Shown in pieces: positions 1-64,000 of a stretch of DNA of 64,000 bases. Position 1 is the stretch's first letter, and every line of letters starts with the position of its first letter. The notes beneath the pieces were generated by a model. That model was not told where the DNA came from. It was given only the letters and a program-made list of their open reading frames with translations, and did no database searches. Location: NCBI RefSeq assembly GCF_000336575.1, contig NZ_AOPO01000001.1:682001-746000 (forward strand). Reading direction: 5' to 3'. Source of the stretch: Vreelandella titanicae BH1 (GTDB lineage: Bacteria > Pseudomonadota > Gammaproteobacteria > Pseudomonadales > Halomonadaceae). Both the position numbers and the translations under genes were made by a program.

Positions 1-1101
1 GAAGATACCTACGATACCGATGATCTGGGCACCGAATGATGCGCCGTCATTGTTCAGCGGCACTGCCAGCACGCCCCAGATACCGACAACACCGTGAACC
101 GAGATCGCGCCGACCGGATCATCCAGCTTCACTTTATCGAGGGTGACGATGGCTGCGACCACGATGATGCCGCCAATTGCGCCGATAATGGTAGCGCTCA
201 GTGCGGTCGGAGAGAGCGGATCAGCGGTGATAGCCACTAGGCCAGCCAGGGCACCGTTCAATGCCATGGTCAGGTCAGCTTTGCGGAACCACAGTTTGGC
301 CAAGATCAGTGCCGCAATCACACCACCCGCCGCTGCTGCATTAGTGTTTACAAACACCTGAGCCACGTTGTTAGCAGAATCGACAGCCGCAAGTTTAAGC
401 TCGGAACCGCCATTGAAACCGAACCAGCCCATCCACAGAATGAAGGTACCCAGCGTTGCCAGCGGCATGTTGGCACCGGGAATAGCGTGGATAGAACCGT
501 CTTTACCGTATTTACCTTTACGTGGGCCTAGCACGATCACACCCGCTAACGCAGCCGCCGCACCGGCAAGGTGCACAATGCCGGAACCCGCATAGTCAGA
601 GTAGCCCACTTCAGACAACCAGCCGCCACCCCAAGTCCAGTAGCCAGACACCGGATAGATAAACGCGGTCATTACCACAGCAAAGGCCAGGAATGCCCAC
701 AGTTTCATACGCTCAGCGACGGCACCCGACACAATTGACATGGCGGTTGCCACGAACACGACTTGGAAGAAGAAGTCAGAACGCATGGAGTAGTAGGGCG
801 CGTCATCGCCGCCTGCGGTAACCGCATCCACACTGTTTTCAGCGCCAATCAAGAAGCCCAGATTGGGCAGGAAGCCGCCAGCGCTACTGGAGTACATGAT
901 GTAGTAGCCCACCAGCAGATACATGGTGCAGGCAATGGCAAACAGCGCGATATTCTTGGTCAGGATCTCAGCGGTGTTTTTGGAGCGTACTAAGCCCGCC
1001 TCTAACATGGAGAAGCCTGCCGCCATCCACATGACGAGCACACCGCAAATTAGAAAGTAGAACGTATCGAGCGCGTAGCTCAGATCAGTCAACTCATTCA
1101 T
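1..1101 (-). CDS. amtB: Ammonium transporter AmtB, C-terminus cut by window edge
   Basis: Inner-membrane channel for ammonium/ammonia. The reading frame is open from the ATG at 1101 to the left window edge (367 codons, no stop), so the C-terminus lies outside. The protein begins MNELTDLSYALDTFYF and shows the Amt family features: a stretch GLVRSKNTAEI, the segment SGYWTWGGGWLSEVGYSDYA, then DYAGSGIVHLAGA and GWFGFNGGSE in hydrophobic segments. It lies 45 bp downstream of glnK on the same strand, the usual glnK-amtB operon in which GlnK blocks the AmtB pore when nitrogen is plentiful. Regulation is expected through the sigma-54-type promoter seen upstream of glnK. Identification is secure; only the extent is unknown. 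Confidence 0.95.
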   Translation of the reverse strand, partial: MNELTDLSYALDTFYFLICGVLVMWMAAGFSMLEAGLVRSKNTAEILTKNIALFAIACTMYLLVGYYIMYSSSAGGFLPNLGFLIGAENSVDAVTAGGDDAPYYSMRSDFFFQVVFVATAMSIVSGAVAERMKLWAFLAFAVVMTAFIYPVSGYWTWGGGWLSEVGYSDYAGSGIVHLAGAAAALAGVIVLGPRKGKYGKDGSIHAIPGANMPLATLGTFILWMGWFGFNGGSELKLAAVDSANNVAQVFVNTNAAAAGGVIAALILAKLWFRKADLTMALNGALAGLVAITADPLSPTALSATIIGAIGGIIVVAAIVTLDKVKLDDPVGAISVHGVVGIWGVLAVPLNNDGASFGAQIIGIVGIF

Positions 1102-1146
1102 TGTAAGTTCCCCGTTGAACTATAGAAATGATCCGAAAAAGCAGCG

Positions 1147-1593
<447 letters not shown>

Positions 1594-1829
1594 TTATAAG
1601 TCAGCCAATTAGCCGTCATCAAAAGTGCAGCTCAGAGCTAAATCTGAGCAAACCCATTCTCACACCACCGCTATTGCACCAAAAAAGAGCGTAAGCAAAA
1701 GTAGCCTGCTCTATTTCGATGCACACCCTGGGTTAAGCAGTAAAAGCACGCGATACATGCGAATTCGCCAACTGTTGCGTATCCTTACCGGTAAGCAATA
1801 TTTAAAGCAGGTTTATCTAGGAGAGAACG

Positions 1830-2177
1830 ATGGCGCCTCAAGACCGTATTAGCCGCTTGGCCCAGCAGATTGGTGACCGTTTACAAAACGCCTCCCAGGC
1901 GCCAGAAGATATTCAAAAGGGCGTGCAGCAAGTCGTGCGTGGCGCCTTCGACCGCCTGGAGCTTGTCTCACGGGAAGATTTCGACATTTTAATGGATGTA
2001 CTGCAGCGCACCCGTTCGCGGGTAGAGGCGTTAGAGCGCCAAGTCGCTAACCTTGAAGCAGCCGTTGATGCCTCCGCGCCAACGACGTCCACGCCGCTCG
2101 AAGCTGAAGCCCCACCAGTTCCAGAGCAGCATGCGCCGGAATCAGATGCAGAAGACGAGAAGAATAAACCCGCTTAA
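1830..2177 (+). CDS. ubiK: Ubiquinone biosynthesis accessory factor UbiK (YqiC family)
   Basis: A 115-residue protein of the BMFP/YqiC family. The N-terminal part (MAPQDRISRLAQQIGDRL onward) is amphipathic, and residues about 45-80 (SREDFDILMDVLQRTRSRVE and ALERQVANLEA) form the typical coiled coil that lets this protein trimerise. The tail (from about residue 82) is acidic and Pro/Ala-rich. UbiK binds UbiJ and assists the soluble ubiquinone-synthesis complex. An AGGAGAG ribosome site precedes the ATG. It is divergent from glnK; in related gammaproteobacteria the next gene is usually comM, which here lies about 6.8 kb further on. Confidence 0.88.
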   Translation: MAPQDRISRLAQQIGDRLQNASQAPEDIQKGVQQVVRGAFDRLELVSREDFDILMDVLQRTRSRVEALERQVANLEAAVDASAPTTSTPLEAEAPPVPEQHAPESDAEDEKNKPA

Positions 2178-2232
2178 CGTTCAAGCTTCATTAGCAGCAA
2201 TAGGGAAATGGCCTATTGCTGCGCGCACCGCA

Positions 2233-2252
2233 AAATAAATACGAATCACTAT
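2233..2252. promoter_or_regulatory. Candidate Fur box upstream of iutA-like gene
   Basis: On the minus strand the site reads GATAGTGATTCGTATTTATT, which keeps the GATA-TGAT and ATT elements of the Fur consensus with several mismatches. It lies within the N-terminal extension of the longest receptor frame, which supports a start downstream at 2321. A weak match; the assignment rests mainly on position before a siderophore receptor. Confidence 0.4.
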
Positions 2253-2320
2253 CGTTGACTTTGTTTTTCGTGGTGATACTCTCCGCCTTTGATTTTCTTA
2301 CCGTCTGCGGATTGTTCACT

Positions 2321-4498
2321 ATGCACGCCCTGTCACTATCAAACCTATCTGTTGCAAAGCTGCCTTTTGCAAAGCCTTTCTTTTCGCCGTCGTCTGTTTC
2401 AATATCTGGGCTTGTTGGCACCGGCCTGTTACTGAGCTTCTCCAATGGCGTTTTCGCCCAAAATACTGCGTCTAGCGCCGACGAGTCCATGGTGGTCGTT
2501 GGATCGCGCACTCCTAGTCAGATCAGTCAAATTCCCGGTGCTGTATGGGTAATTGACAAAGAGATGCTGCAACAGCAGACCCGCAATGGTGCAGACCTAA
2601 AGACAGCATTGGGGCATCTGGTACCGGGGTTGGATCTGGCGCCTCAAGGGCGCACCAATTATGGGCAAAACATGCGAGGCCGGGGCGTGCAGGTGCTCAT
2701 CGACGGCGTATCGCTGAACAGTTCCCGTGGGCTTTCCCGACAGTTCGATGCCATCGATCCCTTCAATATTGAGCGCGTGGAAGTGCTTTCCGGCGCCAGC
2801 AGCCTGTATGGCGGCGGTGCTACGGGGGGCTTGATCAATATCATTACCCGCAAAGGTGAAGAAGGCCTGAACTGGCGTACTGAAGCAGGCATCACCACCG
2901 GCTTCAACAACAGCGATGACATAGATCGACGCCTCGCACAATCCATCAGCGGTGGTAACGAGCGGGTTCAAGGCTATCTGGGTACCGCCATTGGCGACAA
3001 CGGCCGCCACTATGACGGCAGCGGCCAGGAAATCTTTCCCGATATCGCCCAGACCGACCTACAGGATAATCGCAGCATTGATGTATTGGGCAACCTCTCT
3101 TTCCGCTTGACCGATGAACAGAGTCTGGAACTGGGTGCCCAGCTGTACCGTTCAGGCTATGAAGGTGACCGGGGTGTTTACTTTCCCAACCTCGACGCTG
3201 CCACGCCCAACTTGAACGATGCCGAAATTCGCGATGGCTACCGTTCACAGCGCGATCCGGAAACCGACCGTAAGCTCGTCAACGTCAACTATCACCACGC
3301 CAACCTGTGGGGGCAAAACTTCTACCTGCAGGCATTCCACCGGGAGGAGGAGTCCAGCTTCCAGGCATTTCCCTACCCAGTCGCCGACGGCCTGCAATTT
3401 CGCGCCTCGCAACAAAACACCGATTTAAGCGGCATCAAAGCGCTGTTTGAATCGCGCCTGGGTGATGACGTTTCGCTAACCTACGGCCTCGATCTGGATC
3501 GTGAAACCTTCGATGCCAGCCAGATGCTGTTCGATACCGACATATCGGATGCTTCCGGCGGCCTGGTTCAGCAGGCATCGGGGGTTGAGCCTCGCTACCC
3601 CGGTTATCAAGTGGACGGGCTTTCAGGCTTCCTCCAGGGCGACTGGCAGGCCACCCAGGCGCTCAAGCTCTCCGCAGGGTTGCGGCAGCAGCATATGGAC
3701 GTCGAGGTGGATGAATTCCAGGGGATTCCTGGCGGCGAGAATGACTATGAAGCAACGCTCTTCAATGCCAGCGCCCTCTACGACTACGGCAACGGTCACC
3801 AGAACTGGCTGCAGTTTAGCCAGGGCTTCGAACTGCCAGATCCTGCCAAATATTACGGCAAGAGCCCCGACGTAAGTGTCGATAACAACCCGTTATCTGC
3901 CATCGAGACGGATCAGATAGAGCTAGGCTGGCGCTACCAGGGTGGCAACTGGACGACCCAAACAGCGCTTTACTACGCCTGGTCGGACAAAGCGGTAGAG
4001 AACGCCGAGGATTTAAGCGTCAGCGTCGTCGATGAGAAGAAACGCGACTTCGGCCTGGAAAGCGCCGTGACCCGTTACTTTGATAATGGCCTGGAGGCAG
4101 GGGGCACCCTGCACCTGGTGCGTTCCGAGCAGGAGAACGACCAAGGGGAGTGGGAGAAGCGTGACGCCCGCTATGCATCGCTCTCTTCCGCCACTGCCTT
4201 TATTGGCTGGACGGACTATGTACGTTCGGCTCGCTTGCAGGCCAACCACAACTTCGACCTGAAAGACGATGCCGACCGCGAGATCGATGGCAATACCACC
4301 CTCGACTTATCGCTCAGCCAGGAAACCGATTTTGGCACCTTAAGCCTGGGAGTGCAGAACCTGCTGGATGATCAGTACTCCACCGTCTGGGGTCAGCGAG
4401 CCGCCATGTTCTATTCGCCCTACTACGGCCCAGAGTACCTCTACGACTACCAGGGCCGCGGGCGTACTTACACCCTGAACTGGTCGATGGAGTACTGA
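2321..4498 (+). CDS. iutA: TonB-dependent ferric-siderophore receptor, IutA (aerobactin)-like
   Basis: Outer-membrane receptor of 725 residues from the ATG chosen here (the frame is open from a TTG at 2216, but only this start gives a plausible signal peptide ending GVFAQ). The plug domain contains GADLKTALGHLVPGLDL, RTNYGQNMRGRGVQVLIDGV, SIDPFNIE-like IDPFNIERVEVLSGASSLYG and GGATGGLINIITRKG, closely following remembered E. coli IutA. The C-terminus, NLLDDQYSTVWGQRA then LYDYQGRGRTYTLNWSMEY, also matches the IutA ending and finishes in an aromatic as barrel proteins do. Predicted to import aerobactin or a related hydroxamate-citrate siderophore. No aerobactin biosynthesis genes are present here, so it may take up siderophores made by others. 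It is followed by an AraC-type regulator. Confidence 0.85.
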   Translation: MHALSLSNLSVAKLPFAKPFFSPSSVSISGLVGTGLLLSFSNGVFAQNTASSADESMVVVGSRTPSQISQIPGAVWVIDKEMLQQQTRNGADLKTALGHLVPGLDLAPQGRTNYGQNMRGRGVQVLIDGVSLNSSRGLSRQFDAIDPFNIERVEVLSGASSLYGGGATGGLINIITRKGEEGLNWRTEAGITTGFNNSDDIDRRLAQSISGGNERVQGYLGTAIGDNGRHYDGSGQEIFPDIAQTDLQDNRSIDVLGNLSFRLTDEQSLELGAQLYRSGYEGDRGVYFPNLDAATPNLNDAEIRDGYRSQRDPETDRKLVNVNYHHANLWGQNFYLQAFHREEESSFQAFPYPVADGLQFRASQQNTDLSGIKALFESRLGDDVSLTYGLDLDRETFDASQMLFDTDISDASGGLVQQASGVEPRYPGYQVDGLSGFLQGDWQATQALKLSAGLRQQHMDVEVDEFQGIPGGENDYEATLFNASALYDYGNGHQNWLQFSQGFELPDPAKYYGKSPDVSVDNNPLSAIETDQIELGWRYQGGNWTTQTALYYAWSDKAVENAEDLSVSVVDEKKRDFGLESAVTRYFDNGLEAGGTLHLVRSEQENDQGEWEKRDARYASLSSATAFIGWTDYVRSARLQANHNFDLKDDADREIDGNTTLDLSLSQETDFGTLSLGVQNLLDDQYSTVWGQRAAMFYSPYYGPEYLYDYQGRGRTYTLNWSMEY

Positions 4499-4547
4499 GT
4501 GCTGGTTCGCTACTCGCTGACAACCGCTCAAGGGTGAGGTAACGGGG

Positions 4548-5546
4548 ATGGCTACACTCGGCTCAATAACGTCATCTTGCGTACCACTAACCACCCATGA
4601 CCTGCTGGCTATTGGTCAGCGCTTCGGGATCGACTACCGCTTTCCCGAAGCGCCTGACCGCTCCCAGCCAGCGCCTTGTGTTGCCCATGGGCGGGTGATG
4701 GACGTTGAGGTAGACCCCACGCTGCGGGTGACACACTCTGATCTTGATGTCCTGCACGCTTACGCCTCCACTTCCCGGCGTGCCGCGCCGTGGTTTCTCA
4801 GCGTGATACTCGAGGGCCATATCCAAGTCGGCCTAGGGCACCAGTCGTTTCAGTTGCAGGCCGGCGACGCCTTCAGTGCCCATTTCAACGAGCAGACCGG
4901 GCTTGAGGTCTTCCAGCCCGCGCCACAACGATTGCGCATTCTCAACGTATCGATTCTGGCTTGCACAGAGCCTCTCTCTTTCTCGCCCATTAGCTGTTCG
5001 CCTATCAATGTTGCCCCTCCGGCAGCGCCCGTACTGCATACTTGGCAGGTGCCGCAGTTCCTTATCCATAGTCTGGAGGCAGCACTGGCTTCGAACTGGT
5101 CAGTAGAGCGGCAGCGCCTGCTATGGCAGGGGCTCGCGCTCCAGTTGTTAGCTCATGGGCTGCCTGCCGCCTCCCTTGAGTCCAGCGACGAAGAAAAGGC
5201 AGTCAGCCTGCCACCGGGTTTAACCCAGCGCGACCACCAGCGCCTGGAGCACTTGCGTCAGCAGCTCGAACACTCCCCCAACCAGGATTATCGGCTTGAG
5301 CAGTTGGCCCGCAATGCCGCGATGAGCCCGAGCAGCCTACGCACCAAGTTTCACCGCTGTTACGGCTGCTCGATATTCGACTACCTACGACGTTGTCGCC
5401 TGACCCAAGCTCAAGCGTACTTACGCAAAGGTTATAGCGTGCAGCAAACCGCTCACGCCTGTGGCTACCGCCACGCCACCAATTTTGCCACCGCCTTTAA
5501 GCGCGCTTTTGGCATTGCGCCCCATGAAGTACACCATCGCCATTAA
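4548..5546 (+). CDS. AraC-family transcriptional regulator (PchR-like)
   Basis: 332 residues. The C-terminal ~100 residues form a two-helix-turn-helix AraC domain (NQDYRLEQLARNAAMSPSSL ... QQTAHACGYRHATNFATAFK ... FGIAPHEV). The N-terminal ~200 residues would be the ligand-binding part. It sits between two TonB-dependent receptors and is co-directional with them. In this setting AraC proteins of the PchR/RhrA type usually activate a receptor gene when the ferric siderophore is bound; that role is inferred from context. Start at 4548 has a GGTGAGGT ribosome site upstream. The exact siderophore sensed cannot be read from sequence. Confidence 0.85.
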   Translation: MATLGSITSSCVPLTTHDLLAIGQRFGIDYRFPEAPDRSQPAPCVAHGRVMDVEVDPTLRVTHSDLDVLHAYASTSRRAAPWFLSVILEGHIQVGLGHQSFQLQAGDAFSAHFNEQTGLEVFQPAPQRLRILNVSILACTEPLSFSPISCSPINVAPPAAPVLHTWQVPQFLIHSLEAALASNWSVERQRLLWQGLALQLLAHGLPAASLESSDEEKAVSLPPGLTQRDHQRLEHLRQQLEHSPNQDYRLEQLARNAAMSPSSLRTKFHRCYGCSIFDYLRRCRLTQAQAYLRKGYSVQQTAHACGYRHATNFATAFKRAFGIAPHEVHHRH

Positions 5547-5650
5547 AGCCGCAGGGTTGTTTTTGGAGCGCTAAGTTCCTCTGTTGGACGTTTTTTGGCA
5601 GTACGCATACTCCCTTTGTCATTGCGCATACCTTTCAGTAGCCATTAAGC

Positions 5651-5668
5651 GCAATAATTCTCATTAAC
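5651..5668. promoter_or_regulatory. Fur box upstream of fhuA/foxA-like receptor
   Basis: On the minus strand the site reads GTTAATGAGAATTATTGC; 13 of 18 positions agree with the Fur consensus and the core AATGAgAATtATT differs at two positions. It lies about 35 bp upstream of the receptor start and 105 bp after the AraC gene, so iron repression of the receptor is likely. Confidence 0.65.
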
Positions 5669-5703
5669 ACATTGGTTAATTGATGCTTATTGCAGGTGCC
5701 TCC

Positions 5704-7806
5704 ATGCTCATCCCCCATCACCGTTTTCTACGCTCTCCGCTTAGCGTCGCCGTTCTCTCGGCACTGGCTGTTTCCCCGGTATACGCTCAAGAAAGCACCG
5801 AGTTAGCCACCGTCACGGTGACTGCCCAGCAGGCTGCCACCAAAGTGGAAACGCCGACGATCGAAATACCCCAGAGCGTTTCCACGATCACCCGCGAACA
5901 GATGGATAACCGCGGCGTAAGTACCGTGCAGCGCGCCACCGACTACACGCCAGGTGTTTACAGCAATCAGGTAGGCGCCTCCAATCGCTTCGACTACCTG
6001 GTACTGCGCGGTTTTTCTGACGGCAGCTTGAGCAATACCTTCCTGGATGGCCTGAAAGTAATGGGGGATGCCAACTCCCATAGCAGTATGCGCATTGACC
6101 CATGGTTTCTGGAAAGCATTGAAGTGGTGCGCGGGCCCGCCTCGGTACTCTATGGACGCGCTTCCCCTGGCGGGGTGGTCGCCCTGAACAGCAAGCGGCC
6201 GGAATTTGAACAGGGCGGTGAGCTGCGTTTTCGAGTGGGTAATCATAACCAGCGCAGCGCCGCTTTTGACCTCACCGGGCCGATTGGCGAAGAGCAGCGG
6301 GTGGCCTTTCGCCTAACCGGGATTGCCAGCGCCGCGGATACCCAGTTTGGCCCGGCAGAAGAGCAGCGCTACGCCATTGCGCCCCGGCTCACCTGGGATA
6401 TCACCGATGACACCAGCCTCACCGTAGAAGCCTACCTACAGGATGAACCCGAAGGCGGCTACCACTCCGGCGTACCCTATGAGGGGGCCGTGGTCGCCCA
6501 TAATGGCCACAAGATCAGCAACAACTTCTTTGATGGTGAAAAGGATTACGACACCTACGAGCGAACCCAACGCATGTTCGGCTACGCCCTGGAACACCGC
6601 TTCAACGACCAGGTGACCGGCCGCCAATTGATGCGCTATCTCAATTCCGACGTAGTGCTCAATCAAGTCTATGGCTATGGTTGGACGTCACCGACCTCTG
6701 ACGAGCTCACCCGCTACTACTCCGGCAGCAATGAATCTCTGGAAGCCTGGACACTCGATAACCAGCTTGAAGCCACACTCAGCAGCGGCTTTATGGATCA
6801 CACGCTGCTGTTTGGAGTGGATTACCAGCAGCGGGAAAACGACGTGTCATGGCCCACTGGGTATTTCCCGCCGCTCAATGCGTTTGACCCGGTTTATGGC
6901 AGCGACCCCATCGAGTTTTACGCCCCGGTGCGCGAACGCCATGAGATCGACCAGACCGGGGTTTACCTGCAAGACCAGATAGCCCTCGTTAACTGGCGCT
7001 TCACCCTGGGTGGCCGCTACGACTGGGTCAATATCGACAATGCCAACCGCGATAGCGGTGATACCAGTTCCCTTAGCGACACCCAGTTCAGTGGCCGCGC
7101 CGGGGTGGTCTACCTGTTCGATAACGGCGTAGCGCCCTACCTGAGCTACTCTACCGCCTTCACCCCCACCAGTTTCGTGGATGAGAGTGGCGATCTGCTC
7201 CAGCCCATGGAAGGCGAACAGTGGGAAACCGGCGTTAAATACCAGCCTAACGGTAGCCAAAACCAATACAGCGCGGCGCTGTTCCATATCGGTCAGGAGA
7301 ACGTCGCCACCAAAGAGCAGCCCACCGACCCATACCGAGCCGTAGGGGAGATCGAATCCCAAGGGTTGGAGCTGGAAGCGCAAACCCAGCTAACGGATAC
7401 CCTCTCGCTTCAGGCAGGCTATAGCTTCACCGACATCACCTACGCCAAAAGCGATGATGGCAACCAGGGCAACAACGCGATTTACTCCCCACGGCACCAA
7501 GTGCAGCTATGGGGCCACTACCAGGCCAACGACGGCTGGCTGAACGGCGTGGATATGGGTGTCGGCGTGCGTCACTACGCCGATATCGCCGCTGACCGGG
7601 CCAATACCGAAACCGTGCCCGACTACACTCTGGTGGATGCCACCATTGGCTACGACCTCAGCCAACTCGGCGTAGAAGGGGTCGAAACACGTTTAAACGT
7701 GAACAATTTATTGGATAAAGAGTACGTGGCCTCCTGCAACTCCCTGGAGTACTGCTACTTCGGTGCCGAGCGCGGCGTCACCGCCAGTGTTCACTACCGT
7801 TTCTAA
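5704..7806 (+). CDS. TonB-dependent hydroxamate siderophore receptor, FhuA/FoxA type
   Basis: Outer-membrane receptor, 700 residues from the ATG at 5704 (AGGTG ribosome site; the frame opens at a TTG at 5680). Signal peptide of about 25 residues ends SPVYAQ. The plug has IPQSVSTITREQMDNRG, YLVLRGFSDGSLSNTFLDGL and VEVVRGPASVLYGRASPGG. The C-terminus has RLNVNNLLDKEYVASCNS and then CYFGAERGVTASVHYRF, the Cys pair and terminal Phe typical of FhuA and FoxA. It should bind a ferric hydroxamate such as ferrichrome or ferrioxamine; which one cannot be decided from sequence. The neighbouring fhuD supports hydroxamate use. Confidence 0.85.
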   Translation: MLIPHHRFLRSPLSVAVLSALAVSPVYAQESTELATVTVTAQQAATKVETPTIEIPQSVSTITREQMDNRGVSTVQRATDYTPGVYSNQVGASNRFDYLVLRGFSDGSLSNTFLDGLKVMGDANSHSSMRIDPWFLESIEVVRGPASVLYGRASPGGVVALNSKRPEFEQGGELRFRVGNHNQRSAAFDLTGPIGEEQRVAFRLTGIASAADTQFGPAEEQRYAIAPRLTWDITDDTSLTVEAYLQDEPEGGYHSGVPYEGAVVAHNGHKISNNFFDGEKDYDTYERTQRMFGYALEHRFNDQVTGRQLMRYLNSDVVLNQVYGYGWTSPTSDELTRYYSGSNESLEAWTLDNQLEATLSSGFMDHTLLFGVDYQQRENDVSWPTGYFPPLNAFDPVYGSDPIEFYAPVRERHEIDQTGVYLQDQIALVNWRFTLGGRYDWVNIDNANRDSGDTSSLSDTQFSGRAGVVYLFDNGVAPYLSYSTAFTPTSFVDESGDLLQPMEGEQWETGVKYQPNGSQNQYSAALFHIGQENVATKEQPTDPYRAVGEIESQGLELEAQTQLTDTLSLQAGYSFTDITYAKSDDGNQGNNAIYSPRHQVQLWGHYQANDGWLNGVDMGVGVRHYADIAADRANTETVPDYTLVDATIGYDLSQLGVEGVETRLNVNNLLDKEYVASCNSLEYCYFGAERGVTASVHYRF

Positions 7807-7871
7807 ACGCTCGTGCTAGGCGACGGCTCAAGCCCTTGTCTAAGCATTATTAACTTATTGTAACCTAACCT

Positions 7872-7900
7872 GCCCAGGCCACTGTGCCTGGGCTTTTTTT
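7872..7900 (+). terminator. Rho-independent terminator after FhuA-like receptor
   Basis: Perfect 8-bp stem GCCCAGGC / GCCTGGGC with a 6-base loop, followed by seven T residues. It ends the receptor transcript, so fhuD downstream needs its own promoter. Confidence 0.9.
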
Positions 7901-7921
7901 CTTGAATGCAGGTTTGCAAAC

Positions 7922-7940
7922 AATAAATATTATCGTTTAA
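7922..7940. promoter_or_regulatory. Weak candidate Fur box upstream of fhuD
   Basis: AATAAATATTATCGTTTAA keeps about 12 of 19 positions of the Fur consensus. It lies about 37 bp before the fhuD start, just after the terminator. Position makes it plausible; the match alone would not. Confidence 0.35.
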
Positions 7941-7976
7941 ATACAGCTCTTATTTTCTGGATGGCCTCTCACCACC

Positions 7977-8876
7977 ATGTGCCACACCAACCTGTTCTCA
8001 TTGCTCGCGCGCTGCGGGCTGTTCGCTGTTTGTATGCTGAGCGTTTCTACTGCCCAGGCGCAGTGGGCCACGGTGGACTGGACGATTGCCGAAACCTTGC
8101 TGGCGATTGATGCGCCGGTTAGCAGCGTCGCCCAGCAGAGTGACTACCATGCCTGGGTAGGCGAGCCACGTATTCCCGATAGTGCCACCGATATGGGCCT
8201 GCGCACCCAGCCCAACATGGAACTACTGGCCCAAGTGCCGCCAGAGCAAACGCTGATCTCGCCCATGTTTGCCGGTTTGACACCGCGCCTGGAGCGCATC
8301 GCCCCGGTCACTTCATTCTCGCTCTACTCCCCCGGCACCGATACCTGGCAGGAAATGCAAACCCTGACCCGTCAGCTAGGCGAGTTAACCGAGCGCCAGC
8401 CCCAGGCCGAGCAGCTTATTGAAGACACCCAAACATTGATGGCCACGCTGCGCGAATCCCGGCCCCTCTCACAGTCAGAAATCGCACCGCTACTGATGGT
8501 GCAGTTTATGGATGCCCGCCACGTGCGGGTGTTTGGGGAAAACAGCTTGTACAACGCCGTTCTGGAGCAGCTCGACCTCCCCAATGCCTGGGATCAATCC
8601 ACAAATGCCTGGGGATTTGCGCTGGTAGGGATTGAAGCGCTGGCGCGCTACCCAGAAGTAACGATGGTAATCATCGACCCGCTGCCCGCCGGAGCCGAAG
8701 AGAAGCTTGCAAAAAGCGGCCTGTGGCAGCAGCTCCCCAGCGTCAGGCACGACAGGATAATTCACCTGCCGCCGGTATGGAGCTTCGGCGCGCTGCCCTC
8801 CGCCCAGCGCTTTGCCCGGAAGCTGACTACGGCGCTAGAGGCTGCGCCATCGGTTAGCCATCAGGGCAATGAGTAG
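7977..8876 (+). CDS. fhuD: Periplasmic ferric-hydroxamate binding protein FhuD
   Basis: 299 residues with a signal peptide ending STAQAQ. It follows the FhuD pattern: VDWTIAETLLAI, YHAWVGEPRIP, MGLRTQPNMELL, then RHVRVFGENSLYNAVLEQLD, PNAWDQSTNAWGFALVGIE and LPPVWSFGALPSA. These agree with remembered E. coli FhuD over the whole length. The protein would hand iron-hydroxamate complexes to an inner-membrane FhuB/FhuC transporter. That permease and ATPase are not in this window; the next gene is comM. Co-directional with the receptor but separated from it by a terminator. Confidence 0.85.
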   Translation: MCHTNLFSLLARCGLFAVCMLSVSTAQAQWATVDWTIAETLLAIDAPVSSVAQQSDYHAWVGEPRIPDSATDMGLRTQPNMELLAQVPPEQTLISPMFAGLTPRLERIAPVTSFSLYSPGTDTWQEMQTLTRQLGELTERQPQAEQLIEDTQTLMATLRESRPLSQSEIAPLLMVQFMDARHVRVFGENSLYNAVLEQLDLPNAWDQSTNAWGFALVGIEALARYPEVTMVIIDPLPAGAEEKLAKSGLWQQLPSVRHDRIIHLPPVWSFGALPSAQRFARKLTTALEAAPSVSHQGNE

Positions 8877-8982
8877 AAGAACGTGAAGCTACCAAAGCGT
8901 TCTTAATTACGATAGGTTAAATACTTAAGGTAATGTAGCTTTAGCTTACATTGTCGTGAGTAACAACAGCAGAGGAAAGGCG

Positions 8983-9900
8983 ATGACGCTTGCCATCGTA
9001 GCCACGCGCGCAGGCGTAGGTTTAGATGCACCGGCGGTGCATGTTGAGGTACATCTGGCCAACGGCTTGCCGGGCCTAACGCTAGTGGGCTTGCCGGAAA
9101 CGGCGGTAAAAGAGAGCCGCGAACGGGTGCGCAGTGCACTGGTTAATGCAGGCTTTGATTTTCCCAATACCCGCCGTATTACCTTAAACCTCGCCCCCGC
9201 CGATCTACCTAAGGAGGGTGGCCGTTTTGATCTGCCCATTGCCCTAGGTATCCTCGCCGCCTCCGGGCAAATTCCCGTGGAAGCGCTGGAAGGTATGGAG
9301 TGCGCTGGTGAGCTGGCCCTGGATGGCAAGCTGCGCGCGGTGCCGGGCATACTGCCCTTTGCCCTGGCCACCCGGCGGGCGAAAAAAGCACTGATCATTC
9401 CCCGCGACTGCGCCGATGAAGCCGCCCTGGCAGGCGATTTGCCGGTGCTGCCTGCCGATACTCTCTGGCAGGTAGTGGCGCACTTACTCGCTCAAGAGAA
9501 GATACCCCCGCACAAGCTCAGCGCTTCGGTGAAAACCACCGCCCCGGTGGATGACCTTGCCGATGTGCGCGGCCAACAGCAGGCTCGCCGTGCGCTGGAA
9601 GTCGCGGCGGCCGGGGGGCATAACCTGTTGTTTGCAGGCCCTCCTGGCACCGGCAAAACCATGCTGGCCAGCCGCCTGCCGGGCATTCTGCCGCCGCTCT
9701 CTGAGGAGGATGCTCTGGCAGTCGCTGCTGTGCGCTCGGTTTGCGGGTTACCGCTGGAAGCGGACTGGGGAAGAAGGCCATTTCGACAGCCCCATCACAG
9801 TGCCAGCGGCGCCGCCCTGGTAGGTGGCGGCTGTCATTTTCAACAATTGTTGCGACTAAACAATAATTACTGCGACAATCTCTATGTTGAGTTTACATAG
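8983..9900 (+). pseudogene. comM: comM (YifB family AAA+ ATPase), 5' part, interrupted by transposon
   Basis: The first 283 codons (8983-9831) are genuine ComM: N-terminal Mg-chelatase-like domain (VEVHLANGLPGLTLVGLPET, KEGGRFDLPIALGIL) and Walker A GPPGTGKTM. The frame is then broken after ALVGGG by the left end of a Tn7-like element and runs 23 residues into it before a stop at 9900. The ATG at 8983 has an AGAGGAAAGG ribosome site. The remaining part resumes at 21687. ComM is a branch-migration helicase needed for efficient natural transformation; the split should abolish it, since the Walker A and the Walker B/arginine-finger parts are separated. Confidence 0.95.
9827..9831. repeat. 5-bp target-site duplication, left copy (GCGGC)
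   Basis: GCGGC directly before the element's first base; the same five bases follow its last base at 21682-21686. Removing the element and one copy restores an uninterrupted frame: GGT GGC GGC TCA AAA CCC, giving VGGGSKPKPGE, the expected ComM sequence. Confidence 0.95.
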
Positions 9901-9916
9901 AGCGCGCCCTTGTGAC
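9832..9916. repeat. Transposon left end: terminal inverted repeat and TnsB-type sites
   Basis: The 25-bp terminal repeat is 9832-9856. The motif TGCGAC occurs at 9851-9856 and 9871-9876, 20 bp apart, with an imperfect third (TGTGAC) at 9911-9916. Repeated transposase sites inside both ends are characteristic of Tn7. The first site is placed at the same distance from the end as on the right. Confidence 0.85.
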
Positions 9917-11681
9917 GGTTTCACTCAAACAATGCAGAACCTTTAGCTTTTCAGACGGCACTCTCAAAGACGAAGCTGAACGCTTGGTCGTTTGGTGGTA
10001 TGGGCCTATCGAAAAAAATACCCGCTCAGAAAGCGTCCCTAAAATTTATGTATTTTTCAGACCCATTGATAAGAATAACAATTTAGGGAATGTGATTGAG
10101 CGAACGACGGTCTTAACACATGTCGGACTATTGAGGATCGGTTCTGTCTGGGAAAAGGGGGTGAGCAACTCTCGCATCGCGTTTGATGAGAGAACATTCC
10201 CCGTTTCATTTTCTCCAGGCGGCTGGCGGATAGTCTCTCTAGATGACTTACGCAAAGCAGGGCGCAGCCTCTATACCTCCTTTCATGATGAATACTATTT
10301 GCCACTGAACAGAGAGCAAAGATCTTATCTGATCGAATTTGACCTTCCAGATGGCAAACACTTGCTCATCCCTTGCACAGAATTTTTTACTCGCGTTTAC
10401 GGTCGATCCTCTGAAATCAAGCGGGTGCTCGCCACTTACCCCTGGGAGGCGGTCAAAGAACGTCTTTATCGACCGCTTAATGCGCCTGCATCCCCAGGTA
10501 CATGGCCTGTCAAATTTACGTATCGTGTTCATAAACACGATGCCATTTTGCTCGCGCATATGCTGTACGACCCCTATGCTGAACAGGCCGCCAGAAAAAT
10601 TTATTCACAGATTGAAGCCCGCTTCCCCGAAGATAGGATACTTTTTGAGGTCACGCCTTGGTTCCAGGGAAGCGGGGAACTCTCTGTTTCTGGCGTTCCG
10701 ATTGATGGTGGCAAGACATTTCTAGGGTTGCAGATATTAGGCTGTACTCAGCCTGACGGTGCCACGATCCATCGCGAAAGAGAGAAGTCAACGACAGTAC
10801 CAGCCACCGATGGCGATGATGCTCCCACTCAATTTCCCTATCATCAGCTTCCAAACATCCCCGATGTCATTGACCTGACGGATGATGAAGAGCCAGACCA
10901 TGGCTCTTCTTGGCTAGACCTTACTGAGGACGAATTCGTTATTTTAGGTAAGCCTCGCGTCGTCTTGGATAAACGATATACCCGAAAAAACGTGCCCGAT
11001 ACACGAGGCGTCCCCGTTCCTGGTGACGAAACGATTTTCTCCACTGGAGAGCCCTATGGGTCAGGGAAGGGAGTGGGACAAGCGTCTATTCACGCCCCCA
11101 TTACACTGGAGTCGCAGGGCTTTCTACGTGATATGTGGAATGCGCTTCTCTATTTAAAATCAGCCTATCCTACAGCGATTCATAGCGTTAGCTGGTTTAC
11201 CTTTGAAGATGGCTTCAGCACTTCCCCTGACCCTCGGTTAATTAGCCTCGAACCCTTAGGCATAGACGATGATGTAGAAACGTCCGTGGCCAATTGGGTC
11301 TATATGGACACTCAGACCAAGGTTCCTCGCGGGGTACTCGTCATCAAGGTGCATGTGTTAGATCAAGCGCTTTATCTCATGGAACTCCAACGCCGCCCGC
11401 CTAAACCCAGAAATGGCGGTAGGGAGGAAGGGTCAAAACCTCCGTCCTACAAAGGTTTGGTATTTACGCTGGATCACCAAGGCAGCTTTGAACACTGGTT
11501 GCGCCAAGTGCTGTCTAACGTGCGGCACGTTGAAGGTGTCGTTCAAAAACTCGTTCGTCACTGCCCAGGATTCGCCGATACGTTCAAGCACCCTAAAGCC
11601 AAAAATGAAAACGTTCCCTGCGAAGCTTCTGTGATGAATGCCTTCAGTAAAGTAGGCATCACCCGTGGTGATTTAACCTAA
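9912..11681 (+). CDS. tnsE: TnsE-like transposition protein
   Basis: 589 residues from a GTG 80 bp inside the left transposon end. Comparison with remembered Tn7 TnsE shows the same order of features: an N-terminal strand PKIYVFFRPID (Tn7 WRIFVWFNPMQ), a central acidic linker (DVIDLTDDEE ... LDLTEDEF), the block FVILGKPRVVLDKRYTRK, the short match FSTGEPYG (Tn7 VSTDEPHL), then a C-terminal domain beginning about residue 393 (FLRDMWNALLYLKSAYP) and ending in FKHPKAKNEN, parallel to the HPKG of Tn7. TnsE directs Tn7 to replicating conjugal plasmids through DNA 3' ends and the sliding clamp. Unlike Tn7, the gene is at the end opposite tnsABC, beyond the cargo. The similarity is weak in sequence; structural comparison would decide it. 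Confidence 0.68.
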   Translation: MTVSLKQCRTFSFSDGTLKDEAERLVVWWYGPIEKNTRSESVPKIYVFFRPIDKNNNLGNVIERTTVLTHVGLLRIGSVWEKGVSNSRIAFDERTFPVSFSPGGWRIVSLDDLRKAGRSLYTSFHDEYYLPLNREQRSYLIEFDLPDGKHLLIPCTEFFTRVYGRSSEIKRVLATYPWEAVKERLYRPLNAPASPGTWPVKFTYRVHKHDAILLAHMLYDPYAEQAARKIYSQIEARFPEDRILFEVTPWFQGSGELSVSGVPIDGGKTFLGLQILGCTQPDGATIHREREKSTTVPATDGDDAPTQFPYHQLPNIPDVIDLTDDEEPDHGSSWLDLTEDEFVILGKPRVVLDKRYTRKNVPDTRGVPVPGDETIFSTGEPYGSGKGVGQASIHAPITLESQGFLRDMWNALLYLKSAYPTAIHSVSWFTFEDGFSTSPDPRLISLEPLGIDDDVETSVANWVYMDTQTKVPRGVLVIKVHVLDQALYLMELQRRPPKPRNGGREEGSKPPSYKGLVFTLDHQGSFEHWLRQVLSNVRHVEGVVQKLVRHCPGFADTFKHPKAKNENVPCEASVMNAFSKVGITRGDLT

Positions 11682-11714
11682 CAGGCATCTATTCACTTAT
11701 CAGCCTGAAATGTG

Positions 11715-13085
11715 TCACGAAGGCCATCGTGTATGGTGGTTATCAATGACAAACATGTGCCGATGCACATTTCTGAGATGATAGTGGGGATGGCTATGAG
11801 GTTCAGGCCCCTCCCATCCTTCATGCTCGTGTTGATGGTGCTCGTCGTGATAGTGAAGATGGCTATGACGTATAGGCGAGTGCTCATGCGCAATCTCTAT
11901 TGGATCTCTACGAGGCCAAGCAAACGCAGCAAGCCCCGTCGCCGTTAAAGCCACGGTTCCGAGCATTGCGAACGTTCCGGTCATTCCCATATTCAGCCCT
12001 AACCACCCTGCCAACGGATAGGTGATCAACCAGCAACAGTGTGACAACGAGAATTGGGCAGCAAATAGCGCTGGACGATCCTCCGGCTGGCACGAACGCT
12101 TGAGCAAGCGTCCGGTAGGGGTCATGACCATCGACGCGCCTGCACCCAATAGCCACCATAGCCCGACCAGCCCCGCAAACGATGGGCCTAGCCAGCCCAA
12201 GTAGAGACTGAGCGCCATGATAATGCCACCCAACAGCATGACTGGTCGTTCAGGCAGTCGATCCAGTACCTTAGGTAGCAGTAAGGCCACCAGCATGGAA
12301 CCCCCTCCTGCGGCAGCAAAGGCCAAAGCTACTTCTTTCTCGCCAAGCCCCAACATAGAGCGCACAAGCACTACCGTATTGACGATCTGCATCGCTCCGG
12401 CGGCAGAGACCGCCAAGTTCAACGCCAACAGACCGCGCAAGCGAGGTGTTTTTAGATAAATCCGTATGCCGTGAGAAACGCGACGCCAAACGCCGGGAAT
12501 TTCTTCTAGCGGTTGTGACTCAGGTAACATCACCGATATAACCAGGGAGGCAGAGATCACGAACGCCAGAGCGTTGAGTACAAACAGGACATCAAAGCTC
12601 ATCACCATCAGTAATGCTGCTGCCGCCATCGGGCTAAGAAGATTCTCTAAATCGTAGGCAAGGCGTGACAGGGATAATGCTCGCGTGTATTGCTCTTCGT
12701 CTTCTAGGATGTCTGGTATTGTCGCCTGGAAAACGGGCGTGAAGCCTGCTGAGCAAGCATTGAGTAGAAAGATCAGCACATAGATTTGCCACACTTCTGT
12801 AACGAAAGGCAGTGCGCAAACCACGGCTGCTCGCAGCAAGTCGAGGCTAACCAACAACGTGCGTCGAGGTAGGCGTGAGGCGTAAGCACCCACCAGTGGC
12901 GCAATGCCCACGTAGGCGACCATCTTAATTGCCAGCGCTGTGCCTAGTACGACACCCGCCTGCCCCCCAGCAAGATCATGAGCCAGTAACGCTAGGGCAA
13001 CGGTGGTCAAACCGGTGCCAATCAGTGCAATGACCTGAGCGAAAAAGAGATGGCGATAGACGCGATGGGCGAGTACATCGAGCAT
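11715..13085 (-). CDS. nreB: MFS metal exporter with histidine-rich C-terminus (NreB-like)
   Basis: 456 residues. About 12 hydrophobic segments occupy residues 10-395, with MFS-type loops (YASRLPRRTLL near residue 67). The last ~55 residues are extremely His-rich (HSHLHYHDEHHQHEHE, PHSHPHYHLRNVHRHM), as in NreB nickel exporters. It lies 35 bp downstream of a CsoR/RcnR-family regulator on the same strand (GAGGAACG ribosome site), forming a regulator-exporter operon inside the transposon. Most likely it exports Ni(II) and perhaps Co(II) from the cytoplasm; the metal is inferred from family and context. Confidence 0.8.
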   Translation of the reverse strand: MLDVLAHRVYRHLFFAQVIALIGTGLTTVALALLAHDLAGGQAGVVLGTALAIKMVAYVGIAPLVGAYASRLPRRTLLVSLDLLRAAVVCALPFVTEVWQIYVLIFLLNACSAGFTPVFQATIPDILEDEEQYTRALSLSRLAYDLENLLSPMAAAALLMVMSFDVLFVLNALAFVISASLVISVMLPESQPLEEIPGVWRRVSHGIRIYLKTPRLRGLLALNLAVSAAGAMQIVNTVVLVRSMLGLGEKEVALAFAAAGGGSMLVALLLPKVLDRLPERPVMLLGGIIMALSLYLGWLGPSFAGLVGLWWLLGAGASMVMTPTGRLLKRSCQPEDRPALFAAQFSLSHCCWLITYPLAGWLGLNMGMTGTFAMLGTVALTATGLAAFAWPRRDPIEIAHEHSPIRHSHLHYHDEHHQHEHEGWEGPEPHSHPHYHLRNVHRHMFVIDNHHTRWPS

Positions 13086-13119
13086 AGAGCGTTCCTCAAG
13101 TGAGGGGGCTTAGATGTAT

Positions 13120-13395
13120 TTACAGGTAGCGGGCAATGGCCTTGAACTCTTCAGCCCGCGCCCGCTGCGTTTGATCCTGAGAATCCAAGGCATTCTCTAG
13201 GCAGTGATCGATATGATCTAAAACCAAGGCACGTTTGGCCTGTTGAATAGCTTTCTCAACCGCATGAAGCTGCTGAGCAATGTCCAGACACTGGCGACCG
13301 TCCTCTATCATCTGCGTCACGCTCGAAAGGTGTCCCCGAGCCCGGTTCAAGCGCTTGATGATATCGGGATGTGACTGGTGTGTATGTATTGTCAT
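13120..13395 (-). CDS. nreA: CsoR/RcnR-family metal-sensing repressor (NreA-like)
   Basis: 91 residues, all-helical family. It begins MTIHTHQSHPDIIKRLNRA and has Cys36, His61, His64 and Cys65 (DHIDHCLEN), plus N-terminal histidines at 4, 6 and 9. The Cys36-His61-Cys65 set is the CsoR metal site; the N-terminal histidines resemble nickel/cobalt sensors of the RcnR, NreA and DmeR types. These proteins repress their operon and release DNA on binding metal. First gene of the operon with the MFS exporter and divergent from the His-rich protein and HupE genes, so one operator could serve both. Confidence 0.85.
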   Translation of the reverse strand: MTIHTHQSHPDIIKRLNRARGHLSSVTQMIEDGRQCLDIAQQLHAVEKAIQQAKRALVLDHIDHCLENALDSQDQTQRARAEEFKAIARYL

Positions 13396-13418
13396 TTTCT
13401 TTCCCTTATTCTATTCCT

Positions 13419-13435
13419 ATCCCCCTGGAAGGGAT
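13419..13435. promoter_or_regulatory. Candidate operator of the metal regulator
   Basis: ATCCCCCTGGAAGGGAT: a short inverted repeat with C and G tracts in the divergent intergenic region between the regulator and the His-rich gene. CsoR/RcnR operators contain G/C tracts flanked by inverted A/T bases, so the form fits; binding is inferred. Confidence 0.45.
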
Positions 13436-13523
13436 GATAAACTATTGTTGCTACGCGGCGCTACGGCGTAAGCAAACTGTTATTTACTTTTTTTATCGTC
13501 AATTTTTGTCCTGGTTGCTTTAA

Positions 13524-13889
13524 ATGCTCAATCGGCTGCGCCACCGCCTTGGCTATCTGACCCTGCTACTGCTGTTTTTGCCTAGCCTATTGCTTACCAG
13601 TGTGGGCGAAGCGAATGCGCATGGCGCAATGAGCATGGTCGGCGTTGAGTCATCTCACCATGAGAGTGTTCAGAAGGCCCATGGGCATACCCATGGGCAT
13701 GAACACGATGACGGTCGTCACCTCTCTCATGAGAGCGGCAGTCACTTCCACGAACAAGCGGACCGGTTGGGGGCGAGCATTGCCATCGCGCCGAACGTCC
13801 GTCATGCCCTGCGGCTGGGCGAACGGCGCGGTATTCCCCTGCGTCGTGTCTACCGCTTGGAGCGGCCTCCACGGCCAGTCGTTGCTTGA
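13524..13889 (+). CDS. Secreted histidine-rich small protein
   Basis: 121 residues. A strong signal peptide ends GEANA before HGAMSM. The mature part has many histidines in clusters (HHESVQ, HGHTHGHEHDDGRH, HESGSHFHEQ) and a basic Pro/Arg-rich tail (RRVYRLERPPRPVVA). It probably binds Ni or Co in the periplasm. First gene of the rightward cargo operon, 55 bp before the HupE/UreJ gene. No named family is recognised; the context in a nickel-type resistance module is the main guide. Confidence 0.7.
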   Translation: MLNRLRHRLGYLTLLLLFLPSLLLTSVGEANAHGAMSMVGVESSHHESVQKAHGHTHGHEHDDGRHLSHESGSHFHEQADRLGASIAIAPNVRHALRLGERRGIPLRRVYRLERPPRPVVA

Positions 13890-13944
13890 TGACTGGGGCC
13901 ATCCATCGGATGGCCAAGACTAATGACAGACCCGTGGAGGTTGC

Positions 13945-14679
13945 ATGTTTCCATCCCAAGTAAGGGGTGCGCTCGGCTTGCCTATAATGGCCCGACGCCA
14001 CGCCTTAGCCTTTCTAACCCTGCTGTTAATGCTACTGGGCGCCAGTGGCGAGGCGCTTGCTCACGCGGTGGCCGAAGGTGACAAGGGCTACATCCAAGAG
14101 ATCTATGGCGTTCATCTGATCTCGTTTATGTATCTCGGTGCCAAGCACATGGTAACGGGGTATGACCACATTCTGTTTTTGCTAGGGGTCATCTTTTTCC
14201 TCTACCGAATGCAGCATATCGCTATTTACGTCAGCCTCTTTGCCATCGGTCACTCGACGACCATGCTACTAGGGGTGTACTTCAATATCGGCATCAATAG
14301 CTACCTCATCGATGCCATCATCGGGCTCTCCGTTGTTTACAAGGCGCTCGATAACATCGGTGCGTATCAGCGCTGGTTCGGCTTTCAGCCCAACACCAAG
14401 GTAGCCACATCGGTGTTCGGTCTGTTTCATGGCTTTGGCCTGTCGAGCAAGATCATTGAGTACGATATCGCTCCCGATGGCCTCGTCCCTAACCTTCTGG
14501 CATTCAATATAGGCGTAGAGATCGGCCAGCTACTGGCATTGAGCGCTATTCTCATCGTAATGGGCTTCTGGCGACGCACTACTGGCTTCTTACGCCATGC
14601 GTATACCGCCAACGTCGCCATGATGTGTGCTGGTTTTATGCTGGTGGGTTATCAACTGACCGGCTATTTCATCGCCTAA
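13945..14679 (+). CDS. HupE/UreJ-family membrane protein
   Basis: 244 residues with an N-terminal signal-like segment (residues ~15-38, ending EALAHA) and about six further membrane helices. Family motifs are visible: MVTGYDHILFLLGV, FAIGHSTTMLLG, VFGLFHGFGLSSK and FNIGVEIGQLLAL, with conserved His and Asp in the helices. HupE/UreJ proteins are nickel permeases associated with hydrogenase or urease, or with metal resistance modules as here. A GGAGG site precedes the ATG at 13945; an alternative start is the ATG at 13987. The direction of metal movement cannot be told from sequence. Confidence 0.82.
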   Translation: MFPSQVRGALGLPIMARRHALAFLTLLLMLLGASGEALAHAVAEGDKGYIQEIYGVHLISFMYLGAKHMVTGYDHILFLLGVIFFLYRMQHIAIYVSLFAIGHSTTMLLGVYFNIGINSYLIDAIIGLSVVYKALDNIGAYQRWFGFQPNTKVATSVFGLFHGFGLSSKIIEYDIAPDGLVPNLLAFNIGVEIGQLLALSAILIVMGFWRRTTGFLRHAYTANVAMMCAGFMLVGYQLTGYFIA

Positions 14680-14694
14680 TTGAAGGAGTCCCTG

Positions 14695-15468
14695 ATGTAT
14701 AACACTGATCTTCCAACCCGTGCCGAACTACCATCAACGGGTCAGTTACTTCGCTCTACGCTAATAGCAGCGGTTATTGCCGTCGCTTTACTGATCACGG
14801 TTGTGTTACCTGCTGAGTATGCCATTGACCCCACCGGCGCTGGGCGCTTGCTGGGGCTGACTGAGATGGGAGAAATCAAGACCCAGTTAGCCGAAGAAGC
14901 CGAACTCGATCAGGCTAACGATCAAGCCAGCGCCCAACAAACTGCTCAAGCCACTGCACCTCAAGAGGCTGCTAGTGATAGCCAACCTTCGACCGCAACC
15001 GCTACTGCTGTGCCAACTTCAGACGTAGAGACGGAGCAGGTAGCCGCTTCGTTACCAGAAGGTCAAGAGATGGTGCAGACTGAAGCAAACGTAGCGCTTG
15101 CTGACGCTCCTGCCGCTGAGGAGACACCTTCCCAGGCAACTGAAGAAACTGCGGCATGGGGTGATGAGGTGACATTCACACTCACCCCGGGTGAAGGTAC
15201 CGAGTATAAGCTAACGATGGAAGAAGGTGCTGTCGCGACATTCGCTTGGGCGTCCGACGGCGGGCCACTTAATTTTGACACTCACGGCGATGGCAATGGG
15301 AACTCCATCAGCTACGAGAAGGGGCGTGGCGTACCCGAAGATGAGGGAGAGCTGGAAGCTGCTTTCACCGGCAACCACGGCTGGTTCTTCCGTAACCGCA
15401 ATGACAACGACGTGACCGTGGTCTTGCGTGTTGGGGGAGACTACGGGGAGCTGAAAGGTATGCTTTGA
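14695..15468 (+). CDS. Membrane-anchored protein next to HupE (transmembrane anchor protein)
   Basis: 257 residues from the ATG at 14695, which has AAGGAG six bases upstream; the frame is open from a TTG at 14680. One transmembrane helix (STLIAAVIAVALLITVVLP, about residues 20-42) is followed by a long low-complexity Ala/Glu/Gln/Thr-rich linker (residues ~60-155) and a C-terminal domain of about 100 residues (TFTLTPGEGTEYKL, ATFAWASDGGPLNFDTHGD, GNHGWFFRNRN). Such proteins commonly follow HupE/UreJ genes in metal resistance modules; their function is not known. Last gene of the cargo operon. Confidence 0.72.
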   Translation: MYNTDLPTRAELPSTGQLLRSTLIAAVIAVALLITVVLPAEYAIDPTGAGRLLGLTEMGEIKTQLAEEAELDQANDQASAQQTAQATAPQEAASDSQPSTATATAVPTSDVETEQVAASLPEGQEMVQTEANVALADAPAAEETPSQATEETAAWGDEVTFTLTPGEGTEYKLTMEEGAVATFAWASDGGPLNFDTHGDGNGNSISYEKGRGVPEDEGELEAAFTGNHGWFFRNRNDNDVTVVLRVGGDYGELKGML

Positions 15469-15482
15469 TCCCCTTAACTGAA

Positions 15483-15509
15483 CCGCTCCGGCCAAAAAGG
15501 CCGGGGCGG
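15483..15509. terminator. Strong hairpin between convergent cargo and transposition operons
   Basis: Stem CCGCTCCGGCC / GGCCGGGGCGG (one mismatch) with an AAAAA loop, placed between two operons that converge. There is no clear T-run, so intrinsic termination is uncertain, but the position fits a bidirectional transcription barrier. Confidence 0.5.
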
Positions 15510-15556
15510 CCCCCATAGCGCACCTAACGACAAACAGCAAAGCTAACGTTTTACTC

Positions 15557-17017
15557 TTATACAATAGGCAGCCAGTAGCTCACGCCCTCCATGCTAACCC
15601 GAACCCCGTCCCCTGAATGCTCCACGGCCTGCTGACGGAGTACTTTTTTAGATACTTTCTTGTCATGAAAGTATTCCATGGCAGTGACGACCCATCGCTC
15701 CTTCCACTCCTCCCCTTGATCAGCTGACTTAGCCATTTGCATCATGGTGCGAGCCAACTTTTCTTTTCGCCGTTTTCCTGCCCGTTTCTCATCCACCCTA
15801 GGGGTCAGTGTGGTGGCATGTTGGCGATTTAAGAAATTGGTAAACCCCGTCACCGAGGCTGCTTGTCCGGGCACCGCACTCAAGTAACTGTCCACATCGC
15901 CCTGATTAGGTAGCCGCTGTCCCTCTCGGTCAGTATTGAGTAACAATGCGGCTGCCGCGCTTAGTGCAAAGCGTGCGGACGTATGGGACGTTCTGCCCGC
16001 CTCAATACGTGCTTCTAATTGCTGCCAATAGGTTTGCAGCACACTTTCTGATAACGAAGCGGACGGCATGGAACTGAGGTACGCCTGAATACGCCGTTTC
16101 TCCGAGCTTATGCGCTTGGCCTGATGATCCGGCTCAACCCCTTTCTCTTCATGCAACCAGCGCATAGGGAGCCTCACTCGCCGCAACCCCTCAGCCCCAA
16201 AGTGATGGAGCAGCTCCAGATAACTTGGTATGCGTGACCATGCCTGGTCGAGCTCAAGGAAGAATAATAAGAAGGTGTTGATCTTTAGTGCCGCTTTATG
16301 CGGTCCCGTGGTGCGAATCAACCATTCACCAAACTCCCCAAATGCCTCACTTAACGCTTTGGCACTGATGCCAGCTTGGCCAATAGTGACCCGCTTACGA
16401 CATGTCCGCGTCCAGTAGCAGGGCTCACAGACATCGCCTCGCCCCGCTGGCATAGGATGACCACAAGATGGACAGGTAATCTCACCTTGTTCATAACAGG
16501 CCTTGCACAATGCATCACCGCTAGATGCCACCACTAATAAGCGATGTCGACGACACGCAGAGCAGGTACCGTGGTCTGCCGTCGCACAGCTTGGACATAA
16601 GCGATGGTCATTTCCCATACGAGTCACCCGGGTAAGACGTTGAGACGGCTTCCCACACGCCTCGCAAGGCTCTGATTCTCTAAAATAGGGAGCACAGGCG
16701 TTACAAACAGGGCCGTAGGGAGTGACCTTGCCGATGTTGTAGTCTGAACTGGCTTTCCCACATCGCGCGCACGGTTTGTCGACATCACACTGGCGACAGA
16801 CGGCTTCTGGGTCATTCTTAGGCAGACGAGCTAACTCACCACATCGTGGGCACATTCGCCGCTTAAACACCCGAGCATAGCAAGTTGAGCAGTAACCATG
16901 CCCCTTATGGCGTCGCCACAATTTGGAGACTTCTCGACCACACTCATCGCAGTCTACCGTTTTGTGTTGCTTCAAGAGGTTGGCTCCGCTTTCATTCTCC
17001 GTTTTAAACGCGCCCAT
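15557..17017 (-). CDS. Zinc-ribbon-rich transposition accessory protein (TniE-like)
   Basis: 486 residues. The first ~215 residues carry a run of CxxC pairs (CDECGREVSKL, CPRCGELARL, CARCGKASSD, CEACGKPSQRL, CSACRRHRLL, CPSCGHPMPAG), i.e. several zinc ribbons. The rest is mainly helical and includes a part (residues ~330-400, SARFALSAAAALLLN) that recalls the core-binding domain of tyrosine recombinases, but no catalytic R-H-R-Y set was found. It overlaps the tniQ end by 46 bp, so it is the fifth gene of the tnsABC-tniQ operon. Tn6022-type elements have a fifth gene, tniE, in this place; equivalence is inferred. A role in DNA target recognition with TniQ is possible. Confidence 0.65.
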   Translation of the reverse strand: MGAFKTENESGANLLKQHKTVDCDECGREVSKLWRRHKGHGYCSTCYARVFKRRMCPRCGELARLPKNDPEAVCRQCDVDKPCARCGKASSDYNIGKVTPYGPVCNACAPYFRESEPCEACGKPSQRLTRVTRMGNDHRLCPSCATADHGTCSACRRHRLLVVASSGDALCKACYEQGEITCPSCGHPMPAGRGDVCEPCYWTRTCRKRVTIGQAGISAKALSEAFGEFGEWLIRTTGPHKAALKINTFLLFFLELDQAWSRIPSYLELLHHFGAEGLRRVRLPMRWLHEEKGVEPDHQAKRISSEKRRIQAYLSSMPSASLSESVLQTYWQQLEARIEAGRTSHTSARFALSAAAALLLNTDREGQRLPNQGDVDSYLSAVPGQAASVTGFTNFLNRQHATTLTPRVDEKRAGKRRKEKLARTMMQMAKSADQGEEWKERWVVTAMEYFHDKKVSKKVLRQQAVEHSGDGVRVSMEGVSYWLPIV

Positions 17018-18060
17018 GAGGCTCTCACTGCGCGTTCCGACGTAGGGCGATGATCCGGTTGAGCGCGGCGGCGATGTGGCCCATGCGGGTGATGAGATAA
17101 CCGTGATAACAACGGCAACAACATAACGGGGGGTGACTTTCGGGGATCATGAAGCGCACTCGTTTTGACATTACAATCGACCAGAGCGCTAAACGTTTTT
17201 TCAAGGCCTATACTTAGCAAACGCTCCACCGCCGCTAATAAAGCACAACGCTCGTTGACAGGCAGCAGCTCAAACGCCAACCCAGACACAGGCATTCGGC
17301 AATCCGTAACCGAAATGCCCAATGATAGAAGCGCATCGCCGAGGGGTGACGCAGGCCTCCGACTTGCACGCCGTACAACGCTAAGAAAGAAGGTCACCAT
17401 AGAAAACCAATCGGCAGGTGCGATAGAGGCCTGCCTAAACGTCACGTTATCCGATTTTAAAACACGATCCGCCATCACTTGGAAACTGAACGCTTCAGGT
17501 AAATACGACGTGCACACCGCCTTCCTAAAATCGTCATGACACCGGCTGCACTGAGCTAAATGTTGATCTTCCGCTGACAGGCGATGGGGCTCTATCGGGG
17601 CCTTACATGCTGGGCACTCATCTATCAGCTGCACCCCATGAAAGCGGCACCCAATGTGCCAAGCGAATCGCCAGTGTCGGCGCAAGTAGGGGGTTGAGTC
17701 CTCTGCCAAGCACAACGTGCATACCTGTTGTCCTCCATAGCGGGTTCGATTGCGGCTGCCGAGTGCTAACAACCAGGGCCAAGTCCGCGTTTCCGGTAAT
17801 GAGTAACCAGCCACTTTCTCACAATCGTCCCTCATCCCAGCCTTCTGAAAATCAGCGTAAGAGATCCCCGAGGCATTGACTAATGGGCGCATTCTGACGA
17901 GGGGAATTTCCCTATCAATATCCCTTATCCATATACGCCATGTTGGCCAAATAGCCCCAGTGAGCGACAAAGGATCACATCCCTGTCTCAACGCCGCCCG
18001 TACCAACCATGAAGAAAGGGATTCCTCAGGCAACAGAGGCACACTCAGCGCCCACGGCAT
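16972..18060 (-). CDS. tniQ: TniQ/TnsD-family target-selection protein
   Basis: 362 residues. The N-terminus has the TniQ pattern LLPEESLSSWLVRAALRQG, followed by zinc-ligand pairs CTLCLAEDS, HWRFAWHIGCRFHG, CPACKAPIEPHR and CSRCHDDF. TniQ/TnsD proteins recognise the attachment site and recruit TnsC. As the only TniQ protein here it is the likely reader of the comM target. Its start overlaps the tnsC stop by one base, showing translational coupling. No cas genes are present, so it is not a CRISPR-guided element. Confidence 0.9.
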   Translation of the reverse strand: MPWALSVPLLPEESLSSWLVRAALRQGCDPLSLTGAIWPTWRIWIRDIDREIPLVRMRPLVNASGISYADFQKAGMRDDCEKVAGYSLPETRTWPWLLALGSRNRTRYGGQQVCTLCLAEDSTPYLRRHWRFAWHIGCRFHGVQLIDECPACKAPIEPHRLSAEDQHLAQCSRCHDDFRKAVCTSYLPEAFSFQVMADRVLKSDNVTFRQASIAPADWFSMVTFFLSVVRRASRRPASPLGDALLSLGISVTDCRMPVSGLAFELLPVNERCALLAAVERLLSIGLEKTFSALVDCNVKTSALHDPRKSPPVMLLPLLSRLSHHPHGPHRRRAQPDHRPTSERAVRASWARLKRRMKAEPTS

Positions 18061-18944
18061 TACAGCATCACTTCCCTAATGCCACGGGTTGGCCGCACCC
18101 ACGATTTACTCTGAATAATTTTCTCATCGATGCGCTCAGCTCCAGACAAAATAGCGGCATTTGCACACTCAATCAGCAGCCGGTGCAGGTCACCCAAATT
18201 ACCGCCAGAAATCGCGTGGAGCTGAGTAGCTAATTGTGGCTCATGCAGTTGGGAAGGGTGTTTGAGCGGTAGGATCTTCTCAAAGCCAGCAAGCAGCTTC
18301 TGAAACTCCTGATTGAGCTCCCACTTCGGTAATGCAACCACATCAAAGCGACTCGCATGCTGCGGATCTGAATGCAGCACACGCACAGCATCCTGCGTAC
18401 CCACACCAACGATGGGAATCATCAACTCATTGCATAAGAGCTTAATGGCATTCATCGTTTCCCGCTGCTTGACGGCTCCACCGGTTAACAGTGAGTGGAA
18501 CTCATCAATGATCAGCAGCCGCGTATGGCAAGCACGCAGTTGATGAATCACCTGGTAGCGCAGCTTGGGAACCGGGTCTGTAGGACGGTAGGGAGCCCAA
18601 AAGCTCTCTAGCACTGCGATATACAGACTTTTCTCATCGGCACTCGGTGGGGCTTGAGTGACGATCACGGATTTCACCGGTTCTACGTCTTCATTCACAT
18701 AGCCCTCACCGTACTGTTTACGAAACCGTTGAACGATGGTTGTCTTTCCGTTGTTGGAGTCACCCACGAGCAAAAGGTTAGGCATACGAGGGCGACTAGG
18801 CTTCTCCATCAGCCCACGCATGACCTCAATGACACGATTAGCCAATGGATACCCCAACCATCGCGGTTGATCCATAAACTCCATTCGCTCTTTAGCGGAC
18901 AGCCCCAAGACATGACGAAGATCAGGATGAAGGTGTGTGCTCAT
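18060..18944 (-). CDS. tnsC: TnsC/TniB-family AAA+ regulator
   Basis: 294 residues. Walker A GDSNNGKTT at residues 61-69 and Walker B LLIIDEFHS with Asp147-Glu148. A downstream sensor-like region includes MIPIVGVGTQDAVRVL. TnsC polymers link the TniQ-marked target to the TnsA/TnsB transposase and enforce target immunity. Overlaps tnsB by 4 bp at its start and touches tniQ at its end. Confidence 0.93.
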   Translation of the reverse strand: MSTHLHPDLRHVLGLSAKERMEFMDQPRWLGYPLANRVIEVMRGLMEKPSRPRMPNLLLVGDSNNGKTTIVQRFRKQYGEGYVNEDVEPVKSVIVTQAPPSADEKSLYIAVLESFWAPYRPTDPVPKLRYQVIHQLRACHTRLLIIDEFHSLLTGGAVKQRETMNAIKLLCNELMIPIVGVGTQDAVRVLHSDPQHASRFDVVALPKWELNQEFQKLLAGFEKILPLKHPSQLHEPQLATQLHAISGGNLGDLHRLLIECANAAILSGAERIDEKIIQSKSWVRPTRGIREVML

Positions 18945-20869
18945 GCTATGTCCCAGTTCACATCGATATCACCCGATAAGAGACCGTCTCCCTGAGTGGG
19001 TGATTCTTTGGGAGCTGCGGTTGAGTGTGCATGTAAAAGGGGATCAGCAGGCGTCACCTTTTTCTCATGCTCTTTACGTCGTTGTGCCTGACGGCGACTT
19101 CGCTTGGTACGTGCTTGCGACTCTTCCACATGGGTTCGCAGTTCACTAATAGCGCGTAGGATTTCAGACTCATTGACCGAGCTCCTGCCTTCCTGGCGAA
19201 GGCGCGCTTTGGCCTGGGCATGCTCCCAAACACTCATCGAGGGGAGGGCGAGATTTGCAAAGGGCACGCGAAAATAGTGCCCGAGCTCCGGGTCTTTGAA
19301 CCAAATGACGCTAATGTCACGAGGGTCACGCCGAAACACAAAGATGCGTTTCTTGTTTGGCGTATCTGGATCTTTGGCATTGATCCACGGCCTTAGCGCC
19401 TCATCGTAATAGTTCATGCCATCGATGGTCACACCAAAGGTCTGGATCGTGCGCTGAAAGCTGGGCAAAAAATCGAGCAATACAGAAAGTCTATCAGCAG
19501 GCCGTGGCGCTAAGCCCACTCCCTGCACGTCAGCATTGCCAAACACACCGATTTCCCATTTCCGCATCGGTGACATACCAATTCCAGAATGAAGACGCTG
19601 GTGGTAAACCTTACAAATCAACGTCACCAGCCACTCTTCAAACTCGCTTTTCGTCATGGCCGCGTGCTTCTCTGGATCGTACCCCTCTTTCTCTTTGATG
19701 GAGGAGAAGGTCGTCCCAGGCAGGTTATGGATCTCCTTGAGAAGAGAGCCCAGCAACCGCTCGATGTGGCCACCGTAACGAGGCTGCTTAACAGGCCGAA
19801 ATTCAAGGTTGATCCCATGGGCTAGGCATGAGCGCCGAAACGTCTCTGAGCGAAAATCTGGGCCGTTATCGACATGAATCGTGGCAGGAGTGCCCCATAC
19901 CGGCCACTCTGCCTTCACGTTATGCAGCAGCAACCATTCATCTTTAGGCAGCATTGATTGAGCCACACACATGCCGACGGATGTTTCAGAGGGTGGATCG
20001 AACGATAAGTAATACCCCGTGACCACACGGGTACACACGTCCATGGCCAACGTGATCCATGGTCGACCAATCGGCTTGCGATGCACGTCATCCACCAAAA
20101 TAATATCGGCAGGCGTATGGTCAATCTGCATGACCGCTAGCGGATAGTCCGCATTGGGGAATTTCCCGGCAGCCGGCTGAAACTTGTTAATGGCTTTGTC
20201 TCTAAAGCCATGGCCACGCAACCGGTCACGCTCTGGGATATCCCGCAGACGAGCACGAACGGTACCAGGGCTCGGCGGGTCGATGCGCCGTTCATGACAA
20301 CGCCGCATCACTTCCTGTACCGCTTTTTGCGCGGAGGGACGCTGCAGCGTCAGGTACACGTCTTTGATGACTTCCTGAATTACCGCCTCAGCATGCGCGG
20401 GGATACGTGACTTACCCTTCTTCCATCCTGGCTTTTGAGGAATTAATGCAAGCACCGAACCCGTCGCCTTGTATCGCTTCAGCCAACGGTAGATCGTGGC
20501 CGTATCCACGCCGGTTTGTTTAGCACGCTCTTCCGCTGCATCTCGACCGATAGTATGGCGATCCACCAAGGGCTTAATGATGGAAAGGCGGTGCTCAGCC
20601 TCCCGCCAATCGGCATCCCCAATCTCAGACATATCCTGCTCAAGGGGGGTAGGCCCGTTATGAAAAGGCGTTAATTCACTGATGCGAAGCGGGCAACTAC
20701 GCCCAGTTTCAACAGCGATGCCGATGACCGTCTCAAAATCGAGCACCTGAGAAATTCGGTAAACGGTGTCATCTTTCTGAACCTGCTCACCCACCGTGAT
20801 CTGCAAGTGTTGGCGTGTTTGGGCGACGCCGTTACTGGGTTCAGCTGTGTTGTCACGATGATTATTCAT
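18941..20869 (-). CDS. tnsB: TnsB/TniA-family DDE transposase
   Basis: 642 residues. The N-terminal part contains helix-turn-helix DNA-binding regions (TGVDTATIYRWLKRYK near residue 120). The catalytic core has Asp250 (MQIDHTPAD), Asp334 (IHVDNGPDFR) and Glu370 (RYGGHIERLLG), with the D-35-E spacing of the family. The C-terminal part is basic (RTKRSRRQAQRRKEHEKK). It would bind the repeated TGCGAC sites in the transposon ends and make the 3' cuts and joins. Overlaps tnsA by 8 bp. All catalytic residues are present. Confidence 0.95.
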   Translation of the reverse strand: MNNHRDNTAEPSNGVAQTRQHLQITVGEQVQKDDTVYRISQVLDFETVIGIAVETGRSCPLRISELTPFHNGPTPLEQDMSEIGDADWREAEHRLSIIKPLVDRHTIGRDAAEERAKQTGVDTATIYRWLKRYKATGSVLALIPQKPGWKKGKSRIPAHAEAVIQEVIKDVYLTLQRPSAQKAVQEVMRRCHERRIDPPSPGTVRARLRDIPERDRLRGHGFRDKAINKFQPAAGKFPNADYPLAVMQIDHTPADIILVDDVHRKPIGRPWITLAMDVCTRVVTGYYLSFDPPSETSVGMCVAQSMLPKDEWLLLHNVKAEWPVWGTPATIHVDNGPDFRSETFRRSCLAHGINLEFRPVKQPRYGGHIERLLGSLLKEIHNLPGTTFSSIKEKEGYDPEKHAAMTKSEFEEWLVTLICKVYHQRLHSGIGMSPMRKWEIGVFGNADVQGVGLAPRPADRLSVLLDFLPSFQRTIQTFGVTIDGMNYYDEALRPWINAKDPDTPNKKRIFVFRRDPRDISVIWFKDPELGHYFRVPFANLALPSMSVWEHAQAKARLRQEGRSSVNESEILRAISELRTHVEESQARTKRSRRQAQRRKEHEKKVTPADPLLHAHSTAAPKESPTQGDGLLSGDIDVNWDIA

Positions 20870-21542
20870 AATCGGGTACCCACACCTCTGATAGAGGGCT
20901 AAAGGATTGAGCCATATCGCAATCTAGCTGCCGGGTCGCCAGCAGATGCCATAAATGCGCAATTCCCTCTGCCCGGTAAATGTCACCCATGAAGTGCCGA
21001 GACAGCAGGTAATCCAAGGTCGCCACCCCCATCTCCCTCACCGTGTTGAGCACTGCCTGGCTTTCAACAGAGGGAAACACCATTCGTTTGTAACGCGCCA
21101 AGAAAGTGATGTTGTCCAGGGTTTTATCACGAATGCGGCTCTCATCATGAATGCTAAAAGACCATCCCTCGTTGCTAGCATGCCGCATCGCCGCCTTCCA
21201 TTTAGGCGACCATTCACGCCAATGTGCTTGCCACTTTTCCCGTGGTTTGACCTCCACCAAGAGAGGTTTGGGGTAATCCCTGTAATGACGGTTACCGAGA
21301 CGGTAATAAACCAAATAATCAGGCGTGTAGGTGTAACACCTACCGGTCACGGGATGATGAAACGGAATCTCGCACGGCTGGGAAATCACACCAAGGACGC
21401 TTACATCAAAGTCAGCCTTGATGAGGAAATCACGTTCAAGCGTCGACTCGAACGCAATAGACTCCTCCCCGCGAAAGGCATAGTAGCCAGACACGCTTCG
21501 ACGGGTAGGGCCGATGTTACGAACAGATGTAGGCAGTGGCAT
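20862..21542 (-). CDS. tnsA: TnsA-family endonuclease
   Basis: 226 residues from the ATG at 21542 (the frame is open from a TTG at 21557). Restriction-enzyme-like fold with FESTLERDFLIK, YTPDYLVYYR and LLVEVKPREKW, giving the E-D-xVK catalytic pattern. TnsA makes the 5' cuts so that the element is excised cleanly (cut and paste). First gene of the transposition operon, starting about 140 bp inside the right end, among the transposase binding sites, which suggests that TnsB binding represses its own operon. Confidence 0.9.
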   Translation of the reverse strand: MPLPTSVRNIGPTRRSVSGYYAFRGEESIAFESTLERDFLIKADFDVSVLGVISQPCEIPFHHPVTGRCYTYTPDYLVYYRLGNRHYRDYPKPLLVEVKPREKWQAHWREWSPKWKAAMRHASNEGWSFSIHDESRIRDKTLDNITFLARYKRMVFPSVESQAVLNTVREMGVATLDYLLSRHFMGDIYRAEGIAHLWHLLATRQLDCDMAQSFSPLSEVWVPDYE

Positions 21543-21547
21543 GAGCA

Positions 21548-21681
21548 GTCGCACCAAATATTAAATAAAACGCAGCCTGTCGCAGCAATTTCTATTAATT
21601 CTGTCGCATTCAATCCTGTACAGACTACCATAATAGCCCGATATTACGCGCTGAGGGTCGCATTAATTGCTGAAAATGACA
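21548..21681. repeat. Transposon right end: terminal inverted repeat and TnsB-type sites
   Basis: The terminal repeat is 21657-21681. The transposase motif, read GTCGCA on the plus strand, occurs at 21548, 21579, 21603 and 21657, four copies against two (plus one imperfect) at the left end. Tn7 also has more sites on the right than the left, which sets the orientation of insertion. Confidence 0.85.
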
Positions 21682-21686
21682 GCGGC
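21682..21686. repeat. 5-bp target-site duplication, right copy (GCGGC)
   Basis: Directly follows the last base of the right terminal repeat and matches 9827-9831. Confidence 0.95.
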
Positions 21687-22295
21687 TCAAAACCCAAACC
21701 CGGTGAGATTTCGCTGGCCCACCACGGCGTGCTGTTCTTGGATGAGCTGCCGGAGTTTTCCCGCCATGTGCTAGAGGTACTTCGGCAACCGCTGGAAACC
21801 GGCGAGATTCATCTCGCACGCGCCAGTCATGAACGTCGCTACCCTGCTCAATTTCAGTTAGTAGCCGCAATGAATCCCTGCCCCTGCGGCCACTTGGGCG
21901 ACCCACGCCAGCGCTGTCAGTGTACCGCCAGCCAAATCCAGCGTTATCAAGCACGGCTTTCCGGGCCATTGCTAGACCGTATCGATCTGCAAGTGGAAGT
22001 GCCCGCGCTGCCGCCAGAGCAGCTCACCGCACAAACCCAAGGCGAGTCGTCAGAAGCCGTGCGCGAGCGGGTGATGGCCGCCCGAGAACGCCAAATGGCC
22101 CGTGGCGCGCTGAATAGCCAGCTAAGCGGCAAAGCCCTGGAAGCCGCCTGCGCGCTTAACGATGAAGAGCGCGCCTGGCTCGCGGGCGTGCTGGAAAAGC
22201 TCAAGCTCTCCGCCCGCGCCTATCACCGCGTACTACGTGTAGCCCTGACCCTTGCCGACCTTCAGGGCGAACCCAAACCCACCCAGCCGCATCTA

Positions 22296-22346
22296 ATTGA
22301 GGCCATTGGATACCGACAGCTGGATCGGATGCTAAAAGGGACTTAG
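22296..22346 (+). repeat. comM 3' tail, first copy (in frame with comM)
   Basis: 51 bp encoding IEAIGYRQLDRMLKGT and stop. A second copy, 42 of 51 bases identical and encoding IEVIGYRQLDRMLKGA, lies at 22689-22739. The first copy uses rarer codons (GGA, CGA) than the second, hinting that it may be the incoming one. Confidence 0.85.
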
Positions 22347-22347
22347 C

Positions 22348-22374
22348 ATTGAAATAGTCGATTACCACTCATAA
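22348..22374 (+). pseudogene. higB: Remnant of higB toxin (last codons only)
   Basis: ATT GAA ATA GTC GAT TAC CAC TCA TAA encodes IEIVDYHS and stop, matching the usual HigB C-terminus (EIVDYH). It begins one base after the comM stop and is directly followed by a strong AGGGAGGTG site and higA. The rest of higB is missing, so the toxin has been deleted up to the comM junction. Confidence 0.65.
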
Positions 22375-22388
22375 AGGGAGGTGACAAA

Positions 22389-22649
22389 ATGGCAAAACTT
22401 CCTAATATCCATCCCGGTGAAATTTTGTACGAAGATTTCATGCAGCCAATGGCGCTGAGAAAAAATGCGCTGGCTAAGCAGATGGGCGTCCCAGCGACCC
22501 GCATTGGTGAAATCACCTTGGGCCGCCGAGCGATTACGGCAGATACTGACTTACGTCTAGCCAAGGTCTTCGGCACAAGCGAAGGTTACTGGCTTCGTTT
22601 GCAGAATGCCTACGACCTAGAAGAAGCCCGCCGTCACCAAGTGGCATGA
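22389..22649 (+). CDS. higA: HigA-family antitoxin, orphan
   Basis: 86 residues with the HigA/VapI HTH layout: IHPGEILYEDFMQPMALRKN, LAKQMGVPATRIGEIT, LGRRAITADTDLRLAKVFGT and SEGYWLRLQNAYDLEEARR. A very good AGGGAGGTG ribosome site lies before the ATG. HigA neutralises the ribosome-dependent mRNase HigB and represses the operon. Here only the last codons of higB are left upstream, so higA is an orphan. It lies between two copies of the comM tail, so it appears to have arrived as an insertion behind comM. Confidence 0.88.
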   Translation: MAKLPNIHPGEILYEDFMQPMALRKNALAKQMGVPATRIGEITLGRRAITADTDLRLAKVFGTSEGYWLRLQNAYDLEEARRHQVA

Positions 22650-22688
22650 ACAATTCTCTCATTTAACGACTCGAGCAACCGTACCTAC

Positions 22689-22739
22689 ATTGAAGTCATC
22701 GGCTACCGCCAGCTGGATCGGATGCTAAAGGGGGCGTAA
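22689..22739 (+). repeat. comM 3' tail, second (displaced) copy
   Basis: Encodes IEVIGYRQLDRMLKGA and stop in a frame that is not connected to any gene. It is directly followed by a hairpin (22730-22745) that would suit a native comM end, so this is probably the original comM tail. Confidence 0.85.
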
Positions 22740-22745
22740 GCCCCC
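22730..22745. terminator. Hairpin after displaced comM tail
   Basis: Perfect stem GGGGGC / GCCCCC with a GTAA loop. On the minus strand it is followed by TTT, so it could also end the FMN reductase transcript that stops at 22762. No long T-run. Confidence 0.55.
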
Positions 22746-22761
22746 GAAAGCCACTGGGCGG

Positions 22762-23340
22762 TTAGTGCGTGGCGGCCAGTGAATCCACTAGGCGTTGACA
22801 CAGCGCATCCAGCTTCTGCCCCGTGGTTTCATCATGTAACGCGCCACTATCATTGAAGGCGCTGCCCGCTTTCGCCAGCGACAATGGCTGTGGCAGCACG
22901 ACCAACCCCAGATTGGCTAACAGTTGCTGACCAAGCGGTAGCGCACGGATGCCACCTAGCCCACCTGGGGAAGCCGCCACCAGCGCTGCCCACTTACCGG
23001 CAAATAACTTGAGCCCCGGCGTATCCTGATAGGGACGTGATAGCCAGTCCAGTGTGTTTTTCAGCAGCGGCGTGATAAAGCCGTTGTACTCCGGCGAAGC
23101 GATCATCACCGCTTGGTGATCCGCCAGAATCTCACGCAGCTTCAGCACATTCTCCGGCACGCCCCGGGCTTCAATATCTTCATCAAACAGTGGGCAGGGA
23201 TAATCTTTTAAATCGATAAAGGTTGCTTCCCCGCCAAGCGCCTCAATACGCTTGGCGGCCAGCTTGGCTAGCTGCTTGTTCAGTGACGCTTCTCGGGCAC
23301 TGCCAGCAAAGACCAGTACCTTTTTGACCGATGATCCCAT
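22762..23340 (-). CDS. NADPH-dependent FMN reductase family protein
   Basis: 192 residues from the ATG at 23340, which has AGAGGAA seven bases upstream (other in-frame ATGs at 23346 and 23382). Flavodoxin-like fold: VLVFAGSAREASLNKQLA at the N-terminus binds FMN phosphate, then IASPEYNGFITPLLKNTLDW and AASPGGLGGIRAL. These enzymes (ArsH/azoreductase/ChrR group) reduce FMN, quinones or other acceptors with NADPH. The substrate is not clear. Single gene, divergent from the esterase-like gene. Confidence 0.85.
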   Translation of the reverse strand: MGSSVKKVLVFAGSAREASLNKQLAKLAAKRIEALGGEATFIDLKDYPCPLFDEDIEARGVPENVLKLREILADHQAVMIASPEYNGFITPLLKNTLDWLSRPYQDTPGLKLFAGKWAALVAASPGGLGGIRALPLGQQLLANLGLVVLPQPLSLAKAGSAFNDSGALHDETTGQKLDALCQRLVDSLAATH

Positions 23341-23559
23341 TGCCATTTCCTCTTTGAATAATGTATTTGAAAGCCACACCATTTATTAATATTTACGCCT
23401 GTTGAGCAAGACGTATTTTACGACTCAGGGCCAGACTCGACGTGAAACCCTGCTGCCATTAAAACGTCTGCACTTTGTCATTCAACTATCACTATTACGG
23501 ATGAAAATTAGCAAAAGCTGCACCTGCCCTAATTTTTCCTCCGAAATGGTGAAATAGTG

Positions 23560-24870
23560 ATGACAAAGCCGTTACTAGCGACTGCTCTACTCGCCTTTGC
23601 GTTTACCAGTACGGCACACGCCCAGCAGAGTTTTCCCGCCACATTGTCCGGCCATGCCCAGCTACCCGGCAGCACCTTTGTGGCAGCTCCTTCCGGTGCC
23701 GCTGAGCACTATAACGTCTCAGGCCGTTTTACTGGCCAAGAGGGCCGCGTTGAGCAGTTGTATACGAACATGCAAGCCACCGGCTTAGCGCTACCCTTCC
23801 CCAGCCAGCCCCTGCAGGGTTTTTCTGGCATTCGCTCGCTTGGCGATAACCGTTTCCTGGTATTGACCGATAACGGCTTTGGCTCCAAGGCGAACTCCTC
23901 CGACGTCATTCTGATGTTTAACATCATAAAGACTGACTGGGACACTGGGCGCGTCATCATTGAGGAAACCGTTCAACTATCGGATCCCAACCGCAAGGTG
24001 CCCTTCCCGATTATGAATGAAGCTACACCTGGTCGTTTTTTAACCGGAGCTGATTTCGATATTGAATCGATACAGCCGGTGGGCAATAGCTACTGGATTG
24101 GCGATGAGTTCGGCCCCTGGATTATCCAGGTCGATAATACGGGCGAAGTGCTGCAAGTGCTGGCCACCAATCCTGGTGGGACGCTGATGCGCTCCCCCGA
24201 CAATGCCTTTGCCCTCACCCCGAACCCTGGCGCGCCTCTCGCTGATGATGTGAGAGTGTTTCGCTCCGGTGGCTACGAGGGCATGGCGCTCTCCGAAGAC
24301 CAAACAACCCTTTACCCCTTATTGGAAAAGCCAGTCTGGGACAGCAACGCCAACGCCCCGGAAACGATTGATGGCACCCCCGTATTAAGAATGTTCGAGC
24401 TCCATACTGAAACCGGCGAATGGGGCGACGCAACCCGCTACTACCCCTTGGAGTCAGCGGATCATGCGATTGGCGATTTCAACCTCATTGGCGGAACTCG
24501 CGGCTTAATCATTGAGCGTGATAGCCGCCAAGGCGACCCGAGAGAAGAGTGGGCAGACAACCCTGCCGAGTTCAAACGCATCTATCTCGTCGATCTCAAC
24601 CGCACAAATGAGCAGGGTGTGCTTGAAAAAATCGCCTATATCGACCTGATGAACATCCAGGATCCAGACGGCATCGCCCCCCGTGGCACGATCAACGGCA
24701 CCTTTAACTTTCCCTTTGTGACCATTGAGAACGTGGATCGTGTCGATGAGAGCACTATCGTGGTCGCCAATGACAACAACTACCCTTTCTCGATTGGCCG
24801 CCAGCAAGGCCGCGCCGATGATAATGAGCTAATACTGCTCGATGTAGAGGACTTCCTGAACGCCCAGTAA
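23560..24870 (+). CDS. Secreted esterase-like phytase-domain protein
   Basis: 436 residues from the ATG at 23560 (a GTG lies one codon upstream). Signal peptide ends STAHAQQ. The mature protein has the features of the 'esterase-like activity of phytase' family: GFSGIRSLGDNRFLVLTDNG, FDIESIQPVGNSYWIGDEFG, YEGMALSEDQTTLYPLLE, and FPFVTIENVDRVDESTIVV followed by VANDNNYPFSIGRQ. Probably periplasmic or secreted, hydrolysing phosphate or other esters. Its neighbours do not suggest a pathway. Confidence 0.8.
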   Translation: MTKPLLATALLAFAFTSTAHAQQSFPATLSGHAQLPGSTFVAAPSGAAEHYNVSGRFTGQEGRVEQLYTNMQATGLALPFPSQPLQGFSGIRSLGDNRFLVLTDNGFGSKANSSDVILMFNIIKTDWDTGRVIIEETVQLSDPNRKVPFPIMNEATPGRFLTGADFDIESIQPVGNSYWIGDEFGPWIIQVDNTGEVLQVLATNPGGTLMRSPDNAFALTPNPGAPLADDVRVFRSGGYEGMALSEDQTTLYPLLEKPVWDSNANAPETIDGTPVLRMFELHTETGEWGDATRYYPLESADHAIGDFNLIGGTRGLIIERDSRQGDPREEWADNPAEFKRIYLVDLNRTNEQGVLEKIAYIDLMNIQDPDGIAPRGTINGTFNFPFVTIENVDRVDESTIVVANDNNYPFSIGRQQGRADDNELILLDVEDFLNAQ

Positions 24871-24947
24871 TGTGAGCAAGCGTGGGGCCGGGGCGCTCAA
24901 TTATGACCCTAGCCTCACGTTAAAACGTCAGCAATCTCTCGACAAAT

Positions 24948-25583
24948 TCAGCCAATATGCTGGCGGACTTCCTGTAACTGGAGACGCAGGCTTTCTATCG
25001 GTTGCGCACCATTAATCAGCCATCTGTCTTCAACAATCAATGTCGGCACCGACTGAACTCCCAACTTGGACGCGAGGTGGTGATCCTTTTCCACCGCCTG
25101 CTGAGTTGTTTCCGAGAGCACGTCTAGATCATAACGAACCATGTCGAGCCCGATTTCTTCAGCCAGTGATCGCAGCACCTGGCTATCACCGATATTGCGG
25201 CTCTCCGTCAGGTGCGCGTACTGAACACGATCAAACATACGCCAGTGCCCTTGTTGACCTGCCTGCATTTCAGCCGCCTTACACGCCAGCGCGCCAGGCA
25301 TCCCGTGAGGATACTCGAAGGTTTGAGCACGCATACCATCAATGTTGAAACGCGGGGTATCCTCTGCGGCAACGCATTTTTCCCAATGACCGAGAATTGT
25401 TTCTTTGGCATCACCCATAGAGCCGAAGGCTTCAAGCATGGCTTCTCTACTTGCTTGAAGCGTAAAGCACTGGTGATGCACATCCAGGTTCAACTGCTTG
25501 GCAAGCGAGTGCAGCCGGGGAGAGAGAAGGTAACACCAACCGCAAACAACATCGTGCACAAACACCACCTTTAATGGATGCAT
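24948..25583 (-). CDS. DsbA-family (FrnE-like) thiol oxidoreductase, cytoplasmic
   Basis: 211 residues with an N-terminal thioredoxin-fold motif Cys14-Gly-Trp-Cys17 (VVCGWCYLLSPRL) and a C-terminal cis-Pro loop GVQSVPTLIVEDRWLINGAQ. No signal peptide, so it should act in the cytoplasm, as FrnE/DsbA-like proteins do. It starts 15 bp after wrbA on the same strand and is likely its operon partner, both under the divergent LysR regulator. A role in thiol/quinone stress is inferred. Confidence 0.85.
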   Translation of the reverse strand: MHPLKVVFVHDVVCGWCYLLSPRLHSLAKQLNLDVHHQCFTLQASREAMLEAFGSMGDAKETILGHWEKCVAAEDTPRFNIDGMRAQTFEYPHGMPGALACKAAEMQAGQQGHWRMFDRVQYAHLTESRNIGDSQVLRSLAEEIGLDMVRYDLDVLSETTQQAVEKDHHLASKLGVQSVPTLIVEDRWLINGAQPIESLRLQLQEVRQHIG

Positions 25584-25598
25584 GTCTCACCTCCCCCT

Positions 25599-26210
25599 CT
25601 AATCGTTGTGTGAACTGAGCGAACGCGCAATGGATGCCACGTGCTGACCCTGAAATTCAGCAATGCGCAGCTCTACCACCGACGGCTGCCGCGAGCCATC
25701 TGTCGCCGCCAAGGTTGATGCGCCATAGGGTGTGCCTCCGCTGATTTCGTCCATCGTCGTAAGGTCGGGGCAAGAATAAGGTACACCCACGATGACCATG
25801 CCGTGGTGTAACAAGGTGGTATGGAAGGACAATAGGGTGCTCTCTTGACCTCCATGCTGACTCGCGGTGGAAGTGAATGCTGCACCAACTTTGCCGATAA
25901 GCGCCCCCTTAGCCCAGAGTCCACCGGTTTGATCTAAGAAATTGCGCATCTGGGAGGCCATATTGCCAAAGCGAGTGGGCGTGCCGAAAATAATGGCATC
26001 GTAATCAGCCAGTTCACTCGGCTCGGCGATAGGCGCAGACTGATCCAATTTAGCCCCCGCCTTGAGGGCGACCTCTTCTGGCATCAGTTCTGGCACGCGC
26101 TTGATGGTCACTTCAGTGCCAGGGATGCTGGCCGCGCCTTTCGCTACAGCGTCAGCCATCGTCTCGATATGGCCATAGGTTGAATAATAAAGGACTAGTA
26201 CCCGGGTCAT
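25599..26210 (-). CDS. wrbA: NAD(P)H:quinone oxidoreductase WrbA
   Basis: 203 residues. Flavodoxin-like FMN-binding start [20 protein letters not shown], then [20 protein letters not shown] and [20 protein letters not shown], all WrbA hallmarks. Length fits the family. WrbA reduces quinones in two-electron steps and protects against redox cycling. Divergent from a LysR gene that probably regulates it, and followed by a DsbA-like gene. Confidence 0.92.
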
Positions 26211-26350
26211 CGTGATTCTCCATGCGTTGCTATTCGAATACGTTCTGAGTAGGCGATCTCGTCGACGCCATGAATCCCAGGATAAGCTTTGTTTAAATAG
26301 AGATAATCAGTAGTATTCGAAAATGATATTTTCCTTACTGGAAACAATGC

Positions 26351-27253
26351 ATGGATAAGCTGACGGCAATGCGCACCTTTCGGCGAGTCGTAGAGCTGCA
26401 GAGCTTTTCTGCGGCCGCGAACGACCAGCGGCTCTCCAACGGCGCTGTGAGTAAACAGGTAGCGGAACTGGAGGCCAGCCTTGGGGTAACGCTGTTGACG
26501 CGTACCACCCGGCGGCTGAGCCTTACCGATGCGGGGCGGGCGTACTACGAACGCTGCGCCTGCATCCTCGACGACATTGAAGAAACCGAGCTAGCGTTGG
26601 GAGTTCACCAAGCAATCCCGCGGGGATCTCTTAAGATCAACTGCCCCATGTCGCTGGGGCTTTTGCATATCGCGCCTTTGATCCCCGTATTTGCCGAGCG
26701 CTACCCGGAAATCAACATCGAACTGGTTATGAATGACCGCCGCGTAGCGTTGGTGGAGGAAGGATTTGACGTCGCCTTACGTGCCGGTGACCCACTGGAA
26801 GATTCATCACTGATCGCACGCCGACTACAAAGCATTCATCGCGTATTGTGCGCCTCGCCAGGCTATCTCGAGCGATTCGGCGAACCGACAACACCTCAAG
26901 CACTTTCTGAGCATAAATGCCTGCTCTACAGCCTGGGCGCCGCACCGGAAGTGTGGCGCCTTGGCTATGCAGGGCAGACTATCGAACAGCGAGTGAAAGC
27001 AACCCTGACCGCCAATAGCAGCATCGCCCTGCGAGAAGCGCTGCTTGCGGGCATGGGCATTTCTCTAACCCCGACCTTCGTAGTCAGTGCGGATCTCAAG
27101 GCTGGGCGCTTGATTGAAATAATGCCGACATACCGCCCCCCTGAGCAAGGCCTCTATATTCTCTATCCAGCCAGCCGCTACCTCTCGCCAAAGGTACGCT
27201 GCTTTGTAGACTTCATGGTAAATCAGCTCGGCGGCACACCGCCCTGGGGGTAA
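26351..27253 (+). CDS. LysR-family transcriptional regulator
   Basis: 300 residues. N-terminal winged HTH MDKLTAMRTFRRVVELQSFS with SNGAVSKQVAELEASLGVTL, and a C-terminal substrate-binding domain from about residue 90. Divergent from wrbA and the DsbA-like gene with 140 bp between, so it likely controls them; LysR proteins next to wrbA-type genes often sense quinones or electrophiles. The effector is inferred, not seen. Confidence 0.9.
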   Translation: MDKLTAMRTFRRVVELQSFSAAANDQRLSNGAVSKQVAELEASLGVTLLTRTTRRLSLTDAGRAYYERCACILDDIEETELALGVHQAIPRGSLKINCPMSLGLLHIAPLIPVFAERYPEINIELVMNDRRVALVEEGFDVALRAGDPLEDSSLIARRLQSIHRVLCASPGYLERFGEPTTPQALSEHKCLLYSLGAAPEVWRLGYAGQTIEQRVKATLTANSSIALREALLAGMGISLTPTFVVSADLKAGRLIEIMPTYRPPEQGLYILYPASRYLSPKVRCFVDFMVNQLGGTPPWG

Positions 27254-27325
27254 AGCAGGGCTCATTGAGAGGGTAGAACAGGGCCCTAGATCCAGGGATA
27301 CCTCTAGGGTCTGGAATTGCCGACG

Positions 27326-28309
27326 TTATTTACTAACACTATCGACAAACCCATCTACAAAATTATCCAGCGCTTCAAACAGCACTTCACGAATGGGATC
27401 TGCCTCATTTACCAAGTGGTGGCGAGCTTCCGGGTGGCGGTGAATTTCGGCATTGGGAAACTTCTTCGCCAAAATCGCTAAATTCCACTCCCAATCAACG
27501 GTCAAATCCTGCTCGCCCTGGAGTATCAGGGTAGGCAGCGGGTTGGGCTCCTGGGCCAGTAGGCGAGGCATCCAGCGGCGCATGGCGCTCACCCAGGCAA
27601 CGCTCAAACGCTCGGGCTGCAGCGGGTCACCCTCGCGTAGAAACTCGGTGAACTGCTCGTCGGTAGAGTTGGGGCGATATTTACGCGGCAACTCTTTTAC
27701 AAAAGGGCTGGCAATCAAGTGCAGCCAGCTGGTTTGGCTCCATCCCCAAGGCCGCACCAGGGGCGCCAGCAGCACCAAACCCGACCAGCCGGAAGCCCCA
27801 CGACGGGTGAGTGCATCGGTAGCCAGAATCGCCCCACCGGTACTCTGGCCCACGCCTAACCACGGCTCAGGCGCCATGCCTTGGCTCTTTAGAGTCATCT
27901 GCAAGTGAGCCAGGCAGTGCTGATAATCATCGAAATCTTCTATTGCCGCCCGCGCACCGCTGGAAAGGCCGTGGCCGGGAAGATCCCACAGCACCACTCG
28001 CCACCCCTTAGCCAGCAGGCGTTCAAGCAAATGGCGATATAACCCCATATGATCGAAATAGCCATGTACCACAAAGGCAGTGCCCACCGGCTGCGGGGGG
28101 CTCCACACTTGGCACCACAGCGCAAAGCGCCCCGTATCGATAAAGCCTGCATGCACTTCACTGGTATCTAACAGCAGTGCTTCCAAGCCATAGTGGTGGA
28201 AATAGTCTTGCATGGCGTTTGCCAATACTTCCCCAGGCAACAGGCGGCTAAGGGCGGTATCGCCCGAGGCGTGGCGAAACAAGCCTTCCAGATGTTGGAA
28301 ATCACTCAT
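27326..28309 (-). CDS. Alpha/beta hydrolase, lysophospholipase (PldB)-like
   Basis: 327 residues. Features: oxyanion region FVVHGYFDHMGLYRHLLERL, LWDLPGHGLSSGARAAIEDF, nucleophile elbow GVGQSTGGAIL (Ser in GxSxG), LILQGEQDLTVDWEWN with the Asp, and HPEARHHLVNE with the catalytic His near the C-terminus. The triad is therefore complete. Serine aestivation-type pattern matches monoacylglycerol lipase and PldB relatives. No operon partner; the gene is divergent from glcB. Confidence 0.82.
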   Translation of the reverse strand: MSDFQHLEGLFRHASGDTALSRLLPGEVLANAMQDYFHHYGLEALLLDTSEVHAGFIDTGRFALWCQVWSPPQPVGTAFVVHGYFDHMGLYRHLLERLLAKGWRVVLWDLPGHGLSSGARAAIEDFDDYQHCLAHLQMTLKSQGMAPEPWLGVGQSTGGAILATDALTRRGASGWSGLVLLAPLVRPWGWSQTSWLHLIASPFVKELPRKYRPNSTDEQFTEFLREGDPLQPERLSVAWVSAMRRWMPRLLAQEPNPLPTLILQGEQDLTVDWEWNLAILAKKFPNAEIHRHPEARHHLVNEADPIREVLFEALDNFVDGFVDSVSK

Positions 28310-28526
28310 CGATGTTTCTCCATAACGCCATTGTCCTTTGACCTAGGCACGGCTGATGTTTCGCGCTTTCAGAACCAAATGCCTAGTCATTTGGTCGAGC
28401 ATTTTAGCGCATTAGGGTCTACGCTGTTTACATGCCCGGCCAGGTGTGGAATTATTTTCCATAAATACATTTTACGCTGACCGTAGCAAACACATCACCC
28501 ACTGGCATCCTCACAGGAGAAACCCC

Positions 28527-30713
28527 ATGAGCGAGCGTATCACGCGCCACCGTTTACAGGTGGCAGCCGATCTAGATCGTTTTATAAATGAGCAGGCGCT
28601 ACCGGGAACAGGTGTTGATGAAAACGCCTTTTGGGCCGGTGTGGATGCCCTGTTTCATGATTTGACCCCTAAAAATCGTCAATTGCTCGAAGAGCGCGAC
28701 ACGCTGCAAGAGAAGCTAGATGCATGGCACCGGGAAAACCCCGGCCCGGTCACCGATATGCCGGGATACCGTCGCTTCCTGAAAGAGGTTGGCTACCTGG
28801 CAGAAGCGCCGGCTAATGTAAAAGCGACCACCGCCAACGTTGACCGTGAAGTTGCCGTTCAGGCAGGCCCGCAGTTGGTTGTGCCGGTGAGCAACGCACG
28901 CTATGCGCTGAACGCGGCGAACGCCCGCTGGGGCAGCCTTTACGACGCCCTGTACGGCACCGATGCGATTTCCGAAGAGGATGGCGCGGAGAAAGGCACC
29001 AGCTTTAACCCGAAACGCGGCGCCAAAGTGATTGCCTACGCCCGTGGCGTGCTTGACCGCGCGGCACCGCTGGCGACTGGCTCGCACCGGGATGCGATGA
29101 ACTACGCCATTCGTGATGAGCACTTGGTAGTAACGCTGGAAGGTGGTCGTGAAACCGGCTTGAAGGATTCCGGCAAGCTGATCGGTTTTAACGGCGAAGC
29201 GGCGAAACCCGACGCGATTCTGTTGGGGAACAACGGCCTGCACCTGGAAATCCAGATCGACCCTAACGACGCCATCGGCAAAACCGACCCGGCAGGCGTT
29301 AAAGATGTCGTGGTGGAAGCCGCCCTGACCGCCATCATGGATTGCGAAGACTCCGTTGCCGCAGTGGATTCAGAAGACAAGGTGGGCGTTTACAGTAACT
29401 GGCTGGGCCTGATGAAGGGCGATCTGGAAGAGAAGATCGAAAAAGGCGGCAAGACGTTTACCCGCAAGCTGAACGCCGACCGCACCTGGCAAACCACCGA
29501 TGGCAGCAGCGTCACGCTGCCCGGCCGTTCGCTGATGTTCGTGCGCAATGTGGGTCACTTAATGACCACACCGGCGATTTTGGATGAGAACGGTAACGAG
29601 CTGCCGGAAGGTATCCTTGATGCCGTGGTTACCTCGCTGCTCGCGTTGCATGATCTGAAGAAAGACGCTGACCAGCCGCGCAACTCGCGCACTGGCTCTG
29701 TTTATATCGTCAAGCCGAAGATGCACGGCCCTAAAGAAGTTGCCTTCGCCAACGAGCTGTTTAGCCGCGTTGAAGACATTTTGGGCATGAACCGCGACAC
29801 CCTGAAAATGGGTATCATGGACGAAGAGCGTCGCACCACCGTTAACCTCAAGGCGTGTATCGCTGAAGCGGCTTCACGGGTGGCATTTATCAACACCGGC
29901 TTCCTCGACCGTACCGGCGACGAAATGCATACCGCCATGGAAGCGGGTCCCATGGTGCGCAAGGGCGACATGAAAAGCGCCGCTTGGATTCAGGCCTACG
30001 AGAAGAGCAACGTGCAAGTGGGCCTTGCCTGCGGCCTTCGCGGTCGTGCCCAGATTGGTAAAGGCATGTGGGCCATGCCTGACCTGATGCACAACATGCT
30101 AGAGCAGAAAATCGGCCATCCGAAAGCGGGTGCCAACACGGCTTGGGTGCCTTCACCTACGGCCGCTGCGCTTCACGCGCTGCACTATCATCAGGTCAAC
30201 GTCACCGACGTTCAGCGCGAGCTGGAAGCGTTGGGTGAGCCCGACTACCTGGACGACCTACTCACCGTGCCAGTAGCGGAAAACGCCAACTGGTCGGATG
30301 AAGAGAAGCAGCAGGAGCTGGATAACAACTGCCAGGGTATTCTCGGCTACGTAGTTCGCTGGGTAGAGCACGGCGTCGGTTGCTCGAAAGTGCCGGATAT
30401 CCACAACGTAGGCCTGATGGAAGACCGCGCCACGCTGCGTATCTCCAGCCAGCACATTGCCAACTGGCTACACCACGGCATTGTCGATGCACCGCGAGTG
30501 GAAGAGACCCTCAAGCGCATGGCCAAGGTAGTCGACGAGCAGAACGCTGGCGACCCCACCTACACCGCCATGAGCGCCAATTTTGAAGGCTCCACGGCTT
30601 TCAAAGCCGCCTCCGACCTGATCTTCAAAGGCCGCGTACAGCCTTCCGGCTACACCGAGCCGCTACTCCACGAGTGGCGTCAGGTGCATAAGGCCCAGGT
30701 GCATAAGGCATAG
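28527..30713 (+). CDS. glcB: Malate synthase G
   Basis: 728 residues from the ATG at 28527 (AGGAGA site; the frame is open from 28446 but the family N-terminus [19 protein letters not shown] starts here). Visible motifs: [53 protein letters not shown] and the catalytic region [20 protein letters not shown]. It condenses acetyl-CoA with glyoxylate to malate (glyoxylate/glycolate metabolism). The last nine residues VHKAQVHKA are an unusual extension made by a 15-bp tandem repeat that spans the stop codon. Confidence 0.95.
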
Positions 30714-30726
30714 GTGCATAAGGCAT
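30682..30726. repeat. Three tandem 15-bp repeats at the 3' end of glcB
   Basis: Unit AGGTGCATAAGGCAT: copies 30682-30696 (last three bases CCC), 30697-30711 and 30712-30726. The glcB stop lies at the junction of copies two and three. The repeat most likely arose by replication slippage and has changed the protein's C-terminus. Confidence 0.9.
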
Positions 30727-30751
30727 AGTAAGTTCGTTTTATGGTGTAATC

Positions 30752-30782
30752 AGCCTCGAGGTTCATCCTTCGGGGCTTTTTT
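30752..30782 (+). terminator. Probable rho-independent terminator after glcB
   Basis: Imperfect GC-rich stem (GCCTCGAGG / CCTTCGGGGC, including G-U pairs) followed by TTTTTT. Lies between glcB and the thioesterase gene, so the latter probably has separate transcription or depends on readthrough. Confidence 0.75.
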
Positions 30783-30798
30783 ATAAAGGAAAACAACA

Positions 30799-31215
30799 AT
30801 GACCGTAATGACTGCCGAGCAAATCGAACACTTTTTAGACGAAGTGTTTCCCCAGCGGATGGGCAAGATAGAGAGCGTGGGCGAAATGACGGCGACCCTG
30901 CGCTTGAAGATCGGCAACGAGCATCTGCGCCCCGGCCCGCGGGTTTCCGGGCCCACCATGATGGGCTTTGCGGATGTAGCTATGTATGTGGCGATATTGG
31001 CGCAGATTGGCCCCGAACCCATGGCGGTGACCAGCGACTTAAACTGCCACTTCCTCCGCGCAGCGTCAGGTGATCATGACATTATCGCCCACGCCAAGCT
31101 GATCAAACTCGGCCGCCGCTTAGCGGTGGGCGAAGTTCAACTCTTCTCAGTCAGCGACGAAACGCGCCCCGTGGTGCATGTCACCGCCAGCTATGCGCTG
31201 CCCGAAAAGCCTTAA
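30799..31215 (+). CDS. PaaI-like hotdog thioesterase
   Basis: 138 residues, hotdog fold. GNEHLRPGPRVSGPTMMGFADVAMYV holds the usual Asp-containing helix and is followed by MAVTSDLNCHFLRAA and a C-terminal strand pair. Such enzymes hydrolyse acyl- or aryl-CoA thioesters. Good GGAAA site before the ATG. The substrate is unknown; it follows glcB but a terminator separates them. Confidence 0.8.
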   Translation: MTVMTAEQIEHFLDEVFPQRMGKIESVGEMTATLRLKIGNEHLRPGPRVSGPTMMGFADVAMYVAILAQIGPEPMAVTSDLNCHFLRAASGDHDIIAHAKLIKLGRRLAVGEVQLFSVSDETRPVVHVTASYALPEKP

Positions 31216-31226
31216 GGGACCGTCAA

Positions 31227-31670
31227 TTACGGCGCCAACGTCATAAACGGCTCATCTTGTTGGTCGCTAAAGGCGTAAACGTTATAGGGCTCGCTCTGAG
31301 GCCCCGGCATACCCGGCGTACCGATGGGCATCCCCGCCAGGCCAATGCCATCTATGTCGGGTTGCTCTTCAAACAGCTTGGTAACCGCTCCCATCGGCAC
31401 ATGGCCTTCAATCCAGTAGTCACCTATTTCGATGGTATGACACGACCCCAAACCATAGGGCACACCCGCCTGCTGCTTGATATCCCCCAGCTCTACGTCA
31501 TCTACAATCGTCACTTCTACACCAAGCTCTTCAAGATGGCGCGCATATTCGTCACAGCAACCGCACTGGGGGTTTTTATACAATGTGGCCTCGTCCGGCA
31601 ACGCAGCTTGAGCCGAGGCGGCTCCTAGGAGTAAAGCACTAGATAAAACCGTAGCGGTAAAACGTTTCAT
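31227..31670 (-). CDS. DUF411 periplasmic metal-binding protein
   Basis: 147 residues with a signal peptide ending SAQAAL. DUF411 features: LYKNPQCGCCDEYARHLEEL, GVPYGLGSCHTIEIGDYWIE, GHVPMGAVTKLFEEQPDIDG and GLAGMPIGTPGM. The Cys-x-Cys-Cys and SCH motifs suggest copper binding; DUF411 proteins often lie near copper resistance genes, but here no copper operon is adjacent. Single gene. Confidence 0.88.
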   Translation of the reverse strand: MKRFTATVLSSALLLGAASAQAALPDEATLYKNPQCGCCDEYARHLEELGVEVTIVDDVELGDIKQQAGVPYGLGSCHTIEIGDYWIEGHVPMGAVTKLFEEQPDIDGIGLAGMPIGTPGMPGPQSEPYNVYAFSDQQDEPFMTLAP

Positions 31671-31770
31671 GAGCGATCTCCTTGAGGTGTGTGACTAAAC
31701 CAATAGCTGGCCAGCAGGACTATACCCAGCTCTATCAGCCATAGGCCCTCAGTCATAAGCTCTATCAACA

Positions 31771-31799
31771 AAAAAGTTAGTGGCATCCATTAACTTTTT
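31771..31799 (-). terminator. Rho-independent terminator of the two-component operon
   Basis: 13-bp stem AAAAAGTTAGTGG / CCATTAACTTTTT with a CAT loop, and a T-run on the minus strand. It lies 105 bp after the sensor-kinase stop. Confidence 0.8.
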
Positions 31800-31904
31800 A
31801 TCTTACAACCTATAGGTAGCCCCAAGGTCAAGCGGCAAAATAGACGCAAATCTGACTTTGGGCGCATGCATAGAGGAAAATATAACCCACAGCCCTCACC
31901 TACC

Positions 31905-33317
31905 TTAGATGGCTTGCAGCTTGTTTTTTCCCCACGTAACACTGACCGCTAGCCCGTTGGGCATGCGGTTACTAAGTGCAAGGCGTGCGTCTTGGCGCTG
32001 AGCCAACTCCGAAACAATCGACAAACCCAATCCGCTGCCGGTAGTACCCTGACCAGACGCGCGCCTAAAGCGCTCAGTGACTTTATCCAATAGTGCCTCG
32101 GGGAGTCCGGGGCCAGTATCTTTCACAATAAGTTGGGGAAAACCCTCCTCAAGCGCCAATTCTACCTCCACCCAGCCGCCTTCTGGCGTATAGCGCAAGG
32201 CATTATCCAGTAAGTTACGAAAGAGAATTCCCACCTCGACTTCGTCGGCACGCACCTCCAGCCGGGTTAATCCTGTTAGCCTCAAATGCTGATCTCGCTC
32301 TTCAGCGAGTGGCCATAGCTCTGCTACCAATTCAGCAACAATAGGATAGAGATCGATAGTGGCCGGTGAGGTTGTGGCTACTTGATCCAAACGAGCCAAA
32401 ATAAGCAGTTGTTCTACCACCCGCTGCAGCCGTTCTACTCCGATATAAGCCTTTTTTAATGATTGCTCTCCCCCCTCCTGCGCGTTATCCAGATGAATTC
32501 TCAGCGCTGCTAAGGGAGTACGTAATTCATGGGCCGCATCTGCTGTAAAGCGCCTCTCGCGCTCTAACGTTTCTTTCAACCGGGCGATAAAGTCGTTTAG
32601 CGATTGGCGTAATTCATTAAGCTCTTGAGGAACCGGGTCATCAATTTTACGCAGGTCGTGGGCGGAGCGGCCTTGTACTTGGTTGGAAAGCGCTTGAATG
32701 GGCGCAATACCTCGCCGGATAATACGACTCATCAGCCAAAGGAGGAGTGGAAGCAAAAAGAGCATCGGCAATAAATTGTTCCAGGTGATGCGCTCCACCA
32801 CTTCATCATGAAACGAACCTCGCAGCCCCATGCTGATCCAGGTATTGCTGGCAACATCGAACATGCTGAAAACCCGCCAACGATGACCATCGTAGCTTTC
32901 CCAGCGAAAACCCTCCTCTAAAGGCGCGGGGAAAGGCCCGGCATCATTCCATTTGCCCCCTAGAAGCCTGGGTGAGCCATCGGCATTCCAAAAACCCAGT
33001 ACTAATTTAAGTTCTTCCTCGTGGTAAAGCTTGATACCTGATTCAAAGCTGCTGTCGGGCACTGCGTTACCGTCGCGATATAGCTGAGCCGGATGTTCTG
33101 GAAGGCCCATGCGCGAAGCCAGTCGAGCATAGTCGTCAATGGTCGCGTTGGGATCGAGTTGGCCAGCCACAATCCGGCTATGCAGACTAAGCTGTGTATC
33201 GAGAATTTCTTCTAGCTCGTGATCCGTAATTAAGTAGGCCGCGGTAACCGCAACTCCCCCGGCGGCAACCATGGTAATGGCCAGGGTACGAAGTAGATAA
33301 CGCCGTATCGATATCAT
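31905..33317 (-). CDS. Sensor histidine kinase, PmrB/QseC type
   Basis: 470 residues. Two membrane helices (about residues 11-30 and 180-200) enclose a periplasmic sensor domain of ~150 residues; a HAMP-like segment follows, then the H-box with His263 (FTADAAHELRTPLAALRIH), N-box LLDNALRYTPEGG and G-boxes KDTGPGLPE and GTTGSGLGLSIV. Overlaps the regulator gene by 4 bp. The sensor domain resembles the QseC-like N-terminal family, while the paired DNA boxes and the target operon resemble PmrAB; the two families are close relatives. The signal is unknown, perhaps Fe(III), Al(III), pH or cationic peptides. Confidence 0.85.
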   Translation of the reverse strand: MISIRRYLLRTLAITMVAAGGVAVTAAYLITDHELEEILDTQLSLHSRIVAGQLDPNATIDDYARLASRMGLPEHPAQLYRDGNAVPDSSFESGIKLYHEEELKLVLGFWNADGSPRLLGGKWNDAGPFPAPLEEGFRWESYDGHRWRVFSMFDVASNTWISMGLRGSFHDEVVERITWNNLLPMLFLLPLLLWLMSRIIRRGIAPIQALSNQVQGRSAHDLRKIDDPVPQELNELRQSLNDFIARLKETLERERRFTADAAHELRTPLAALRIHLDNAQEGGEQSLKKAYIGVERLQRVVEQLLILARLDQVATTSPATIDLYPIVAELVAELWPLAEERDQHLRLTGLTRLEVRADEVEVGILFRNLLDNALRYTPEGGWVEVELALEEGFPQLIVKDTGPGLPEALLDKVTERFRRASGQGTTGSGLGLSIVSELAQRQDARLALSNRMPNGLAVSVTWGKNKLQAI

Positions 33318-33976
33318 TGTGCTTGGCTATCCAGCCGGTAGCCAATTCCGCGCACATTAATGATCAAATGTTTTTCAAGTTTTTTACGCAGATGATGAAT
33401 GTGAACTTCCACCGCATTGGACTCTATCTCATCGCCCCAACCGTAAAGCAAACTTTCTAAACGAGGACGAGATAGCACTCTGTCGGGATGCCTAGCTAGC
33501 TCTAACAACAAGGCATACTCCCGTCGGCCCAACTTTACGTCTTTGCCCCGCCAACTCACCGCATGACGAGCCTCATCAATACTCAGTGCACCCAGCGTCA
33601 ACATCTGCGAGGCGCGTCCCTCAGCGCGCCGCATTACGACACGCAAACGGGCAAGTAACTCCTGCAAATTAAATGGCTTGAGTACATAGTCATCCGCCCC
33701 AGCATCTAAGCCGCCAATACGGTCTTCCATCGCATCACGGGCCGTCAAAATCAGAATAGGCAGAGTTGATTGCTGACGGAGTAAATGCAGTACCTGCATA
33801 CCGTCCATATCGGGCAGCCCAAGATCCAAAATAATCACACTGAAGGTCTCGCTATTGACAGCATTGATTGCTTCACGCCCAAGCATAAACCAATCGACTG
33901 TATACCCCTCTCGCTCCAGGGCTGTCTTAATGCCATCCCCAAGCAGGGGATCGTCTTCTATCAGCAGTGCGCGCAT
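33314..33976 (-). CDS. OmpR-family response regulator, PmrA/QseB type
   Basis: 220 residues. Receiver domain with acidic residues IEDDP, phospho-Asp51 (IILDLGLPDMDG), Thr (LTARDA) and Lys (VLKPFNLQELLARL). C-terminal winged helix (LGRREYALLLELARHPDRV ... SNAVEVHIHHLRKKL ... RGIGYRLD). First gene of the operon with the sensor kinase. A PmrA-type direct repeat lies 43 bp upstream, suggesting autoregulation, and a second one lies before the divergent lipid A-modification operon. Confidence 0.88.
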   Translation of the reverse strand: MRALLIEDDPLLGDGIKTALEREGYTVDWFMLGREAINAVNSETFSVIILDLGLPDMDGMQVLHLLRQQSTLPILILTARDAMEDRIGGLDAGADDYVLKPFNLQELLARLRVVMRRAEGRASQMLTLGALSIDEARHAVSWRGKDVKLGRREYALLLELARHPDRVLSRPRLESLLYGWGDEIESNAVEVHIHHLRKKLEKHLIINVRGIGYRLDSQAQ

Positions 33977-34018
33977 TTTGCTTCCTCAATCGTCAAACCT
34001 TTATCGTGGATGCCAAAA

Positions 34019-34035
34019 CTTAAGCTTTTCTTAAA
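34019..34035. promoter_or_regulatory. PmrA/QseB-type box 1
   Basis: CTTAAG-CTTTT-CTTAAA: a direct repeat with exactly five bases between the half-sites, matching the PmrA consensus YTTAAK-N5-YTTAAK. Placed 43 bp upstream of the regulator gene in the divergent region; likely autoregulatory. Confidence 0.75.
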
Positions 34036-34120
34036 TACGGAGACTTATAACCCACAAAGTAGTTTCGTCTAAACTAAACCAGTAAGCCTACCACCCTATT
34101 TTTGTAAAGCTCTTACACAG

Positions 34121-34137
34121 TTTAACTCTTCTTTAAG
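34121..34137. promoter_or_regulatory. PmrA/QseB-type box 2
   Basis: TTTAAC-TCTTC-TTTAAG: a second direct repeat with N5 spacing, one base off consensus in the first half. Lies just upstream of the glycosyltransferase-dgkA-PAP2-eptA operon, where a response regulator would act over the -35 region. Confidence 0.7.
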
Positions 34138-34193
34138 TTATTAGGCTCATGCTGCCTCTTCCGACGTGGGAAAAGCCAAAAGAGCGCCAGAGC

Positions 34194-35384
34194 ATGCATT
34201 TACTAACCCTCATTAGAACAAACTATTACTTAAAAATAATGGCTCGTGGTTTAGAAAAAGGAATGAAACGATATTTACTGAGAGGTATACGGTATATCGT
34301 CAAACCGCCTGCGCCAGAAACCATCGACAGCCTTGTGGGTATAGAAAAAATTCTAATTATTCGCCCCAATTTTCGTCTGGGAAATGCGCTAATCAGCACC
34401 CCTGTCATTGATGCTTTTCGTGAACGTTTTCCTTCCGCACGCATAGACTATCTAGCGACGGATAAAACTTTTCCACTGTTGCAACAACGACCTATTGACC
34501 ATTTTTATTTACTGTCGAGATCCGCGATCCTTCGTCCTTGGAAGTGTGTGACATTATTACGACGCCTAAGGGCTCAACGTTATGATCTAGCGGTACAAGT
34601 GAGCGGAGGATCAACGAGCGGTTTTATAGTGACCCAGTTAATAGGGGCACGGTATAGCATGGGTTCACGTAAAGGTCACCAGCGATGGTACAGCATTGAG
34701 GCGGAAGGGAAGTCATCACATGCCTACGATGCCATCATTAATTTAACACATCAGCTCGGTGTCGCTTGCCATAATCGGCCATTGCTCCAGCTAACGAAGC
34801 AGGAGCGCTCTCAGGCAATGACGAAGATAAGACAGCTAACCAGTCTTCATAGCGATCACCCATCAGATACTGACTTTATTGCTATCTTCGTAGGTGGGCA
34901 TCAAAACAAACGTTGGCCGTTGGCATTTTGGCTAATGCTCATCGATGCCATGGAAGCCCACAAAATACGCTATGTCGTTTTCCTTGGGCCCGAGGAGTTT
35001 AGGCTTCTAGCACCTATTGAGCAGCGTTTAAAGTCCTCCCTCTACGGCAGCTTATGCCCACCTCTTCCTATCCGTCACTTTGCCGCCGTTTTGGAGCGTG
35101 CCCAATTACTCGTGACACCAGACTCAGGGCCTATGCATTTAGCGGCAGCGCTCGACGTCCCCACAATATCCCTGGTACGCCAGCAAAAATCTCTCGCCTT
35201 CGTACCTCGAGAATCCTATGACACCATCCTTTGGCGCCCAGAGATCAACACGGTAGTAGAAGCCATACAAGCTAATGTTGACGGGCAAGCCTCAACGCCC
35301 CCCGGTCAGCCGACCTCTGTAAAATACTATCCAAAACAGTACGTAACACCACCACCTATTGCAGTCCATACGTACGCCCGTTAA
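34194..35384 (+). CDS. Family 9 glycosyltransferase (heptosyltransferase-like)
   Basis: 396 residues from the ATG at 34194; another in-frame ATG at 34149 lies only 11 bp after PmrA box 2, so transcription probably starts inside that extension. GT9 features: ILIIRPNFRLGNALISTPVI at the N-terminal domain, a central FVGGHQNKRWPLAFWLML, and the nucleotide-sugar region LLVTPDSGPMHLAAALDVPT. These enzymes add heptose or similar sugars to LPS core. First gene of an operon with dgkA, a PAP2 phosphatase and eptA. Base composition is more A/T-rich than the flanking genes, suggesting acquisition. The sugar donor is unknown. Confidence 0.8.
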   Translation: MHLLTLIRTNYYLKIMARGLEKGMKRYLLRGIRYIVKPPAPETIDSLVGIEKILIIRPNFRLGNALISTPVIDAFRERFPSARIDYLATDKTFPLLQQRPIDHFYLLSRSAILRPWKCVTLLRRLRAQRYDLAVQVSGGSTSGFIVTQLIGARYSMGSRKGHQRWYSIEAEGKSSHAYDAIINLTHQLGVACHNRPLLQLTKQERSQAMTKIRQLTSLHSDHPSDTDFIAIFVGGHQNKRWPLAFWLMLIDAMEAHKIRYVVFLGPEEFRLLAPIEQRLKSSLYGSLCPPLPIRHFAAVLERAQLLVTPDSGPMHLAAALDVPTISLVRQQKSLAFVPRESYDTILWRPEINTVVEAIQANVDGQASTPPGQPTSVKYYPKQYVTPPPIAVHTYAR

Positions 35385-35461
35385 TGAATGAAAGCGCATA
35401 ACTATTCGTTAAGTTTTGCGCTTTATAGTGGCCCTAATATTACGTCACCGAGTCTACCGCC

Positions 35462-35839
35462 TTGCATATTTCCACTACGCCAAAACCCAATGGCAAGGGT
35501 TTTAAACGTATTTTCCGTGCTTCTATTAATGCAGTTTCTGGTTTAGAAGCTTGCTGGAAAAATGAATCCGCTTTTAGGCAAGAGGTATTGCTATGCCTCA
35601 TCCTCTACCCCTTTATATTTTTTGTTAATGTCACTTGCGTGGAAAAAGCGTTGCTGTTTTTTTCACTTACATCTGTATTGATAGTGGAACTCATCAACTC
35701 CGCCATCGAAAACACTATTGACCGCATCGGACTTGAAAATAACGAACTTAGTGGGCGAGCTAAAGACATGGGAGCAGCCGCCGTCATGTTGACAATTCTC
35801 ATGATGGTCGGTGTGTGGCTATGCGTACTGCTAAACTAA
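35462..35839 (+). CDS. dgkA: Diacylglycerol kinase
   Basis: 125 residues beginning with a TTG start (no in-frame ATG precedes the conserved part). Three membrane helices and the family signature VELINSAIENTIDRIGLENN followed by ELSGRAKDMGAAAVMLTIL. It phosphorylates diacylglycerol released when phosphoethanolamine or glycerol-phosphate is taken from phospholipids. That fits well with eptA two genes downstream, because EptA makes diacylglycerol from phosphatidylethanolamine. Overlaps the PAP2 gene by 19 bp. Confidence 0.93.
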   Translation: MHISTTPKPNGKGFKRIFRASINAVSGLEACWKNESAFRQEVLLCLILYPFIFFVNVTCVEKALLFFSLTSVLIVELINSAIENTIDRIGLENNELSGRAKDMGAAAVMLTILMMVGVWLCVLLN

Positions 35840-36507
35840 ACTCCCTCAAACCCTTGGTAACTGTTTGGCTTTTATTTTTGGCAGCCATGTCAGTTTTTAG
35901 TGTTTTAGGCATAGATTTTTCGCTAGCTGATTTTATATATCATCTTCAGGGTAATACTTGGGCATGGAAAGACACCTTAATTACCCAAGATATTCTTCAC
36001 AAAGGCGGTAAGTGGCTAAGTCTGGCTATGGGATTAGCCACACTTCTTCTATTGATACTAAGCACCACTGCTACTCGTCTTAAAGACTATCGCACTCCAC
36101 TTTTTTATCTTTTTTCTGCAACGCTTGTTTCGGCATTACTTGTGGCGACTATTAAGCACCTGGTGAGCATGGAATGCCCTTGGGATTTAATTCGCTATGG
36201 AGGGGAACGAAACTTTATTGGCTTGCTCGACATACGCCCTCCTGTAATGCCAGCGTCCGCTTGCTTTCCAGCCGGGCATGCCAGCGCAGGATATACGTGG
36301 ATAGCACTTTACTTCGTTTTGGCCGCCACACTGCCCCGCTGGCGATGGGCAGGGCTTGTGCTGGGTTTAGGGCTTGGCCTTACGTTTGGGATCACTCAAC
36401 AGTTACGCGGGGCGCACTTTCTGTCCCACGACCTCTGGACCATCATGATTTGCTGGACTGTAAGCTTTGCCCTTTCAAGATTTTTATTACCTCCCAGAGT
36501 GCATTAA
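35821..36507 (+). CDS. PAP2-family membrane phosphatase
   Basis: 228 residues, about six membrane helices. Phosphatase motifs: KHLVSMECPWDL (motif 1, with Cys in place of Arg before Pro), PAGHASAGYTW (motif 2) and RGAHFLSHDLWT (motif 3, with catalytic His). It should dephosphorylate lipid A, undecaprenyl pyrophosphate or phosphatidate. Lying between dgkA and eptA under a PmrA box, a lipid A 1-phosphatase or LpxT-like role is attractive but inferred. Alternative GTG start at 35815. Confidence 0.82.
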   Translation: MRTAKLNSLKPLVTVWLLFLAAMSVFSVLGIDFSLADFIYHLQGNTWAWKDTLITQDILHKGGKWLSLAMGLATLLLLILSTTATRLKDYRTPLFYLFSATLVSALLVATIKHLVSMECPWDLIRYGGERNFIGLLDIRPPVMPASACFPAGHASAGYTWIALYFVLAATLPRWRWAGLVLGLGLGLTFGITQQLRGAHFLSHDLWTIMICWTVSFALSRFLLPPRVH

Positions 36508-36531
36508 TTTTTTCACACAGAGAGCCTTTCG

Positions 36532-38202
36532 ATGCCCCCTTTGTTGTCCTTGCCTTTAAAAATTGTTTACACCGCTGGGCATTATCGTCCCATATTGAGC
36601 ACGGAGCAACTTGTCTTATGGGCCGTTGTCATATTCAGTGTTTTTTACAATGCGCCTTTTTGGCAACAAGCCCTTGTTGGCTATGATCTTCTTGCAGTTC
36701 AGACGTGGCTTACCTTCGCCAATATGTTTTTGGTAATGACCTGCATTCATTTTTTGGTCTTCGTTAGCCTTGCTGTTCGAACATTGGTAAAACCCCTATT
36801 AATCTTACTGTTTCTAATAGCCGCCTTCGTCAGCTACTTTACCACTTACTATGGCACTTATTTTGATACTTCAATGTTAGACAATGTGCTTCAAACGGAT
36901 ACTAACGAAGCACGGGAGCTTCTTACAGCTGGCTTGCTGATTCATTTGGCAATCTTTTTTGGTTTGCCTACCCTTATCATTTGGAGAGTTAAAATCGCGC
37001 CTTCAACCTGGAAGAAGGCTGTTTTGCGCCGCTCAGCTTATTACCTCGCCAGTACGACTATATTGCTGTTAGCGATCGTCTTATCTTATCAAGAAGTATC
37101 GTCACTCATGCGCAACAATAAAGAGCTTCGCTACTTGGTGACTCCAGGCAATTATATTGTTTCGATGGCGCAGGCAGTTTTCAGCCAGCACGCTTCCGCA
37201 AATACGGTGCGCTCCCCAGTGGGAGAAGATGCCCGTATCAGTTCACAAGTGGGTGACAAACCCACGCTGCTCGTCATCGTGGTGGGCGAAACGGCGCGGG
37301 CGGTGAATTGGGGGTTAAATGGTTATGAACGTCAAACCACGCCCAAACTTGCCCAACAGCCCGACGTTATTAATTTTTCAGACGTTACCGCATGCGGCAC
37401 CAGCACGGCTGCCTCATTACCCTGCATGTTTTCATTACCGGGGCGTGCCGATTACGTTAAATTCTATGCTCAGCAACATGAATCCTTACTGGACGTATTA
37501 GCACACGCCGGTTTAGAGGTCACCTGGCTTGATAACCAGTCGGGCTGCAAAGGCGTCTGCGAAGGAGTGACGACAAAAGCACTCTCTCCAGAGGACTACG
37601 CTTCTTTATGCCAAGATGGGCGCTGCTTGGACGAGGCACTGGTTCAAGCCTTAACCATGCAAATTAGCAGCACCCCAACTGATCAGGTGATAGTGCTGCA
37701 TCAGCTAGGCAACCATGGCCCCAGCTATTACCAGCGTTACCCTGCTGACTACGAACGTTTTGTTCCTGCTTGCACCACCGCTGATTTAGCGAAGTGCTCA
37801 AGAGATGCCATTACCAATAGCTACGACAATGCCATTCTATATACCGACACTGTGTTGAATCAGGTAATTGAGACGTTAAAGCGTCAGGATGACTACGCAG
37901 CTGCGATGATCTATCTCTCTGATCATGGTGAATCACTGGGTGAAAAAGGGCTTTATTTGCACGGCATTCCCTACGCCATTGCCCCCGACGAACAGACGCA
38001 TGTGCCTATGGTTTGGTGGCTTTCCAGCACCTTTTCACAGCAGCAAGGGCTAGATACGGACTGCTTACACCAGATTTCCGACAAAGCCGCCTCACACGAC
38101 AACCTATTTCACAGCGTGTTGGGTTTGCTTGGCGTATCAAGTACTGTCTACCAGCAGGAACAAGATATTAGCCAAACGTGCCGACAACCCAACAGCAGTT
38201 AA
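36532..38202 (+). CDS. eptA: Lipid A phosphoethanolamine transferase EptA
   Basis: 556 residues. Five membrane helices in the first ~185 residues, then a periplasmic alkaline-phosphatase-fold domain. Catalytic features: Glu253 (VVGETARAVNWGLNGY), nucleophile Thr290 in CGTSTAASLPCMFS, YLSDHGESLGEKGLYLHG with Asp, His and His, and several Cys pairs for disulfides. The enzyme moves phosphoethanolamine from phosphatidylethanolamine to lipid A, lowering its negative charge and giving polymyxin resistance. Last gene of the PmrA-boxed operon. The motif set is complete, so it should be active; like its neighbours it is relatively A/T-rich. Confidence 0.93.
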   Translation: MPPLLSLPLKIVYTAGHYRPILSTEQLVLWAVVIFSVFYNAPFWQQALVGYDLLAVQTWLTFANMFLVMTCIHFLVFVSLAVRTLVKPLLILLFLIAAFVSYFTTYYGTYFDTSMLDNVLQTDTNEARELLTAGLLIHLAIFFGLPTLIIWRVKIAPSTWKKAVLRRSAYYLASTTILLLAIVLSYQEVSSLMRNNKELRYLVTPGNYIVSMAQAVFSQHASANTVRSPVGEDARISSQVGDKPTLLVIVVGETARAVNWGLNGYERQTTPKLAQQPDVINFSDVTACGTSTAASLPCMFSLPGRADYVKFYAQQHESLLDVLAHAGLEVTWLDNQSGCKGVCEGVTTKALSPEDYASLCQDGRCLDEALVQALTMQISSTPTDQVIVLHQLGNHGPSYYQRYPADYERFVPACTTADLAKCSRDAITNSYDNAILYTDTVLNQVIETLKRQDDYAAAMIYLSDHGESLGEKGLYLHGIPYAIAPDEQTHVPMVWWLSSTFSQQQGLDTDCLHQISDKAASHDNLFHSVLGLLGVSSTVYQQEQDISQTCRQPNSS

Positions 38203-38272
38203 ACGCGTAAGTAATCGGTAATTATTCAGTGGCAAAATTGATTCAGCTTCATCACAACTCAGGTGCGTCGGC

Positions 38273-38653
38273 ATGCTCATAACTCTTTTATCAAAGACTC
38301 ACCCGTTTTTTGAAAGGCGGCTCTTATCAACAAAAAAGACAGCACCTGAGGATTCGATAAATAAGGATGATACTGCTCTCATTTTCAAGCAATGGTTTTC
38401 ATTTCGGTTATGCGTAGTTTTAATCAGCTTGCTAAGCGCTCTCCTTATGCTATTTGAGATAGAGTCACTTGAAGTCATTATCGCTATTTTCAGTATTGGG
38501 GTTAGCAGCACAGCGCAGCTATTGAGGTTAGGCAATACAAGCACAGCTATGTGTAGCCGTATTTACCCTTTACGGGGCGAGGTGATAGAGACACTGGACG
38601 CGATAGGTATGGCAGGCGTTGGTACTGTGGTTGTTTTATATCTTTTAATCTAA
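38273..38653 (+). CDS. Hypothetical small membrane protein
   Basis: 126 residues, no family recognised. Residues 1-40 are polar and basic (KTHPFFERRLLSTKKTAPED); two or three hydrophobic segments follow (FRLCVVLISLLSALLMLF, VIIAIFSIGVSS, IGMAGVGTVVVLYLLI). It lies 70 bp after eptA on the same strand and shares its A/T-rich composition, so it may belong to the same acquired segment. No clear ribosome site; it could still be non-coding. Confidence 0.5.
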   Translation: MLITLLSKTHPFFERRLLSTKKTAPEDSINKDDTALIFKQWFSFRLCVVLISLLSALLMLFEIESLEVIIAIFSIGVSSTAQLLRLGNTSTAMCSRIYPLRGEVIETLDAIGMAGVGTVVVLYLLI

Positions 38654-38663
38654 CTGCTACCTG

Positions 38664-39047
38664 TTAAGTGCGGCTGCATAATAACGCTATCACCCCAAGC
38701 GCCAGCCAACCGGCCATCAACAGCAGCCCGCCAATAGGAGTGACAATGCCAAGATTCAGTCCTGCCAGCGCCATCAGGTAGAGCGAGCCTGAAAAGCAGC
38801 CCATGCCTAGCGCCCACAGCGCCAGCACCCAACGCTGTCCGGCAAGCGGCTGCACTTGGCGCCATACCAGCACGATCATGATGGCCAGCGTGTGCCAGGC
38901 CTGGTAACGCACACCGGTTTCAACGGCACTCACCATCGCTTCTGTGGTGCGCGCCGCCAAACCATGGGCTGCATAGGCGCCTAGCATCACCAGTATGGCG
39001 CCTGAAAGGGCCGCTATACACCACCACACTTTATCTGTTCGCTGCAC
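38664..39047 (-). CDS. DUF423 membrane protein (YgdD-like)
   Basis: 127 residues with four hydrophobic helices. The DUF423 pattern is clear: LSGAILVMLGAYAAHGL at the start, GVRYQAWHTLAIM in the middle and GCFSGSLYLMALAGL then VTPIGGLLLMAGWLALG. Function unknown in the family. It converges with the preceding small membrane protein and is divergent from thiS. Confidence 0.88.
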   Translation of the reverse strand: MQRTDKVWWCIAALSGAILVMLGAYAAHGLAARTTEAMVSAVETGVRYQAWHTLAIMIVLVWRQVQPLAGQRWVLALWALGMGCFSGSLYLMALAGLNLGIVTPIGGLLLMAGWLALGVIALLCSRT

Positions 39048-39184
39048 GCTGCTCTCCTACTCCTATTATGGTTGGCATACATCACGCTGTTTGCACCTAC
39101 GGCTTACCTTGCGCGGTGTGAAACCGCTACAATAGAGAATGCCTTAGAGAACGAACTACCACGACGAATGAGACACGCCTATCT

Positions 39185-39391
39185 ATGTCTATCCAGATAC
39201 GTCTAAACGGTGAACCCCATACGCTGTCGACCGGCCTAACCGCCGCTGACTTAGTTGAACAGCTGGGCCTTAGCGGTCGTCGTATCGCCGTCGAAATTAA
39301 CGAAGAGATCGTCCCCCGCAGCCAGCACGCCGACACCCGCCTGGTCGATGGCGACCACGTAGAAGTTGTCCACGCGATTGGCGGCGGTTAG
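39185..39391 (+). CDS. thiS: Sulfur carrier protein ThiS
   Basis: 68 residues, ubiquitin-like, ending in the Gly-Gly required for thiocarboxylate formation (VVHAIGGG). Begins [14 protein letters not shown]. Supplies sulfur for the thiazole ring of thiamine. Operon with thiG (10 bp gap) and trmB. No TPP riboswitch was recognised in the 135 bp upstream. Confidence 0.93.
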
Positions 39392-39401
39392 AGGAAACAC
39401 T

Positions 39402-40211
39402 ATGACCCAACAAACGCATGTAGCGCTAGCCGATACCCCGCTAACCATCGCCGGACGCGATTTTCAATCGCGCCTGCTGGTGGGCACAGGCAAGTACAAA
39501 GACTTTACCGAAACCGGCGCCGCCATTGCCCAAAGTGGCGCTGAAATTGTGACCTTTGCGGTACGCCGTACTAATTTAGGCCAGGACGCCGATGCGCCCA
39601 ACCTGTTAGACGCTATTTCCCCCGATCGCTACACCCTGCTGCCCAATACCGCCGGTTGCTACACCGCTAAAGATGCGGTGCGCACCTGCCGCCTGGCCCG
39701 CGAGCTGCTCGACGGTCACAATCTGGTCAAGCTGGAAGTGCTCGGCGACGATCATACGCTTTACCCCAATGTGGTCGAGACGCTAAAAGCCGCTGAAACG
39801 CTGCTCGCCGATGGCTTTGACGTCATGGTGTACACCAGCGACGATCCTATTGTGGCACGCGAACTAGAAGCCATGGGCTGCTGCGCCATCATGCCGCTGG
39901 GCTCGCTGATCGGTTCTGGCCACGGCATTCAAAACCCACACAACGTGCGCTTGATTGTTGAACAGAGCAAGGTACCGGTACTCGTGGATGCGGGCATTGG
40001 CACCGCTTCTGATGCTGCCATGGCCATGGAGCTAGGCTGCGACGGCGTACTGCTTAATACCGCCATTGCCCACGCCCGCGAGCCGCTACGCATGGCCAAC
40101 GCCATGAAGCTGGCCGTGGAGGCCGGCCGGGATGCGTTTTTAGCAGGCCGTATGCCGCGCCGCCAATCCGCCGCTCCTTCTTCACCTTTCGCTGGCCGTA
40201 TTAACGGTTAA
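39402..40211 (+). CDS. thiG: Thiazole synthase ThiG
   Basis: 269 residues from the ATG at 39402 (GAGGAAAC site; the frame is open from 39366). TIM-barrel with [15 protein letters not shown], the Schiff-base Lys in [29 protein letters not shown] and phosphate-binding [18 protein letters not shown]. It forms the thiazole phosphate of thiamine from deoxyxylulose phosphate, dehydroglycine and ThiS thiocarboxylate. Between thiS and trmB, the usual gammaproteobacterial order. Confidence 0.95.
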
Positions 40212-40226
40212 TTGATTCGAGACCCC

Positions 40227-40997
40227 ATGACTGAACCCAACGATACCGTACCAGAAAGTCACACCGCGCCCGAAAGCAACGCCACCACAGGCCCGGAAGG
40301 TACGGATGCACCGCTGCACCGCCGCGGCATTAAAAGCTACGTGATCCGCGCGGGTCGTATGACCCAAGCCCAGAACCGTGGCTTAGAAGATATCTGGCCG
40401 CGTTTTGGCCTGACCATCGCCGATGGTCGTCAAGACTTGGACGTCCTGTTTGGCCGTCAGGCACCGCGGGTAGTAGAAATCGGCTTTGGCATGGGCAACT
40501 CGCTGATTGAGCAAGCCGAGACCCATCCGGACACCGACTTTATCGGCATTGAAGTCCACGCTCCTGGCGTTGGCAAACTGCTCGATGAAGTTGATAAGCG
40601 CGGCCTGACTAACCTGCGCGTTTACCGCGAGGACGCCCTGGCAGTGCTCGAACAGTGCCTTCCCGAAGGCTCGCTGACCACGCTGCAGCTGTTCTTCCCC
40701 GACCCCTGGCCGAAGAAGAAGCACCACAAACGACGCATCGTACAGCCTGCCTTTGTTGAGCTGATTCGCACTCGCCTGATGCCTGGCGGCACCTTCCATA
40801 TGGCCACCGACTGGGAAGCCTACGCAGAGTGGATGGCCGAGGTAATGGAAGCGGCCCCCGGTTATGCCAACACCGCCAGCGCAGAAACCGCCCCCTACGT
40901 GCCGCGCCCGGCCTTCCGACCGTTGACCAAGTTTGAAGCCCGCGGTGAAAAACTTGGTCACGGGGTTTGGGATTTGATCTACGAGCGGCGTGATTAA
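40227..40997 (+). CDS. trmB: tRNA (guanine-N7)-methyltransferase TrmB
   Basis: 256 residues from the ATG at 40227 (the frame opens at a TTG overlapping the thiG stop). SAM-binding [31 protein letters not shown] and catalytic [18 protein letters not shown] are diagnostic. It methylates G46 of tRNAs. The first ~40 residues are a variable Thr/Pro/Glu-rich tail. Third gene of the thi operon by position. Confidence 0.95.
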
Positions 40998-41003
40998 CCT
41001 GCG

Positions 41004-41606
41004 CTATTCAAACGTGGTAAGCGCAAAGCTCTCGCCCTCCACCACCTTCGCCTGCCAGGCATGTAGCGTCGGGTAGCGGTTTTGCCAATCAAAGGCCGGT
41101 AGGCGGAAACTGATATAAGCCAGTGCAACGGCAACGGTAATCGCCCCCAGGGTACGCTGGGCACTGCCTGCCAGCACGCTGGGGTGCGCATTGAGTGTTA
41201 TTAAAGTGCGTTCGATCGCTTTTAAACGGCGCTGCCCCAACAGCGTCGTATCCACTTCATTACCAGCATACTTACGGCCGATCACCACATTAAAGGCAGC
41301 GTCCATCAAGCCCTGCCCCAACCCTGCCAGCGCCAGGGTTTCCGCTAATGCCTTATTGGGTACCAGAGATGGCCCTTCTCCCACGGCATCCAGATAGTGA
41401 GCAATCAACAGCGACTCGGTGAGTACATCGCCCTCGTCTGTGACCAGTGTTGGAATACGACTCAGCGGCGTAATCTGCAACAGTTCGCTATCTGCCGCCC
41501 AAGGGTCGCACCAGCAAAGCTCGGTGCGCTCAATCAGTTGCTTTTCATAGAGGCACACGCGCACAACGCGTGCATAGGGAGAAGAAGTATTTAAATAGAG
41601 CTGCAT
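41004..41606 (-). CDS. Glutathione S-transferase family protein
   Basis: 200 residues. N-terminal thioredoxin-like domain MQLYLNTSSPYARVVRVCLY with SRIPTLVTDEGDVLTESLLI containing the cis-Pro and the Glu-Ser glutathione contact, then an all-helical C-terminal domain. The active residue is probably Ser9 in NTSSPYAR. Substrate unknown. Converges with trmB. Confidence 0.85.
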   Translation of the reverse strand: MQLYLNTSSPYARVVRVCLYEKQLIERTELCWCDPWAADSELLQITPLSRIPTLVTDEGDVLTESLLIAHYLDAVGEGPSLVPNKALAETLALAGLGQGLMDAAFNVVIGRKYAGNEVDTTLLGQRRLKAIERTLITLNAHPSVLAGSAQRTLGAITVAVALAYISFRLPAFDWQNRYPTLHAWQAKVVEGESFALTTFE

Positions 41607-41647
41607 GGGGCGGTCTCCTGTTAAGTCATATGTTTGTCGTTACTGTT

Positions 41648-42565
41648 TTATTTTAGTGAAGTTAGTATTCCCATTTGATGCAAGCTATCGATTTCAGCGT
41701 ATATCTCTTCGCAGAAGGATTCAGCCACATTACTTAACGGCTTGTGTTTAGATTTAAGTAAGGCAATTTCCCACTCAATGGTTGGCTCCATAGGCTTTGA
41801 TACAACGGCTGTTCCCTGCAACAGCAGTTCTGCAATGGGATCAATCACTGCGACCCCAAGTCCGCGATCAACTAATGCGCACACCCCCCGCATATGGCGC
41901 ATTTCAGCGGCAATATGCCGCTTTATATCCACTGTCTGCATAATGTAATCCACGCGGGCACGCAGAGGACTATCCGCCATCAGCTCTACGAATGTCTGGT
42001 TTTGTAAGCTAGTAAGCGCCACCACATCTTGCTTAGCAAGGGGGTGCGTACGATGCATGATGCACCTGGCAGAACAGCGTGCAAGACTACTAACCGTTGC
42101 TCCATAAGTGTCTGCTTCAAGCGTTATTCCCAGCGCCACATCACAGGTATTGTTGTCGATCATTTTAAGCAACTCTTGCAACCCGGCATCGATGACCCGA
42201 ACGCCTACATTAGGGTGATTTTGTTTAAAGCGCTTAATGACATCGAGTAAAAAGGTATCGCAAAAAATGGGTTGTGCAGCGACTACGACACTGCCCAATT
42301 GGTTATTAGCAATAGCATCCGCGTCTTTTTGAGTATCTCGAATACTCGCCATTAGCCGTAAAACGGACGCGTGGTATAAAAACGCTTCTGACGTTGGCGA
42401 AAGCTGATTGCGGGCACGTTTGAACAAAGCAAAACCCAGCTCGTCCTCTAGCCCGATGAGCAAACGACTTACCATTGACTGGCTGATTCCTAACGTTTCT
42501 GCAGCCGCTTTCGTGGTGCCATGCTTCATGAATGCATCAAAAGCTTCAATTTCTTTTATTTTCAT
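41648..42565 (-). CDS. LysR-family regulator of the tct operon
   Basis: 305 residues from the ATG at 42565 (GAGTGGGA site; the frame opens at a TTG at 42583). HTH KIKEIEAFDAFMKHGTTKAA with LGISQSMVSRLLIGLEDELG; C-terminal effector domain follows. Divergent from the tctC-tctB-tctA-M20 peptidase operon with 227 bp between, so it likely regulates that operon in response to its substrate. Confidence 0.88.
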   Translation of the reverse strand: MKIKEIEAFDAFMKHGTTKAAAETLGISQSMVSRLLIGLEDELGFALFKRARNQLSPTSEAFLYHASVLRLMASIRDTQKDADAIANNQLGSVVVAAQPIFCDTFLLDVIKRFKQNHPNVGVRVIDAGLQELLKMIDNNTCDVALGITLEADTYGATVSSLARCSARCIMHRTHPLAKQDVVALTSLQNQTFVELMADSPLRARVDYIMQTVDIKRHIAAEMRHMRGVCALVDRGLGVAVIDPIAELLLQGTAVVSKPMEPTIEWEIALLKSKHKPLSNVAESFCEEIYAEIDSLHQMGILTSLK

Positions 42566-42792
42566 GGTGTTAATCCCACTCAAGAAGTCTTTTACTCAAT
42601 AAACAGCGAATAAAAACAACGTTTATAAACAATAAGCTTGCAACTTTGGCTCACCACTAGAACAAAATCGAATACTAAATCGAATTGTTGCAACAAATTT
42701 CATACCTGTCTATGTTAAAAGCGCTGGGTTCAAAAATGCTATTAATAAATCCACTCCATGAAAGCTATGCAACAACGATTGCGGAGATAAGT

Positions 42793-43758
42793 ATGAAACT
42801 CACCTTAAGCTTAGCGGCAGCAACGCTGCTCGCTGCCTCCACCGCCTATGCTCAGAGCTACCCTTCCGAACCCGTCACACTGGTAGTCCCTTATGGCCCA
42901 GGCGGCGCCTCCGATCTGGCTGGTCGGGCGCTAGCGGAGTCGGCTCGCGAATATTTAGGACAGCCTGTCACGGTCGTCAATCAAGCCGGTGCAGGTGGAA
43001 TGACCGGCGCTCGCGATGTGACACAAGCTGACGCCGATGGTTACACCCTGCTGTTAGCCCGCGTCGGCATGGCTCTATCACCGGCGGTCAACGAAAACAG
43101 CAGTGTTGATTGGGATGAGTACACCTTCATCAGCCCGCTTGAAGCCACACCGATGATTCTTGCCGTGGCTGAAGACTCTCCCTATGAAAGTGTTGAGGAT
43201 TTACTGGAAGGCATCGAAAACGACCCTGGTGCGATGAGCTACGCCGCTTCCGGCGCCACCGCCATTGATGGCTTTACGGTGCAGTCGCTACTGGCTGACG
43301 CGAAAATGGATCCGCTGACGGCGGCTACGTTGATTCCCTACCGTGGGGGCGGCGAACTCGCAACGGCATTACTGGGTGGGCATGTTGATTTTCTCGCCAT
43401 CGCGGCAGCCTCTCTGATGCCGCATATCGAGAGCGGTGACATGCGTCCGTTAATGGTGTTCTCACCAGAGCGCATGGAAGCACTACCGGACGTGCCGACG
43501 GCTGAAGAGTTGGGTTATGAGTTGGCTGGCCAGGTGATGGGGTGGAGCGCGCTGTATGGCCCGCCAGATTTACCTGAAGAGGTCATGAATACCTGGGCAG
43601 AGGTAATGGAGCAGGTGGCTGAAGATGAAATGTGGCTCAGTCGTGCTGACGATCGTGGCTCAATTTCCACTATTGGCAGCGTCGATATGGAGACCTACGC
43701 AAAAGAGCAGTATGAGTTTTATCGCACCTTAGCGGAACAGTTTGGCTATCTAGAGTGA
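42793..43758 (+). CDS. tctC: Tripartite tricarboxylate transporter binding protein (TctC/Bug)
   Basis: 321 residues from the ATG at 42793 (GCGGAGATAA site). Signal peptide ends STAYAQS. Bug family features: YPSEPVTLVVPYGPGGASDL, VVNQAGAGGMTGARDV, IPYRGGGELATALLGGHVDF and DVPTAEELGYEL. Periplasmic solute receptor for a carboxylate or similar compound. First gene of the operon. The substrate cannot be read directly; the M20 peptidase at the operon end suggests an N-acylated amino acid or related amide. Confidence 0.9.
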   Translation: MKLTLSLAAATLLAASTAYAQSYPSEPVTLVVPYGPGGASDLAGRALAESAREYLGQPVTVVNQAGAGGMTGARDVTQADADGYTLLLARVGMALSPAVNENSSVDWDEYTFISPLEATPMILAVAEDSPYESVEDLLEGIENDPGAMSYAASGATAIDGFTVQSLLADAKMDPLTAATLIPYRGGGELATALLGGHVDFLAIAAASLMPHIESGDMRPLMVFSPERMEALPDVPTAEELGYELAGQVMGWSALYGPPDLPEEVMNTWAEVMEQVAEDEMWLSRADDRGSISTIGSVDMETYAKEQYEFYRTLAEQFGYLE

Positions 43759-43817
43759 GTCAGCGTTAGGCACCACGTTGTCGTCACTGCATACATCATT
43801 TCATCACTGGAGGGGTC

Positions 43818-44321
43818 ATGGGTATAACACGCGGTTTAGTTATTACGGTGCTGTTCGGTATCGTGCTGTTTTTACTGATACCCGCCTATGTGCCCCGCCC
43901 GCGCTTTATTCCAGGGTTCGCGCCACCGCCTGATATGTGGCCACGCACGGTATCCATGCTCGGCATGGCACTGGGCATACTGCTCGTCGGGCTTTCTTTT
44001 TCACGCAAAACCGAAGCAATCGCTGACCCTGAAGATGCCAGCACTATCCGCGGTGACACGCCACTTGTCACGCTGCTCACCCGCTTCGGCTGGACGGTAC
44101 TCGCCTTTGCGCTCTTTATCGGTTCAGTGATGCTGCTCGGTTTTTTGCTATCGAGCATTCTGCTGTTAATGGCGATGCTGATATTGACGGGTTATTGGCG
44201 CCACAAAGTGGTGGCGGCCATCGTTGCCGTTGCACTCCCACTGGTCCTCTACCTGTTTTTCTCCAGCGCACTCAATACGCGTTTCCCTGTCGGCAGCCTT
44301 TTCAAGGCTATCGGTATTTAA
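43818..44321 (+). CDS. tctB: Tripartite tricarboxylate transporter small membrane subunit (TctB)
   Basis: 167 residues with four hydrophobic helices (LVITVLFGIVLFLLIPAYV, MLGMALGILLVGLSFS, TVLAFALFIGSVMLLG, VVAAIVAVALPLVLYLFFS). Small subunit between tctC and tctA. Identification rests on size, helices and gene order. GGAGGGG ribosome site. Confidence 0.85.
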   Translation: MGITRGLVITVLFGIVLFLLIPAYVPRPRFIPGFAPPPDMWPRTVSMLGMALGILLVGLSFSRKTEAIADPEDASTIRGDTPLVTLLTRFGWTVLAFALFIGSVMLLGFLLSSILLLMAMLILTGYWRHKVVAAIVAVALPLVLYLFFSSALNTRFPVGSLFKAIGI

Positions 44322-44346
44322 CTTACCGCGTATAGGACTGACCACT

Positions 44347-45819
44347 ATGCTCAACGACCTGCTGGTTGCCTTCCAGGCGGTTGCCACCATTGAGAACTTT
44401 CTGATCATGGCCGCCGGTATTTGGGGCGGCGTGATTATCGGCGCTATTCCAGGCATGACCGGCACCATGGCGGTGACGCTGGCGCTGCCCTTTACTTTTT
44501 ATATGCAGCCGATTCCGAGCATTTTGTTACTCGTCGCACTGTACAAAGGCTCGACCTACGGCGGTTCGGTATCCGCGATATTGATCAAAACGCCAGGCAC
44601 TGCTTCGGCTGCCTGCACCACCCTTGATGGCTACCCATTGGCCCAGCAAGGCAAGGCAGGCAAAGCCCTCAACATGGCGCTCTATTCCTCCTGTACCGGG
44701 GATTTTATTTCCAATCTCTCGCTGATTTTTATTGCCGCGCCACTGGCGCTACTTGCGCTGCGTATTGGGCCACCCGAATACTTTATGTTGATGATTTTCG
44801 CACTTACCACCGTCGCTGGGGTGTCAGGGCGCTCGCTGCTGCTTGGGCTTGTATCGGCGTGCTTAGGGCTACTACTAGCCACAGTGGGCGAAGATATGTA
44901 CGGCTCGTTCCGCTTTGATCTAACCGTGGATATGCAGAGCGGTCTTGCCGTTGCCCCCGTACTCATTGGTCTGTTTGCGATCCCAGAGCTGCTTAAAATT
45001 ATTGTCTTTCGTAACAATCAAAGCCATAAGCCCATGCAGTTGGGCGATAACCGCGTAACGCGAGACGAGCTGCGCCGATCCTTAAAGGCAATGCTCAAAG
45101 GCAGCATGATTGGTGTTGTGATGGGGGCCATTCCCGGCATAGGGCCTTCGGCGGCGGCTTTCTCCTCCTACGGGGAAGCACAGCGTAGCTCAAAGAATCG
45201 CGAGAACTTTGGTAAGGGCGAACTAGAAGGGATCGCAGCATCAGAGTCCGCTAATAATGGTTGCTGTGGCTCCACCATGATCCCTTTGTTAGCACTGGGC
45301 GTGCCGGGCGATGTGATTACGGGCGTGATGCTGGGCGCCTTTATGATTCACGGCATGACCCCAGGCCCTATGCTATTTGAGAACAACCTTCATGAGGTTT
45401 ACATGCTGTTTATTGGCATGTTGTTCTCTTCTGTTTTGCTGTTTGGTGCTGGTAAAGCAACGATGCGCTTTTTCTCGCATATCTCGCGCATTCCCCCCGG
45501 CTTAATGGCGCCGATCGTACTTGCTCTGTGCGTATTCGGTATTTTTTCGATCTCCAACAGTATGTATGACGTCATCGTACTGCTAGCGATGGGCATATTT
45601 GGCTTTTTCATGTTCCTGTTCGCCATTCCCGCCGCCCCCTTTTTAATCGCCTTCATTCTTGGCCCGATGCTGGAAGAGAACCTGCGTCGTGCCCTTGCGC
45701 TATCTCGCGGTGATCCAAGCATCCTGGTGTCGTCGCCTATCACCTGGTTATTCGCTTCGCTGGCGATATTCGTGGTGGTAGTGACAATTCGTCAGCAGCT
45801 TAAAAAAGCCAAGGTCTGA
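44347..45819 (+). CDS. tctA: Tripartite tricarboxylate transporter large membrane subunit (TctA)
   Basis: 490 residues, about 11-12 helices, from the ATG at 44347 (a longer frame from 44224 overlaps tctB). TctA motifs: GVIIGAIPGMTGTMAVTLAL near the start, YGGSVSAILIKTPGTASAA, MGAIPGIGPSAAAFSSYGEA and ANNGCCGSTMIPLLALGVPG. It forms the proton- or sodium-coupled channel of the transporter. 26 bp after tctB. Confidence 0.93.
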   Translation: MLNDLLVAFQAVATIENFLIMAAGIWGGVIIGAIPGMTGTMAVTLALPFTFYMQPIPSILLLVALYKGSTYGGSVSAILIKTPGTASAACTTLDGYPLAQQGKAGKALNMALYSSCTGDFISNLSLIFIAAPLALLALRIGPPEYFMLMIFALTTVAGVSGRSLLLGLVSACLGLLLATVGEDMYGSFRFDLTVDMQSGLAVAPVLIGLFAIPELLKIIVFRNNQSHKPMQLGDNRVTRDELRRSLKAMLKGSMIGVVMGAIPGIGPSAAAFSSYGEAQRSSKNRENFGKGELEGIAASESANNGCCGSTMIPLLALGVPGDVITGVMLGAFMIHGMTPGPMLFENNLHEVYMLFIGMLFSSVLLFGAGKATMRFFSHISRIPPGLMAPIVLALCVFGIFSISNSMYDVIVLLAMGIFGFFMFLFAIPAAPFLIAFILGPMLEENLRRALALSRGDPSILVSSPITWLFASLAIFVVVVTIRQQLKKAKV

Positions 45820-45854
45820 GCCAAAGATTCCCTTACTGCCAAGGATTTAACGCT

Positions 45855-47042
45855 ATGCAAGCTAGTGCTACGCCTAACGCTCACCCGCAGTTGGAAGCCG
45901 CGATATCACACCTCACCGACCTTATCGCTTACGACACAACGAGTGCTTACTCCAACCTTGAGCTTATTCATCACATCGAGAGGTTCTTCGCCAATCTTGA
46001 CGCGGATGTGACGGTGCTGCCCGATGAGAGCGGCGAAAAGGCCAATTTAGTCGCCCGCCTGGGGCCGGCCGACGCAGCTGGCATCGTCCTCTCTGGTCAT
46101 ACGGACGTCGTACCCGCCAACCCGAAGAACTGGCAGAGCGACCCTTTCAAAATGGAGAAACGCGGCAACCGCTTGTTTGGTCGTGGTACCTGCGATATGA
46201 AAGGCTTTGCAGCCTGCGTTATGGCGGCGGCACCGGCGTTTGCCAACGGCGAACTACACCGACCTTTCTATTTCTGCTTCTCTCATGATGAGGAAGTAGG
46301 CTGTCTGGGTGCCCCCGCCATTGCTCGTCACTTAGCCGAGCTCAAGGTGCCACCAGCTCTGGCGATTATCGGTGAACCCAGCGAAATGAAACTGATCAAC
46401 GGCCAAAAGGGCAAAATCGCCATGCGGGTGACGGTGCGCGGAGAAGGGGGCCACTCATCGTTCTCCCCTCAACACGTCAATGCGGTGGAGTATGCCTCGC
46501 GTATCATCACCATGATCGCCGAGCGATCACGACGATATGAGCAAGAAGGCCCTTTCGACCACAACTTTACCGTTCCCCACGCCACAACACTGACCACTAT
46601 GATAGAAGGCGGTGTGGCGACCAACGTTACCCCTGATTCCTGCAGCTTTATCTTTGAGCTACGCAGCATTGATCAGGAAGCAGCCGCCACGGACATTCAA
46701 GCACTGATCCGCGATATAGAGACTGCCCTACTCCCCGAAATGCAGCGCCAATCAGCCGATTCCGCCATTGAGTGGCAAGAGCTATTTGCCTACCCCGCCA
46801 TGGGGGACGCCACCGACAGCGATATGTTCAAAAAGCTTGAACCCATTCTTCCCGAGCGTGGCGGCAAGGTATCTTATGGCTCAGAAGGCGGCGTGTTCGA
46901 GATCGATGGCGGCATACCCTCAGTGATTGTTGGGCCCGGCTCTATTCGCCAAGCCCACAAGCCCGATGAGTTCATAGAAATTGATCAACTTAGCCAGTGC
47001 CTAGCATTCTTAGATGAATTAAATGCTTGGATGAAACGCTAA
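45855..47042 (+). CDS. M20 peptidase, acetylornithine deacetylase (ArgE)-like
   Basis: 395 residues. Di-zinc M20 features: VLSGHTDVVPANPKNWQSDP, LFGRGTCDMKGFAACVMA, FSHDEEVGCLGAPAI and IIGEPSEMKLINGQKGKI, with a lid domain after residue ~180 and a final metal His near RQAHKPDEF. ArgE-like deacetylases hydrolyse N-acyl amino acids. It is the last gene of the tctCBA operon, so it probably processes the imported compound rather than serving arginine synthesis. Confidence 0.88.
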   Translation: MQASATPNAHPQLEAAISHLTDLIAYDTTSAYSNLELIHHIERFFANLDADVTVLPDESGEKANLVARLGPADAAGIVLSGHTDVVPANPKNWQSDPFKMEKRGNRLFGRGTCDMKGFAACVMAAAPAFANGELHRPFYFCFSHDEEVGCLGAPAIARHLAELKVPPALAIIGEPSEMKLINGQKGKIAMRVTVRGEGGHSSFSPQHVNAVEYASRIITMIAERSRRYEQEGPFDHNFTVPHATTLTTMIEGGVATNVTPDSCSFIFELRSIDQEAAATDIQALIRDIETALLPEMQRQSADSAIEWQELFAYPAMGDATDSDMFKKLEPILPERGGKVSYGSEGGVFEIDGGIPSVIVGPGSIRQAHKPDEFIEIDQLSQCLAFLDELNAWMKR

Positions 47043-47064
47043 CGCCCCCATGAGTGAAGGTGAA

Positions 47065-48057
47065 TTATGGGGTAGTCACTCGATGAAGGGTTCCGCTACC
47101 GCGTTCAAAAGCGTCAATATTAGCCAACGTCGTCTCGGCGATATTGGTTAGCGCTTCGGCGGTGAAGAAGGCTTGGTGTCCGGTGATCAGTACATTATGG
47201 AAGGTCGTCAGGCGCATAAACTGGTCATCGTTAATCACGCCTTGAGAGAGGTCTTCGAAGAACAGCTGCTCTTCCTCTTCATAGACATCCAGCCCTAAGC
47301 GGCCGATTTTGCCGCTTTTCAGGCCTGCTATGACGACTTGGGTATCGACCACCCTTCCGCGGCCGGTATTGATCAGCATAACGCCTTCCTTCATTTGCGC
47401 GATGGCATCGGCATCAATCAAATGGTGAGTCTCAGGCGTCAACGGGCAGTGCAGCGAGATAATGTCGGCGCTGGCAAACAGCGTTGCTAGCGGCACGTAC
47501 TCAACAAAGGATTTAGCATCCGGGCTGGGAAACGGGTCGCTGGCCACTACCCGGCAACCAAAGCCGTGCATAATATCGGCAAAAATCAGCCCAATATGCC
47601 CAGTTCCAATAATGCCTACCGTTTTACCGTGCAGGTCGAACCCCAGCAGGCCATCCAGGGCAAAATTGCCCTCCCGCACACGGTTGTAAGCGCGATAAGT
47701 CATGCGATTAAGGCTCAGCACTAGGGCGACCGCGTGTTCTGCCACTGCGTGGGGGGAGTAGGCAGGCACCCGTACCACTGTGATGCCTAACCGATCGGCG
47801 GCAGCCAAATCAACATGGTTGAAGCCCGCCGAACGCAGTGCCACTAATCTTGTGCCGCCGTTATGCAGTTGCTCTAACACGGCGGCATCAAGGCAGTCAT
47901 TCACGAAGGCGCAAATCGCGTCAAAACCGTTGGCTAAGGTCGCCGTGTCTTCAGTTAAACGCGCCTCAAAAAAGCTTAAGTGGTGGCGTTGCCCCGAGTT
48001 GGCGCGTGTAAGAAAAGTGCGGTCGTAGGGTTTAGCACTAAACACGGCGATGCGCAT
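47065..48057 (-). CDS. ldhA: D-2-hydroxyacid dehydrogenase, LdhA-like
   Basis: 330 residues from the ATG at 48057. NAD-binding [20 protein letters not shown], substrate Arg in [20 protein letters not shown], catalytic Glu in [18 protein letters not shown] and His in [19 protein letters not shown], all matching E. coli fermentative D-lactate dehydrogenase. Starts 5 bp after the ectD stop, so it is co-transcribed with ectD. The link between a D-lactate-type dehydrogenase and ectoine hydroxylation is not obvious. Confidence 0.88.
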
Positions 48058-48062
48058 GGGCT

Positions 48063-48974
48063 TTACTCGTTGAGCGGTTTTGGCGGCTCCCAATCCGAAC
48101 GATTAGCTAGAAATTCCGGCCTGGGCCGGTTACCGCAGTAAGGGTCGTGCAGCGTGTTTTCAACACTGTTGTAAACAAAGAACAGATTACTTCTCGGCCA
48201 GCAAGACATATTTATGTTCGAGCCGTGCATGGTATTGCATTCAAAGATCACCAGCGAACCGGCAGGCCCCTTGGGAGCTTCGATATCGTTTTCTAGCATT
48301 ATCTCGCGAAGGCTACTGGCTGGGGGCACGCCCACCTCTTGGCTTTTCAGCGACTCTTTATAGTTATTTTCCGGCGTTCGTCCGACACACGGAACAAAAT
48401 AATGATGCGAGCCAGGGATCAACATTAATGGGCCGTTAAATTCACCGTTGTCAGTGAGTACGATGGAGCAACTTAACGCACGCATACGTGGCATGCCGTC
48501 TTCGCTATGCCATGTTTCAAAGTCGGAGTGCCACTCAAACCCTTTGCCTTTAAAACCTGGTTTATAGTTAATCCGTGACTGATGAATATATACATCGCTG
48601 CCAAGAAGTTGCTTAACAATCGCCAATAGCTTGGGATCCTGGGTCAAGCGCTGAAAGCGTTTTGAAACATCGTGGATGCCGAAAATAGTACGAATCTCTT
48701 CACGCCCAGGTTCAAGAATAGTGCCTTCTGAAAGTTTCAGATCAGCATCGTCTTCATATTCGCGCAGTTCTTTAAGAAAAACCTGCATGTCATCAGCGTC
48801 AAAAAATCCTTCAAACGATAGAAATCCCTTTCTTTCGTACTCATCAATTTCTGATTTGCTTAAGGGGCCATTCGCAAGCTGTGACTCATCGCCGTATACC
48901 ACCGGATCAATGCGTTCAAACATTCCCAACTTTCGTTCCAAGCGAGTAGGGAATAAGTCTTGTGTATCGTTCAT
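48063..48974 (-). CDS. ectD: Ectoine hydroxylase EctD
   Basis: 303 residues from the ATG at 48974 (GGAGGAG site). Fe(II)/2-oxoglutarate dioxygenase with iron ligands His149 and Asp151 in [20 protein letters not shown] and His250 in [12 protein letters not shown], and 2-oxoglutarate-binding Arg in [13 protein letters not shown]. The EctD signature is complete. It converts ectoine to 5-hydroxyectoine, a compatible solute. No ectABC genes are nearby; a separate ectD is known in Halomonas. Followed in operon by the LdhA-like gene. Confidence 0.95.
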
Positions 48975-49189
48975 GGCAAACTCCTCCGTTAGTATCCATG
49001 TCAAGTAACGCTTTTAGGGGCTACTTATAAAACGTAGACACCAAAACGCACCACAGCAATAACGCTATGTCAGCCGGCTCATCGTGCCAGCAATCATCGT
49101 TTTTAAATTCATGTTTTTAAAACAAGAGACGGAAAGCGAGGAGCGGGAGTCGAAAGGCAGTATAGGAAGCGAGAGGGTAGCAGAGGCTA

Positions 49190-49312
49190 AAAAAAGAAAG
49201 CCGCTCCAATGGAGCGGCAAAAAGACCGTGACTAGCAATGAGAGGGAGAAACCATGACAGGAAACTGGCGGTTTCTGTCCTGGTTGCCAGCGTCTCATCA
49301 AACGCTGACAAC
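49190..49312 (-). ncRNA. Fur-box small RNA, copy A (PrrF-like)
   Basis: About 123 nt, transcribed leftward. It has a promoter with a Fur box (separate entry), a 5' hairpin with an 11-bp stem GTTGTCAGCGT / ACGCTGGCAAC, a second stem around GACAGAAAC / GTTTCCTGTC, an unpaired stretch GGTTTCTCCCTCTCATTGCT followed by AGTCACGGTC, and a perfect terminator hairpin at 49200-49218 (GCCGCTCC / GGAGCGGC) followed by TTTCTTTTTTT. The unpaired part is identical in copy B. From memory, Pseudomonas PrrF RNAs have a similar region (TCTCCTCATCAGGCTAATCA), also in tandem copies and under Fur. It should repress iron-rich proteins when iron is scarce. Short frames on this strand are by-products of the structure. 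Confidence 0.8.
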
Positions 49313-49315
49313 CAC

Positions 49316-49344
49316 AATGTAATAGTTCTCATTTACCGCGTCAA
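49316..49344 (-). promoter_or_regulatory. Promoter with Fur box for small RNA copy A
   Basis: TTGACG at 49339-49344 and TACATT at 49316-49321 with a 17-bp spacer. The spacer contains GTAAATGAGAACTATTAC, a Fur-type site with core AATGAGAACtATT, so bound Fur would cover the promoter. Confidence 0.8.
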
Positions 49345-49426
49345 TACAAATACGAATATTTTTTATTACCACTTGCTGATAGCAAAGATCGCACCCGCAG
49401 GAGATGAATAAGAAACTGGAACCCAT

Positions 49427-49564
49427 AAAAAAGAAAGCCGCTCCATTGGAGCGGCAAAAAGACCGTGACTAGCAATGAGAGGGAGAAACCATGACAGTAA
49501 ACTGGCGCTGATTCTGAAATCAACAGCTGTCCTGGTTGTCAGCGTCTCATCAAACGCTGACAAC
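49427..49564 (-). ncRNA. Fur-box small RNA, copy B (PrrF-like)
   Basis: About 138 nt, upstream tandem copy. The first stem GTTGTCAGCGT / ACGCTGACAAC is again 11 bp; the G-U pair seen in copy A is A-U here, so the pairing is conserved. The middle hairpin is longer (TGATTTCAGAATCA). The unpaired CU-rich stretch and the terminator hairpin (49437-49455) are the same as in copy A except for the loop. The spacer between the end of B and the start of A is about 115 bp, comparable to the PrrF1-PrrF2 layout, so a longer readthrough RNA like PrrH is possible. Confidence 0.8.
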
Positions 49565-49567
49565 CAC

Positions 49568-49596
49568 ACTGTAATGGTTCTCATTTACCTCGTCAA
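49568..49596 (-). promoter_or_regulatory. Promoter with Fur box for small RNA copy B
   Basis: TTGACG at 49591-49596 and TACAGT at 49568-49573 with a 17-bp spacer. The spacer holds GTAAATGAGAACCATTAC, with core AATGAGAACCATT differing from the Fur consensus at two positions. Confidence 0.82.
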
Positions 49597-49638
49597 TACA
49601 AATGCGAATATTTTTTATTTAGTTTTGCAGCCTCGCTG

Positions 49639-50553
49639 TCAACTAACCAGCTGCAGCCAAAAAGGCAGGGTGAGCATGGCCAATAGGGTTTGGCCCGTAA
49701 TGATCGCCGCCATCAACTCGGCATCGCCACCCAGTTGGCGGGCTAGGATATACGCCGAGGTGGCGGTGGGCAGTGCTGCAAACAGCAGCGCTACGTCGCG
49801 GCTTACGGGATCCAGCTGCAAGATCCAGGTGAATGCCAATACCAGCGCGGGCATGAGCAGCAGTTTAACGCCATTGGTGGCCAGCACGCCGCGGTCAATG
49901 CGTAGCAGTGCCGCTGGGCGCAGCGCCACACCCACGGCCACCAACCCCAACGGCAGCGCCGCACGCCCCAGTAGCTCTACCGTATCTTGACTCCAGCCGG
50001 GCAAACCAACGTTCGTAAGGTTCAGACCAATGCCCGCCAAGCAGGCAAGGATCAATGGGTTTTTAATCAGCGCCATCGCACTTTTACCTACGCTAGCACC
50101 GCCGAGTGTGCCAGCGGCGACAAAGCTGGCCACACACATCACGTTAACTACTGGCACCATTAGTGCCACGGCGACGGCTGCGGTGGTCGCTCCTAAGCTG
50201 CCGTGTAGCGCGGCGGCGCCAGCAACGCCCACATAGGTATTAAAACGTACCGCGCCTTGAAATACCGACGTAAACGCCGCAGGCGTTAGCTGTAGCCAGC
50301 CACGTAAACGCCAGAGCAGCAAGCCAAACAGCGCCATCGCGCCCAGCAGCACCAGCGCCAAGCGGCCGACCGGCACTCGGCTTACATCCGCAGTGGCCAA
50401 GGTGCTTACCAGCATGGCGGGAAACAGCACAAAGTAGATCAGCCGCTCCATCTGCGGCCAAAAGGTGTCGCTGGGCCAGCGCCAATAGCCAAGCACGGCG
50501 CCCAGTAAGATCAACAGAAATAGTGGGCCTAAAGCGCCAGTGATACTCTCCAT
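49639..50553 (-). CDS. AEC-family (auxin efflux carrier-like) transporter
   Basis: 304 residues with about ten hydrophobic helices (LGPLFLLILLGAVLGYW at the N-terminus, NPLILACLAGIGLNLTNVGLP in the middle, ATSAYILARQLGGDAELMAA near the end, a typical AEC motif). These carriers move small carboxylates or amino acids. No substrate is suggested by the neighbours. The sRNA pair lies just downstream on the same strand. Confidence 0.85.
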   Translation of the reverse strand: MESITGALGPLFLLILLGAVLGYWRWPSDTFWPQMERLIYFVLFPAMLVSTLATADVSRVPVGRLALVLLGAMALFGLLLWRLRGWLQLTPAAFTSVFQGAVRFNTYVGVAGAAALHGSLGATTAAVAVALMVPVVNVMCVASFVAAGTLGGASVGKSAMALIKNPLILACLAGIGLNLTNVGLPGWSQDTVELLGRAALPLGLVAVGVALRPAALLRIDRGVLATNGVKLLLMPALVLAFTWILQLDPVSRDVALLFAALPTATSAYILARQLGGDAELMAAIITGQTLLAMLTLPFWLQLVS

Positions 50554-50659
50554 TTATGTCCCTTTTGCCTGCGACATCCCAGCACAGCGATATCGGTGCG
50601 ATTACTGTTACCATGGCAATGATTCCCCGCCCCACGGCTTGCGTAGCGATTATTCTGCC

Positions 50660-51163
50660 ATGAAGATGACATCAAAACCTGCACACTCAGCGGGCTTTCC
50701 TGCCTTAAGGGTACTGATATTGGTCACTGGCTTGGCGCTAGCGGCCTGCGCGTGGTATGCCTTTTCACATTGGCTCCACCGCGACAGTGATGTGACATGG
50801 TTTCCACCCACATCAAGCTGTAACCTGCATGCAGCGCCCTGCTCCGCCACCTTGGGCGATAAGGGCCGCATCACGTTCGCGGTTCAGGCAAATGGGCGAA
50901 TCGATGCACTAGAGATATTACCACTGGAAGTGGAAGTCGATGGTGTAACGGCCACCCAGGTCGAGGTAGATTTTATTGGTCGAGATATGGATTTGGGGCT
51001 CCACCGTTTTGCCCTTAGCGCAGGTGCACCCGGCCATTTTCAAGGTCACGGCCAAGTAGGGATTTGCACTCAAAGCGTTATGCCTTGGCGTGCACGTGTC
51101 ATACTGGAAACCGCAGAAGGCAAGGTAGGCAGTTGGTTCGATTTTGACGTAATTCGGAGTTAA
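50660..51163 (+). CDS. Hypothetical membrane-anchored periplasmic protein before SCO
   Basis: 167 residues from the ATG at 50660 (frame open from 50540; a second ATG at 50666). One membrane helix (LRVLILVTGLALAACAWYAF), then a periplasmic domain with three cysteines (SSCNLHAAPCSATLGDKG, QVGICTQSVMP) and two beta-rich parts. It ends 5 bp before the SCO gene and is surely co-transcribed. The cysteines and the context suggest a role with copper or cytochrome oxidase assembly, which is an inference; no family name is recognised. Confidence 0.7.
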   Translation: MKMTSKPAHSAGFPALRVLILVTGLALAACAWYAFSHWLHRDSDVTWFPPTSSCNLHAAPCSATLGDKGRITFAVQANGRIDALEILPLEVEVDGVTATQVEVDFIGRDMDLGLHRFALSAGAPGHFQGHGQVGICTQSVMPWRARVILETAEGKVGSWFDFDVIRS

Positions 51164-51168
51164 CGCAT

Positions 51169-51762
51169 ATGGCAAGGAAACCCTTATGGCTAGGCACCGG
51201 TTTAGTCGCGGCTTTACTGGTGGTCAGCGGTATAGGCCTCTATCAGTATGCCTTCGCCCCCAAAGAGGGCGAACCGGTAGGAGGCCCAGTTGAACTGCCC
51301 TCTACCCAGGGTGATTTCTCGTTAACCCAGTTAGATGAAGATCAAGTCGCGATACTCTCCTTTGGCTACACCTACTGTCCCGACATTTGTCCCATGACCC
51401 AATCGGTTAAGCGTCAAGCCCTGGCCCAGCTCTCTGAGGAGCAGCGCGAGCGTGTAGTGCCGGTGATGGTCACCGTTGACCCCGAACGCGACACCATCGC
51501 GCGCATGCAGGAGTACATGGGCTTTTTCGGCGAGGAGTTTATCGGCGCGGTGGGCAGTCAGGAACAGCTTGAGGATGTCGCCTCACGCTATGGGGTGATA
51601 TGGCGGAAAGTCGAAGCGCCGGATTCAGCAATGGACTACACCATTGATCACAGCGCTTCGCTCTTTTTGGTTAATCGCGAGGGCGATATTCTTCAGCGAG
51701 TGCTCTACTCACCGACCCCGCATGGTTTAGTTTCCGCATTAGAGAGCGAACTAGACGGTTAA
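51169..51762 (+). CDS. SCO1/SenC-family copper chaperone
   Basis: 197 residues with one N-terminal membrane helix (LGTGLVAALLVVSGIGLY). Thioredoxin fold with copper ligands Cys70 and Cys74 (FGYTYCPDICPMTQ) and His161 (YTIDHSASLFLV), plus VTVDPERDTIARMQEYMGFF. It delivers copper to cytochrome c oxidase CuA or acts as a thiol reductase. Partner of the preceding membrane-anchored protein. Confidence 0.93.
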   Translation: MARKPLWLGTGLVAALLVVSGIGLYQYAFAPKEGEPVGGPVELPSTQGDFSLTQLDEDQVAILSFGYTYCPDICPMTQSVKRQALAQLSEEQRERVVPVMVTVDPERDTIARMQEYMGFFGEEFIGAVGSQEQLEDVASRYGVIWRKVEAPDSAMDYTIDHSASLFLVNREGDILQRVLYSPTPHGLVSALESELDG

Positions 51763-51775
51763 GCGAAGTCTCTTC

Positions 51776-52882
51776 TTAATCGGCTTGTTCAGGTGCCGCC
51801 TGTAAACGATCCAGCATCGCCAGCAGCGCGCCAATTTGGGTACCGCTACGGGTATCGTGCTGGGGGCTTAACTGCCAGGTACTTTCAGCAAACCCCCACC
51901 AATCCCAGCAGCCCTGGGGGTTCGCCATACTGCTTTCTGCCTGAGGATAGAGCACGATTTGCTGATGCGCTGCCGCCCAGGCATTAAGCCCGGTGTAGCG
52001 TATGAACGTATCGCCAATGGCCTCTGCGTTCATTTGGCAGCCGTGCAGCGCCAGCGTTACCGGGCACTCCCCCGCATCACAGCCTTCAGGTATAAACACA
52101 TAGCCGGTGTCCGCTAGGCCCTTGACCGCAAACTCTGACTGATCAAACGCGACTAGTTCGCCCCCTTGCTCATCCTCTGGCTCACGACTAGACTCGCCAG
52201 CGTCCGAGGCTGCTCGTTCGGGGTAGAGCCAATCCAGCATTTCTCCAGCAATATCGTCATCGCAGGATAACAGGAAACTACCGCCACCCTGTCGGCAATC
52301 GCCCCACTCCTGGGGCCCGGGAGCCGCTTCACTGGGTAAGCGTATCGGCCAGCCATGTCCCGTATTTTCACTGCGCGCAACGCGTAGCTGATCAGGCGAA
52401 GCAAGCCACTGCTGCCACTGCTCAGCAAGCAGGTCGCCGAGCTGTGGCTCAACCACTTCATCCTCTTCACCGTGCCATAAGTAGGCCCTGAGCTGGCTAA
52501 GCGCCTCAGTGCTGCCAACCTGTTCAAGCTCAATATAGCGCTGGTGGCGAGCCTCCAATTCATCCAGCGAAGGCACGCCACGGCGGGTCATCATGCATTG
52601 ATTAAGCGCCAAACTCAGCGAGCCCTGCGCGCAACTCCAGGGCCCTGCTGCCAGTACACCTAGGCCACTAAACCGCTCGGGCCAAGCCACCGCTAGCTGG
52701 GTCGCCATATAACCGCCCGACGATACTCCCACTACGCTGGCCTGCTCACTCGCAGCACTCAGGGCGGGCAAATCCTCAGGCTCACTGTCCGTCTCTGCCT
52801 GCGCTAGCAGCGGCGTGCATAGACCTAAGCAAACCAGTGCCTGAGCGAGAGAATGCAGGTTAGAAGAGGGGGTTGAAGTCAT
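51776..52882 (-). CDS. PHB depolymerase-like esterase, circularly permuted type
   Basis: 368 residues with a signal peptide ending LLAQAE. The nucleophile Ser54 lies close to the N-terminus in VVGVSSGGYMATQLAVAWPE; the Asp (LWHGEEDEVVEP) and His (ENTGHGWPI) follow in the first half. The second half holds LALHGCQMNAEAIGDTFIRY and IVLYPQAESSMANPQGCWDW, which in ordinary depolymerases come before the Ser. The same order is known from the Penicillium funiculosum PHB depolymerase. Probably secreted, hydrolysing polyhydroxybutyrate or related polyesters. Ends just beyond the SCO gene, convergent with it. Confidence 0.8.
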   Translation of the reverse strand: MTSTPSSNLHSLAQALVCLGLCTPLLAQAETDSEPEDLPALSAASEQASVVGVSSGGYMATQLAVAWPERFSGLGVLAAGPWSCAQGSLSLALNQCMMTRRGVPSLDELEARHQRYIELEQVGSTEALSQLRAYLWHGEEDEVVEPQLGDLLAEQWQQWLASPDQLRVARSENTGHGWPIRLPSEAAPGPQEWGDCRQGGGSFLLSCDDDIAGEMLDWLYPERAASDAGESSREPEDEQGGELVAFDQSEFAVKGLADTGYVFIPEGCDAGECPVTLALHGCQMNAEAIGDTFIRYTGLNAWAAAHQQIVLYPQAESSMANPQGCWDWWGFAESTWQLSPQHDTRSGTQIGALLAMLDRLQAAPEQAD

Positions 52883-52885
52883 CCC

Positions 52886-53566
52886 TTATTCGACGCCTAG
52901 CAGTTCAACGCGGAAGGTCAGTACTTCGTTAGGCCCGATCGGCCCTTGACCATTTTTGCCGTAAGCAATATCCGCAGGGATATAGAGCATCCAGCTATCG
53001 CCAACGCTCATCATCTGCAGCGCTTCCTGCCAGCCTTCGATCACCTGATTGGTCTGGAAGCTGACGGACTCACCGCGCTCAAAAGAGCTATCGAAAACGG
53101 TGCCATCCAGCAGCATGCCTTCGTAATTCACTTCGACGGTATCTTCAGGGCCAGGCGTGGCACCATCGCCAGATTCAAGCACTTCATACTGCAGGCCAGA
53201 GTCAGTCACGGTCACTTCTTCGCGCTCAGCGTTCTCGGCTAGGAAAGCTTCGCCCTCTTCGAGGTTTTTCTGTGCCATCTCTTCAGCTTCCGCTTCACGC
53301 GCTTGCATGGATTGCTCTTGGAACGCCATCAACGCTTCGGTCATCTCTTCTTCACTGAGCGCCAGGTCATTACCTTCAAACACATCGCTCATGCCGTCGT
53401 GGAACGCATCCAAGTCGAGGTCTTCGATGTCTGCCTGCATGCTTTCACCCAGGGTCACACCCAGGCTGTAAGCCAAGCGCTGTTCATCGGTTTCGGGCGC
53501 TGCCGCGGCAAAAGGGGCAACCAAAAGCAAACCTGTCAGAGCTGTAGTAGAGAGCAGTTGTTTCAT
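52886..53566 (-). CDS. FKBP-type peptidyl-prolyl isomerase (FkpA/Mip-like)
   Basis: 226 residues with a signal peptide ending PFAAAAPE. N-terminal helical dimerisation domain (RLAYSLGVTLGESMQADIED to about residue 125) and C-terminal FKBP domain (VTDSGLQYEVLESGDGATPG, VNYEGMLLDGTVFDSSFERG, IEGWQEALQMMSVGDSWMLY, IPADIAYGKNGQGPIGPNEV). Periplasmic foldase. Acidic, as usual for halophile periplasmic proteins. Precedes the esterase gene by 3 bp on the same strand, so the two may be co-transcribed. Confidence 0.92.
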   Translation of the reverse strand: MKQLLSTTALTGLLLVAPFAAAAPETDEQRLAYSLGVTLGESMQADIEDLDLDAFHDGMSDVFEGNDLALSEEEMTEALMAFQEQSMQAREAEAEEMAQKNLEEGEAFLAENAEREEVTVTDSGLQYEVLESGDGATPGPEDTVEVNYEGMLLDGTVFDSSFERGESVSFQTNQVIEGWQEALQMMSVGDSWMLYIPADIAYGKNGQGPIGPNEVLTFRVELLGVE

Positions 53567-53698
53567 GAAAGATCCTTTTTATAGCGGCGCCGTACGCCGA
53601 TCAGTGTCATATAAAGACTAACACCCACCGCCCCGAGCTGCATCTTCGGGGAGGTGGGCGCCAATAAGACCACAAAATGGGAGAGAGGTTTAGCGGAT

Positions 53699-54142
53699 TT
53701 AGACCACCAGCGTGGGGCAGTGTGCTGCACCCGCCACCCGTTGAGAAACGCTGCCTAGCAGCGGGTTCTTCTCGCCATTGGTGCCCTGGGCACCAATCAC
53801 GATCAGATCGCACTCCCGCTTACGGGCAAAGCGCACAATAATGCGCGAGGGTCGCCCGCCCTTCACAAAAGCACGCACGCGAGCACTGTCAGCGCCAAGC
53901 TCAATCGCATGAGATTTTGCGTGCACAGCGATCTCGGTGGCGTACTCTTTTAGCGCATCGTCAGGGATATCCAGCTGGTTGGGCCGCACCATAGAGAGCG
54001 AGGCCTCCAGCAAGCTGTGGTGTTTAAACACGCACAGCAAATAGAGCTCAGCGCCGGTTAGCATATGCAGACCCACCGCTTTTTCCAGCGCCCTTAAGGC
54101 GCCTTTTGAACCATCCACCGGGACTAAAATGCGATTAAACAT
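53699..54142 (-). CDS. teaD: Universal stress protein TeaD
   Basis: 147 residues, UspA fold, with the ATP-binding pattern [20 protein letters not shown] (G-2x-G-9x-G-S). Start [20 protein letters not shown]. It follows teaC by 21 bp on the same strand. In Halomonas elongata TeaD is the UspA-like protein that follows teaABC and regulates ectoine uptake; the same order here supports the name. Confidence 0.88.
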
Positions 54143-54163
54143 TCGCGTACTCCTTGTGGCTGT

Positions 54164-55447
54164 TTAGCGGAAGGCGACATCGCGCAGGAACAGCGCAATT
54201 TGCGGGAACATGATCAGCAGTGCAGCCGCTAAAATCAGCATGAAAATAAACGGCGGGGTGCCTTTGATCACATCCCAATAGGGGCGCTTGAAAATCGCAA
54301 TAGCGGTGAAAATATCGCATCCAAAGGGCGGGGTTGCCGACCCTATCGCCACCTGCAAGGTAATCAAAATACCCACCAACACAGGATCCAGGCCAGTCGC
54401 CGCAATGGCGGGTGCGAAAATAGGCGTTAGCACCAGAATGACCACTATCGGATCAACAAACATACAGGCCACAAAGAAGGAGATACAGATAGCAATCAAT
54501 ACGCCCGTGGGGCCAGCTTCGTTGACACCCACCGCCTCCAGAATCATTTGCGGAATCTGAGCAAACGAAATGATCCATGAGAAGCCATTACCCACCGCGA
54601 CCAGGATAAAGACAACGGCGGTAATCAAGCCGGTAGATTTGGCGATGGCATAAATGTCGTTCATCTTAAGTGAGCGGAAGACCACAAACTCAAGCAAAAT
54701 GGCATACAGCACACAAGCTGCAGCAGCTTCAGTCGGGCTGAAGATACCGCCGTAAATACCACCCACAATAATGACCGGAAAGCCAAGAGGCCAAAGAGCC
54801 TGCTGAACCGCTACTGCGCGCTCTTTCCAGCTCGATTTTGCTTCAGTAGGTACATCTTTAACGATGGCGTAGATAATGCAGTAAATCGAGAACATAACCA
54901 GGATCATTAACCCTGGCCCAATCCCGGCAATAAATAGCTCGCCGATAGAGGTGCCCGAGATAACCCCGTAAATGATCATGCCGATACTAGGCGGAATCAA
55001 AAACGCAATATCGCTGGAATTGATAATCAGCGCCAGCGTGAAAGAGTCTGAGTAGCCCGCTTTGAGCATTTTCGGACGCAGCGGCGAACCGACAGCGACC
55101 ACGGTTGCCTGGGTAGAGCCAGATACGGCGCCAAACAGCGTACAAGAAGCCGCCGTGCTCACCGCCAAGCCGCCTTTAATATGGCCGATAAACGCCATCA
55201 CCATATCAATCAATCGGTTAGCGGACTGCCCGCGGGTCATGATATCAGCGGCAAGGATAAACATGGGAACCGCAATAAGTGAGGCTGGGCGTATACCCGC
55301 CATCATCTGCTGGATCAGCGTATCCATCTGGCCGAAGCCGTTAAACATCATATAGAAGCCGATTACCGCAGCGGTAATCAGCGGAATCATCATTGGAAAG
55401 CCCAGCAGCAGCAGGGCAATCATGGTGGTGACCATTATTGTCGTCAT
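54164..55447 (-). CDS. teaC: Ectoine TRAP transporter large permease TeaC
   Basis: 427 residues from the ATG at 55447 (frame open from 55468). DctM family with about 12 helices: MIALLLLGFPMMIPLITAAV, ADIMTRGQSANRLIDMVMAF, AVSGSTQATVVAVGSPLRP, AFLIPPSIGMIIYGVISGTS and ATPPFGCDIFTAIAIFKRPY. Sodium-coupled import subunit. Lies between teaB and teaD in the order known from Halomonas. Confidence 0.93.
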   Translation of the reverse strand: MTTIMVTTMIALLLLGFPMMIPLITAAVIGFYMMFNGFGQMDTLIQQMMAGIRPASLIAVPMFILAADIMTRGQSANRLIDMVMAFIGHIKGGLAVSTAASCTLFGAVSGSTQATVVAVGSPLRPKMLKAGYSDSFTLALIINSSDIAFLIPPSIGMIIYGVISGTSIGELFIAGIGPGLMILVMFSIYCIIYAIVKDVPTEAKSSWKERAVAVQQALWPLGFPVIIVGGIYGGIFSPTEAAAACVLYAILLEFVVFRSLKMNDIYAIAKSTGLITAVVFILVAVGNGFSWIISFAQIPQMILEAVGVNEAGPTGVLIAICISFFVACMFVDPIVVILVLTPIFAPAIAATGLDPVLVGILITLQVAIGSATPPFGCDIFTAIAIFKRPYWDVIKGTPPFIFMLILAAALLIMFPQIALFLRDVAFR

Positions 55448-55477
55448 AGCTGTTCCCCTAGGGTGCAATGCCCCGCG

Positions 55478-56056
55478 TTAGACTTCTGTTTCGGTGTCTT
55501 TATATCCATCCACCACGCCCGTCGAGAGATAGACATCGTGGGACGTGAAGTTTTTAACCGCGGTCAGCAAGTATTGAATACCGGTGATTAAAAAGCCCAT
55601 CGGCACCCATAGGTAAATGATCCACACCGGCAAGCCCAAGGAGGGCAACACCCTGCCTTTGCTATGCAGATCCAGGATATAAACGATCGAATAGTAGAGC
55701 AGGAAAAACATCACTAGCGATGTGAACAGCGCGATGCAGATCATTAGCGCTCTGCGCCCACCTACCGGCAGCGCATCATAGATAGCCGACATGCGAATAT
55801 GACGACCATGACGGGCTGCATAGCCAATACCCGCAAAGGTAATCATGATGATCAAAATGCGGTTTAGCTCACCGGAGAACATGATGCTGTTGCCAAATAC
55901 AAAGCGGGCAACCACGTTGGTGACCGTATTCAGCGCCATTAGCAAAACACCCATCGCGAGAATCACGGCTTCTATTTTGCTAATTGCAGTGTCGATCACG
56001 CCTAGTACCCCCGGCAAGCCGGAACGGTAACTCTTTTCCATCTCGTCATCGGTCAT
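55478..56056 (-). CDS. teaB: Ectoine TRAP transporter small permease TeaB
   Basis: 192 residues from the ATG at 56056 (AGGAGT site; frame open from 56089). Four helices of the DctQ family: [40 protein letters not shown] with the typical [27 protein letters not shown] and [20 protein letters not shown]. Between teaA and teaC. A strong hairpin lies upstream, between it and teaA. Confidence 0.92.
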
Positions 56057-56410
56057 GGCCGGACTCCTTTTGAACGGCTCTAACGGCAACAGTTACGTGC
56101 CGTAGGCACAATAAACACAGCGTTATTCCAGAGCTATCTCAATCCAAGCTATCTCGTCAAAACCCGCCTATTTCCCAACTTGCCTAAACCAGAGCTGCTA
56201 GACAAGTCTTACCTCGTGCAAGGCGAGGAGTTAACTAAAGCGTAACGGCTTGCGGCCGCCGATGATTCAACGCTAGATGTACGTAACCCAACGGTAACGA
56301 TGTCAAACCCCAGCCCGAGTAGCCCCCGCCTAACCGCCGCAAAACAAAAAGGGGCAGCCTTTGCTGCCCCTTGATCAATCAACCGTTCGCCAATGCGGCT
56401 TTAAGGATGA
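56057..56410. other. teaA-teaB intergenic spacer (354 bp)
   Basis: No gene seen. It holds a strong hairpin at 56349-56372 just after teaA. The remaining ~290 bp have no recognisable promoter or frame of interest on either strand, although a separate teaBCD promoter could lie here. Confidence 0.7.
56349..56372 (-). terminator. Hairpin terminator/attenuator between teaA and teaB
   Basis: On the minus strand: AAGGGGCAGC, AAAG loop, GCTGCCCCTT and then TTTGTTTT. A rho-independent structure directly after teaA, expected to let the periplasmic binding protein be made in excess over the membrane subunits. Confidence 0.85.
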
Positions 56411-57472
56411 TTACTCGTTTGTTACGGCTTCAAGGTCAGCTTTAAACTGCTCGAGCAGCTCTTGACCACCTTCACCAGTCATTTCCAGGAAGGCTTCTTC
56501 AACCTGCGGGGCACGCTCACGGAAAGCTTGAATTTGCTCTTCGTCGAGACGTGTCACCGTCACTTCATCAGATGCTTCCTGAATTTTCGCTAATGATTCT
56601 TCAGCCAAGCCTTTGATATGCTCGATAGTGTGGTCATAGGCAGCTTCAGAGGCTTCATTCACCAACGTTTGATCTTCTTCAGACAAACCTTCGTAGAAGT
56701 CCTGGTTGGCCATCATCGCAGTAGTGAACCAGCCGTGACCGGTAAACGTCAGGTGCGGAGACACTTCGTACAAACCGCCAGACTCAATCCAGAAAATCGG
56801 GTTCTCTTGACCATCAATGATGCCGGTCTGCAGACCACCGTAGACTTCACCCCAAGGCAACGGCGTCGGCGTTGCACCAAAGGCGTCGTAGGTCTCCGAC
56901 AGCAGCGGGTTGGTCATGGTACGGATTTTCTTATTATCCATATCTTCCGGTGAGCTAATCGGCTCGTCGGTCGTCACGACCATTTCGCCTTCCGGATACA
57001 TCTTCAGCAGCTCTAGGCCTTGCTCGGCGTAAAGCTCAGGAAACATCTCGTTGATAGCCTTACTTTCGTCGAAGAACGTCAGTACGGTCTCTTCGTCGGT
57101 CGGTAGCAGGTAAGGAATAAAGAAGATTTGTGCTTCCGGAATGAGCGCACCGGTAAAGCCAGGCGACTGGTTTACAAACTGCAGGATACCGTTCTGAGTC
57201 TGCTCCATAATGTCGTCAGACTCACCCAGCTCACCAAAGCGGTAAACCTGCACGGTGTGGTCTGAGTTATCTTCAATATACTCTTTAAAAGCATAGGCAA
57301 AGACATCTTGAACGTCGCCTTCATACTCCTCGTGAGCATAGCGCCAGTTGTCTGCTTGAGCAGCGGCGCTTAGACCAAACAGCAGTGCACCCACACTTGC
57401 CGTGGTCATTAACTTTGTAGTTACAGACTTTGTAGTTACAGAACGTGTAGAAACGAATTTGCTTGCCTTCAT
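56411..57472 (-). CDS. teaA: Ectoine/5-hydroxyectoine-binding protein TeaA
   Basis: 353 residues from the ATG at 57472 (AGGGGAA site). Signal peptide ends SAAAQADN. DctP family: DNWRYAHEEYEGDVQDVFAY, YRFGELGESDDIMEQTQNGI, FVNQSPGFTGALIPEAQIFF, IRTMTNPLLSETYDAFGATP, WGEVYGGLQTGIIDGQENPI and GHGWFTTAMMANQDFYEGL, which follow remembered H. elongata TeaA closely. It binds ectoine in the periplasm for osmoprotection and solute recovery. The protein is acidic. First gene of teaABCD. Confidence 0.92.
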   Translation of the reverse strand: MKASKFVSTRSVTTKSVTTKLMTTASVGALLFGLSAAAQADNWRYAHEEYEGDVQDVFAYAFKEYIEDNSDHTVQVYRFGELGESDDIMEQTQNGILQFVNQSPGFTGALIPEAQIFFIPYLLPTDEETVLTFFDESKAINEMFPELYAEQGLELLKMYPEGEMVVTTDEPISSPEDMDNKKIRTMTNPLLSETYDAFGATPTPLPWGEVYGGLQTGIIDGQENPIFWIESGGLYEVSPHLTFTGHGWFTTAMMANQDFYEGLSEEDQTLVNEASEAAYDHTIEHIKGLAEESLAKIQEASDEVTVTRLDEEQIQAFRERAPQVEEAFLEMTGEGGQELLEQFKADLEAVTNE

Positions 57473-57657
57473 GCGGTGTTCCCCTTGCAGTGGTAAGCGC
57501 GCTTTACGAGTGCGCAAGAACCTGGATAAGCCTCGCGTATCTCAACACGACACTGTTGTTCGCTAACCGGTGTTCGCCAACCGGCAATGGTGCTGCTCTA
57601 TACTGCGTTCTAGCGGGCGAATAGCGCTAGGTATTTCAAATACAGCTTAATTTCAGG

Positions 57658-58245
57658 CTAGCGCGCTCCTTGGTGAGGGTCAAGCTGGCAAGTAAGCGTT
57701 TGTAGCGAATCAAGCCACTCATTTTGCTCCTTTATACTCCCCTCGCCTTGACGGGCACACCTTCCTAAAAACAGTTGTTTTAGCAGCCACTTATCTACAT
57801 CTAGCGACATTTCAACAACGTTAACCACACGTTCCTCATCGCTGGGCGAGGCCGAAGCCCACGCTTGCCAACGTTGAAGGTTCTCACGCTCAGCCATCAG
57901 TTCGGCCTGTTTGATGGTCTCGCGCAGCGCTTTTACGGACTCGCTTGCTGCCGCTGAGGCTTTTAAGTCTTGGCGTAACCCACGCAATACCTCCGTTACA
58001 TGGCACTGCCAAAGGTGACGCTGCTCACGCTGGTAAGCCAGCGCTCTAGGTTCGGCTTCCAGACCGCAAGAGTAGAGCCAGCAATGCAACAGCATCTCGC
58101 ACACATCCAGCCCGGCCTCCTCTTGAAGCTTCAGGCAGGCCGCTTCAACGCCGGGTCTAGCGTAGAGCGTCAGTGCAAAATCCCATAACGGTGTCTGCTG
58201 TAGGCGCTGCAATCGGGTAGAATCAAGCGTAATAGAATCTCGCAT
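57658..58245 (-). CDS. TIGR02444-family protein
   Basis: 195 residues from the ATG at 58245 (frame open from 58284). Features: LWDFALTLYARPGVEAACLK, LQEEAGLDVCEMLLHCWLYS and C-terminal helices. All-helical, no known function. It overlaps nothing once this start is used and is divergent from yheS with a 29-bp gap, an arrangement common in gammaproteobacteria. Confidence 0.8.
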   Translation of the reverse strand: MRDSITLDSTRLQRLQQTPLWDFALTLYARPGVEAACLKLQEEAGLDVCEMLLHCWLYSCGLEAEPRALAYQREQRHLWQCHVTEVLRGLRQDLKASAAASESVKALRETIKQAELMAERENLQRWQAWASASPSDEERVVNVVEMSLDVDKWLLKQLFLGRCARQGEGSIKEQNEWLDSLQTLTCQLDPHQGAR

Positions 58246-58274
58246 CAAATGACCCACTTTCTTCGGGAGAAGGC

Positions 58275-60251
58275 ATGATCGCACTGCGCCAAGTCGCCTT
58301 GCAACGCGGCACGCAAACGCTACTCGACAACGCGGACATTACCCTTAATAACGGGGTAAAGGCCGGGATTATCGGGGCAAACGGCGCCGGTAAATCGAGC
58401 CTATTCAAACTGCTGCTCGGCGAGCTTGCGCCCGACCAGGGCGATGTCGAGATGAGTGGCGGCCAGCGCATTGCGCATATGGCCCAGGAAGTTGACGCCC
58501 TCGACCGCCCAATTATCGAGTATGTACTCGATGGCGACTTGGCGCTACGCCAAGCAGAAGCTGACTTATTGGCCGCCCAGGAAGCCGGGCAAGCCCACCG
58601 CGAAGCCGAACTGCACGGTTTGATTGAGACCCTGGATGGCTACCGTGCGGAGTCGCGTGCGGCGCAATTGTTGGTGGGGCTGGGCTTCGTCCAGGCTGAC
58701 CTCGCCCGCCCGCTCTCGGCGTTTTCCGGCGGCTGGCGGATGCGGGTCAATCTTGCTCGTACGCTGTTTATGCCTTCCGATCTACTGCTGCTGGATGAGC
58801 CTACCAACCACCTGGATCTAGATGCCCTGCTGTGGTTGGAGCAGTGGCTAACCCGCTATCCTGGCACCCTGCTGCTGATTTCCCACGACCGTGACTTTTT
58901 AGATGCCGTATGCGATCACATCGTGCATATGCACCACCAAACCCTGGAGCTATACCGCGGCAATTACTCCCAATTCGAGCGCACTCGCGCCGAAAAGCTT
59001 GCTCTGCAGCAGGCTGAAGCCGCCAAGCAGCAGGCTCGCCGGGAAGAGATCGAACGCTTTATCGCCCGCTTTAAAGCCAAGGCGACCAAGGCCAAGCAGG
59101 CACAAAGCCGGGTAAAAATGCTCGAGCGCATGGAAGATATCGCCGTCGCCCATGTGGACTCCCCCTTCCACTTTACGCTGCCCGCCGCCGATAAAACCTC
59201 GCATCCTCTGCTGGTGCTTGACCAGGCGCAGCTAGGCTATCGCGGTAAAAAGGGCGACGGCAGTGACGACAACATTCAACTAGACAAGGTCAACGTCACC
59301 CTGCTGCCCGGTAGCCGCATTGGCCTGTTAGGCCCCAACGGGGCGGGTAAATCGACGCTGATTAAGTCGCTCACCGGGGAGCTTGAGCTGCTTAACGGCA
59401 AGCGCGTACCCGGCGAGCATTTGGCGATTGGGTATTTTGCTCAGCATCAGCTTGAGAGCCTGGATGTTTCATCGACGCCCTTTGTGCATGTCCAGCGCCT
59501 CTCGCCCACCGCCAGCGATCAGGATATCCGCAACTTCCTGGGCGGCTTTGGCTTTAAGGGCGATGACGCCTTCGGCACAGTCGCCAACTACTCTGGAGGT
59601 GAGAAAGCCCGCCTGGCGCTGGCCCTCGTCGCTTGGCAAAAACCCAACCTGCTGCTGCTCGATGAGCCCACCAACCACCTGGACTTAGAGATGCGCGAGG
59701 CGCTGACCCAAGCGCTGGCAAGCTTCGAAGGCACGGTTATTCTGGTCTCCCACGACCGTCACTTACTGCGCGCCACGGTCGATGAGTTCTGGCGGGTGGC
59801 GGATCACCGTGTCGAGCCCTTCGATGGTGATTTGGAAGATTACCGGGCTTGGCTTAAAGCGCGCCTGGAAGAGAGCCGTCGGGATTCCCGCGGTGAAAAA
59901 GCCGAGCGCCAGAACCAGCAGCCTAGCGGCGACAGCCGAGAAGCGCGTAAAGCATCCCGCAAAGCGGCTGCCGAACTGCGCGAGAAGCTGCGCCCACTGA
60001 AAAAGCAGCGCGACCAGGCAGAAAAAGCCATGGAGAAGGCCCAGCACGAGCTTGATAAGGTGGAACAAGTGCTGGCAGACCCTGAGCTCTACACTGACAG
60101 CAGCCGCAAAGCCGAACTGACCAAGACGCTGAGTCAGCAGGCAGAGATTAAAGCGCGCCTGGATGAATCAGAGCGGCAGTGGCTCAGCGCCGAAGAGGCG
60201 TTGGAGACAATGGAAGCAGAACTGCTCGCCAGTGAAGAGACGGCTAGCTAG
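58275..60251 (+). CDS. yheS: ABC-F family ATPase YheS
   Basis: 658 residues, two ATP-binding domains. Domain 1: GANGAGKSSLFKLLLGELAP, SAFSGGWRMRVNLARTLFMP, LLLDEPTNHLDLDALLWLEQ. A P-site-type linker with RFKAKATKAKQAQSRVKMLE follows. Domain 2: GLLGPNGAGKSTLIKSLTGE, NYSGGEKARLALALVAWQKP, LLLLDEPTNHLDLEMREALT. Residues ~525-658 form a charged coiled coil. ABC-F proteins act on the ribosome to resolve stalling. Matches E. coli YheS through the end of domain 2 with a longer C-terminal tail. Confidence 0.93.
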   Translation: MIALRQVALQRGTQTLLDNADITLNNGVKAGIIGANGAGKSSLFKLLLGELAPDQGDVEMSGGQRIAHMAQEVDALDRPIIEYVLDGDLALRQAEADLLAAQEAGQAHREAELHGLIETLDGYRAESRAAQLLVGLGFVQADLARPLSAFSGGWRMRVNLARTLFMPSDLLLLDEPTNHLDLDALLWLEQWLTRYPGTLLLISHDRDFLDAVCDHIVHMHHQTLELYRGNYSQFERTRAEKLALQQAEAAKQQARREEIERFIARFKAKATKAKQAQSRVKMLERMEDIAVAHVDSPFHFTLPAADKTSHPLLVLDQAQLGYRGKKGDGSDDNIQLDKVNVTLLPGSRIGLLGPNGAGKSTLIKSLTGELELLNGKRVPGEHLAIGYFAQHQLESLDVSSTPFVHVQRLSPTASDQDIRNFLGGFGFKGDDAFGTVANYSGGEKARLALALVAWQKPNLLLLDEPTNHLDLEMREALTQALASFEGTVILVSHDRHLLRATVDEFWRVADHRVEPFDGDLEDYRAWLKARLEESRRDSRGEKAERQNQQPSGDSREARKASRKAAAELREKLRPLKKQRDQAEKAMEKAQHELDKVEQVLADPELYTDSSRKAELTKTLSQQAEIKARLDESERQWLSAEEALETMEAELLASEETAS

Positions 60252-60276
60252 CGGAAAGCGAATACTCAACAATAGG

Positions 60277-60312
60277 GCTAGCTTTCCAACAAAAACGTTA
60301 CCGGGCCGTCGT
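60277..60312 (-). repeat. Displaced copy of the dtd 3' tail
   Basis: 36 bp matching the dtd 3' end at 61157-61192 with one mismatch. On the minus strand it encodes [10 protein letters not shown] and stop with upstream codons ANDQAFQFH that still keep the length of the native ADMQVALIN. It is not attached to any gene and lies after the zeta-type pair. Confidence 0.9.
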
Positions 60313-60332
60313 GGAATTGGAATGCCTGATCA

Positions 60333-60527
60333 TTAGCTCGTAGAGGAACCCTGGGGATGTGAGATGTCTATTTGGTTCTCGGGAGCGTCACCACCTGCCA
60401 ACTCAGGTTTGCCGTCTTTCCAAATAACCGCGTACTGGCCAAGTCGACGCTTACGCTCCAATGTTTCTGTCACAGCGGCACGAAGGCTGTTGAGCATTTC
60501 CTGCGTGTCGGGTGCAAGCTGGCTCAT
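60333..60527 (-). CDS. Small protein following zeta-type toxin gene (possible antitoxin)
   Basis: 64 residues, with helical [20 protein letters not shown] and a strand-like [16 protein letters not shown]. Its ATG overlaps the stop of the zeta-like gene by 4 bp, so the pair is translationally coupled. The protein is not epsilon antitoxin. An antitoxin role is suggested only by coupling and size. Confidence 0.6.
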
Positions 60528-61114
60528 GACGCTGACTCCTTACAGATTAATTGAAAATACGGATCATTGATTATATCTCGTTTGCTTCCACGCTGCTCAA
60601 AGACAAGTTCTGGCATATCGCCATCATTCATAAAACAGCGAGCGCGAGTAACACATGGCGCAAATAGCGTTAATAGGTTGCGCAAACTTCGCGGAAATCG
60701 GCGCTGAATGTCTTTCGAAGGAATATCGTGGCCGCCATGTGAAACACGCTCTGCAACGCGTAGACGTGACATTTCGACGGAAGGTAGGGCTAGATAAACT
60801 AACTCTACGCGCCAACCCTCTGATAGCAGTTGTTTCACCAGCCGCATATAGCTTCGTCCAGATAGTGTTGTTTCAAAGGCAAAGTCATCTCTTTCCTCAA
60901 TTGCCTGTTGGACTTCGCCCAAGAAAATTCTGCTAGCGGTTAGTAGCTCCCGCTCTGGCGCCAGCGGAGAGAGACCTGCAGCAATCAAGTCAGCATTGAT
61001 AAACCGGGAGCAATGCGCTACCTGAGGGAGATAATGAAGTGCGAAGGTCGTCTTACCGGCTCCATTAGGCCCAGCAACGATCCAGCAAGTGGGTGGCTGA
61101 GTATTCGATGTAAT
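60524..61114 (-). CDS. Zeta-toxin-like AAA ATPase with apparent ATT start
   Basis: 196 residues. Walker A in [20 protein letters not shown], then [58 protein letters not shown] and [20 protein letters not shown], the zeta/PezT pattern of UDP-sugar kinases with the basic substrate-binding helix. The only start that keeps the Walker A and has a ribosome site (AAAGGAGAG, seven bases away) is an ATT at 61114; a TTG at 60988 would remove the Walker A. ATT is a rare start and would keep expression low. The gene lies between two copies of the dtd tail, about 40 bp after dtd on the same strand. Confidence 0.75.
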
Positions 61115-61156
61115 GACGACTCTCCTTTCCAGCGAAGGATATTTGCAAAGTAAACA

Positions 61157-61192
61157 GCTAGCTTTCCAGCAAAAACGTTACCGGGCCGTCGT
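61157..61192 (-). repeat. dtd 3' tail, copy attached to dtd
   Basis: Last 36 bp around the dtd stop codon, 35 of 36 identical to 60277-60312. The two copies flank the zeta-type pair, 880 bp apart, like a duplicated junction. Confidence 0.9.
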
Positions 61193-61595
61193 TAATTAGC
61201 GCCACCTGCATATCGGCGCCAAATTCACCGGTGGCGACGTGCGGCCAGGCAGTACGGGTCTGGGTAACCAGCAAGTTGAATAGCTCTTCACCCTGGGCGG
61301 AAGGAGCGGCGCTGGAGAAGCCCGGCCGCAGCCCCTTACGGGTATCCGCCGCCAGGGTGAACTGGGAGACGAGCAGCAGACCACCGTTCACCTGCTGCAG
61401 GTTGTGATTCATTTTACCTTCGGCGTCGCTGAATACCCTGTAATGGAGGAGCTTGTGCAGCAGTTTTTCCACGCTAGTCCCGTCATCGTGCTTCTCCACT
61501 CCTATCAGCGCCAGCAGTCCATGGTCGATACTGCCGACGATTTCGCCCTCCACTTCCACGCTGGCGCGCTTCACGCGCTGAATGAGTGCCTTCAA
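61158..61595 (-). CDS. dtd: D-aminoacyl-tRNA deacylase
   Basis: 145 residues. DTD motifs: [40 protein letters not shown] (the SQFTL motif) and [12 protein letters not shown] (the NxPxT-type loop, here NDGPVTF). It frees tRNA from wrongly attached D-amino acids. Standard length. Its 3' tail is duplicated 880 bp downstream, with a toxin-type pair in between. Confidence 0.95.
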
Positions 61596-61641
61596 AACGT
61601 CTCTCTCCCCACTAGCAAACGGCCATTATAACGACCGCTCG

Positions 61642-62223
61642 TTAATTTTTCCCTAGCAGGGCATTGCGAAAATCTTCACCCAAAGGCCGCTCACCCAGCC
61701 AGATACCGAACATGGCGCTAGCCAGCTCTGCGTTACCACCCTCATATAATGTTTCGCCGTTTAGCGCCAGGCGCAGCGTGTCACCGTCCCAACTTAGCAC
61801 ATAGTGATCTTGCGGCTTGACGTCCTGGTAGCTTTGGTTAAATGCCTCAACCTCTGCTTCCAACTGGGAAAATTCATAGGCGGTGAGGCTCTTCTGAAGG
61901 CTTTCTGTGGTGGCTTCAGAGAAGTCAGGGGCGTCGATGGCATGGAAATAAGCAAGCTCCAAACGCCTTGGAACGTCACTCAACGGCTGTGGCTCGGATT
62001 CGCCTGCCTGGTAGTAGGCGCCCGCATAGGCCGTCCAGATCATGTAGCGAAACACGCCACTACCAATAAGGCTATAGCGCTGGCCGTGCTCCTCTACCGT
62101 GCGCTCAAACACTTCGCCTTTTTCCGTCACACTGTTGGCCATCGCCCAAGGCGTTAGCGATAGGCCAGCTAACAGCAGTGACCATTGTATGGCGCGCCTA
62201 GCCCCTAATAAGCATATAGACAT
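61642..62223 (-). CDS. Chalcone-isomerase-like periplasmic protein
   Basis: 193 residues with a signal peptide ending PWAMANS. The family pattern is seen in RYSLIGSGVFRYMIWTAYAG, LELAYFHAIDAPDFSEATTE and NGETLYEGGNAELASAMFGI followed by WLGERPLGEDFRNALLG. Bacterial members have no known chalcone substrate; function unknown. Single gene. Confidence 0.82.
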   Translation of the reverse strand: MSICLLGARRAIQWSLLLAGLSLTPWAMANSVTEKGEVFERTVEEHGQRYSLIGSGVFRYMIWTAYAGAYYQAGESEPQPLSDVPRRLELAYFHAIDAPDFSEATTESLQKSLTAYEFSQLEAEVEAFNQSYQDVKPQDHYVLSWDGDTLRLALNGETLYEGGNAELASAMFGIWLGERPLGEDFRNALLGKN

Positions 62224-62328
62224 AGAACCTCCTCATGGCAGTATATCTATACATACCAACACACCATATAAAGGTTCCGTACAATATATATGATTGGCCG
62301 TTCACTACTGATTATTAACACCACCCAC

Positions 62329-63174
62329 TTACCAGGCACGGCAGAGCATTAAATCGCAGTGCGGTTCACACAGGAGCATCTCGGTTAGCTGGCTGGTGTG
62401 GTGGGGCTGACCGCGACTGCCGATCATCACGAGATCGGGCGTGTGGCGCTTCATATATGCTTGCAGCACATCACAGGGCGCGCCTTGTTCTAACACCAAC
62501 TCCACATCGGGAACTCCTTCTAACTCGCGTATCAGGCTATCGACTTCGTTACTCAACTGCTCACGCAGACGCTGCACTTCATGTTCACGCCAATGGGCGT
62601 AATAGGCTTGCGAACCCAACTCGCGCTCGCCGGGCAGTGTCCAGGCGTGCAACAGTGTCAGCGTGGCTTCAGGGAAGCGAATCAGCGCCTCTTTCAAGGT
62701 ATGCCGCGCCGTCAGTGAAAAATCGATGGGCACCAAAATATGCTGCCAGGGCTGGGTCGGCTGGTGAGAAGAGACCACCACAGGGCATGGTGCACTGCGC
62801 AGCACGCGCATTACCGTGGTACCCGCCAGCAGGTCTTTTTGCCCGCGCTTGCGATGCATGCCCAGCACAATCAGCTCGGCGTTGCGCTCATGAGCTTCGC
62901 GGACGATTTCAACGTGAGGCGAGCCGGTCACGGTCTGGATCAGCGTTTTCGGCGCCTCTAGGGCGTAGTCTTCGCGTAGATCCGTCAACATGGTAGTGAT
63001 GTCTTCCACTACCGCGCTCTCGACATCCAGCAGCACACGTCTGGGTAGGTAAGGATCCAACACGTGCAGCACGTCTAGCTGAACACCCTGGGCATAGGCC
63101 AAACGTAACGCCCGAGCAAAAGCGGCGCGATTATCAGCGGAAAGATCGGTGGCAAACAGAATGGTGCGAGGCAT
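62329..63174 (-). CDS. Tandem-domain universal stress protein
   Basis: 281 residues with two UspA domains. Domain 1 (residues 1-~140): ILFATDLSADNRAAFARALR, VLGMHRKRGQKDLLAGTTVM with an ATP-type G-2x-G variant. Domain 2 (~145-281): ILVPIDFSLTARHTLKEALI and MIGSRGQPHHTSQLTEMLLC. Similar to E. coli UspE in layout. Stress-response role by family. Upstream is the thiD gene on the same strand, 124 bp away. Confidence 0.88.
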   Translation of the reverse strand: MPRTILFATDLSADNRAAFARALRLAYAQGVQLDVLHVLDPYLPRRVLLDVESAVVEDITTMLTDLREDYALEAPKTLIQTVTGSPHVEIVREAHERNAELIVLGMHRKRGQKDLLAGTTVMRVLRSAPCPVVVSSHQPTQPWQHILVPIDFSLTARHTLKEALIRFPEATLTLLHAWTLPGERELGSQAYYAHWREHEVQRLREQLSNEVDSLIRELEGVPDVELVLEQGAPCDVLQAYMKRHTPDLVMIGSRGQPHHTSQLTEMLLCEPHCDLMLCRAW

Positions 63175-63298
63175 GGCGAAACGCTCCTCGGCTGAGCAGC
63201 TCAGCCTTACAAGCCGTTAAGCAAACACTCCTTAGCATGGTGTGCAATGTCCATTCTCGCAAGCACTGTTGCCCAAATGCCACTGGCTACAGCTAGCA

Positions 63299-64000
63299 TC
63301 ACCACCAAGCGTGAAAATGGTGCACCGGGCCGCGTCCTTTCCCCACGTTTAAGCGCACGCTCGCCTCCAGGGCTGCGTGCAGCCACTGCTTGGCATCACT
63401 GATAGCGGCTACCGGGGCATCCCCTTCGGCATCCACGGGTAGCTTCGCCAAGCAGGCGGCGATCGCTGAGGAGAGCGCACAGCCGGTACCGTGCAAATTG
63501 TCGGTATCGATTCGCGAGGCGGGCAACCACTCATGACCATTGGGGGTTGCCAGCAAGTCTGGGCAGGTTTCCCCGCGCAGATGGCCGCCTTTCAGCACCA
63601 CATAGGGCGCGCCCAATTGCGTTAACCCCGGCAGCATCGCTTCCATGGCGTCTAAACTGGTGGGCGACGGCGTGTCGAGCAATACAGCGGCTTCCGGCAG
63701 ATTGGGGGTAATCACATCGGCTAGCGGCACGAGAATATCGCGGACTGCATGAATACCGGCGTCGTCGACCAGAACATCCCCGCTCTTGGCGACCATCACA
63801 GGGTCGAGCACAATCCAGCGTGGGCGGCGCTGACGCAGCACATCAGCAATAACCTCGGCGACTTCACGGCTCGCCACCATGCCAATTTTAACCGCGTCTA
63901 TCACCACATCATCCAGCAGGTGTTCCAACTGCTCGCGTATGGCCTGAGGCGAAACGGGGTACACCGAGGCCACCCTGCAGGTATTCTGGGCAATCACCGC
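63299..64000 (-). CDS. thiD: Hydroxymethylpyrimidine kinase ThiD, N-terminus outside window
   Basis: The frame is open to the right window edge; 234 codons are present and about 40-45 N-terminal residues are missing. ThiD features: AVIAQNTCRV at the edge, VDAVKIGMVASREVAEVIAD-like DAVKIGMVASREVAEVIADV, WIVLDPVMVAKSGDVLVDD, ITPNLPEAAVLLDTPSPTSL, YVVLKGGHLRGE and DNLHGTGCALSSAIAACLAK with the catalytic Asp/Gly anion hole. It phosphorylates HMP and HMP-P for thiamine synthesis. The apparent ATG at 63997 is not the true start. Confidence 0.93.
   Translation of the reverse strand, partial: AVIAQNTCRVASVYPVSPQAIREQLEHLLDDVVIDAVKIGMVASREVAEVIADVLRQRRPRWIVLDPVMVAKSGDVLVDDAGIHAVRDILVPLADVITPNLPEAAVLLDTPSPTSLDAMEAMLPGLTQLGAPYVVLKGGHLRGETCPDLLATPNGHEWLPASRIDTDNLHGTGCALSSAIAACLAKLPVDAEGDAPVAAISDAKQWLHAALEASVRLNVGKGRGPVHHFHAWW

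Follow-up and report, generated by a model that had tools for sequence, protein, structure and literature searches.

The window analysed here, 64,000 nucleotides of the Vreelandella titanicae BH1 genome, holds two tandem minus-strand units within positions 49190-49596 (unit A, 140 nt; unit B, about 126 nt; Table 1). They are very probably two redundant trans-acting small RNAs, members of a divergent Halomonadaceae branch of PrrF, which would be released from Fur and repress iron-dependent TCA-cycle mRNAs. The units are structured RNA genes. As far as sequence comparison can establish it, their anatomy, their conserved structure, their homology to PrrF and a complementarity to acnB that varies with the core are shown.

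Anatomy and conserved structure of the two units

The AEC-type transporter gene is followed on the same strand by unit A, unit B, ectD and a 2-hydroxyacid dehydrogenase gene. An earlier note on this DNA had described two tandem units of about 125-140 nt between ectD and the transporter, each with a TTGACG-N17 promoter containing a Fur site and with a perfect terminator, and all of these elements were recovered. The measured lengths agree, the promoters read TTGACG-N17-TACAGT at 49596..49568 (A) and TTGACG-N17-TACATT at 49344..49316 (B), a Fur-like sequence overlaps both of them (13 and 12 of 19 positions), and in both units an 8-bp stem is followed by the T run TTTCTTTTTT. A search of the window's own genome found no copy besides A and B, the third row of that search being the palindromic 5' hairpin of unit A on the opposite strand.

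Table 1. Features of the two units and their neighbours, in window positions
Feature	Position	Strand	Remark
-35 hexamer TTGACG, unit A	49591..49596	-	sequence pattern
-10 hexamer TACAGT, unit A	49568-49573	-	sequence pattern
-35 hexamer TTGACG, unit B	49339..49344	-	sequence pattern
-10 hexamer TACATT, unit B	49316-49321	-	sequence pattern
Fur-like site, unit A, GTAAATGAGAACCATTACA	49570..49588	-	predicted; 13/19 positions of the assumed consensus
Fur-like site, unit B, GTAAATGAGAACTATTACA	49318..49336	-	predicted; 12/19 positions of the assumed consensus
A+T-rich block upstream of promoter A	49601..49619	-	conserved in relatives' upstream regions; putative function
A+T-rich block upstream of promoter B	49349..49367	-	conserved
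Small RNA unit A	49427..49566	-	140 nt; start approximate, set from the -10 hexamer
Small RNA unit B	49189..49314	-	about 126 nt; start approximate
5' hairpin, unit A	49533..49566	-	predicted fold and covariation
5' hairpin, unit B	49281..49314	-	predicted fold and covariation
Pairing core, unit A, AUGGUUUCUCCCUCUCAUUGCUAGUCACGGU	49462..49492	-	putative acnB-pairing part 49474-49483, sdhC-pairing part 49462-49475
Pairing core, unit B, identical to A	49225..49255	-	putative acnB-pairing part 49237-49246, sdhC-pairing part 49225-49238
Core segment set against the acnB site			candidate pairing, CCCUCUCAUU
Terminator stem-loop, unit A	49437..49455	-	T run to 49427
Terminator stem-loop, unit B	49200..49218	-	T run to 49189
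AEC-type membrane transporter (Pfam Mem_trans)	49639..50553	-	upstream neighbour, outside the RNA genes
ectD, ectoine hydroxylase	48063..48974	-	downstream neighbour, incidental

Taken by itself, the promoter pattern does not exceed chance (two found against 1.2 expected from shuffles). Nor are the two Fur-like sites alone rare in the window, the plus strand of which has six sites with 13 matches and 44 with 12 to what we take to be the 19-bp Fur consensus. Across 183 distinct units from all loci, a set that also takes in near-copies and relatives from other families, the highest match to this consensus averages 12.79 against 9.50 in shuffles and is the higher in 179 of the 183. The lowest matches include extra copies in G186 and Vreelandella alkaliphila, and also L070, which has an ordinary promoter. 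Inside the promoter of each unit lies a AAATGAGAACCATTACA- or AAATGAGAACTATTACA-type site, and in many halomonad copies a AATAAAAAATATTCGCATT-type block is found 5' of the -35 hexamer; an UP element and a second Fur half-site are two possible readings of this conserved A+T-rich block.

Both units fold far better than shuffled sequences (z = -5.46 for A and -5.96 for B, with none of 200 shuffles as good for either), and terminator-like sites number three in the stretch against 1.1 expected. The 5' stem, given as 11 bp in the earlier note, is longer in the predicted folds (unit A, 15 bp; unit B, 14-15 bp). The compensatory-type change that had been seen in this stem is, between the two copies, a one-sided A-U/G-U difference, and two-sided changes occur only among the aligned relatives. 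Similarly, the CU-rich stretch said to be identical and unpaired is identical in the two units, but the minimum-energy fold of unit B pairs its GGUUUCU part while leaving CUCUCAUUGCUAGUCACGGUC free.

Conservation provides the decisive evidence. From 21 genus loci and the window, 31 units were extracted, of which 30 were aligned (all but L020, which nearly duplicates L019). The family alignment of 24 sequences has two-sided changes at 14 of 21 pairs, and 94.2% of its cells are paired; a Rho-independent terminator is present in each unit, and its stem covaries. For four of the five covariation measures no shuffle out of 500 did as well, and for the remaining one (further pair types) 42 did; these figures lean toward the structure because it was set by hand on the same 24-sequence alignment. 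Slid versions of the structure gave at most 46.9% paired cells and five two-sided pairs. Two covariance models were used for searching, R1 with the RNAalifold structure, which mispairs the terminator, and R2 with the hand-set structure.

The transporter, the units and ectD share one strand, and of 41 Halomonadaceae loci compared with flanks of about 5 kb, 37 have the transporter gene upstream of the RNA, as would suit a cis-acting leader, an attenuator or the 3' end of the AEC-ectD region. We regard this cis reading as very improbable. Each unit has a promoter pattern and a terminator of its own, the core shows ordinary pairing to the ectD leader, and ectD adjoins the RNA in only 4 of the 41 relatives' loci, the window apart, from which we take its neighbourhood to be incidental. 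Additionally, two of the four loci without the upstream transporter (L028 in G007 and L081 in G187) hold second copies in genomes that also have a transporter-linked one.

It is scarcely credible that the units are not regulators at all but a gene for a small protein, a repetitive element or a relic without expression. An ATGAG frame does stay open in 15 of the 29 units that have this start, and copies have multiplied locally in some relatives. However, the structure covaries, and the window's own genome holds these two copies only. The coding reading was rejected because the remaining 14 units, unit A among them, do not keep the frame open, and because unit lengths differ by numbers that are not multiples of three.

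Relation to PrrF and spread among the Halomonadaceae

The reading that we prefer, two trans-acting RNAs of PrrF type, depends on how the units relate to the Rfam family of that name. At the gathering cut-off, the Rfam scan of the window gave no match. Below it, RF00444 (PrrF) aligns over positions 1-150 of its 150 with 41.3 bits (E 1.2e-5) and 35.6 bits (E 2.1e-4), and the RyhB and NrrF families are absent from the ten cmscan matches up to E 10. The earlier note had proposed a covariance search with the PrrF model and had named a poor score as grounds against its view; the match does run from end to end, but both scores fall far below the cut-off of 90.

About 18 of the 41 bits derive from the promoter part of the model. 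With that part removed, 23.1 bits are left (E 0.03), an E-value bettered in the same table by a leader family that is unrelated, so the match to RF00444 is not by itself proof that the RNA is homologous. A full score to which the promoter contributes nearly half would fit an analogue of PrrF, of separate origin and similar only through shared start-region targets and Fur-type promoters, and BrrF of Burkholderia shows that such analogues occur (PMC7377471). Nevertheless, we consider a separate origin improbable. R2, built from Halomonadaceae transcripts only, recovers the RF00444 places in four genomes of other families (G056, G037 with two, G042 and G055; E 2.4e-7 to 2.7e-4), of which G056 alone exceeds the Rfam cut-off (127.5 bits).

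The cores also speak against an analogue. That of g25 and g40 is GGTTATCTCCTCATCAAGCTAGTCACGGTC and that of G056 is GGTTATCTCCTCATCAAGCTAATCACGGTT, and a 29-nt core, GGTTATCTCCTCATCAAGCTA(G/A)TCACGGT, is common to them but for one base; G080, which lies inside the family, has the form GCTAATCACGG. In the window a core of GCUAAUCACGGU type runs into the CU-rich stretch, reading GCUAGUCACGGU, and continuous intermediates are found in other genera. The resemblance to PrrF that the earlier note had pointed out is thus upheld by the end-to-end RF00444 alignment, by the reciprocal R2 matches and by intermediate cores in genera such as g25, g40 and g45. Together with an order of hairpins, core and terminator that is the same as in PrrF, the reciprocal matches and the intermediates argue for homology, and by these comparisons the units are a divergent PrrF-type clade outside RF00444 as curated.

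The RNA is family-wide rather than peculiar to the window genome: R1, a transcript-only model, has matches in 177 of the 201 genomes of the family, covering 20 of 24 genera. Among the genomes of the window's genus that are listed, 50 of 50 have an R1 match, some of them being seeds of the model, and 16 of these 50 carry at least two copies; the listing covers all but four of the 24 family genomes that lack a match. R2 matches 21 of 23 chosen genomes and 20 of 22 genera, some of which are genera where R1 found none. The exact pattern of the window-type core occurs in 69 stretches of named genomes, all of them Vreelandella or Halomonas save one Billgrantia and one Halovibrio. At E <= 0.001, RF00444 itself has matches in 25 of 58 relatives and in none of 14 control genomes, while at the Rfam cut-off none of seven Halomonadaceae loci passes and L012, from family f21, does. 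An order-wide R2 search of 293 genomes under strict filters, which missed G055, found matches in 38, of which 26 lie outside the family. One locus of family f38 (L329, G461:C3:1547579-1548840) has five R2 matches, one about every 280-300 nt, a PrrF-like array outside the Halomonadaceae.

The literature searched, a scope that most subscription papers fall outside and that leaves absence unproven, yielded no description of a native PrrF in halomonads. By our analysis most of the Halomonadaceae sampled would have an iron-sparing RNA of the PrrF kind, with the tested loci giving no Rfam match at the curated cut-off. The family includes industrial producers of ectoine and bioplastics. A native PrrF relative might compete or cross-talk with silencing tools built on a PrrF1 scaffold, and the scaffold of P. 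aeruginosa PrrF1 is in use for gene silencing in Halomonas bluephagenesis (PMC12164125, PMC13414033).

The pairing core and its candidate targets

The core shared by both units, CCCUCUCAUUGCUAGUCACGGUC, is mostly single-stranded and is predicted to pair over 10 bp with the acnB Shine-Dalgarno region of the same genome. The corresponding pattern RATGAGAGGG occurs eight times there: two occurrences lie in the RNA genes, one stands at acnB, immediately 5' of the GTG start, and five are elsewhere, with no frame of at least 60 codons beginning just downstream; the reversed control pattern occurs 12 times.

Across the family, the acnB ribosome site differs with the core. Seven typical genomes of g1, the window's genus, have a CCCTCTCATTGC core, and in 7/7 of them acnB has AATGAGAGGG or GATGAGAGGG. 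In g41 the core is CTCCTCATTGC in five of seven genomes, with CAATGAGGG at acnB in 5/5. Most other genera have CTCCTCATCAAGC, and in most of these the acnB site is CTTGATGAGGG, TTGATGAGGG, TGATGAGGG or GATGAGG(G/A). Over 40 genomes, the core and acnB of the same genome score 16.12 against 13.65 when permuted, a value that none of 20000 permutations reached. When each of 20 genera is represented by a single genome, 992 of the 20000 reach the observed score and the association is weak. Co-variation with the core has a z of 4.75 for acnB and of -0.85 to 1.70 for 11 other genes (21 genomes, two of the 11 control sets having five genomes each). When the paired traits are mapped on an acnB tree, they undergo 5 and 5 changes, or 4 and 2, and independent pairs agree one to three times and never oppose, events too few to decide. 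Pairing with acnB is poor in 6 of the 40 genomes (G203, G094, G058, G064, G008 and G184) and takes another register in G073. Judged from these comparisons, core complementarity to acnB varies with the core across genera, few independent events underlying it, and the matched changes offer a natural experiment on the joint change of a small RNA and its target.

Two genomes have altered cores, split by an insertion in G184 (L086 5016-5163) and partly duplicated in G008 (L073 5022-5156). In both, the acnB ribosome site is without the usual complementarity.

Pairing energies were computed in 14 genomes, selected to be widely spread, for five genes and against a background of 312 start regions. Long duplexes with large loops gave much the same energy whichever gene was taken, even for the leuC control, and short-helix measures were used in their place. 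By these, a pairing of GCCGTGAATAGCAA with UUGCUAGUCACGGU spans the GTG start codon of sdhC in 14/14 genomes, with background fractions of 0.013-0.051 (within 0.05 in 13 of the 14), a result nearer one observation than 14 because the site is conserved and coding. Within 5% of the background were acnA in 5/14 genomes, acnB in 3/14, leuC, the intended control, in 3/14, and sod in 2/13, one sod locus being cut off. As acnB does no better than leuC, it is not outstanding on energy in single genomes. Of the sdh, sod and acn targets suggested in the earlier note, acnB and sdhC find support; a sodB-type gene is a known PrrF target, but the sod count is low and gives no support in g1. The likeliest mRNAs to be repressed by pairing would be those of acnB and sdhC.

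Near-full complements of the core in the window's own genome lie at one and six sites beyond the RNA genes, each with three mismatches; none is upstream of a recognisable gene start, and one is inside benC. About 20 codons into benC there is a 13-nt perfect complement of the core, AGAGGGAGAAACC (L157 near 1500, minus strand; C1:787599-787615). The product of this gene is the [2Fe-2S] reductase of benzoate dioxygenase, and benC may be one more target related to iron; the site was seen in a single genome. The strongest core helix of 200 background start regions (-18.3, at positions -22 to -6) falls on the start of a DSBA-domain gene at 24948-25583, minus strand.

Under the preferred reading of two PrrF-type RNAs, Fur with iron would block both promoters, and when iron is short RNAs of about 140 and 126 nt would be made, each ending at its own terminator. 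In mRNAs of iron-dependent TCA-cycle enzymes, of which acnB and sdhC (GUG start) are the best supported, the core would then pair around the ribosome-binding site or the start, and the resulting translational block or decay would spare iron. We infer transcription, Fur control, Hfq dependence (which is assumed) and repression by analogy: PrrF of P. aeruginosa is made in low iron and lowers expression of acnA, acnB and sdhCDAB, as reported in PMC2851614 and PMC4211561, and release from Fur and pairing at the ribosome site are proposed here on that model.

Extra copies, possible read-through and comparison with known systems

In some relatives the RNA forms arrays of up to five copies. L068 5578-6253 (G186) has three additional copies with a period of 183 nt and no promoter-like match on their own strand, and L067 5516-6180 (G212) has four with a period of 135 nt, each with a weak TTGGCA-N16-AAAAAT pattern only. 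Two additional copies with altered promoters are found in L022 4412-4768 (G009), and extra tandem copies, again with a 183-nt period, in L242 550-941 (V. alkaliphila). All retain the core and the terminator except the last copy of G212 and the second copy of G193, the cores of which have decayed. The extra copies may be transcribed by read-through or from other promoters, or they may be dying duplicates.

The tandem arrangement in the window would permit a hypothetical PrrH-like read-through RNA. More broadly, the locus could be a dosage array, in which one Fur-controlled promoter and partial read-through of terminators yield PrrH-like multimers with several cores, read-through in the window proceeds toward ectD, and the core and the acnB site evolve as a matched pair. 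We hold this joint reading to be unlikely, though it would account for the promoterless tandem copies in G186, G212 and V. alkaliphila L242. Since hydroxyectoine is synthesized by an iron enzyme, read-through into ectD would, if real, link hydroxyectoine synthesis to iron status.

Among the iron-sparing RNAs of other bacteria, RyhB of E. coli, NrrF of Neisseria and BrrF of Burkholderia control TCA-cycle and oxidative-stress mRNAs, and the window RNA would act alike; BrrF is described as having no Fur box of its own and being linked to hemP (PMC7377471). ArrF of Azotobacter, a close known system, is named in the reference list of PMC4211561.

The nearest comparison is with PrrF1 and PrrF2 of Pseudomonas (RF00444), which share with the window units a Fur-type promoter, in the window a predicted one, two hairpins, a GCUA(A/G)UCACGGU core and an intrinsic terminator. 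P. aeruginosa also has its PrrF copies in tandem, a placement that PMC4211561 describes as rare among pseudomonads, and they yield the 325-nt PrrH (PMC2851614). The halomonad second copies off the transporter locus (L028, L081) recall the distal PrrF pairs of most pseudomonads. As with PrrH, which responds to haem, the arrangement in the window would allow read-through, here to about 377 nt; halomonad relatives differ in having the longer arrays described above. The acn and sdh targets of PrrF were found by experiment, whereas those of the window RNA are predictions. The window units differ from PrrF in lying under the Rfam cut-off and in having a long first hairpin (14-15 bp), and some relatives carry extra copies without a Fur-type promoter. 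Finally, the core CCCUCUCAUUGC in the window replaces the CUCCUCAUCAAGC of G056 and most other halomonad genera, with a matched change at acnB.
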